A stretch of DNA of 32,066 nucleotides from Rhizobium sp. Q54. Its GTDB lineage: Bacteria; Pseudomonadota; Alphaproteobacteria; Rhizobiales; Xanthobacteraceae. The notes below the pieces were generated by a model. The model did not search any database and was not told where the DNA came from. It saw nothing but the letters and a program-made list of their open reading frames with translations. Positions within the stretch are counted from its first letter, which is position 1; every line of letters starts with the position of its first letter. A program made the position numbers and the translations under genes. The stretch lies in contig CAMAWF010000030.1 in NCBI GenBank assembly GCA_945861895.1, positions 1 to 32,066 of the forward strand, read 5' to 3'. Shown here in pieces: positions 1-32,066 of this stretch.

Positions 1-55
1 TCTCGACTGCGGCAACCACCCGCTCGCGAAGATCAACCGAATAAGGCTTTCCCAT
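1..55 (-). CDS. IS630-type transposase, N-terminal fragment (cut by window edge)
   Basis: Reading leftward from an ATG at 55, the frame is open to the window edge and gives MGKPYSVDLRERVVAAVE. This is the typical opening of IS630/Tc1-mariner-type transposases, whose N-terminal helix-turn-helix begins with a 'YS.DLR.RVV.AV' signature. A GGAGG lies about 12 bases upstream. An earlier ATG at 59 is out of frame and stops after eight codons. Only 18 codons are visible, so I cannot tell whether the element is intact. The call rests on the short motif and on family knowledge. The element end should lie between here and the transporter operon, but I could not define an inverted repeat. Confidence 0.6.
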   Translation of the reverse strand, partial: MGKPYSVDLRERVVAAVE

Positions 56-185
56 CCATGCTGGCCTCCGATCCAGTCGCAACCTTGAATCAGAGCGCAG
101 GCGATTTGGGAATCAAAATCCGATTCGGCTTTAAATCATCCCGCTCTAGCGTGCGCGCCGGATGGACAGGCGTCGGGGCAATTCG
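56..185. other. Intergenic region between transposase and transporter operon
   Basis: This gap must contain one end of the IS element and the start region of the ABC operon. I see no clear terminal inverted repeat and no good sigma-70 promoter. The A/T-rich patch around 130-155 (TTTAAATC, CTCTAG) is the only candidate for the TA target duplication that IS630 elements make. Confidence 0.3.
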
Positions 186-1310
186 ATGGCGAGCGCAGAG
201 ATGGAAAATCCGCCGGCCGGTGCGCGCGCGCTGGTGCGCTTCGAAGGCGTGAGCCGGAGCTTCGGCGGCGTCGTTGCGGTCGATCATCTTTCGCTCGACA
301 TCTACGAGGGCGAGTTTTTTGCGCTGCTCGGTCCTTCCGGTTGCGGCAAGACGACGTTGCTACGCATGCTTGCTGGCTTCGAGCGGCCGGACGAAGGGCG
401 CATCCTGCTCGCCGACGCCGATCTCGTGCCGGTGCCGCCGCACCGCCGCCCGGTCAACATGATGTTCCAGAGCTACGTGCTGTTCCCGCATCTTACCGTT
501 GCGGGCAATGTCGCCTTCGGGCTGCGCCAGGAAAATCTGAAAAAATCCGAGATCGACGCCCGTGTCGCCGACATGCTGGCGCTGGTGCGGCTTGAAGGCT
601 TCGAAGGGCGCCGGCCCGACCAGCTCTCCGGCGGCCAGCGCCAGCGCGTCGCGCTCGCGCGTTCGCTGGTCAAGCGCCCGCGCGTGCTGCTGCTCGACGA
701 ACCGCTCGCCGCGCTCGACAAGAAGCTGCGCGCGGAAACGCAATTCGAGCTGATGGAATTGCAGCGCAAGCTGGGAACGACATTCGTCATCGTCACCCAC
801 GATCAGGAGGAGGCGATGATCCTCGCCCACCGCATCGGGGTGATGGATCGCGGCCGCCTGGTGCAGGTGGCGCCGCCGGCGGAAATCTACGAGCGGCCGA
901 ATTCGCGCTGGGTCGCGGATTTCATCGGCGACGTCAATCTGCTCGAAGGTCACGTGAGCGATAGCTGGCCGGGCGGCAAGGTGATCGAAAGCGCGTTTTT
1001 CGGGCGGCTGCGTGTCACCGACACGGCCGGCGCCGGTCCCGGCGACACGGTGTGGGTCGCGTTGCGGCCAGAGAAAGTGCGTATCGCGCACGAGAAGCCC
1101 GCCAAGGCCGACGAGAATGCCGCCCCCGGCACGGTGTGGGAGATCGGCTATCTCGGCGATATGTCGATCTACAAAATAGGGCTGGAAACCGGCGTCGTCA
1201 TGAAAGCCGCCGCCGCCAATGTCGCGCGCCCGAACGAACGGCGGGTCGGCGTGCACGACAAGGTTTGGCTCACCTGGGATCCGAGCGCAGGCGCGGTGCT
1301 GACGCAATGA
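186..1310 (+). CDS. potA: Polyamine-type ABC transporter ATP-binding protein (PotA/PotG-like)
   Basis: Cytoplasmic ATPase that powers uptake through the two permeases encoded next. Motifs in order: Walker A GPSGCGKTT near residue 50, Q-loop MFQSYVLFPHLTV, ABC signature LSGGQRQRVALARS, Walker B VLLLDEPLAAL and H-loop VTHDQEEAM. A C-terminal TOBE-type region of about 130 residues contains WVALRPEKVRI, as in the spermidine/putrescine/2-aminoethylphosphonate ATPases. The length (374 aa) fits PotA/PotG. I prefer the ATG at 186 because GGGG lies about 8 bases upstream and homologues start just before VRFEGVSRSFG. An in-frame ATG at 162 is possible. The stop overlaps the next start (ATGA), so the genes are translationally coupled. 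The substrate is inferred from family resemblance only. Confidence 0.9.
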   Translation: MASAEMENPPAGARALVRFEGVSRSFGGVVAVDHLSLDIYEGEFFALLGPSGCGKTTLLRMLAGFERPDEGRILLADADLVPVPPHRRPVNMMFQSYVLFPHLTVAGNVAFGLRQENLKKSEIDARVADMLALVRLEGFEGRRPDQLSGGQRQRVALARSLVKRPRVLLLDEPLAALDKKLRAETQFELMELQRKLGTTFVIVTHDQEEAMILAHRIGVMDRGRLVQVAPPAEIYERPNSRWVADFIGDVNLLEGHVSDSWPGGKVIESAFFGRLRVTDTAGAGPGDTVWVALRPEKVRIAHEKPAKADENAAPGTVWEIGYLGDMSIYKIGLETGVVMKAAAANVARPNERRVGVHDKVWLTWDPSAGAVLTQ

Positions 1311-2239
1311 GCGCAACCGGACAACACGAAATCGGCGGCCGGCGCTCCTTCGGCGCGCGGCTGGTGGTGCTGGTGCCGTATCTCTGGCTTGTGGGGTTCT
1401 TCCTCGTCCCCTTCGCCATCGTGCTCAAGATCAGCCTGTCGCAGACCGCGCTGGCGCAGCCGCCTTATGTGCCGCTGCTCGATCTTGCCGCCGGCTGGGA
1501 CGGCGCAAAGGCGTTTCTGCGCGAACTCTCGCTCGACACCTATCGGCTGTTGTTTTCCGACGCGATCTATCTGTTTTCCTATTTCAAGAGCCTGCAGGTC
1601 GCGGCGCTTTCGACGCTGATCCTGTTGGTTGTCGGCATTCCTCTTGCCTATGGCATCGCGCGCGCGCCGCGGCGGCTGCAATGGTTGCTGGTTCTGCTTG
1701 TCATTCTGCCGTTCTGGACTTCATTGCTGATTCGCATTTATGCTTGGATCAATATCCTTCAGCACGACGGACTGTTGAACGAGGCATTGCTCGCGCTCGG
1801 CATTATTTCCGCGCCGGTGGTGTGGCTGTCCACCGACACCGCCGTCTATATCGGCCTGGTCTATTGCTACCTGCCGTTCATGGTGCTGCCGGTCTACGCC
1901 ACGCTGGAGAAGATGGACATCGCGCTGCTGGAAGCCGCCGCCGATCTCGGCTGCCCGCGCTGGAAGGCATTTTGGCTGGTCACCTGGCCACTGGCGCGGC
2001 CCGGCATCGTCGCCGGCGCGCTGCTTTGTTTCATCCCGATCGTCGGCGAGTTCGTGATCCCCGATCTGCTCGGCGGCTCGCAAAGCAGCATGATCGGGCA
2101 GACCTTGTGGACGGAATTTTTCAGCAACAAAGACTGGCCGGTCGCCTCCGCCATCGCGGTGGTGCTGCTGTGCCTGCTGGTGGTGCCGATGACGATTTAC
2201 GAGCACTTGCAACAACGCGCGCTGGAAAGGGATCGCTGA
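1307..2239 (+). CDS. potB: Polyamine-type ABC transporter permease (PotB/PotH-like)
   Basis: Inner-membrane permease of 310 aa with about six membrane spans. The first lies near residues 20-40 (LVVLVPYLWLVGFFLVPFAIVL). The coupling EAA loop reads EAAADLGCPRWKAFW and is followed by PLARPGIVAG, where the ATPase docks. The region containing PLAYGIARAPRR and LPFWTSLLIRIYAW is characteristic of PotB/PotH proteins. The ATG at 1307 sits inside the stop of the ATPase gene (ATGA), and its own stop overlaps the next ATG in the same way, so the three genes form one tight operon. A longer upstream reading frame exists but overlaps the ATPase gene and is not coding. Confidence 0.9.
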   Translation: MSATGQHEIGGRRSFGARLVVLVPYLWLVGFFLVPFAIVLKISLSQTALAQPPYVPLLDLAAGWDGAKAFLRELSLDTYRLLFSDAIYLFSYFKSLQVAALSTLILLVVGIPLAYGIARAPRRLQWLLVLLVILPFWTSLLIRIYAWINILQHDGLLNEALLALGIISAPVVWLSTDTAVYIGLVYCYLPFMVLPVYATLEKMDIALLEAAADLGCPRWKAFWLVTWPLARPGIVAGALLCFIPIVGEFVIPDLLGGSQSSMIGQTLWTEFFSNKDWPVASAIAVVLLCLLVVPMTIYEHLQQRALERDR

Positions 2240-3054
2240 TGCGGCGCGCGTCTTTTTTCAACGTCGTCTCGGTCGCGCTCGGCCTGGCGTTCCTCTATCT
2301 GCCGATTGCGATCCTGGTGATCTATTCGTTCAACGCCTCGCGGCTGGTCACGGTCTGGGGCGGCTGGTCGCTGCACTGGTATGCCGAGCTGCTCAACGAT
2401 CGCGCCATGCTGGACGCGGCCTGGACCAGCCTGCGCATCGCGCTTGTGTCGGCGAGCGCCGCGACATTGCTCGGAACCCTGGCGGCGCTGGCGCTGGTGC
2501 GCCACGGCCGTTTCCGCGGCCGCGTGCTGTTCTCCGGCATGATCTATGCGCCGCTGGTGATGCCGGAAGTCATCACCGGACTTGCGCTGTTGCTGCTGTT
2601 CGTTTCGCTCGATCTCGATCGCGGTTTCTGGACCGTCGCCATCGCGCACACCACGCTGACGATGTGCTTTGTCACCGTGATCGTGCAGTCGCGGCTGATC
2701 GGCTTCGATCGCAGCCTGGAGGAAGCGGCGATGGATCTCGGCTGCCCGCCGTTCAAGACCTTCCTCACCGTCACCTTGCCGCTGATCGCGCCCGCCGTCG
2801 CCGCCGGCTGGATGCTCGCCTTCACGCTCTCGATCGACGATCTGGTGATCGCCAGCTTCACCACCGGGCCTGGTGCCACCACGCTGCCGATCCGCATCTA
2901 TTCGGAAGTGCGTCTCGGCGTGAAGCCGCAGATCAACGCCATCTGCACCGTCATGATCGCGCTGGTGGGGATCGGCATTGTCGCGGCTTCGCTGCTGGGC
3001 AAGCGCAATGCGGCGCGGCGCGAGCGCGGGGCGGCGCTCGGCGCACAGGTTTGA
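2239..3054 (+). CDS. potC: Polyamine-type ABC transporter permease (PotC/PotI-like)
   Basis: Second inner-membrane permease, 271 aa. It opens with a membrane span (FNVVSVALGLAFLYLPIAILVIYSFN). The NASRLVTVWGGWSLHWYAELLND segment is typical of PotC/PotI. The EAA loop is EAAMDLGCPPFKTFLTVTLPLIAPAV, and a late IDDLVIASFTTGPG motif is also family-typical. The ATG overlaps the stop of the previous permease by ATGA. The usual fourth partner, a periplasmic PotD/PotF binding protein, does not follow: the next gene is on the other strand. It is not upstream in this window either. Confidence 0.9.
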   Translation: MRRASFFNVVSVALGLAFLYLPIAILVIYSFNASRLVTVWGGWSLHWYAELLNDRAMLDAAWTSLRIALVSASAATLLGTLAALALVRHGRFRGRVLFSGMIYAPLVMPEVITGLALLLLFVSLDLDRGFWTVAIAHTTLTMCFVTVIVQSRLIGFDRSLEEAAMDLGCPPFKTFLTVTLPLIAPAVAAGWMLAFTLSIDDLVIASFTTGPGATTLPIRIYSEVRLGVKPQINAICTVMIALVGIGIVAASLLGKRNAARRERGAALGAQV

Positions 3055-3064
3055 GACGCCCGGA

Positions 3065-3322
3065 TTATTCGCTGCTGCTTTGGCCCGGCGGGCGAAACAA
3101 ATAGGCCAGGAACCAGATCGGCAGGATCACCAGCGAGCCGAGCAAGACGTTCGGCAGCGCCCAGTCGAAGCCCTTGCGCGCCAGATCCTGCACGCGCTCG
3201 GCCGAAAGCCCGAATTCCTTCATCAATTGCTCGGCGGTGATGCCGAAATGCGCCAGGATCGTGCCCACGATCAGCGAGGCGACCGCGACCTTCACCAGCG
3301 TTCGCAAGATGGGATGGAACAT
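3065..3322 (-). CDS. Small membrane protein, DUF6460-like
   Basis: An 85-aa protein with two hydrophobic segments, one near residues 8-28 (TLVKVAVASLIVGTILAHFGI) and one near 57-75 (NVLLGSLVILPIWFLAYLF). They flank an amphipathic stretch (MKEFGLSAERVQDLARKGF). The arrangement recalls small alphaproteobacterial DUF6460 proteins, though this is from memory. I chose the ATG at 3322 because it directly precedes the first hydrophobic segment. The gene lies 107 bases downstream of the AsmA-family gene on the same strand and converges with the permease gene with only 10 bases between. No biochemical function is known to me. Confidence 0.65.
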   Translation of the reverse strand: MFHPILRTLVKVAVASLIVGTILAHFGITAEQLMKEFGLSAERVQDLARKGFDWALPNVLLGSLVILPIWFLAYLFRPPGQSSSE

Positions 3323-3429
3323 CCGGGCCCCGTCGCGCCGGCGCAAAACCGGCGGGTGATTCGTTCCCGCGCAATGATAGTCGATCGGCCGCGCGCCGCC
3401 ATGCGCCGGTCCAATTCCTGCCGTGTGGA

Positions 3430-5400
3430 TTATTCGGACTTTTGCGGCTGCAGCGCCTGCGCCGGCTCGGCCACCGGCAAGGCAGGTGTATTGGCGGGTG
3501 TATCGGCAGGCGCCGCGGGAGCGCCGGTCAGCCGCTCGATGGCATTGCGGACCGCATCGCGCGCACCCCGGGCGCGGACCGCATCGAGCAGCGGCGCCGC
3601 GGCGCCGGAACGGCGGATCAGGCTCTGCGGATCGGGCAGCATGATGGGGTCGTCCCACCGGCCCTGCACGATGAAGGGCAACTCGAAGGCGGGGGCCGCG
3701 GTGGCGCCCGCCGGCACCAGCGCCGCGGTTCCCCTGAGATCGAGATCGCGCGCCGGGATCGATGCGGAGCCGGCGAGCGCGAGCCGCACCGCCGAGCCTT
3801 CGATGTTGACTTCCTCGACCTGGACCGTGCCCTGCGCGATCTTGAGCGTGACGGTGAGCCGCTCATAGGGGGTGCGTCCGGTGCGGAATTCGCCGCCGCC
3901 GGAGAGCGGCCGCCGCTCAAGCCGGCGGAGCAGCTGCTCGACATTGAGGCCCGCCAGCGCGCCCTGCTTGCCGCTCAGGCTGGCCGAACCGTTGAGCGTG
4001 CGGGTGAGCGCCAGCACGCTGGAGCCGGAGCCTTCGATTGCGAAAGCCAGATTGCCTTTGCCTTCGAGCCGCTTGAAACCGAACATCTGGCCGAGACAGT
4101 TTTCCAGATTGACGTCGATGAATTGCAATTGCGCCTTGAGATCGACGCCGGGCTCCGAGCTTGCAAGCGTGAACGATCCCTTGATGACGCCGCCGAAGGC
4201 CTGGGATTCGCCGACCGTGACGGTGAGGTGCCCGCCGCGCAGATTGGCGGCGACCGCGGTGCGTCCGAGACTGCCGCTGCTCAATATGACTTGCGCAGCC
4301 GACATCCGCAGGTCGAGATCGACGCCGTGCAGCCCGTCAAGCGCGATCGGGCCGGTGTTCCATTCCCGTTGATTGGCGGTGAGCAGGCGGACGGTGGAGA
4401 CATAGGGCGTAAGGTCAAGCTTATCCGCCGCCAGCGTGCCTTGCAGCGTCTGCCGCCCGTCGGTGGCAAACGTAAGCACGCCTTCGGCCGCATTGCCGTC
4501 GAGCTCGATATTGACGCCGGTGAGCGCAATGGTGCCGCCGACCACGTTGGTTTGCGCCTTGAGCGCGAAGCGGCCGAATCCGCCGTTGGGCAGCGTCTTT
4601 TCTCCGGTCCAGCGCAGCACCTCGCGCAGCGAGGCGGCATCGGCGGCCAGCGTGCCCTCGATCTTGAGGGTGGGGCGCGAGCTGATGGCGCCATCGAACG
4701 CGGCTTTGAGCGGGGCGCCGGCAATCCGCAGCTTGAGGCCGGTGCGCGCGCCGGCAAGCGCTGCGGCAAAATCGCTGATGCTCAGGCTGGCATCGACCGG
4801 CTCGTTGCGCCAGACGAACCGGCCGGTGGCCCCGAAGCTGCGCGAGATCGAGGGCCAGGCCAGCGACATTTCGACGTCGTTGAGCGTCTCGGTGATGTTG
4901 CGGGCTTCGTCGCGCACGATCACGGTTCCGTCGGCGATCCGGATTTCGGAAAAGGAAGTTGTTTCCTGCGGACTGGGCTTTTGCGAGCGCGCCAGCGTCT
5001 CGATCAGGCCGGACCAGTTTGAGCGGCCGTTCGGCTCGAAGGTGACGGCGATGGTCGGCCGCACCAGCGACACGTCGGCGATCTCCGCGCGGCCGACCAG
5101 CAGCGGGAAAAATTGCAGGCGCGCGGTCAGCCGCTCGGCGGCAAGCGCCGGCTGGCCGCTGCGTTCGTCGCCGAGGATCACGTCGGCGAAGCTGACGTGG
5201 CCGGTGGGAAACAGCGATACCGTGACCTTGCCGCGCAGAACCGGGTCGAGGCCGGTGACGTTGCGAATTTCGAACTTGACGGCCTCGCGCACGGCGTCGG
5301 TGGAAACCAGCAACGGCATGGCGGCAAAAATGCCGGACAGCGCCGCCACGAGGGCCGCGACGGCAAGTCCCAGGCGCTTGAAGCCGGTGGCCGCGATCAC
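3430..5400 (-). CDS. AsmA-family protein
   Basis: Large envelope protein of 656 aa. The N-terminus carries one membrane anchor (LGLAVAALVAALSGIFAAMPLLV, about residues 10-32), followed by an AsmA N-terminal module (REAVKFEIRNVTGLDPVLRGKVTVSLFPTGHVSFADVILGD). A long beta-rich body ends in an AsmA C-terminal type segment (LNGSASLSGKQGALAGLNVEQLLRRLERRPL). AsmA-like proteins are linked to outer-membrane biogenesis and phospholipid transport. The final 40 residues are rich in A and P. The start is GTG at 5400. A strong promoter placed about 35 bases upstream supports it, although no clear ribosome binding site is visible. Confidence 0.85.
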   Translation of the reverse strand: MIAATGFKRLGLAVAALVAALSGIFAAMPLLVSTDAVREAVKFEIRNVTGLDPVLRGKVTVSLFPTGHVSFADVILGDERSGQPALAAERLTARLQFFPLLVGRAEIADVSLVRPTIAVTFEPNGRSNWSGLIETLARSQKPSPQETTSFSEIRIADGTVIVRDEARNITETLNDVEMSLAWPSISRSFGATGRFVWRNEPVDASLSISDFAAALAGARTGLKLRIAGAPLKAAFDGAISSRPTLKIEGTLAADAASLREVLRWTGEKTLPNGGFGRFALKAQTNVVGGTIALTGVNIELDGNAAEGVLTFATDGRQTLQGTLAADKLDLTPYVSTVRLLTANQREWNTGPIALDGLHGVDLDLRMSAAQVILSSGSLGRTAVAANLRGGHLTVTVGESQAFGGVIKGSFTLASSEPGVDLKAQLQFIDVNLENCLGQMFGFKRLEGKGNLAFAIEGSGSSVLALTRTLNGSASLSGKQGALAGLNVEQLLRRLERRPLSGGGEFRTGRTPYERLTVTLKIAQGTVQVEEVNIEGSAVRLALAGSASIPARDLDLRGTAALVPAGATAAPAFELPFIVQGRWDDPIMLPDPQSLIRRSGAAAPLLDAVRARGARDAVRNAIERLTGAPAAPADTPANTPALPVAEPAQALQPQKSE

Positions 5401-5439
5401 AACGGGGATTTTCCAGTGGTTAACTTGCGGGAGCCGGGG

Positions 5440-5467
5440 ATTATACCACCGGCCTTACCGCCGCCAA
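5440..5467 (-). promoter_or_regulatory. Sigma-70 promoter of the AsmA-family gene
   Basis: On the minus strand a -35 TTGGCG (5467-5462) and a perfect -10 TATAAT (5445-5440) are separated by 16 bases. Transcription would begin near 5433, giving a leader of about 33 bases before the GTG start at 5400. Confidence 0.6.
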
Positions 5468-5485
5468 CCGTGGCTAGGCTCTGTG

Positions 5486-5527
5486 ACCCTTTCGTGGCCG
5501 GACAAGGGCCATGCCGCAGGGTTTTTT
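5486..5527 (+). terminator. Hairpin followed by T-run, plus-strand orientation
   Basis: An outer stem ACCCT/AGGGT encloses an inner stem CGTGGCC/GGCCATG (with one G-T pair), and the plus strand continues with TTTTTT. This is the form of a rho-independent terminator reading rightward, yet no rightward gene ends here. The ferric permease operon ends at 5554 on the minus strand and would use the same hairpin without the U-tract. Confidence 0.45.
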
Positions 5528-5553
5528 ACGCGCGGTTTATGTGGCCGGGGGCG

Positions 5554-7206
5554 CTATGAATGCTGGCCGGCGTCCGCTGCGAGGTCGGTATAACGGACGA
5601 TGCGGATGACCGGTAGTATGCCGACGGCGACGATCAGCAAAGCGGCGAGCGCGCCTTCCTCGAAGTCTCCGCGCGTCGCGAATTGATAGATATAGGTCGA
5701 CAGCGTTTCGACATTGAGCGGGCGCAACAGCAGCGTCGCCGGCAACTCCTTCAGGCAGTCGACAAAGACCAGCAGGGCGGCGCCCCACAGCGCCGGGCGC
5801 ACCAGCGGCAGATGCACGCTGCGCACCAAAGTGAGCGGCCCGGCGCCGAGCAGGCGCGCCACCTCGTCGAACTCGGTGGAGACGCGGGCCAGCCCCGCCT
5901 GCATGAAGCCGATGGCGATGGCGAGAAACCGCACCGAATAAGCGACGATCAGCGCCGCCCCGGAGCCCGCCATCACCAGGCCGACCGTCGTGCCGGCAAA
6001 TGTCTGTGTGACCCAATTGATCGCCTCGTCGGCGGCGACCAGCGGCGACAGCAGGCCGAGCGCCAGCACCGTGCCCGGCACGGCATAGCCGAGCGAGGCC
6101 AGCGTCACGCAGGCGACGATGAACGGATGACGCACCAGCCGCAGCGGAATTGTCGCGGCGATGCCCAGCAGCAATACGATGACGGTGGCGATGCCCGCGA
6201 GCGCGACGGTGGTTGCGGCATGCCGCCAGAGGCTTGGATCGAAGCCGGTCATCAGCCCGCGCACGATCACTTCACGCAGCAGGAATCCCGCCGGGATCAA
6301 GAAGCCGAGCGTCACCGGCACGTAGCAGGCGGCGCATGCCAGCCACCGGGCGCTGCCAGCGAGCACGATGCGCGAGGCAATCCGCGCATCCTGCACCGCG
6401 GCCATGTAGTCCTGCCGCCGCCGGCCATAGCGTTCGAGCGCGATCAGGCCGGTGACGAGAATCAGCATGAAAGCGGCGATCTGCGCAGCACCGGCCAGGC
6501 TGCCGCGATTGAGCCAGGTGGTGAAGATCGAAAGTGTGAGCGTCTGCACGCCGAGATATTCGCTGGCGCCGATGTCGTTGAGCGTTTCCAGCAAAGCAAG
6601 CGCAATTCCCACCGCCAGCGCCGGCCGCGCCAGCGGCAGCGTGATGTGGCGCGCAAGCACCGCCGGCCGCGCGCCAAGCGAACGCGCCGCGTCGCTGAAC
6701 ACCGCGCACTGGGTCTGGAACATCGCGCGCGCGGCGAGATAGACGTAAGGATAGAGCACAAAGCCGATGATGAGGACGGCGCCGCCGAGCGAGCGCACCG
6801 GCGGGAACCAGTATTCGGCGCTGGTCTGCCAGCCGAACAGGCCGCGCAGCGCCGATTGCAGCGGCCCGCTGGCGTCGAAAATATCCACATAGACATAGGC
6901 CGCGATGTAGGTCGGGATCGCGAGCGGCAGCGGCAGCAGCCAGAGCAGGCTGTCGCGGCCGGGAAACTGGAACGTGGTCACCAGCCAGGCGGTGCCGGTG
7001 CCGGCGACGACGGTGATGACGGCGACGCCGGCGAGCAGCAGCGCGGTTTGCGTCAGCGCGACCGGCAGCACATAGGCGGCAAGATGACCCCAGATTTCGG
7101 CGTCGCCGATCGCCGCGATGCGCGCAAGGTTGATGAGCGGCGCGACCACCAGCGCCGCGATGGCAAACACGATGAGGAATGCGCCCGCATGCGCCGGCCG
7201 CCACAA
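5554..7206 (-). CDS. fbpB: Ferric iron ABC transporter permease (FbpB/SfuB-like)
   Basis: Inner-membrane protein of about 550 aa with two repeated permease halves, as in FbpB/SfuB. The first half contains LPLPLAIPTYIAAYVYVDIF and the EAA-type loop DAARSLGARPAVLARHITLPLARPALAVG. The second half contains LGYAVPGTVLALGLL and DEVARLLGAGPLTLVRSVHLPLVRPAL. The start is uncertain: the frame is open back to the stop of the binding-protein gene. The candidates I see are TTG at 7206, just before the first membrane span, and TTG at 7260, overlapping the upstream stop. I used 7206. It lies just downstream of the binding-protein gene in the same operon. No ATPase gene (fbpC) is visible nearby. Confidence 0.85.
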   Translation of the reverse strand: MWRPAHAGAFLIVFAIAALVVAPLINLARIAAIGDAEIWGHLAAYVLPVALTQTALLLAGVAVITVVAGTGTAWLVTTFQFPGRDSLLWLLPLPLAIPTYIAAYVYVDIFDASGPLQSALRGLFGWQTSAEYWFPPVRSLGGAVLIIGFVLYPYVYLAARAMFQTQCAVFSDAARSLGARPAVLARHITLPLARPALAVGIALALLETLNDIGASEYLGVQTLTLSIFTTWLNRGSLAGAAQIAAFMLILVTGLIALERYGRRRQDYMAAVQDARIASRIVLAGSARWLACAACYVPVTLGFLIPAGFLLREVIVRGLMTGFDPSLWRHAATTVALAGIATVIVLLLGIAATIPLRLVRHPFIVACVTLASLGYAVPGTVLALGLLSPLVAADEAINWVTQTFAGTTVGLVMAGSGAALIVAYSVRFLAIAIGFMQAGLARVSTEFDEVARLLGAGPLTLVRSVHLPLVRPALWGAALLVFVDCLKELPATLLLRPLNVETLSTYIYQFATRGDFEEGALAALLIVAVGILPVIRIVRYTDLAADAGQHS

Positions 7207-7212
7207 GCGAAC

Positions 7213-7233
7213 GGCCCCGCGCGGGGCGGGGCC
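7213..7233 (-). terminator. Intercistronic hairpin between fbpA and fbpB
   Basis: GGCCCCGC and GCGGGGCC arms of eight bases flank a five-base loop, 24 bases after the fbpA stop. There is no U-tract. Such hairpins after binding-protein genes commonly protect or attenuate the transcript so that the binding protein is made in excess over the permease. That role is inferred here. Confidence 0.5.
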
Positions 7234-7256
7234 ATCAACCGATTGCCGGGCAAGCG

Positions 7257-8288
7257 TCAATTGTCGAAGCCGACCTTGTCCACCAGGGTCGCGGCCGCCT
7301 TCTTGTTGTCGGCGATCTTGGAGATGGGCATGGGATCGGGTTTCAGCGTGCCGTAGCCGGCGATGGTCGGATTCACCGCGATGCCGGCGCGAATGGGATA
7401 TTCGTAATTGTGGTCGGCATACATGTGTTGCGCCTTCTCGCCGGCCAGCCATTCGATCATCTTCATGGCGTTGGCCTTGTTCGGCGCATGCTTGGCCAGC
7501 ACCACGCCTGAGAGGTTCACATGCGTGCCGCCGCCTGCGAAGCTCGGCAGCATCACGCGCGTGGCGTCGGCCCACGGCTTCTGCGCCGGGCCGCCGTTAT
7601 TCATCAGCGCCCAGTAATAGGTATTGCCGATGCCGAGGTCGCATTTGCCGGCGGCCACGTCGCGCGCGGTCTCGCGGTCGCCGCCCGACGGCTTCTGCGC
7701 CAGATTGGCCTTGAGACCGCGCAGCCATTCTTCCGCCTTGGCTTCGCCGTGCTTGGCGATGTAGGCGGCGAACAGCGCGTTGTTGTAGATGTGCTGGCCG
7801 GAGCGGATGCAGATTTTTCCCTTCCACTTCGGGTCGGCGAGCTCTTCGTAAGTGATCGCGGTCTGCTGCACGCGCTCCTTCGAGGCGTAGACAATGCGCG
7901 CGCGTATCGAAATGCCGTACCAGTGACCTTCCGGATCGCGGTATTGCGGCGCCACCACCTTGTCGAGCGCGGCCGAAGTGATCGGCTGGGTGATGCCGGC
8001 CTTCACCGCGTCTTCCAGCCGCCCGATATCGACGGTGAGCAGCACATCGGCCGGGCTGTTGGCGCCCTCGGCCTTGATGCGTTGCTCAAGGCCGGAACTG
8101 GCGGAAATCACATTCACTTTGACGCCGGTGTCCTTGCTGAAGGCTTCGAACAGCGGCTGGATCAGTTTGGCTTCGCGATAGGTGTAGACGTTGACCTCGC
8201 CCGACTGCGCGAGCGCGGCGCCCGCGGAAAACGACATGGCGGCTGCGACGGCGAAACGCGCGGCGGATTTGGTCGAGACGTATTTCAT
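7257..8288 (-). CDS. fbpA: Ferric iron ABC transporter substrate-binding protein (FbpA/FutA/IdiA-like)
   Basis: Periplasmic binding protein of 343 aa. A signal peptide ends near residue 27 (ARFAVAAAMSFSAGAALAQ). The mature protein opens with SGEVNVYTYREAKLIQPLF, typical of the iron-binding class. It contains the paired tyrosines of ferric-binding proteins (GNTYYWALM, about residue 225) and the downstream LPSFAGGGTHVNLSGV segment. The ATG at 8288 is preceded by GAGGA about 8 bases upstream; the longer open frame to 8438 is not needed. It delivers Fe(III) to the permease encoded next. Dyads resembling iron-control elements lie about 155-195 bases upstream. Confidence 0.9.
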   Translation of the reverse strand: MKYVSTKSAARFAVAAAMSFSAGAALAQSGEVNVYTYREAKLIQPLFEAFSKDTGVKVNVISASSGLEQRIKAEGANSPADVLLTVDIGRLEDAVKAGITQPITSAALDKVVAPQYRDPEGHWYGISIRARIVYASKERVQQTAITYEELADPKWKGKICIRSGQHIYNNALFAAYIAKHGEAKAEEWLRGLKANLAQKPSGGDRETARDVAAGKCDLGIGNTYYWALMNNGGPAQKPWADATRVMLPSFAGGGTHVNLSGVVLAKHAPNKANAMKMIEWLAGEKAQHMYADHNYEYPIRAGIAVNPTIAGYGTLKPDPMPISKIADNKKAAATLVDKVGFDN

Positions 8289-8441
8289 GCGGCGGTCCTC
8301 AATCACGGCGACTACAAAATCTCTGCCGGCGCGAACGCACATGCGCCCCGGCTGGAAGCTGCGGCCGCGCTTTGCGGCGGCTTGCTTTGATGTGAGGGAA
8401 ACGGGCCGTCCGGTCAATGATTTTCTGAGCAATCTCAATAG

Positions 8442-8458
8442 CTTGGAATAATTCCAGA
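8442..8458 (-). promoter_or_regulatory. Candidate iron-control (Irr/ICE-like) operator, proximal
   Basis: The plus strand reads CTTGGAATAATTCCAGA, a near-perfect 7-3-7 dyad (TTGGAA/TTCCA core). The layout resembles the TTTAGAA-N3-TTCTAAA type of element recognised by the Fur-family regulator Irr in Rhizobiales. Assignment to Irr is inferred from shape and from its position upstream of the ferric transporter. Confidence 0.45.
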
Positions 8459-8467
8459 GTTCATTAG

Positions 8468-8484
8468 TTTGGAATTGCTCGAAA
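8468..8484 (-). promoter_or_regulatory. Candidate iron-control (Irr/ICE-like) operator, distal
   Basis: TTTGGAATTGCTCGAAA is a second 17-base 7-3-7 dyad with outer TTT/AAA and GAA features. Its centre is 26 bases from that of the proximal dyad. It matches the Irr-type consensus less well in the right arm. A weaker dyad, TGAGCAATCTCA, lies at 8426-8437. Confidence 0.4.
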
Positions 8485-8580
8485 CAATGCCGGTCGCCGT
8501 TGATCCGGCACGCAAACTCGGCAGTGCTTGCGGCTGCATCGAATCGGGACGGCTTGCGGCAAAGCGTCCCACAACCGGCG

Positions 8581-9327
8581 TCAGCGCAGGCCGGCCTGCC
8601 GCGGGAATGGCGCCTGCGCGACCTCGGCGATCAGCTTGGCGATGATGGCCTGGCCGAAGGAATTGAAGTTATCCGCCACCATGACGAAAGCGCCCGGACC
8701 GCCGATCACATTGTTGCGGTAATAATTGGCGAGACCGCCCGGCGGGTTGGTGTGCTCCGGGTTCCACGGCAGCGGCCGCTCGCTGAGAATGACCAGACCG
8801 TTGACGGTGATGCGCTGGGCGAGCGCATCGTCGCGCGCGAGCGTGACGTCGCGGCCGGAATTGTTGGTGCCGTCGCCGGAAACATCGATGGTGCGGCGCG
8901 CGCTCTCGAACGGCGCATGGGCAAACTGCGCCACCGCGAAGTCGATGCCGCCGCTGATCGAGGTGCGGTCGGCGAAGGCGCGCGGCAGCTCAATGAGCTG
9001 GTCGCCGAAACGCTGCGCCGCCTTCGGCCCGTCGATCAAAGTCCAGTCGACGATGACCTTCTGGTTGCCGACGCCCGACCACTCGACGAAGCAGACGGCG
9101 ATGCGGCCATGCGGGCCGGAGCGGATGGCGTCGAGCACGCGCGGATTGGATATGGCGGCGGCGTAGCCTTCGCGCTGCAACTGGAATTTCGGCTGGTCGA
9201 CGCTGCGCGAGACATCGGCGGTGAACACCAGCAGCAGATCGACCGGCTCGCCCGCGTGTGCGGGCAGCGGCGACGCCGCCAGCGCCAGCGCAACCAACGC
9301 GATCGAAAATCGGAATAGCCGCCGCAT
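8581..9327 (-). CDS. DUF1194 (von Willebrand A-like) exported protein
   Basis: A 248-aa protein with a signal peptide ending near residue 25 (FSIALVALALAASPLPAHA). It is followed by a von Willebrand A-like fold in which LLLVFTADVSRSVDQ replaces the DxSxS metal-site motif. Further conserved pieces are FVEWSGVGNQKVIVDW, RTSISGGIDFA and TIDVSGDGTNNSG. These match the DUF1194 family of alphaproteobacterial secreted proteins, which has no established role. The gene starts 39 bases after the histidine-kinase gene ends, so the two are probably co-transcribed. A GGGACG/CGTCCC hairpin at 8546-8570 follows the stop but has no U-tract. Confidence 0.8.
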   Translation of the reverse strand: MRRLFRFSIALVALALAASPLPAHAGEPVDLLLVFTADVSRSVDQPKFQLQREGYAAAISNPRVLDAIRSGPHGRIAVCFVEWSGVGNQKVIVDWTLIDGPKAAQRFGDQLIELPRAFADRTSISGGIDFAVAQFAHAPFESARRTIDVSGDGTNNSGRDVTLARDDALAQRITVNGLVILSERPLPWNPEHTNPPGGLANYYRNNVIGGPGAFVMVADNFNSFGQAIIAKLIAEVAQAPFPRQAGLR

Positions 9328-9366
9328 CGCGTCCTCTTTGCGGGGCGAGACTAGCGCATCCGGGCT

Positions 9367-12279
9367 TTATTCCGCCAGCACCCGCGTCGCCGGGAAGGCG
9401 ACTTCCACCAACGTGCCGGCATCCACTCCGCTCTTGATGTTGAAATTGGCGTGGTTGGCTTCCGCCAGCGCCTTGGTGATCGGCAAGCCAAGCCCGGTTC
9501 CGCCCGGCCCCGCGCGCACCGAAGTGGCGAGCTGGCGGAACGGCTCCAGCGCGGTCTGAATTTCCTTCTCGCTCATGCCGGCGCCGGTGTCGCGCACGCG
9601 CAGCACCACTTCGCTGTCGTCGTTGAGCGCGGTCGAGACGATCACCTGCCCGCCGGCGCCGGTGAACTTGATCGAATTGGAGAGCAGATTGAGCACGATC
9701 TGGCGCACCGAGCGCGCGTCGGCGACGATCTGCGGCAGCGCCAGCGGCAATGACGTGCGGATGATGATGCGCTCGCGATTGGCCTGCGGCTGCATGATCG
9801 CGACGCATTGCTGGGTGAGGTCGTTGAGGCTGACGCTGGCGAAAGTGAGATCGAGTTTGCCGGCCTCGATCTTGGACAGATCGAGCAGATCGTTGAGCAG
9901 CGACAGCAGGTGGCCGCCGGAGGTGTGGATGTCCTTGAGATATTCGCGGTAGCGCTCGTTGCCGATAGGGCCGAAGCGCTCGTCCATCATGACTTCGGAA
10001 AATCCGATGATGGCGTTGAGCGGCGTGCGGATTTCGTGGCTGACCTTGGCGAGGAATTCGGATTTCACCGCCGACGCCTTCTCGGCGTGCCGCTTGGCGG
10101 CGATGAGTTCCGTCTCGGTTTTCTTCCATGCGGTGATGTCGCGGAACACGGCGCAGAATTTCTCGTTCTCGCCGATGCGGCCGAGCGTCATGAAAAGCGG
10201 AATCAGCCCGCCCTGGTGCGCGCGCCCGATCACTTCACGCCCGTCGTCGAGCACGTTGGCCGCGCCGGTCTTCGCCAGCCGGTCGAGATCGTCGAGCGCG
10301 CTGCGCCGGCTTTCCGGCGCAAACAGGTCGCCGAACAGGAAGGCGGCGAAATCCGCCGCTTCATAGCCGAACAGCGCCTCGGCGCTGCGGTTGGCGGAGA
10401 GCACGCGGCCGTCGCGGTCGAGCACGATGACGCCGTCGGTTGCGGTGTTGAGGATCGCCTTGAGTTCGCGGTTTTCGGCCTCGGCGCCGCGCAGCGCCAA
10501 ACCGGACGTTGTCTGCCGGCCGGTGTCCGCCTGCGCGATGTCGAGCATGAGGACGAGCGCGCTGTCGCCTTCCCATGCGGTCGGGAACAGCCGGCCTTGC
10601 ACGGGGAGCTTTTCGCCGGTGTGGGTGGTGATCGCGAGCGTCTGTTCGCCGTTGCGGCCGAGCTTCTCGCCGCCGGTATCGATGAAAAGACTGTCGAGGC
10701 CGCCGGCCTGCGCGAGCTCGTGCAGCGTCGGGTATCCGGTCCAATCGAGGAAGGCGCGGTTGGCATAGATCAGATCGTTGAAGCGATAGACCAGGATGCC
10801 GACCGGTAGCCGGTCCAGGATCGGACGCTCCGCCTGTATTTCGGTTTCGTCGCGGAATTCCGGCCGGTCAGCTGTTTTGTCGGCGGCGGGCGGCGAAGAT
10901 TGCGTTGTCTCGGCGGCCATCTCGTCCGCCTCCGGCGCGGCATCCGCGGGCCGCTTGAGGCGGTCGCTGAGCCGGCGCGCCAGCTCGCGGAAGGCCGAGC
11001 GCTCGACCGGGCTTAAAGCCGGTGCTTCTTCTGCCGGCGCAGCTGTTGCGCGGAACGGCAGCACGTTTTTCGGCAGCGGTGCGGCTTCTTCCTCGCGCGT
11101 AGGAGCGAGGATATCGGGCAAAATTTTGCCGGAGCGCGCCATCGCCAGCGCTTCGAGCCGCGCCACGTCGCGGCAAACGCCAAAGCCGCGATAGCCGCGG
11201 AAATTGCGGTCGCGGTCGGACACGGGAAGTCCCGAGAGCTCGATCGGCAGCCGTTCGTCGCTGCCGTCGACCGGCCAGGAGACGACGATGCCGCTCCAGG
11301 TCTCGCGCGAGGCGAGCGCCCGCGCGATCTGCCCATCGGGGTCGAGCTTGAGCTTGGCCGCGATCTCGTTCCAGGGACGGCCGAGGGCGGATGCGGTGTT
11401 CTCGCCCAGCAGCCGGGTGAATTCCGCGCAGTCGAGCGTGAAATGGCCTTCGGCATCCATCTGCCAGACGAAGCGCAACGGATAGCGGCGTTCCGGCAAC
11501 GCTTCGGCCATCAAGGCTTCGGCCATCGGCTCTGCCGTCTGCTCAGGCGGCGGCTCCGGTTCCGGCACGGCGGCGGCCTGCGGCGGCGGTGGCTCTGTTA
11601 CGCTGGTTGCCGTCTGCGCGGCGGCGCGCGGTGCATCGAGCGTTGCAAGCAGAACCGTGGCGGCGCCCGCGCCGATGCGCGCGATGGAAAGCATTCCCGC
11701 CGGGATATCGCCCGCGGCGTAGCCGGTCAGGCACGCCGCGTTGGCCAAGGTCTCCGCGCCAAGCGCGGTCAGGTCGCCGGCATCGCCCAGGTTCCCGCGG
11801 ATCGCATCGGTGGCATGCAGCAGCTTGCCTTCGGCGGAGAACGCCGCGACCGGTGCGTCGCATTCTTTCAGCAGCCGCCGCACGCGTTCGGCCAGCGAAA
11901 GATCAGGGCCGGCCCGGGCGGTTGCAGCCACCAGGACGGCGGTCACATTTTTTTCGATCGCGATGCGCGCGCACGTGCAGATCAGCGTGCCGCCCACGCC
12001 GGCGCCGAAGCCGCGCAGGCGTTCCATTCGTGCAGCGCCGTTTTGCGGCAGCGTGGCGGCGAGCCGGGAAATTTGCGCCGCCGCCGGGTGCTGGCCGTCG
12101 AAGCGTTGCGCATCGAGCGCGGCCGGTGAATCCGCGTTGAAGATCGCGGCGCCGGTCGGGTTTGCCCACAGGATGCGCCCGCCGTCCTCGCTCCATAGCC
12201 AGACCGGCAGCGGGCTGGTGGCGTGCGCCGACAGCCGCGGATCGAGCAGGCAGGCGAACTGAAATTCAGACGCGCTCAT
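9367..12279 (-). CDS. PAS-domain sensor histidine kinase of the PdhS/PleC/DivJ type
   Basis: A 970-aa predicted cytoplasmic kinase without obvious membrane spans. An N-terminal region contains LPVWLWSEDGGRILWANPTG (PAS-like). A second sensor-like region lies near residues 270-390 (FVWQMDAEGHFTL), followed by an A/E/P-rich linker. Two PAS domains follow, near 495-620 (LDRLPVGILVYRFNDLIYAN) and 630-745 (ATDGVIVLDRDGRVLSANRS). The HisKA box is HEIRTPLNAIIGFSEVM with its phospho-histidine near residue 748, and the ATPase domain has NLLSNSIKFT, DTGAGM and GGTGLGLPI. The FGPIGNERYREYLKDIHTSGGHLLSLLNDLLDLSKIEAGK stretch, described by its ends, is that of kinases acting on DivK in cell-cycle control. 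The ATG at 12279 (MSASEF) is preferred over 12312. Confidence 0.88.
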   Translation of the reverse strand: MSASEFQFACLLDPRLSAHATSPLPVWLWSEDGGRILWANPTGAAIFNADSPAALDAQRFDGQHPAAAQISRLAATLPQNGAARMERLRGFGAGVGGTLICTCARIAIEKNVTAVLVAATARAGPDLSLAERVRRLLKECDAPVAAFSAEGKLLHATDAIRGNLGDAGDLTALGAETLANAACLTGYAAGDIPAGMLSIARIGAGAATVLLATLDAPRAAAQTATSVTEPPPPQAAAVPEPEPPPEQTAEPMAEALMAEALPERRYPLRFVWQMDAEGHFTLDCAEFTRLLGENTASALGRPWNEIAAKLKLDPDGQIARALASRETWSGIVVSWPVDGSDERLPIELSGLPVSDRDRNFRGYRGFGVCRDVARLEALAMARSGKILPDILAPTREEEAAPLPKNVLPFRATAAPAEEAPALSPVERSAFRELARRLSDRLKRPADAAPEADEMAAETTQSSPPAADKTADRPEFRDETEIQAERPILDRLPVGILVYRFNDLIYANRAFLDWTGYPTLHELAQAGGLDSLFIDTGGEKLGRNGEQTLAITTHTGEKLPVQGRLFPTAWEGDSALVLMLDIAQADTGRQTTSGLALRGAEAENRELKAILNTATDGVIVLDRDGRVLSANRSAEALFGYEAADFAAFLFGDLFAPESRRSALDDLDRLAKTGAANVLDDGREVIGRAHQGGLIPLFMTLGRIGENEKFCAVFRDITAWKKTETELIAAKRHAEKASAVKSEFLAKVSHEIRTPLNAIIGFSEVMMDERFGPIGNERYREYLKDIHTSGGHLLSLLNDLLDLSKIEAGKLDLTFASVSLNDLTQQCVAIMQPQANRERIIIRTSLPLALPQIVADARSVRQIVLNLLSNSIKFTGAGGQVIVSTALNDDSEVVLRVRDTGAGMSEKEIQTALEPFRQLATSVRAGPGGTGLGLPITKALAEANHANFNIKSGVDAGTLVEVAFPATRVLAE

Positions 12280-12594
12280 TCGGTCTCGCACGGATTTACG
12301 GCTAATGAACATTTAATACGGCGCGGCCGATGCGGCGTCCACGCCGCAAGGGCTGCGGATCCGGGCGATGGAACAATAACCTTAACCCCCGCGTCGGTTC
12401 GGTGCGGGAAGCGCAGCGCGAAGTGTCCGCTCCCGGCGCACCGGCCAAGCCCGGTGCAGTCACCAGCCATGGTTAAAGCCGCCAAGGTTTAAGCCGCCAG
12501 CTACCGGGCTAAATGGCGCCGGAGCCGAAAGCGCGGCAGACCACGCCCGGATCCGATCGGCCCCGATGGAATGAGAGCCTGGCCGTGGTTTTTG
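12280..12594. other. Divergent intergenic region upstream of the histidine kinase
   Basis: No convincing gene. The most notable sequence is TTAACCAT on the minus strand (12476-12469), which matches the half-site bound by the cell-cycle regulator CtrA; a second TTAACCCC-like sequence lies near 12380. CtrA control of a PdhS-type kinase would make sense, but a half-site alone is weak evidence. Confidence 0.25.
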
Positions 12595-12622
12595 TGCGGT
12601 GCATTAATTATGTTGCAATGCA
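12595..12622 (+). promoter_or_regulatory. Tandem TGC-N2-TGCA boxes in phasin promoter
   Basis: TGCGGTGCA (12595-12603) and TTGCAATGCA (12613-12622) are two copies of a TGC-NN-TGCA pattern 19 bases apart, the second overlapping the -35 element. The PHB-responsive repressor PhaR is known to bind GC/TGC-rich repeats before phasin genes, so these are candidate PhaR operators. The regulator is inferred. Confidence 0.4.
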
Positions 12623-12641
12623 CCATAAACGGTGCTATATA
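12613..12641 (+). promoter_or_regulatory. Sigma-70 promoter of the phasin gene
   Basis: The -35 TTGCAA (12613-12618) and -10 TATATA (12636-12641) are separated by 17 bases. Transcription would begin near 12648, leaving a leader of about 120 bases before the ATG at 12769. Confidence 0.6.
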
Positions 12642-12768
12642 GGGGTTATCGAAGCCGCCGCCTCACCCGACCCGAGCGCTGCGGACCCGAATTGGCACCG
12701 GACCATCACCGAGGGCGGTAGTCCGCCAGGTGCCCGCTTAACGCCCCGCAAGGCAAGGATTGAGTGTC

Positions 12769-13272
12769 ATGACCGAGACCATCACAGCCAACCCCGGCAA
12801 AGCCAAGCCGAAGCCGACCGCCGGCGCGTCCGGTTTCGAGACCCCGAAATTCGAGATGCCCAAATTCGACCTGCCGAAGCTGGAAATTCCTGCCGCGTTC
12901 CGCGAGATCGCCGAAAAGGGCGTCGCGCAGGCGAAGGAGCATTACGAGAAGATCAAGGCCGCCGCCGAGGAGACCACCGACGTGCTTGAGGACACCTATA
13001 CGACGGCGTCGAAGGGCGCCTCGGAATACGGCCGCAAGGTGATCGAGGTTTCCCGCGCCAATACCAATGCGGCTTTCGACTTCTTCGGCCAGTTGATGGC
13101 CGCGAAGTCGCTCTCCGAAGTCGTCGAGCTTTCCACCGCGCATGCGCGCGGGCAGTTCGACACCGTGAGCGCGCAGGCGAAGGAGCTTGCCGCGCTCGCC
13201 CAGAAGGTATCGAGCGAAACGGTCGAGCCGATCAAGACCGGCATGACCGGCGCGTTGCGGAAAGTCGCCTGA
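12769..13272 (+). CDS. Phasin (polyhydroxyalkanoate granule-associated protein)
   Basis: A 167-aa protein of the phasin family, which coats intracellular polyhydroxyalkanoate granules. The N-terminus has a short repeat of PKFE/PKFD/PKLE units (about residues 24-42). The rest is helical and amphipathic, with the family's AKEHYEKIKAAAEETTDVLEDTYTTASKGASEYGRKV and FDFFGQLMAAKSLSEVVELS elements (given by their ends). AAGGA lies 9 bases before the ATG at 12769. It is a single-gene unit with its own promoter and terminator. A nearby TTG start would add three residues but has no spacing for a ribosome site. Confidence 0.88.
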   Translation: MTETITANPGKAKPKPTAGASGFETPKFEMPKFDLPKLEIPAAFREIAEKGVAQAKEHYEKIKAAAEETTDVLEDTYTTASKGASEYGRKVIEVSRANTNAAFDFFGQLMAAKSLSEVVELSTAHARGQFDTVSAQAKELAALAQKVSSETVEPIKTGMTGALRKVA

Positions 13273-13327
13273 GTCCAAGTAGCGTAAAGCGTAACGGTTG
13301 CCGCAGGCGGCAAGCGTGAGTAGACGA

Positions 13328-13358
13328 AGCCCGGGCCAATCGCCCGGGCTTTTGTTTT
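13328..13358 (+). terminator. Rho-independent terminator of the phasin gene
   Basis: A perfect nine-base stem AGCCCGGGC/GCCCGGGCT with a five-base loop is followed by TTTGTTTT, 55 bases after the phasin stop. A smaller hairpin (TTGCCG/CGGCAA) precedes it near 13297-13312. Confidence 0.85.
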
Positions 13359-13461
13359 GGCGCTACGATAGCGTCTTGCCGGCGGCTCGGCTCTTGCCAA
13401 AACGCCGGCCCTCGCCTTAAGGTCCCTGCGCTCGCTTGGAGCATTGTCAGGCGAAAGCCTG

Positions 13462-13480
13462 CCCTGGACTTGATCCGGGG
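13462..13480. repeat. Short palindromic repeat-like hairpin
   Basis: CCCTGGA and TCCGGGG pair (with G-T) around CTTGA. The phrase GGACTTGATCCGGGG is, from memory, common between genes in Bradyrhizobium-like genomes, so this is probably a degenerate dispersed repeat. Only one copy is visible here. Confidence 0.35.
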
Positions 13481-13536
13481 TGGAATCCGGTTCGCCGTCC
13501 GGCAATGCGACAAAATAAAGAATCGACGAGCCCGAT

Positions 13537-13613
13537 GCAGCTGTAGCTCAGTTGGTTAGAGCGCTGGTCTGTGGAACCAGAGGTCGGTGGTTCAAGTCCA
13601 CCCAGCTGTACCA
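13537..13613 (+). tRNA. tRNA-His (GUG)
   Basis: A complete 77-base cloverleaf with encoded CCA. The acceptor stem GCAGCTG/CAGCTGT closes with G1-U72. The D-arm is GCTC/GAGC, the anticodon stem CTGGT/ACCAG holds loop CTGTGGA with anticodon GTG, and the T-arm is GGTGG-TTCAAGT-CCACC. The discriminator base is A73, not C73, and the base before G1 is T, so no G-1 is encoded. That is the known derived state in a large alphaproteobacterial clade. Confidence 0.97.
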
Positions 13614-13707
13614 ATTCAATTCTGCGGAAATGAATTTGCCCAACGCCGCTCGGTCAAACGGGCGCCGTTGCGCCGGCCGCTTGGTTCAGGCGGCCAGCGC
13701 GCAACGA

Positions 13708-15585
13708 TCAGCGGAAGGAGACGCGGCCGTTATTCGTGGCGCGGCGGGCGGGCTGCGGAGCCGGCGGTTTGCCGCCGAACAACAGATCGAACAGGTTGGG
13801 GCCGCGATAGCCGCCGCCGAAGCTGCCGGGCGGCAAGCGCACCGGCTTGCCCGACGATCCGTTCGCCCGCTCGATCGGGATGTCCGCGACCTTGCGCTCG
13901 CTGCCCTTGAGGATGGCGAGCATGCGTGCGTCCTTGGTGTAGATGTCCTCGCGCAATTGCAGCTTGCCGTCCTCGACGAAGGCGGTCTGGTAGGTGAGGT
14001 GGACCGGGATCGAGGATGGGAAATTGATGTTGATCTCGCTGCCGCCGAACATCTTGCGCAGCCGCTCCTGGGTGTAGCCCTCGCTCGGCAATGCCAGCGA
14101 GAGAATGACCTCGCCGTATTTCAGCGGGTCCTGCACGCGCATGCAGCCGTGGCTGTAGGCGCGCTTGTCGTGCGCGAACAGATGCTTGTCCGGCGTGTCA
14201 TGCTGGTAGACCAGGAACTTGTTTGGGAAGTTGAAGCGGATGCGGCCGAGCGCGTTGCGGTCGCCCGGCGGCTGAAAGATGCGCACGGTGCCGTCGGCGG
14301 CCTGCTCGACCTTGAGGCCGATGCGTTCCATCGCCTGCGGATCCTCCTGCAGCGCGGGCAGGTATTCCTTCTCGATGATCGACGGGGGCACGTTCCAGGT
14401 CGGGTTGACGGTGATGAACTTCATCTCCGCGCTGATTAGCGGAGTCGCCAGATGTTGCTTGCCGACCACGATCCTGGTTTTCCAGTACAACGCGCCGTCC
14501 TTGATGACGCTCAACGTGTAGTCCGGAATGTTGACCATCACGTAGATGTTGCCGATATCGCGCGGTATCCAGCGCCAGCGTTCCAAATTGGCGACGATGG
14601 TATCGACCGGATCGGCCGCGACTTTCTGACTCTTGTTCAGCGCGCGCAGCGTGCCTGGGCCGATCGCGCCGTCGGTGCCGAGGCCTTCGCTCTTCTGGAA
14701 ATTCTTCACCGCGGCCAAAACCGCGTCGTCGTAGAGCGGATTGCTTTCGTCGCCTTCGACCTTGAGCCGTTTGCGCAGAATGACGACGCGCGGATCGCTC
14801 ATCCCGGACTTCAAAGTCGGGCCTTCCGGCACGCGCACGACTTCATCCGCCTTCACGGGACCCTTGCGAGCTTCCACCAGCGCGGCCTTGAGCGCCTTGT
14901 AGCCGGGCTGCTGCGGATTGTAGCCATCGAGCGCATCGGCGATGTTTTTCGACGCCGCCATCTTGGCCAGCACCTCGGCGCCCTCGGGCGCCGTCAGATT
15001 GTAGGAGATGTCGCCGGCGATGCGGGTGTAGTGCACGCGGCCGATCTGCGCGTGGCGCGCAAAGGTCAGCACCGAACTGGTGAGCTTGAGTTCGGCCTCG
15101 GCCAGCGCATCGGGTTCGCTGCCGGCGAATTCCGGCCGCGGATATTCGGACGGATCAAGCCCATCGCGCTCGACGCCTGCGAGGTACGCCGTCGCCGCTT
15201 TGGCGCGCTCGTTCGCCGCGCCGTTGGCGATCCAGAGCGGCGCAAAGTTGCGCCCGCTGTAGAACGCCTCGATGGCCGCGCGTTCTTTCTTGTTGCCGAT
15301 GATGCGGTCGAACTTGCCGGCGGTGAGTTCACGCAGCTTTTCGCCGATCGCGGCGTCGGCAGCGGAAATATTTGCGGGCGCGGACGGCGCTGCGGCCGCG
15401 GCCTGCGCCTTCGGGGCCACATCGGCCGGGGTCAACGGTTGCACGTCGGCCGGTACAGGAACCGGTATGGCGGCTTCGATCTGCTTTGCCGTTTGGGCGA
15501 ATGCATTCTGGCCGGGAGAAAATAGCGCCATGCCCACGGCGAGTGCGGTGCCGGCCAGCAAATGGTCGATACGGACATGGGGCAT
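13708..15585 (-). CDS. L,D-transpeptidase (YcbB/LdtD-like)
   Basis: Periplasmic peptidoglycan cross-linking enzyme of 625 aa. A signal peptide or anchor (LAGTALAVGMALFSPGQNAFA, residues 9-29) and an A/P-rich linker come first. A scaffold domain (AIEAFYSGRNFAPLWIANG) and a peptidoglycan-binding domain near residues 285-320 (LGTDGAIGPGTLRALN) follow. The YkuD catalytic domain starts at IYVMVNIPDYTLSVIKDG and has the active-site motif HDKRAYSHGCMRVQDPLKYG with its nucleophilic cysteine near residue 480. Such enzymes make 3-3 cross-links or attach proteins to peptidoglycan. The ATG at 15585 is preceded by GGGAG about 10 bases upstream. The C-terminus is P/G/R-rich. Confidence 0.9.
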   Translation of the reverse strand: MPHVRIDHLLAGTALAVGMALFSPGQNAFAQTAKQIEAAIPVPVPADVQPLTPADVAPKAQAAAAAPSAPANISAADAAIGEKLRELTAGKFDRIIGNKKERAAIEAFYSGRNFAPLWIANGAANERAKAATAYLAGVERDGLDPSEYPRPEFAGSEPDALAEAELKLTSSVLTFARHAQIGRVHYTRIAGDISYNLTAPEGAEVLAKMAASKNIADALDGYNPQQPGYKALKAALVEARKGPVKADEVVRVPEGPTLKSGMSDPRVVILRKRLKVEGDESNPLYDDAVLAAVKNFQKSEGLGTDGAIGPGTLRALNKSQKVAADPVDTIVANLERWRWIPRDIGNIYVMVNIPDYTLSVIKDGALYWKTRIVVGKQHLATPLISAEMKFITVNPTWNVPPSIIEKEYLPALQEDPQAMERIGLKVEQAADGTVRIFQPPGDRNALGRIRFNFPNKFLVYQHDTPDKHLFAHDKRAYSHGCMRVQDPLKYGEVILSLALPSEGYTQERLRKMFGGSEININFPSSIPVHLTYQTAFVEDGKLQLREDIYTKDARMLAILKGSERKVADIPIERANGSSGKPVRLPPGSFGGGYRGPNLFDLLFGGKPPAPQPARRATNNGRVSFR

Positions 15586-15713
15586 TACGTCAATCTCCCG
15601 AGGCGCTTGGGCCCCTTTAGTACCTGGAGGCAGTCCTTAAGACTACCATTTATGGATAACGTTTGTGTGGCCCAAAAATCGCACTCCCGGCCTTTCGTGC
15701 AACCGCCGGGGGC

Positions 15714-16610
15714 TTATGCGGCCTGGGCTTTTGCCTGCTTTTGCAGGACGAAATCGTAGTGCACCAGGTAAAACGGCTCTTTCAGCATCTCGCCGGTCGG
15801 CGCCTTGCCGGGCGGCATCTTCTTGAAGTCGGTGATCAGCGGTTCCTTCACGCCATAGACAACGTCGGTCTCGATATATTGATCCCCGCGCTGGAACAAA
15901 TGGGTGACCACGCGATGGTAACCGGCTGCCTCGATGCAGAAATGGATATGCGCCGGCCGCATGTGGGAGATTTTGGTGCGCTTCATCAGTTCGCCGATCG
16001 TCCCGTCCATCGGGATCGTGTAGCCGATCGGGGCCACCGTGCGGATCATGTATGAGCCGTCCGCCTGGGTGTGGTAGATGCCGCGCATCCAGGCCTCGTT
16101 GACGTCGCGCTTGGCGTCCATGACGTCGCGCTGCACTTCATAAAGTCCCTCGCCGTCGGTCTGCCAGAGATCGAGCAGCGCGCCCGCCACCGGCCGTCCG
16201 TCGAGATCGCGCACCTTGCCGGAGACGAAGCAGGGAATTCCCGGCGCGCCTTTCGCCATGTTGCCGCCGTCGGCGATTTCCGGCGCATTGGGAACGTGGA
16301 AGGGGCCTTCCACCGTCGTCGGCGTCGCGCCGGTGTCGAGGCGGTGGTTGAGCGCGTCCACCAGCATGCTGACCCCGAGCACGTCCGACATCAGGATGAA
16401 TTCCTGCCGCTTGCCGGTGCACAGCTGTCCGGTGCGGGTGAGGAAGTCGATCGCCGTGTACCATTCGTCCGGGGTCGGCTCGATTTCACGCACGAACGCA
16501 TGCACGTGCTTGACCATCGCGGTCATCACCTTGCGCAGGCGCGGATCGGGGATGTTCGACCAGCGGTCGACGGCAATATCGGTGAGGTTTTCTTCCGTGA
16601 TGTAGGGCAT
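15714..16610 (-). CDS. Intradiol ring-cleavage dioxygenase (catechol/hydroxyquinol 1,2-dioxygenase type)
   Basis: A 298-aa non-haem Fe(III) enzyme that opens catechol-type rings between the two hydroxyls. The N-terminal dimerisation domain is present (VKHVHAFVREIEPTPDEWYTAIDFL). The catalytic domain contains TVEGPFHVPNAP, the conserved LDLWQTDGEGLYEVQ (iron-ligand tyrosine), APIGYTIP (second tyrosine) and RPAHIHF (both histidine ligands). GGAGG lies five bases before the ATG at 16610. The track-length frame extending to 16961 overlaps an RNA gene and is rejected. No other aromatic-degradation gene is visible, so the substrate cannot be fixed; the hydroxyquinol group is my best guess. Confidence 0.85.
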   Translation of the reverse strand: MPYITEENLTDIAVDRWSNIPDPRLRKVMTAMVKHVHAFVREIEPTPDEWYTAIDFLTRTGQLCTGKRQEFILMSDVLGVSMLVDALNHRLDTGATPTTVEGPFHVPNAPEIADGGNMAKGAPGIPCFVSGKVRDLDGRPVAGALLDLWQTDGEGLYEVQRDVMDAKRDVNEAWMRGIYHTQADGSYMIRTVAPIGYTIPMDGTIGELMKRTKISHMRPAHIHFCIEAAGYHRVVTHLFQRGDQYIETDVVYGVKEPLITDFKKMPPGKAPTGEMLKEPFYLVHYDFVLQKQAKAQAA

Positions 16611-16653
16611 CGCTACCTCCGGCGTTTCGCGTCGATTGAGCTGTTTGGACAAG

Positions 16654-16682
16654 TGTATCGGCTGGGCCCCCGGACAGGTCAA
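16654..16682 (-). promoter_or_regulatory. Promoter of the dioxygenase gene
   Basis: On the minus strand -35 TTGACC (16682-16677) and -10 GATACA (16659-16654) are 17 bases apart. Transcription would start near 16647, about 37 bases before the ATG. Confidence 0.45.
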
Positions 16683-16707
16683 TAGGCGGGTTGTCTTGGA
16701 TTGATAG

Positions 16708-16721
16708 CCACTTTTGAGTGG
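16708..16721. promoter_or_regulatory. Dyad upstream of dioxygenase promoter
   Basis: CCACT-TTTG-AGTGG is a perfect five-base inverted repeat just upstream of the -35 element. It is placed where an activator of the dioxygenase gene could bind. The binding protein is unknown. Confidence 0.3.
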
Positions 16722-16784
16722 GGCCGCCGCCCAACCGGACCGCAACGCGCCTGCAACGAAGGCGTGGATTATCCGCCGCGGCGC

Positions 16785-16816
16785 AAAGAAAAACCGGACC
16801 CCGTGAGGGGCCCGGT
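16785..16816 (-). terminator. Rho-independent terminator of the small RNA
   Basis: On the minus strand ACCGGGCCCC and GGGGTCCGGT pair (one mismatch) around a four-base TCAC loop and run into TTTTCTTT. It ends the small RNA and isolates the dioxygenase gene from upstream transcription. Confidence 0.8.
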
Positions 16817-16921
16817 CTGAGATTGCCAATCTTGGGGTGACGGCAATCCATCTTCCAGAGGGAACAAGCTGCCGGTACCGATCGCTAATCTGGGAGGATG
16901 CGGCAATCGGCCTGACAGCAG
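16785..16921 (-). ncRNA. abcR: Probable AbcR-type (alpha-r15) trans-acting small RNA
   Basis: On the minus strand, a promoter at 16956-16928 is followed by two similar stem-loops and a terminator. Hairpin 1 (16910-16878) has CCGATTGC/GCGATCGG arms and a loop with CCTCCC. Hairpin 2 (16848-16821) has GATTGCC/GGCAATC arms and a loop with ACCCC. The CCTCCC loop can pair with Shine-Dalgarno sequences. The location next to an LsrB/VtlR-type LysR gene, then trxB and an lrp-type gene, matches my memory of abcR loci in Sinorhizobium, Agrobacterium and Brucella, where AbcR RNAs repress many ABC-transporter messages with Hfq. The length is about 137 bases. The 5' end is estimated from the promoter. Only one copy is visible, whereas many relatives have two. 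Confidence 0.7.
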
Positions 16922-16927
16922 ATTGCA

Positions 16928-16956
16928 AGTATGCGAACGCATCGGCAGGCAGGCAA
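16928..16956 (-). promoter_or_regulatory. Promoter of the small RNA
   Basis: TTGCCT (16956-16951) and CATACT (16933-16928) are separated by 17 bases on the minus strand. The start point would be near 16921, directly before hairpin 1. The region lies within 100 bases of the LysR gene's stop. Confidence 0.5.
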
Positions 16957-17019
16957 TGCAAAGTGCCGCAGGTCAGCCATGCAGACCCCGCAAGCCTTTA
17001 TCCACAAGCCGGGTTGATT

Positions 17020-17925
17020 TCAGAAATTCCAGCGCTGCGCCTTGGCGACCAGGAAGTCGCGGAACACCTGAATGCGCGCGATGGATTTCAATTCCTCCGG
17101 GTAGACAAAATAGGCGTCGAGCGCGAGCGTATCGGCCTCGCCGAAAAGTTGCACCAGGCCGCCGTTCTCCTCGACCAGATAGTCGGGCAGCATGACGATG
17201 CCGAGCCCGCGCTGGCAGGCGCGTAACATTCCGAGAACATTATTGATCGTGAGATGCGGCGCCCGCGGCCCCTTGCCGTTGCGGCCGACTTCGACGAGCC
17301 AGCGCCGGTTGGCAAAATGCGCCGGCACATTGCCGCCGAGCAGCACGATGCGGTGGCCGTCGAGTTCCTCGTGGGTGCGCGGCGTGCCGAAGCGCTTGAG
17401 ATAGTCCGGCGAGGCGTAGGCATGGAAATGCACCGAAAACAGCTTGCGCTGGATCAGGTCGGGCTGGGTGGGCTGGCGCAGGCGGATGGCGACGTCGGCC
17501 TCGCGCATGGCGAGGTCGAGCTCCTCGTCGGTCGTCAGCAGCGTGATATGGATGTCGGGATAAAGGTCGAGGAACTCGCCGAGCCGCGGCGTGAGCCAAT
17601 GCACGCCGATGCCGGGTGAGGTGGACACTTTAAGTTCGCCGTTCGGCCGCTCGCGGCTGTCGGTGAGCTGGGTGCGCGCAGCCTCCAGCTTCATGAACAC
17701 TTCGTGCGCGGCGCGGTGGAGCAACTCGCCCTGTTCCGTGAGGATGAGCCCGCGCGCATGGCGGTGGAACAGCGACACCGACAATTCGCTTTCCAGCGCC
17801 GAGACTTGCCGCGACACCGCCGATTGCGATAAGCCCAGCCGCTCGCCGGCGTGGGTGAAGCTGCCGGCCTCGGCGGCGGCATGAAAGACCTTCAGCTTGT
17901 CCCAATCCATCGAGTTGTTTGCCAT
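17020..17925 (-). CDS. LysR-family regulator, LsrB/VtlR-like
   Basis: A 301-aa transcription factor. The N-terminal winged helix-turn-helix is strongly conserved (LKVFHAAAEAGSFTHAGERLGLSQSAVSRQVSALE). The HRHARGLILTEQGELL stretch follows, then a ligand-binding domain (GVHWLTPRLGEFLDLYPDIHITLL, READVAIRLRQPTQPDLIQRKLF). It ends in FRDFLVAKAQRWNF. These features agree with rhizobial LsrB and Brucella VtlR, which control redox, envelope and virulence functions and activate abcR small RNAs. The ATG at 17925 lies five bases after the trxB stop, so the genes are coupled; an ATG at 17910 (MDWDKL) is an alternative. A probable AbcR RNA gene follows directly. Confidence 0.88.
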   Translation of the reverse strand: MANNSMDWDKLKVFHAAAEAGSFTHAGERLGLSQSAVSRQVSALESELSVSLFHRHARGLILTEQGELLHRAAHEVFMKLEAARTQLTDSRERPNGELKVSTSPGIGVHWLTPRLGEFLDLYPDIHITLLTTDEELDLAMREADVAIRLRQPTQPDLIQRKLFSVHFHAYASPDYLKRFGTPRTHEELDGHRIVLLGGNVPAHFANRRWLVEVGRNGKGPRAPHLTINNVLGMLRACQRGLGIVMLPDYLVEENGGLVQLFGEADTLALDAYFVYPEELKSIARIQVFRDFLVAKAQRWNF

Positions 17926-17930
17926 CGCCG

Positions 17931-19597
<1,667 letters not shown>

Positions 19598-19630
19598 TAA
19601 GACGAGAACGGCAGCGACGGACCGATTTTC

Positions 19631-19840
19631 TTAATTCAATTCGCTTTCCGGTATTGCCGCCAGCTTTACAAGATGCCGAAGCAGACCGAACTTGAGCGGA
19701 CGATTGCCGTGGATGGGAATTGACAGTCGCACCACGCTTCCCGTCTTGCCATAAATATGATGGCTGCCGTTGATGCGCAGAAGTGTCCAGCCATGGCGTT
19801 CGATAATGCGAGAGAATTCCCGGCCGGAAACCGCCTTCAT
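19631..19840 (-). CDS. hicA: HicA-type toxin (mRNA interferase)
   Basis: A 69-aa protein with the HicA double-stranded-RNA-binding-like fold: VSGREFSRIIERHGWTLLRINGSHHIYGK holds the catalytic histidine in GSHHIY, and VRLSIPIHGNRPLKFGLLRHLVKLAAI completes the domain. HicA toxins cleave mRNA. The ATG overlaps the stop of the antitoxin gene (ATGA), so the antitoxin is translated first. The gene converges with the lrp-type gene. Confidence 0.88.
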   Translation of the reverse strand: MKAVSGREFSRIIERHGWTLLRINGSHHIYGKTGSVVRLSIPIHGNRPLKFGLLRHLVKLAAIPESELN

Positions 19841-20040
19841 ATGGCGATTTCTAAAACGCTTTCCTTGCCATCGCGTTTCGACGTGGCAACTTCGACGGAA
19901 AGACAGCCCTCGATTGCCTCATGAAGATTTTTCATGAGTTCTTCCATGGTCTCACCCTGAGTAGAGCATCCGGGAATAGCCGGCACTTCAGCCCAGAACC
20001 CGCCTTCCTCCGCCTCGTGCACAACGACCTTGATCTTCAT
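19837..20040 (-). CDS. hicB: HicB-type antitoxin (short form)
   Basis: A 67-aa protein with the HicB core: KVVVHEAEEGGFWAEVPAIPGCSTQGETMEELMKNLHEAIEGCL (by its ends). It partners the HicA toxin encoded next. It ends soon after the core (SVLEIAI) and lacks the C-terminal helix-turn-helix or ribbon-helix-helix that lets longer HicB proteins repress their own promoter. The ATG at 20040 is only 17 bases after the greA stop, so the pair is probably read from the greA transcript. Confidence 0.85.
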   Translation of the reverse strand: MKIKVVVHEAEEGGFWAEVPAIPGCSTQGETMEELMKNLHEAIEGCLSVEVATSKRDGKESVLEIAI

Positions 20041-20057
20041 GGAATTTCTTTCGGCGG

Positions 20058-20531
20058 CTACCGCCACTCCACCTTCTTGACTTCGTAAGCCTTGGCGCCG
20101 CCGGGGGTGACGACTTCGACATTGGCGCCCTTGGCTTTGCCGATCAGCGCGCGCGCCAGCGGCGAGGTGATGGAAATCTTGCCGGCCTTGGCGTCGGCTT
20201 CCGGCTCGCCGACGATCTGCCACACCCGTTTTTCGTCGGTGTCCTCGTCGATCAGCGTCACGGTCGCGCCGAATTTGATGCTGTCGCCGGAAAGCTTCGA
20301 GACGTCGATCACGTCGGCGCGCGCGAGCTTGTCTTCGAGTTCCGCGATGCGGCCCTCGTTGTGCGATTGCTGCTCCTTGGCGGCGTGATACTCGGCATTC
20401 TCCGACAGATCGCCGTGCGTGCGCGCATCGGTGATCTGCTGGATGATCCGGGGCCGTTCGACCGACTGGCAATGCTTGAGCTCTTTTTCGAGCGCGGCAT
20501 AGCCTGCGGCAGTCATCGGAATCTTTTCCAT
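20058..20531 (-). CDS. greA: Transcription elongation factor GreA
   Basis: A 157-aa factor that rescues backtracked RNA polymerase by stimulating transcript cleavage. The N-terminal coiled coil carries [20 protein letters not shown] with the acidic tip residues. The C-terminal FKBP-like domain runs from [17 protein letters not shown] through [22 protein letters not shown] to [10 protein letters not shown]. It opens with [18 protein letters not shown], the usual start. It lies downstream of carB on the same strand and immediately before hicBA. Confidence 0.96.
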
Positions 20532-20716
20532 CTTCGCCTCACGCCTTCTGACTTCCCATCGATTCGTAATTCGACTCCGGCGACGAGGACGTTCACCGGA
20601 GTCCCACTACGAAGGCCGGGAAAAAAGTCTTGTTCGCGGCCGGCTTGGCCTGCACCGCGATCTACAAACTCCCGGCCGAACTCGCGCCATTATGGGCCGG
20701 CCGGCAGGTTTTTCCC
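20532..20716. other. Intergenic region between carB and greA
   Basis: A gap of 185 bases with GC-rich inverted segments (GCCGGCCGGC near 20700) and a T-run on the minus strand near 20620-20628. I see no clean terminator stem, promoter or short gene. Confidence 0.3.
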
Positions 20717-23700
20717 TCAGGACCGGCCGTTGAAATAACTTTGCAGCGTACGCACCTCAAGGTCGCCCCCGAGATAGGCCTTGATGCCCTGTGCCGCCGC
20801 AACGGCGCCTGAAAGAGTGGTGTAGTACGGCACTTTATGCAAGAGGGCGGCTTGGCGCAGTGACTTGGAATCGCGCAGCGCCTGGGCGCCCTCGGTGGTG
20901 TTGAAAACCAGCTGAACTTGGCCGTTTTTGATGGCGTCCTCGATGTGGGGGCGGCCTTCCAGCACCTTATTGATCTTGGCGGCTTCCACCCCCTGTCCGG
21001 CGAGGAAACGCTGGGTGCCGGACGTGGCGATGATCCGGAACCCGAGCGTGCCGAGCAGCCTCATCGAATCCACGATGCGCGGCTTGTCGGCCTCGCGCAC
21101 CGAGACGAACACGGTGCCGCTGCGCGGCAGACTTGTGCCGCCGCCGATCTGGCTCTTGGCAAAGGCGATCTCGAACGAACGGTCGATGCCCATCACTTCG
21201 CCGGTGGATTTCATCTCCGGGCCGAGCACGGTGTCGACGCCGGGGAAGCGGGCGAACGGGAACACCGCCTCCTTCACCGCCTTATGGGTGAAGCGCGCAG
21301 ACGCAAGCTTGAAGCTCGCCAGGCTCTCGCCCGCCATGATGCGCGCCGCGATCTTGGCGACCGGAATGCCGATCACCTTGGCGACGAACGGCACCGTGCG
21401 CGAGGCGCGCGGATTGACCTCGAGTACGTAAATGTCGCCGTCCTTGATGGCATATTGCGCGTTCATCAGTCCGCCGACCTCGAGCGCAAGCGCCAGCGCG
21501 CGAGTCTGCCGCTCCAGTTCGGCGAGCGTCTTGCGGTCGAGCGAATGCGGCGGCAGCGCGCAGGCGCTGTCGCCGGAATGAAGTCCGGCCTCCTCGATAT
21601 GCTCCATGATGCCGGCGATGTAGGTGTCCTTGCCGTCCGCGATGCAATCGACGTCCACTTCGGTGGCGTCGGAGAGATAACGGTCGATCAGCAGCGGGCT
21701 TCTTTTCGACACCACAAGTTCCGATGGCCGGTCGAGGTCGGCGGCGAGCCGCGCGACGTAGCGGTCGAGCTGCGCGCTGTCGCGCACGATCTCCATGGCG
21801 CGGCCGCCGAGCACGTAGGAAGGCCGGATCACGACCGGATAGCCGATTTCGTCGGCGATGGCGCGCGCGGCGCCGGGCGAGGTGGCGATGCCGTTTTGCG
21901 GTTGCCGCAGCTTGAGCTTGTCGAGCAGCTTTTTGAAGCGGTCGCGGTCCTCGGCGAGGTCGATCATGTCGGGCGAGGTGCCGAGGATCGGGACTTTCGC
22001 CCGCTCCAGCGCTTCCGCCAGCTTGAGCGGCGTCTGGCCGCCGAACTGCACGATGACGCCGTGCAGCGTGCCGTTGCTGCGCTCGGTGTCGATGATCTCG
22101 ATCACGTCCTCGGCGGTGAGCGGCTCGAAATAGAGGCGATCCGAGGTGTCGTAATCGGTCGACACCGTTTCCGGATTGCAGTTGATCATGATGGTCTCGT
22201 AGCCGGCATCCTTGAGCGCGAAGCAGGCATGACAGCAGCAATAATCGAACTCGATGCCCTGGCCGATGCGGTTCGGCCCGCCGCCGAGAATGACAATCTT
22301 CTTCTTGTCCGAAGGCGCGGCCTCGTTGGCGGGCTGCCCGTTAAACGGCGCCGCGTAGGTCGAATACATGTAAGCCGTAGGCGAGGCGAATTCGGCGGCG
22401 CAGGTGTCGATGCGCTTGAACACCGGGCGTACGTTGAGCGCGCGGCGTTGTTTCGTCACCGTCTCGGCAGGAGTTGCCGTGAGTTTTCCGAGCCGTGCAT
22501 CGGAAAAACCGAGCGCCTTGAGCCGGCGGAAGGCGCCCGCCGTCGTCGGCAGGCCCTTCGCCTTGATCTCGGCCTCCATGGCGACAATTCCGCGGATCTC
22601 GGCCAGAAACCACGGATCGATCCGGCAGGAGGCGTGCACCAGCTCGTCGCTGGCGCCGAGCCGCATCGCCTGCGCGACCTTCAACAGCCGCTCCGGCGTC
22701 GGCGTGCCGAGCGCGGCGCGGATCGCATTCTTGTTGTCGGCATCCTCGATGCTGCGGTTGGCGTCGAAGCCGTCGATGACGATCTCGTCGAGCCCGGTGA
22801 GGCCGGTCTCCAGCGAGCGCAGCGCTTTTTGCAGGCTCTCCTTGAAGGTGCGGCCGATCGCCATCGCCTCGCCGACCGACTTCATCGACGTGGTCAGCAC
22901 GTTGAAATGCGGGTCGTTGGAGGTGAATTTCTCGAACGCGAAACGCGGAATTTTGGTGACGACGTAATCGATGGTCGGCTCGAACGCGGCGGGCGTCGCG
23001 CCGCCGGTGATGTCGTTGGCGATTTCATCGAGCGTGTAGCCGACCGCGAGCTTGGCCGCGACCTTGGCGATGGGAAAGCCGGTCGCCTTGGAGGCCAAGG
23101 CCGACGAGCGCGAGACGCGCGGATTCATTTCGATGATGATGAGGCGCCCGTCGGCGGGATTGACCGCGAATTGCACGTTGGAGCCGCCGGTCTCCACGCC
23201 TATTTCGCGCAGCACCGCGATCGAGGCGTCGCGCATGATCTGGTATTCCTTGTCGGTGAGCGTGAGTGCCGGCGCGATGGTGATGGAATCGCCGGTATGC
23301 ACGCCCATCGGATCGAGATTTTCGATCGAGCAGATGATGATGCAGTTGTCGTTCTTGTCGCGAACGACCTCCATCTCGTATTCCTTCCAGCCGATCACGC
23401 TCTCTTCGATCAGCACCTCGTTGGTCGGCGAGGCGTCGATGCCGCGCTCGACGATCTCGATGAACTCCGCTTTGTTGTAGGCGATGCCGCCGCCGAGGCC
23501 GCCGAGCGTGAATGACGGGCGGATGATCGTCGGCAGGCCGATGTCGTCGAGCGCATGCAGCGCGTCCGGCAGCGTCTTGACGTGGTGCGAGCGCGGCGTC
23601 TCCAGCCCGATCTTCTTCATCGCCTCGCGGAACAGCTCGCGGTTCTCGGCCTTGTCGATGGCGTCGGCGGTGGCGCCGATCATCTGCACGTCGAACTTTT

Positions 23701-24040
23701 CCAGCACGCCCATTTTGCGCAACGACAGCGCGCAATTGAGCGCCGTCTGCCCGCCCAGGGTGGGGAGCAGCGCGAAGCCGCCGGGCAATACGTGGCGTTC
23801 CTTTTCGATGATCTTGGCGACGATCTCCGGCGTGATCGGCTCGATGTAGGTGGCATCGGCGAGATCGGGGTCGGTCATGATCGTCGCCGGGTTGGAATTC
23901 ACCAGCACGATCCGGTAGCCCTCGTCCTTGAGCGCCTTGCAGGCTTGCGTGCCGGAATAGTCGAACTCGCAGGCCTGCCCGATGACGATCGGGCCGGCGC
24001 CGATGATCAGGATCGATGCGATGTCGGTGCGTTTTGGCAT
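20717..24040 (-). CDS. carB: Carbamoyl-phosphate synthase large subunit
   Basis: A 1107-aa subunit that makes carbamoyl phosphate from bicarbonate, ammonia (from CarA) and two ATP, for pyrimidine and arginine synthesis. Two homologous ATP-grasp halves are present. The first opens at [21 protein letters not shown] and includes [11 protein letters not shown] and [18 protein letters not shown]. The second opens at [20 protein letters not shown] and includes [13 protein letters not shown] and [17 protein letters not shown]-terminal allosteric MGS-like domain contains [11 protein letters not shown] and [11 protein letters not shown]. The ATG at 24040 gives the standard [14 protein letters not shown] start. 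A terminator 60 bases upstream separates it from the genes on the carA side. Confidence 0.97.
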
Positions 24041-24099
24041 CGGCTCAAGCTAATTCCTTCTGCCCTTTTCGGGAGAGGAGCACGGGACGTCGTGGGCAC

Positions 24100-24127
24100 A
24101 AAAAAAGGGCGCGCTTATCGCGCGTCC
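24100..24127 (-). terminator. Rho-independent terminator upstream of carB
   Basis: On the minus strand GGACGCGC and GCGCGCCC pair (one mismatch) around GATAA and run into TTTTTTT. It ends transcripts from the methyltransferase and tRNA-Cys region before carB, so carB needs a promoter in the last 60 bases before its start. Confidence 0.75.
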
Positions 24128-24141
24128 TCGGGGCCGGCGCA

Positions 24142-24191
24142 AAAGCGCGGTCAGCAAAAGTGGAAACCGGTTTTGCGTCCGACCGCGCTTT
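24142..24191. repeat. Palindromic dispersed-repeat element
   Basis: Perfect 11-base arms AAAGCGCGGTC/GACCGCGCTTT enclose an inner GCAAAA/TTTTGC pair and the phrase AAGTGGAAACCGGTTTTGCG. That inner phrase is, from memory, the core of a very common intergenic repeat in Hyphomicrobiales (RIME/RPE-like). Only one copy is in the window. Confidence 0.55.
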
Positions 24192-24269
24192 CAGGCTCAA
24201 ACAACAAAAGCCGCGCGCGCGAGCGGTCTTTAGACCAGATTCGACCGGGGGGGAAGGGCGCGGCTGCTT

Positions 24270-24350
24270 ATCCGGTGGACGAAAGAACGCCGCGCCCGTC
24301 TTCGCCCTATGGGCTACGACGGGCAACCTTCGCGGAGCTAAGGGTGGCTT
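24270..24350. repeat. Second repeat-like segment (CGTCTTCGCCCTATGGGCTA)
   Basis: The phrase around 24298-24330, with CGTC and GACG flanking GCCCTATGGGC, forms a hairpin and resembles repeats I associate with Bradyrhizobium-like intergenic DNA. It carries no open frame of note. The assignment is from memory. Confidence 0.35.
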
Positions 24351-24351
24351 G

Positions 24352-24382
24352 CCAACCGAAGCGGCGAAGCCGCGAAGGTTGG
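24352..24382 (-). repeat. Hairpin adjoining the 3' end of tRNA-Cys
   Basis: CCAACC and GGTTGG arms with an inner CGGC/GCCG pair form a strong hairpin that begins inside the CCA end of the tRNA on the minus strand. It may act in 3' processing or as a U-less terminator; neither is shown. Confidence 0.4.
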
Positions 24383-24454
24383 AGGCCCGGCCTGGAATTG
24401 AACCAGGGTCGAGAACCTTGCACGGCCTCTGCGTAAGCACTCCGCCACCGGGCC
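24380..24454 (-). tRNA. tRNA-Cys (GCA), irregular, possibly a pseudo-tRNA
   Basis: On the minus strand a perfect seven-pair acceptor stem GGCCCGG/CCGGGCC, discriminator T73 (the cysteine identity base), encoded CCA, and T-arm CCTGG-TTCAATT-CCAGG define a tRNA. The D-arm is GCG-GAGTGCTTA-CGC. The anticodon arm is one base longer than standard: a loop GTGCAAG with anticodon GCA is closed by GAGGCC/GTTCTC, which has a C-T mismatch and a G-T pair. The D-loop has GC where GG (G18-G19) is expected, so the G19-C56 contact is lost. It is either a decayed copy or an unusual functional variant. Confidence 0.7.
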
Positions 24455-24558
24455 GGGCGCGAAGCTACGCTCCGGCCATTGAGGCAAGGTTACCAAACAG
24501 CCTTGACGCAACGTTACCTTTGACGCGCGGCGGACGTGGAATGCGAGGCCGGCGAAGC

Positions 24559-25254
24559 TTACTTGACGCGGGCGAGAAACGTCATGCGCGCCTGGTTGTG
24601 GCCGATATTGCGCTCCGCGCGTTGCGCGGTGAAGCCGGCGGCTGCGAGCTTCCCGATCATGGCCGGCGCGGTGTAATGCGAAAGCCCGATGGCTTTGCGA
24701 AGACGCAGATAGTCCGACGCCACGATCCGCAGCAACCCGAGGATGGCGGCGCCGAAAAAGCCGTTGGCGGCGCCGAAGCGCAGCAGCGCCATCGCTGCGA
24801 AAAGCGACGCAAATCGCGCGGGCACCACATCGCCGATCGCCAGCAGCCCGTCCGGCTTGAGCAGGTGGCGGAACATGGCGAGCAAGCCTTCGAGTTCCGC
24901 CACCGCGAGGTATTGCGAGACCGAATGCATGACAATGAAATCGAACGAGCCGGGCGCGAGCGCCGCCACCTGCTCCGGCGTCATCACCTTGATCTTGGCG
25001 TTATCGGCGAAACGCTGCGTGAGCGCGGCGCGCACGTTGGGCGCGGCTTCCGCGAGAACGAGAGAGCCGCATTTGGCGGCGATGCGGTCGGCATAGCTCG
25101 CCTCGCCGGAGCCGTAGTCGAGCACGCGCGCGGCGGGCGAGGGGATGTGCGCACGGATGTCCTCGGCGATCCTGGCGTAGTGCACGTCGCGATGACGCGC
25201 GTTGACGTAGATGACCGAATGCTTGAAATCGTAGAATGAAACCCAGTCGCTCAT
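24559..25254 (-). CDS. Class I SAM-dependent methyltransferase
   Basis: A 231-aa Rossmann-fold methyltransferase. Motif I is ARVLDYGSGEASYADRIA near residue 45 (glycine-rich AdoMet loop). An acidic end of strand 2 follows (LVLAEAAPNVR), motif IV is FDFIVMHSVSQYL, and motif V is HLLKPDGLLAIGDVVPARF. The substrate cannot be deduced. The C-terminal half has a hydrophobic patch (LFAAMALLRFGAANGFFGAAILGLL) that may contact membranes or a lipid substrate. I chose the ATG at 25254 (MSDWVSFYDF); a GTG at 25266 is possible. It sits between higBA and the irregular tRNA-Cys on the same strand. Confidence 0.75.
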   Translation of the reverse strand: MSDWVSFYDFKHSVIYVNARHRDVHYARIAEDIRAHIPSPAARVLDYGSGEASYADRIAAKCGSLVLAEAAPNVRAALTQRFADNAKIKVMTPEQVAALAPGSFDFIVMHSVSQYLAVAELEGLLAMFRHLLKPDGLLAIGDVVPARFASLFAAMALLRFGAANGFFGAAILGLLRIVASDYLRLRKAIGLSHYTAPAMIGKLAAAGFTAQRAERNIGHNQARMTFLARVK

Positions 25255-25278
25255 CGGCGTTGTCACAATCTAAAAAAT

Positions 25279-25596
25279 CTACGCGACGCGCAGGCGGCGT
25301 TCCGATGCGGGTTTGCGCAAACGGCGGACCGCCGTCTTCTTCAAGCGCTGCTTGGCGCGGCGCAAATCATAGGCCGCCTGCAGACGCAACCACATGTCGG
25401 CCGGAGGATTGGTAAAGGCGCGCTCCAGCCGGACCGCAATGTCCGGCGTGATCGGCGACTTGCCATTGATGATTTCCGACAAGGTCTTGCGGCTGATGCC
25501 CAGCGCCTTGGCGGTCTCGGTCACGGTCAGGCCGAGCGGAATGAGGACGTCTTCCTTGAGGCCCTCGCCGGGATGGGATGGATCGAGCATCGGCAT
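25279..25596 (-). CDS. higA: HigA-type antitoxin
   Basis: A 105-aa antitoxin. It opens with the family's HPGEGLKEDVLIPLGLTVTETA phrase and has an Xre-type helix-turn-helix (AKALGISRKTLSEIINGKSPITPDIAVRLERAF, by its ends). The WLRLQAAYDLRRA helix follows, then a basic tail. It neutralises the HigB toxin encoded just upstream and normally represses the shared promoter. The ATG at 25596 lies nine bases after the toxin stop. Toxin-first order is usual for higBA. Confidence 0.92.
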   Translation of the reverse strand: MPMLDPSHPGEGLKEDVLIPLGLTVTETAKALGISRKTLSEIINGKSPITPDIAVRLERAFTNPPADMWLRLQAAYDLRRAKQRLKKTAVRRLRKPASERRLRVA

Positions 25597-25605
25597 GACT
25601 TCACC

Positions 25606-25884
25606 TCAGTGATAATCGATCAGATCGACGTCGAAAACGTGGCCATCCTCGAAGCGAAAAACGATGCGCCAATTCCCGGATATGGAAACACTCCAGAAAC
25701 CGCTCAGGTTCCCGGTCAGCGGGTGCAGCCGCAGCCCTGGGAAATCCATATCGCGCGGCATCCGCGCCATGTTCAGATAACCGAGAATACGAGCGATCTT
25801 GTTACGGCGCGCCGCATGAATTCGCGAGGCATCCCCGCGTTCGTGCAGCAGTCTCAGTCCCCGGTGCCGGAAACTGCGGATCAT
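25606..25884 (-). CDS. higB: HigB-type toxin (RelE/ParE superfamily)
   Basis: A 92-aa ribosome-dependent mRNA interferase. It has the family opening MIRSFRHRGLRLLHERGD, the middle motif DMDFPGLRLHPLTGNLSGFWSVSISGNWRIVF (by its ends) with the active-site arginine region, and the end VFDVDLIDYH. It is the first gene of the pair. It begins 51 bases from the end of carA on the same strand, with an inverted repeat between them. Confidence 0.92.
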   Translation of the reverse strand: MIRSFRHRGLRLLHERGDASRIHAARRNKIARILGYLNMARMPRDMDFPGLRLHPLTGNLSGFWSVSISGNWRIVFRFEDGHVFDVDLIDYH

Positions 25885-25892
25885 GCTGTACG

Positions 25893-25909
25893 ATAGGCTG
25901 TAACCCTAT
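25893..25909 (-). promoter_or_regulatory. Candidate HigA operator
   Basis: ATAGG-N7-CCTAT is a perfect inverted repeat 9 bases before the higB start. It overlaps a TACAG direct repeat (TTACAG...GTACAG). HigA proteins bind inverted repeats in their own promoters, so this is the likely autoregulatory site. Confidence 0.4.
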
Positions 25910-25934
25910 GGGTGTCAACGCGGAAGTGGACCGT

Positions 25935-27137
25935 TCACGCGGTCTTTCTTTTTTTCTGCCGCATCATGTCGACAAAGCGGCCGAAGAGATAATGGCTGTC
26001 GCGCGGTCCGGGAGACGCTTCCGGATGGTACTGCACCGAGAACACCGGCCGGTCCTTGAGCGCGATGCCGCAATTGGAGCCGTCGAACAGCGAGATGTGC
26101 GTTTCGCTGGCATTTGCCGGCAGGCTTTTGCCGTCGAGCGCGAAGCCGTGGTTCATCGAGGTGATCTCGACCTTGCCGGTGGCGAGGTCCTTCACCGGAT
26201 GATTGGCGCCGTGATGGCCCTGATGCATCTTCATGGTCTTGCCGCCGACCGCCAGCCCAAGCATCTGGTGGCCGAGACAAATCCCGAATGTCGGCGTGCC
26301 GGTGTCGATCAGCTTCTTGATGACGGGCACGGCATATTCGCCGGTCGCCGCCGGATCGCCCGGCCCGTTGGACAGGAACACGCCGTCGGGTTTCAGCGCC
26401 ATGATGTCGTCGGCGGAAGTCTTCGCCGGCACCACCGTCACCTTGCAGCCGGCGCCGGCCAGCAGCCGCAAAATATTGCGCTTGATGCCGTAGTCGATGG
26501 CGACGACGTGGAATTCCGGCTTGTCCTGACGGCCATAGCCCTTGCCCCACTGCCACGGCGTCTCGTCCCAGGTGAAGCGCTGCCCCGACGTCACCATCGG
26601 CACCAGGTCCATGCCGACCAGGCCCGGCCATTCGCGCGCTTCTTTTTTGAGCGCGTCGAGCTTGAATTTGCCGGCCGGGTCGTGCGCGATCACGGCGTTG
26701 GGCATGCCCTCTTCGCGGATCAGCGCGGTCAGCGCGCGGGTGTCGATGCCGGAGAGCCCGATGATGTTGCGGCGCTTGAGCCACGCGTCGAGATGCAGCG
26801 TCGCGCGGTAATTCGAGGCCTCGGTGATCGGCGCGTGCAAAATGACGCCGCGCGCGCCCGGCGTCGCCGCCATGTTGACGGTCTCGATGTCCTCGTCGTT
26901 GGTGCCGACATTGCCGATATGGGGAAAGGTGAAGGTGATGATCTGCCCGGCATAGGACGGATCGGTGAGGATTTCCTCATAGCCGGTCATCGCGGTGTTG
27001 AAACAGACCTCGCCGGCCGCATGCCCGGGGGCGCCGAATCCAAAGCCTTCGAGCACGGTGCCGTCCGCCAGCACGAGCAAAGCGGTGGTTTTGGGCTCGG
27101 CCCAGCTTGATTTCGGGCTGGATTGAGTCTGCGCCAT
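25935..27137 (-). CDS. carA: Carbamoyl-phosphate synthase small subunit
   Basis: A 400-aa glutamine amidotransferase subunit that supplies ammonia to CarB. The N-terminal CPSase domain (LVLADGTVLEGFGFG, EVCFNTAMTGYEEILTDPSYAGQ) is followed by a class I glutamine amidotransferase domain. Its catalytic cysteine lies in TFGICLGHQMLGLA and its histidine and glutamate in SVQYHPEASPGP. The ATG at 27137 gives a short Q/S/P-rich tail before the domain. It lies on the same strand as carB, but higBA, a methyltransferase gene and tRNA-Cys intervene. Confidence 0.97.
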   Translation of the reverse strand: MAQTQSSPKSSWAEPKTTALLVLADGTVLEGFGFGAPGHAAGEVCFNTAMTGYEEILTDPSYAGQIITFTFPHIGNVGTNDEDIETVNMAATPGARGVILHAPITEASNYRATLHLDAWLKRRNIIGLSGIDTRALTALIREEGMPNAVIAHDPAGKFKLDALKKEAREWPGLVGMDLVPMVTSGQRFTWDETPWQWGKGYGRQDKPEFHVVAIDYGIKRNILRLLAGAGCKVTVVPAKTSADDIMALKPDGVFLSNGPGDPAATGEYAVPVIKKLIDTGTPTFGICLGHQMLGLAVGGKTMKMHQGHHGANHPVKDLATGKVEITSMNHGFALDGKSLPANASETHISLFDGSNCGIALKDRPVFSVQYHPEASPGPRDSHYLFGRFVDMMRQKKRKTA

Positions 27138-27153
27138 GGGCTCTTACTTGCGT

Positions 27154-27159
27154 ATTATA
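27154..27159 (-). promoter_or_regulatory. -10 element of the carA promoter
   Basis: A perfect TATAAT on the minus strand lies 16 bases before the carA start. No good -35 is found at 16-18 bases (the region reads AAGGCC). The message would have a very short leader. Confidence 0.4.
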
Positions 27160-27217
27160 GTGTGAGAGGCAAGAGGCGGCCTTAACGCCGTCCCAAACAG
27201 ATTTTGCGAGGTCAGCC

Positions 27218-27670
27218 GTGCTGCGCGACGACATCAACAATGCACTCAAAGACGCAATGAAGGCCAAGCAGGTGCGCCGGGTTTCGACGCTCCGGCTGAT
27301 GAATGCCGCCATCAAGGACAAGGACATCGAGGCGCGCGGCGCCGGCAAGGGCCCGCTCTCGGATGAGGAACTGCTTGGCGTGTTCCAGAAGATGATCAAG
27401 CAGCGGCAGGAATCGGCCGATCTTTACGACAAAGGCGGCCGCCCCGAGCTGGCGGCCGGTGAGCGCGAGGAGATCGTGATCGTCACGGCCTATCTGCCGA
27501 AACAGATGTCGGACGACGAGATCAAGGCGGCGATCGAGGCGGCGGTGAAGGACACCGGCGCCGCCGGCATCAAGGACATGGGCAAGGTGATCGGCGCATT
27601 GAAGGGCAAGTTCGCCGGCCAGATGGACATGGCCAAGGCGAGCGGGATGGTGAAGGCGCGGCTGCAATAG
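27218..27670 (+). CDS. GatB/YqeY domain protein
   Basis: A 150-aa protein of the YqeY family, related to the C-terminal tRNA-binding domain of the GatB amidotransferase subunit. The sequence MLRDDINNALKDAMKAKQ, TLRLMNAAIKDKDIEARG and ITAYLPKQ-like IVTAYLPKQMSDDEI, then GIKDMGKVIGALKGKFAGQMD (by its ends), is family-typical. Its function is not settled; a role in tRNA-dependent amidation is suspected. The start is GTG at 27218 with GAGG about eight bases upstream. It is divergent from carA and commonly lies near carA and dnaG in this order. Confidence 0.9.
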   Translation: MLRDDINNALKDAMKAKQVRRVSTLRLMNAAIKDKDIEARGAGKGPLSDEELLGVFQKMIKQRQESADLYDKGGRPELAAGEREEIVIVTAYLPKQMSDDEIKAAIEAAVKDTGAAGIKDMGKVIGALKGKFAGQMDMAKASGMVKARLQ

Positions 27671-27690
27671 GGGGCAAGCGGGGGTTCGCG

Positions 27691-28644
27691 ATGATGCGCG
27701 TTGCGGCTTTGCTTCTGGCGGTATTTTTCGCCGCGCCAGCGGCGGCGCAGGACTGGCCCACGCGCACCATCCGCGCCATCACCACATCGAGCGCAGGCGG
27801 ATTGAGCGACATCTTCATGCGCGCGCTCGGCGAGGAATTGCGCATCCGCTTGGGCCAGCCGGTGATCAACGAAAACCGCCCCGGCGGCTCGCAGAATGTC
27901 GGCACCCGCGCCTGCACGGAAGCGCCGCCGGATGGCTACACCATCTGCATCATCAATGCCGATCCGGTGGTCTACAACCAGTTCCTGTTCAAGCAAATTC
28001 CATTCGATCCGGAGAAATTGCAGCCGGTCACCAATTTGTTTCACCTCATTCAGGTGCTGGCGGTGAATTCCTCGCTCAACGTCAAGACAGTGGACGAGCT
28101 GATCGCGCTCTCGAAGGCAAAGGCCGGCACGCTGAGCTACGTCACCGCCGCCGTGCCGCTCGCGCTGTATATGAAAAAGCTCAAAACGCAGAAGGGCGCC
28201 GACTGGGTGCGCGTGCCGTTCAAGGGCGGCGGCGACGCCGTCAACGCGATCTTGAGCGGATCGACGCCGATCGGATTGATCGGACTCGGCAATGTCACCG
28301 GGCAATTGCGCGGCGGACAGATGACCGCGCTCGCCATGCTCAACAATATCCGCTCGCCGCAGTTTCCCGATGTGCCGACATTGGCGGAGACCGGCTACAC
28401 CGGCGCGCCGTCGCGCGGCTGGTACGGTTTGTTCGTGCCGCTCGGCACGCCGAAGCCGATCGTCGAGCGGCTGGCGCGCGAGGTGAAGCAGATCGTCGCC
28501 AATCCGGATTTCCGCGAGCGCCACCTCATCGGCCGCGGCCTCATTCCGGCGGTCAATTCGCCGGAGCAGTTCGCGCGCGAAATCAGGCAAGACCGCGCGC
28601 TCGCCCGTGAGGTGGTCAAGGAGGCCGGATTACAGCCGCAGTAG
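27691..28644 (+). CDS. Tripartite tricarboxylate transporter-type binding protein (Bug/TctC family)
   Basis: A 317-aa periplasmic protein with a signal peptide of about 19 residues (RVAALLLAVFFAAPAAAQ). The mature protein has the Bug-family opening DWPTRTIRAITTSSAGGLSD, the ENRPGGSQNVGTRAC loop, VPFKGGGDAVNAILSGST and a GYTGAPSRGWYGLFVPLGTP segment. Such proteins bind carboxylates or aromatic acids. No TctA/TctB membrane partner is present, so it is an orphan, as is common. It starts 20 bases after the YqeY-type gene and could share its transcript. Confidence 0.9.
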   Translation: MMRVAALLLAVFFAAPAAAQDWPTRTIRAITTSSAGGLSDIFMRALGEELRIRLGQPVINENRPGGSQNVGTRACTEAPPDGYTICIINADPVVYNQFLFKQIPFDPEKLQPVTNLFHLIQVLAVNSSLNVKTVDELIALSKAKAGTLSYVTAAVPLALYMKKLKTQKGADWVRVPFKGGGDAVNAILSGSTPIGLIGLGNVTGQLRGGQMTALAMLNNIRSPQFPDVPTLAETGYTGAPSRGWYGLFVPLGTPKPIVERLAREVKQIVANPDFRERHLIGRGLIPAVNSPEQFAREIRQDRALAREVVKEAGLQPQ

Positions 28645-28655
28645 CGGACGAAAAA

Positions 28656-28934
28656 TTACGCTCGCTTCTTCTTGCTCTTCTTCTGCTGCACGTAGGAGCG
28701 CAGCACTGCATTCATGCGCCGCTGATAACCGGTGCCTTCCTTTTTGAAATGATCGAGCACGTCCTCATCGACGCGGATGGAAATTGCCTTCTTTTTCGGT
28801 GGAATGACGAGAATGGCTTTGGACCAGTCGAAATCGAGCGGCACCGCGTCAGGATCGTTGCGGACGGCAGCTTCGATCTGCGCATCGGTCAGCGCATCGA
28901 CGGCGGCCCAATCAGTCTTGCCCCGCGAGACCAC
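28656..28934 (-). CDS. brnA: BrnA-type antitoxin
   Basis: A 92-aa antitoxin with the BrnA layout: KTDWAAVDALTDAQIEAAVRNDPDA at the N-terminus, a linker, then a ribbon-helix-helix DNA-binding end (KKKAISIRVDEDVLDHFKKEGTGYQRRMNAVLRSYV, by its ends) and a lysine-rich tail. I place the start at GTG 28934, with AAAGG upstream and a 23-base overlap with brnT. The open frame runs further to an ATG at 29069, but that extension is S/R/A-rich and overlaps the conserved end of the toxin gene, so it is probably not translated. Confidence 0.85.
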   Translation of the reverse strand: MVSRGKTDWAAVDALTDAQIEAAVRNDPDAVPLDFDWSKAILVIPPKKKAISIRVDEDVLDHFKKEGTGYQRRMNAVLRSYVQQKKSKKKRA

Positions 28935-29238
28935 TGTAATATTTTCGCCTTTCGTCGCGGCGCGCGCGCCGTACCGAGATGAGCCAGCAGAGTGTGTCGC
29001 GGAGCGCGCAAGCGACCGCGACTTCCCGCTGGTGGACATACCCGAAGACTTGATACCTGATTTCGCCATGGCGGTCTGACCGACGGATAAAGGTATAGCC
29101 GTCGAAGATTCCTTTCACATCGACGAAGTCGATCTTGTGATCGCGCAGATTGCTTTCGCGCTTTCTCGGGTCCCACCCGAATTCGCGAACGCCTGCGAAC
29201 AGCCGCTGCAAGTCTTCCGCCATAGCGAAGCGTCCCAT
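28912..29238 (-). CDS. brnT: BrnT-type toxin (RelE-like ribonuclease)
   Basis: A 108-aa toxin. Core motifs are FGWDPRKRESNLRDHKIDFVDVKGIFDG, a central beta sheet with RYQVFGYVHQREVAVAC, and the catalytic-type end ISVRRARRDERRKYY. BrnT cleaves RNA and is neutralised by BrnA, which also represses the operon. The protein has about 14 residues before the usual FxWDP start, so an ATG at 29223 (MAEDLQ) is as plausible as 29238. It overlaps brnA, with toxin first. Confidence 0.88.
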   Translation of the reverse strand: MGRFAMAEDLQRLFAGVREFGWDPRKRESNLRDHKIDFVDVKGIFDGYTFIRRSDRHGEIRYQVFGYVHQREVAVACALRDTLCWLISVRRARRDERRKYYSGLAGQD

Positions 29239-29250
29239 AAAGTCGGGTTC

Positions 29251-29267
29251 CGATACATTTCGTATCG
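29251..29267 (-). promoter_or_regulatory. Candidate BrnA operator
   Basis: CGATAC-ATTTC-GTATCG is a perfect six-base inverted repeat, 13 bases before the brnT start and flanked by GTTCCGA-type direct repeats. The BrnA ribbon-helix-helix protein is expected to bind such a site. Confidence 0.5.
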
Positions 29268-29379
29268 TTCCGAGGGTTCGCTATGACGGAGTCGAAGCTC
29301 TCTGGTCCCCATCTTGTTACTCACTGCTTTTTTATGCTGCAGAGAAACAAGACCACGCTTCGGCCGTACCTCAGACTAT

Positions 29380-29391
29380 GTGTATATACAC
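29380..29391. promoter_or_regulatory. Perfect 12-base palindrome between brnT and dnaG
   Basis: GTGTATATACAC is fully self-complementary and A/T-rich in an otherwise GC-rich region. It could be an operator or part of the brnTA promoter on the minus strand. The protein is unknown. Confidence 0.35.
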
Positions 29392-29451
29392 TTGTATTTC
29401 TCGGTGTCAAATGAGGAATTAAGGTTTTTGCCCTGTGGAAAACTAGGATAA

Positions 29452-29467
29452 GGCCGCATTTGCGGCC
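29452..29467 (+). promoter_or_regulatory. Hairpin in the dnaG upstream region
   Basis: GGCCGC-ATTT-GCGGCC is a perfect hairpin about 80 bases before the dnaG start. It lacks a U-tract on either strand. It may lie in the dnaG leader; no role is assigned. Confidence 0.35.
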
Positions 29468-29547
29468 CGCGCAGGGGGCAACTCCGGCGCGCCCCGCAAT
29501 CCTCCTCCCTGGCGGCTTATGATGGTCAAAACGAATCGGCCACACTC

Positions 29548-31569
29548 ATGCGCTTTACGCCCCAGTTCCTCGACGAGCTGCGTGCCCGGCTTCCCGTGTC
29601 GGAAGTCGTGGGTAAGCGCGTGAAGCTGAAGAAAGCCGGCCGCGAATGGTCGGGCTTGTCGCCGTTCAACAAGGAAAAGACGCCGTCCTTCACGGTCAAC
29701 GACCAGAAGGGCTTCTTTCACGATTTTTCTTCCGGCAAGCACGGCGACATTTTCGGCTTCGTGATGGAGACCGAAGGTGTCTCGTTCCCGGAAGCGGTGG
29801 AGCGGCTGGCGCAGATGGCGGGCGTCGCGCTGCCGAAGGTCTCGCACGAGGACGCCGCGCGCGACGAAAAGCGCAAGACCCTGCACGACGTCATGGAATT
29901 GGCGGCGAAATTCTACGAGGCGACGCTGGCTGCGCGCAGCGGGGCCAAGGCGCGCGGCTATCTCGCCGACCGCGGCCTCGATGCGGCGACGCAGCTCAAG
30001 TTCCGGCTCGGCTATGCGCCGGGCGAGCGCTTCGCGCTCAAGGAGCATCTCGGCTCGCACGGGATTTCCGTGCCGGACATGGTCGAGGCCGGCCTGCTGA
30101 TTTCCGGCGACGACATCCCGGTGCCGTTCGACCGCTTCCGCGACCGCGTGATGTTTCCCATCGGCGATCTGCGCGGGCGCATCATCGCCTTCGGCGGACG
30201 CGCGCTTTCCAGCGACGCGCAGGCGAAATATCTCAACTCGCCGGAAACGCCGCTGTTTCACAAAGGCGCCACGCTCTACAATCTTAGCTCCGCGCGGCAG
30301 GCCGCGCACGCAGGCAAGTCTACGCAGCCTGCGCAAGATAATCCCGGCGCGCAGGTCATAGCCGTCGAGGGCTATGTCGATGTGATCGCGATGGTGAGCG
30401 CCGGATTTCCGGCCGCCGTCGCCCCGCTCGGCACCGCGATGACCGAAGACCAGCTCGCGCTGTTGTGGAAGATGGCGGACGAGCCGGTGCTGTGTTTCGA
30501 CGGCGATTCCGCGGGAAAACGCGCGGCCTATCGCGCCATCGATCTGGCGATGCCGCGGCTCGCCCCCGGCAAGAGCCTGAAATTCGCGAGCTTGCCGGAA
30601 GGTCAGGACCCCGACGATCTGCTGCGCTCGGGCGGGCGCGATGCGGTCGCCGAAGTGATCGCGGGCGCGCGGCCGCTGGCGCAGATGCTGTGGATGCGGG
30701 AAATCGAAGGCGGCGGCTTCGACACGCCGGAGCGGCGCGCGGCGCTGGAAGCGCGCATCGGCGAGGTGACCAAGGCGATCGCGGATGAATCCGTGCGCAA
30801 ATATTACCGGCAGGATTTCGCCGACCGCTTGCGGCAGTTCTTCCAGCGGCCGGATGCGGCTGTGCAACGCAGCACCCGCGGCAGTGGCGGCGGATGGACC
30901 GAGCGCGGTGAGCGCACGCCGTGGCAGGATCGCCCCGGCCGGCGTAATGCGCCGGGCGGGCGCGGTCCAGGCCCTGCGCTGCCGCGCGACCGGCCTTACG
31001 TGGTGGTGAGCCAGCAGCTTGCGACCAGCCCGGTGCATCGCGGTTTCCGCACCATGGTGCCGCGGCGCGAGGCGCTCATCTTGCAGACGGTGCTGCATCA
31101 CCCCTGGTTGTTGCACGAGCGCCTGGAGGAACTCGCCTCGCTCGAATTCCGCCATGCCGACGCCGAGCGGATGAAGAGCGCGCTGATCGATATTTTCGCC
31201 CACCGCGAGGGCCACGACGGCGCGCCGGATACCGCGGCGCTGCGGTCGGAACTTTCAACCCGCGGATTTGCCGAGACGATCGAGCGTTTCGAGCGGACAA
31301 TCACCACCGTTTCGGTCTGGGGGGCGCTTGCCGACGCCGCGCCGCAGGATGTTTTGGTGACCTGGCAGCAGCTTGTCGCCTTGCATCGGCAGTGGCATTC
31401 ACTAACTAAGGAGCTCAAGGATGCCGAGCAGGCCTTGGGGCAGGACAGTACCGAGGCCAATTATTCATGGTTGCGGGACGTCAAGGCGCGGCTGTCCGTC
31501 ATGGATGGAACCGAGGCCTTGATCGAGGGGTTCGGGGCCTCCTCGGGCCGTCCGGCAAGAAGCTTGTGA
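29548..31569 (+). CDS. dnaG: DNA primase
   Basis: A 673-aa primase that makes RNA primers at the replication fork. The N-terminal domain aligns with the CHC2 zinc ribbon, but the ligands are replaced: GLSPFNKEKTPSF has S38 and N41 where Cys and His are expected, and FFHDFSSGKHGD has D59 and S62 where the two Cys are expected. The catalytic core (LGYAPGER, MFPIGDLRGRIIAFGGR) and TOPRIM domain (VIAVEGYVDVIAM with the key glutamate; CFDGDSAGKRAA with the DxD aspartates) are intact. A helicase-binding C-terminal domain follows a G/R-rich linker near residues 445-485. rpoD follows, the classic macromolecular-synthesis order. Confidence 0.96.
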   Translation: MRFTPQFLDELRARLPVSEVVGKRVKLKKAGREWSGLSPFNKEKTPSFTVNDQKGFFHDFSSGKHGDIFGFVMETEGVSFPEAVERLAQMAGVALPKVSHEDAARDEKRKTLHDVMELAAKFYEATLAARSGAKARGYLADRGLDAATQLKFRLGYAPGERFALKEHLGSHGISVPDMVEAGLLISGDDIPVPFDRFRDRVMFPIGDLRGRIIAFGGRALSSDAQAKYLNSPETPLFHKGATLYNLSSARQAAHAGKSTQPAQDNPGAQVIAVEGYVDVIAMVSAGFPAAVAPLGTAMTEDQLALLWKMADEPVLCFDGDSAGKRAAYRAIDLAMPRLAPGKSLKFASLPEGQDPDDLLRSGGRDAVAEVIAGARPLAQMLWMREIEGGGFDTPERRAALEARIGEVTKAIADESVRKYYRQDFADRLRQFFQRPDAAVQRSTRGSGGGWTERGERTPWQDRPGRRNAPGGRGPGPALPRDRPYVVVSQQLATSPVHRGFRTMVPRREALILQTVLHHPWLLHERLEELASLEFRHADAERMKSALIDIFAHREGHDGAPDTAALRSELSTRGFAETIERFERTITTVSVWGALADAAPQDVLVTWQQLVALHRQWHSLTKELKDAEQALGQDSTEANYSWLRDVKARLSVMDGTEALIEGFGASSGRPARSL

Positions 31570-31754
31570 GCGGCACGGCGGCGGCGGCAACGGAATAAGG
31601 GTCGATTTCCGTTGTCCTTTCAGGGTTAATCGGAGCTTAAGCGGGTTCCGACGAAACTGGCGACCTGATTCGGGGCGCGCGCGGGCGGGCGGTGCCGGGC
31701 CGGCGCTGCCCTTTCGGCCGTAGCTAAAGGCGCGGCGGGGTCCAGGAGAGGCGA
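31570..31754. other. Intergenic region between dnaG and rpoD
   Basis: A GC-rich gap of 185 bases that should hold an rpoD promoter. Candidates include TTGTCC near 31613, but no -10 stands out and I see no terminator with a U-tract. Confidence 0.3.
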
Positions 31755-32066
31755 ATGGCGAGCAAGGCGAAAGCAAAAGAGCAAAAAGAAGAGGTCCCGG
31801 AAAAGGAAGCCGCCGAGGCGACCCCGGACGCGCCGCTGCCGTTGCTCGACCTGTCGGACGCCGCCGTCAAGAAAATGATCAAGGGCGCCAAGAAGCGCGG
31901 CTACGTCACCTATCAGCAGCTCAACGCCGTCCTGCCCTCGGAGGAAGTCACCTCCGAGCAGATCGAGGACATTCTCGCGATGCTGAGCGAGATGGGCATC
32001 AACGTGGTCGAGCAGGAAGACGCCGAGCCGGGCGAGGAGGCCGAAAAGGAAGAGGCCGACGACGAC
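31755..32066 (+). CDS. rpoD: RNA polymerase sigma factor RpoD, N-terminal part (cut by window edge)
   Basis: The frame starts at ATG 31755 with AGGAG seven bases upstream and stays open for 104 codons to the window edge. After a charged tail (MASKAKAKEQKEEVPEKEA) it shows sigma region 1.1: AVKKMIKGAKKRGYVTYQQLNAVLPSEEVTSEQIEDILAMLSEMGINVVE (by its ends), then an acidic stretch. This is the start of the housekeeping sigma factor, in the expected place after dnaG. Confidence 0.95.
   Translation, partial: MASKAKAKEQKEEVPEKEAAEATPDAPLPLLDLSDAAVKKMIKGAKKRGYVTYQQLNAVLPSEEVTSEQIEDILAMLSEMGINVVEQEDAEPGEEAEKEEADDD

Follow-up and report, generated by a model that had tools for sequence, protein, structure and literature searches.

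A probable AbcR (alpha-r15) small RNA gene, found in one copy, beside a VtlR/LsrB-type regulator in a Xanthobacteraceae lineage not reached by the Rfam model

The 32,066-nucleotide stretch of DNA analysed here (the window) stems from a Pseudolabrys-like bacterium and very probably carries its only AbcR gene (alpha-r15), in a lineage that is not reached by the Rfam family RF02345. The encoded RNA is of a known kind and is very probably a divergent AbcR orthologue, as judged from synteny, a VtlR/LsrB box, the presence of both modules and profile searches. The complete reading, in which this single gene would be activated by VtlR and would silence uptake messages, is considered highly probable; activation, Hfq dependence and silencing are attributed to it by analogy with published work on Sinorhizobium meliloti and Agrobacterium tumefaciens. 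According to this model, the neighbouring LysR protein (VtlR/LsrB) would recognise a GCAT box (-61 to -49) and activate a sigma70-type promoter, leading to a non-coding RNA of approximately 133 nt. Of the two C-rich modules of this RNA, the first sits in the loop of stem-loop 1 and the second immediately downstream of this stem-loop. Both would pair with ribosome-binding sites in uptake messages, especially those for periplasmic binding proteins, and pairing would stop translation, probably with Hfq. The experimentally established circuit from VtlR/LsrB via AbcR to uptake messages would thus extend to a lineage in which the public RNA model is blind.

Architecture of the locus

On the minus strand, trxB and lysR are followed by the promoter, a folded stretch of 133 nt (16921-16789) and a terminator (Table 1). 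The lysR frame ends at 17020 and the distance from its stop to the small RNA is 98 nt. The true start of trxB is probably located inside the frame. The LysR protein, assigned to the VtlR/LsrB type by synteny, is 55-56% identical to the LysR proteins adjoining the strongest ar15 loci (L103-L106), and by this protein the relatives of the source bacterium are Pseudolabrys-type records (88-91% identical in the best nine loci, among the best 80 of 499). It contains a single cysteine, C237, compared with three or four in the LysR proteins beside L103-L106; a redox role has been described for the cysteines of LsrB (PMC8844928), and redox sensing by the protein of the window, if any, would therefore differ.

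Table 1. Coordinates of the AbcR locus and of related features in the window
Feature	Position	Strand	Remarks
trxB, thioredoxin-disulfide reductase	17931..19046	(-)	TIGR01292 420.7 bits, cut-off 343.45, residues 58-360
LysR regulator gene	17020..17925	(-)	PF00126 + PF03466
Predicted VtlR/LsrB box GCAT-N3-TG-N3-T (GCATGGCTGACCT)	16970..16982	(-)	identical to the published motif; beyond the stretch covered by the earlier note
-35 element TTGCCT	16951..16956	(-)	positions -35 to -30
-10 element CATACT	16928..16933	(-)	positions -12 to -7
Small RNA, ~133 nt, predicted ends	16789..16921	(-)	fold z -4.99; R1 100.6 bits; R2 30.7 bits
Stem-loop 1	16868..16919	(-)	predicted fold; loop exposes AUCCUCCCAGAUU
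Module 1, anti-Shine-Dalgarno CAUCCUCCCAGAU, loop of stem-loop 1	16888..16900	(-)	
Module 2, GUUCCCUCUGGAAGAUGGA	16847..16865	(-)	partly in a predicted four-pair hairpin; core GUUCCCUCUGG at 16865-16855
Stem-loop 2, C-rich loop exposing UCACCCCAAG	16820..16849	(-)	predicted fold; pairs with both-side changes
Intrinsic terminator and T-rich tail	16785..16818	(-)	12 pairs at 16818-16791
Further VtlR-box patterns (examples)	7417-7429, 22725-22737	(+)	pattern match
Further VtlR-box patterns (examples)	19551-19563, 27231-27243	(-)	pattern match

The promoter TTGCCT-N17-CATACT, which the earlier note had placed on the minus strand after the LysR gene, was recovered with both hexamers and a spacer of 17 nt. 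A generic sigma70 scan of the window reports no promoter at the small RNA, because the hexamers agree with the consensus at 8 of 12 positions, one short of the 9 that the scan requires. Further upstream is the predicted copy of the published VtlR box, GCAT-N3-TG-N3-T (PMC7486931). In S. meliloti abcR1, the LsrB box occupies positions -61 to -49, and its removal lowers promoter activity more than 22-fold (PMC8844928). Applying this spacing to the box of the window places +1 at 16921, in agreement with the position of the -10 element. An exact box is found at the expected place in 17 of the 19 homologues from the same family (expected frequency 0.0018 per sequence), L004 and L009 being the two without it, and in 67 of 78 loci of the named set (77 named loci, drawn from the best 80 of 499, plus L022). 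Its frequency is lower in the RF02345 set (12 of 30) and among other loci of the order (11 of 28). The abcR2 gene of S. meliloti is described as RpoH1-driven and without such a box (PMC8844928), and copies of the abcR2 type thus need not carry one. The pattern GCAT-N3-TG-N3-T occurs ten times in the window (mean of shuffled sequences 3.8; ten reached in 0 of 100). Most of these occurrences may be an effect of composition, and other VtlR sites in the window are possible.

The 133 nt fold at -61.5 kcal/mol, which none of 200 shuffled sequences equals, and the predicted folds contain the three hairpins typical of AbcR, the last of which is a Rho-independent terminator; the strong terminator proposed from the letters of the DNA is also recovered by prediction, with its 12 pairs and T-rich tail. 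Two hairpins with C-rich loops had also been proposed, and both loops are exposed in the fold, but it is GUUCCCUCUGG, and not the ACCCC loop, that corresponds to the second module of published AbcR RNAs. Module 1 is enclosed by at least 10 pairs in the best folds of all 19 family sequences, and the unpaired probability of its UCCUCCC core is 0.84 in the window and 0.68-1.0 over the 19 sequences. The core of module 2 sits between stem-loops 1 and 2, the hairpin predicted over this module being an additional, fourth one.

Alignment A1 comprises 19 family sequences; it excludes the 24-nt match L021 and also L022, which was not recovered by local re-search and whose small RNA is confirmed by the profile R1. 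In A1, little or no variation is seen in the core of module 1 and in GTT-C-CTCTGGA of module 2, and both-side changes occur in 7 of 23 predicted pairs, located in stem-loop 2 and the terminator. The consensus calculated by RNAalifold pairs module 1 with module 2; it was set aside, as inspection by eye found this pairing in none of the best folds calculated singly for the 19 sequences. The loop of stem-loop 2 contains two C residues that are invariant in all 19 family sequences (A1 columns 101-102), and the ar15 loci of A3 differ here. This C-rich loop could possibly serve as a third pairing site in the family.

Conservation of the lysR-small RNA pair

The source genome (3.77 Mb, 99.77% complete) was compared with its relatives at the DNA level. 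Among 198 genomes of the family, 21 match, including the source genome itself, and 20 of these are true homologues; L021 was rejected, since its 24-nt match lacks the rest of the RNA. The same LysR gene is located directly upstream in all 20 true homologues (window included), with 79-90% identity in the 19 others, and trxB is found in 19 of the 20 family loci within the flanking DNA examined. Within the genus, only 4 of 11 genomes, again including the source genome, give a DNA match, and the seven others may either lack the RNA or carry a diverged form of it.

A named set of loci, fetched by LysR alignment as the best 80 of 499, extends this picture: the profile R1 detects the RNA downstream of LysR in 77 of these 80. 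In four of the loci (L023, L025, L026, L027) the RNA follows at a distance of approximately 1.2 kb. In two others of the best 80 (L028 and L035), which contain close LysR orthologues, R1 does not find the RNA within 2 kb downstream, which may reflect loss, a move or an assembly effect; the contig of L037 ends inside the promoter. A VtlR/LsrB-type LysR gene is also present nearby on the same strand in 22 of the 30 RF02345 loci.

Probable common descent with AbcR

The earlier note had named the Rfam AbcR model both as a check and as a refuting test. The refuting outcome, absence of a covariance-model hit, has come about in part: RF02345 provides no acceptable hit at the window locus (11.9 bits, E 7.9; curated cut-off 40 bits), and the whole 3.77 Mb genome yields no match to it at E 10, but the model is equally blind in 11 other syntenic loci, where it gives no match at E 1 (positive control L103, 127 bits). 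An Rfam scan of the window at gathering thresholds reports only a tRNA. Hrs13, Scr3202, DsrA, terC, ErsA and DUF3800-XI, found in the window at E 10, were rejected as being far under their cut-offs. Across 297 genomes of the order, RF02345 matches 59 at E 0.01, and 17 of these are over its cut-off. Improved models would bring in further members: at the same E 0.01, R1 matches 104 of the 297 order genomes as against 59, although some R1 matches cover the terminator only.

Reciprocal profile searches connect the window RNA with the established family. R1, built from the own family only and without RF02345 loci, matches all 30 RF02345 loci (E 2e-12 to 0.004), which came from the order scan and of which none belongs to the own family. 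Conversely, only RF02345 loci, none of them from the own family, went into R2; in the source genome (3.77 Mb) this profile scores the window locus highest (30.7 bits, E 9e-5), the next match (E 0.026) comprising the 3' part only. In the class, R2 matches 32 of 289 genomes at E 0.001, including the source genome, and in 25 of the 31 others the match is confined to the part of the model that starts at position 62. These 25 are mainly terminator matches, which indicates that R2 scores near 30 bits prove little by themselves, and a terminator-free profile (R3) and a two-module pattern were used for this reason.

R3 comprises 29 sequences with the terminator removed and contains no structure; the partial L124 is in A3 and not in A4. 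In the source genome, only the window matches R3 at E up to 10 (16.1 bits, a modest E of 0.023). Over 40 sources, R3 recovers the window and all 24 family-type relatives (E 2e-10 to 1e-4), and in this set it matches none of 6 Bradyrhizobium-type loci and none of the 9 class loci brought in by R2. The two-module pattern, TCCTCCC-N(12-42)-GTTCCC-N(0-1)-TCTGG, is present in one of 289 class genomes, at the window locus (the other genomes being 285 outside and 3 inside the order); a backward control of the pattern likewise finds one genome of 289. Among the family homologues, 15 of 19 carry the pattern, as do 25 of the 30 RF02345 loci and 25 of 29 loci from the order, but only 11 of the 80 named loci (best 80 of 499) have it. 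Taken together with synteny and the box, the pattern and the profile results make common descent with AbcR the best reading for the window.

The proposal of one AbcR copy beside an LsrB/VtlR-type regulator is therefore upheld by synteny, the box at its published distance, both modules and the reciprocal searches. R1, R2 and R3 each provide one convincing match in the genome, indicating one copy; a second candidate at C157 (R1 23.2 bits, E 0.0025) was rejected because it lacks both modules. Several AbcR copies per genome are known from Rhizobiaceae and Brucellaceae (PMC3712013), and multiple copies are a trait of these families rather than a definition of AbcR.

Comparison with known systems

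The locus shares several features with S. meliloti AbcR1 (alpha-r15, RF02345), including its place after lsrB, the LsrB box at -61 to -49, the 5' loop exposing UCCUCCC, a second anti-Shine-Dalgarno motif and three hairpins (PMC8844928, PMC3712013). The exposure of UCCUCCC in the 5' loop is described for AbcR in general (PMC3712013), and the two anti-Shine-Dalgarno motifs are reported to work independently (PMC8844928). S. meliloti differs in having several copies, of 121/114 nt, whereas one copy of approximately 133 nt was found here. The core of module 2, GTTCCCCTCTG, is invariant in all 30 ar15 loci; the window, where this module is likewise placed after stem-loop 1, has GUUCCCUCUGG instead of the GUUCCCCUCUGG of ar15, i.e., one C fewer. 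The loop of stem-loop 2 is C-rich and the Rfam score reaches 11.9 of 40 bits, which further sets the window apart from AbcR1/ar15.

For AbcR1/AbcR2 of A. tumefaciens, the same arrangement has been described, with trxB-vtlR upstream, abcR downstream and the box GCAT-N3-TG-N3-T (PMC7486931). In that species abcR forms a tandem pair and binding of VtlR has been demonstrated (PMC7486931), whereas the window contains one copy and its box is known from sequence. The literature searched yielded no report of AbcR1/AbcR2 for Xanthobacteraceae; the alpha-r15 survey of del Val and others lay outside this search, and an earlier mention is possible. Likewise, passages from PMC7143759, PMC3927594, PMC10117765 and PMC5596092 report no AbcR in Xanthobacteraceae.

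Alternative explanations

A small RNA of other descent, e.g., one resembling NfeR1, could have acquired anti-Shine-Dalgarno loops by convergence, and would then be alike in action without being AbcR. The failure of RF02345 to recognise the window RNA and the recurrence of anti-Shine-Dalgarno loops among unrelated RNAs (PMC3927594) are in line with such an origin, which is nevertheless improbable, as the RNA shares with AbcR the same trxB-lysR place, the same distance to the box and the same pair of distinct modules, likewise arranged, and as R1 and R3 connect the own family and the ar15 groups both ways. S. meliloti NfeR1 is indeed an anti-Shine-Dalgarno RNA acting on binding-protein messages, but it contains three identical motifs (PMC8844928), while the window RNA has two different AbcR-like modules and a third, different C-rich loop.

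Two further explanations derive the RNA from a neighbouring gene instead of the AbcR gene favoured here. In one, the RNA would be the 3' end of the lysR message (the lysR terminator), released by processing and without its own promoter, in line with its start 98 nt past the lysR stop in the same orientation and with its end in the terminator that is the first to be found there on this strand; the box, the -35 and the -10 elements between the two genes are, however, conserved and correctly spaced, and the separation of RNA and LysR gene by approximately 1.2 kb in the four loci mentioned above also makes this origin very unlikely. The idea that the RNA belongs to the dioxygenase gene, either as a coding extension or as a cis-acting leader, has the least to recommend it. 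It draws on a 415-aa frame (15714-16961) that begins with a TTG at 16961 and crosses the RNA into the dioxygenase gene, as the earlier note had anticipated, and a gene caller may read this protein frame through the small RNA. The Pfam domains of the dioxygenase, however, lie beyond the ATG at 16610, a start codon provided with a GGAGG of its own, a strong terminator lies in between, and the gene adjoins the RNA in only 2 of the 20 homologous loci of the family set (window included).

The Bradyrhizobium relatives

In the Bradyrhizobium-Afipia-Rhodopseudomonas branch (L046-L102 without L049 and L053; including Tardiphaga), an RNA is likewise found downstream of LysR, but its modules are changed to CCCCCUCCUCCAG and AUCCCUCUUGGAAGG. 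These loci usually carry the VtlR box, and R1 matches them with 23.9 to 46 bits, partly owing to the terminator. All 55 branch loci, drawn from the best 80 of 499, lack the two-module pattern, and in those branch loci that were scanned with Rfam, no family reaches its cut-off. Their assignment to AbcR would be based on synteny, the box, R1 and R2, the latter matching 5 of 6 loci tested. Whether VtlR-AbcR goes back to an ancestor shared by much of the order and was rewired in this branch, with the same trxB-vtlR place and the same box but both modules changed, is an evenly balanced question. If so, an unrecognised and perhaps retargeted AbcR would be working in soybean symbionts and their kin. 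No publication joining VtlR, abcR and Bradyrhizobium was found, and the word AbcR is absent from the main texts of two papers on Bradyrhizobium transcripts (PMC5082802, PMC4842269).

Candidate target messages

The genome contains 25 genes for LivK-type binding proteins (PF13458), 24 of which have a usable start. Short-chain dehydrogenase genes served as controls (35 matches, 5 of them without a locus; 29 of the remaining 30 with a usable start). Perfect complementarity to a module over at least 7 nt, between -35 and +5 of the start, is found at 9 of 24 LivK-type starts and at 3 of 29 controls (Fisher p 0.021). The LivK count is reached by 0 of 1000 shuffled start-region sets and by 12 of 1000 shuffled seed pairs, the control count by 174 and 232 of 1000, respectively. 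With complements of at least 8 nt, the numbers are 5 of 24 and 2 of 29, the controls being slightly in excess as well (41/1000).

In terms of calculated duplex energy, the LivK starts surpass the controls overall (p 0.0035) and in pairing with module 1 (p 0.011), but not with module 2 (p 0.27). Although CAGAGGGA, the complement of module 2, occurs at three LivK starts, the excess for module 2 alone is not significant (60/1000). The starts were picked by a home-made score that rewards Shine-Dalgarno sequences; LivK starts have a stronger Shine-Dalgarno than the controls, and GGGAGGA overlaps this consensus, so that part of the module 1 excess may reflect Shine-Dalgarno strength. LivK-type messages are thus predicted targets only.

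An excess of complementarity to the modules is seen at the LivK-type starts of the genome. The uptake genes of the window, which had been suggested as targets, do not fit: neither module finds a complement at the starts of its ABC ATPase and TctC genes, and when the window was searched throughout for the complements of four seeds, no transporter start was among the matches. A gene for a BrnA-type antitoxin (PF14384) is located beside the TctC gene, at 28656-29069 on the minus strand.
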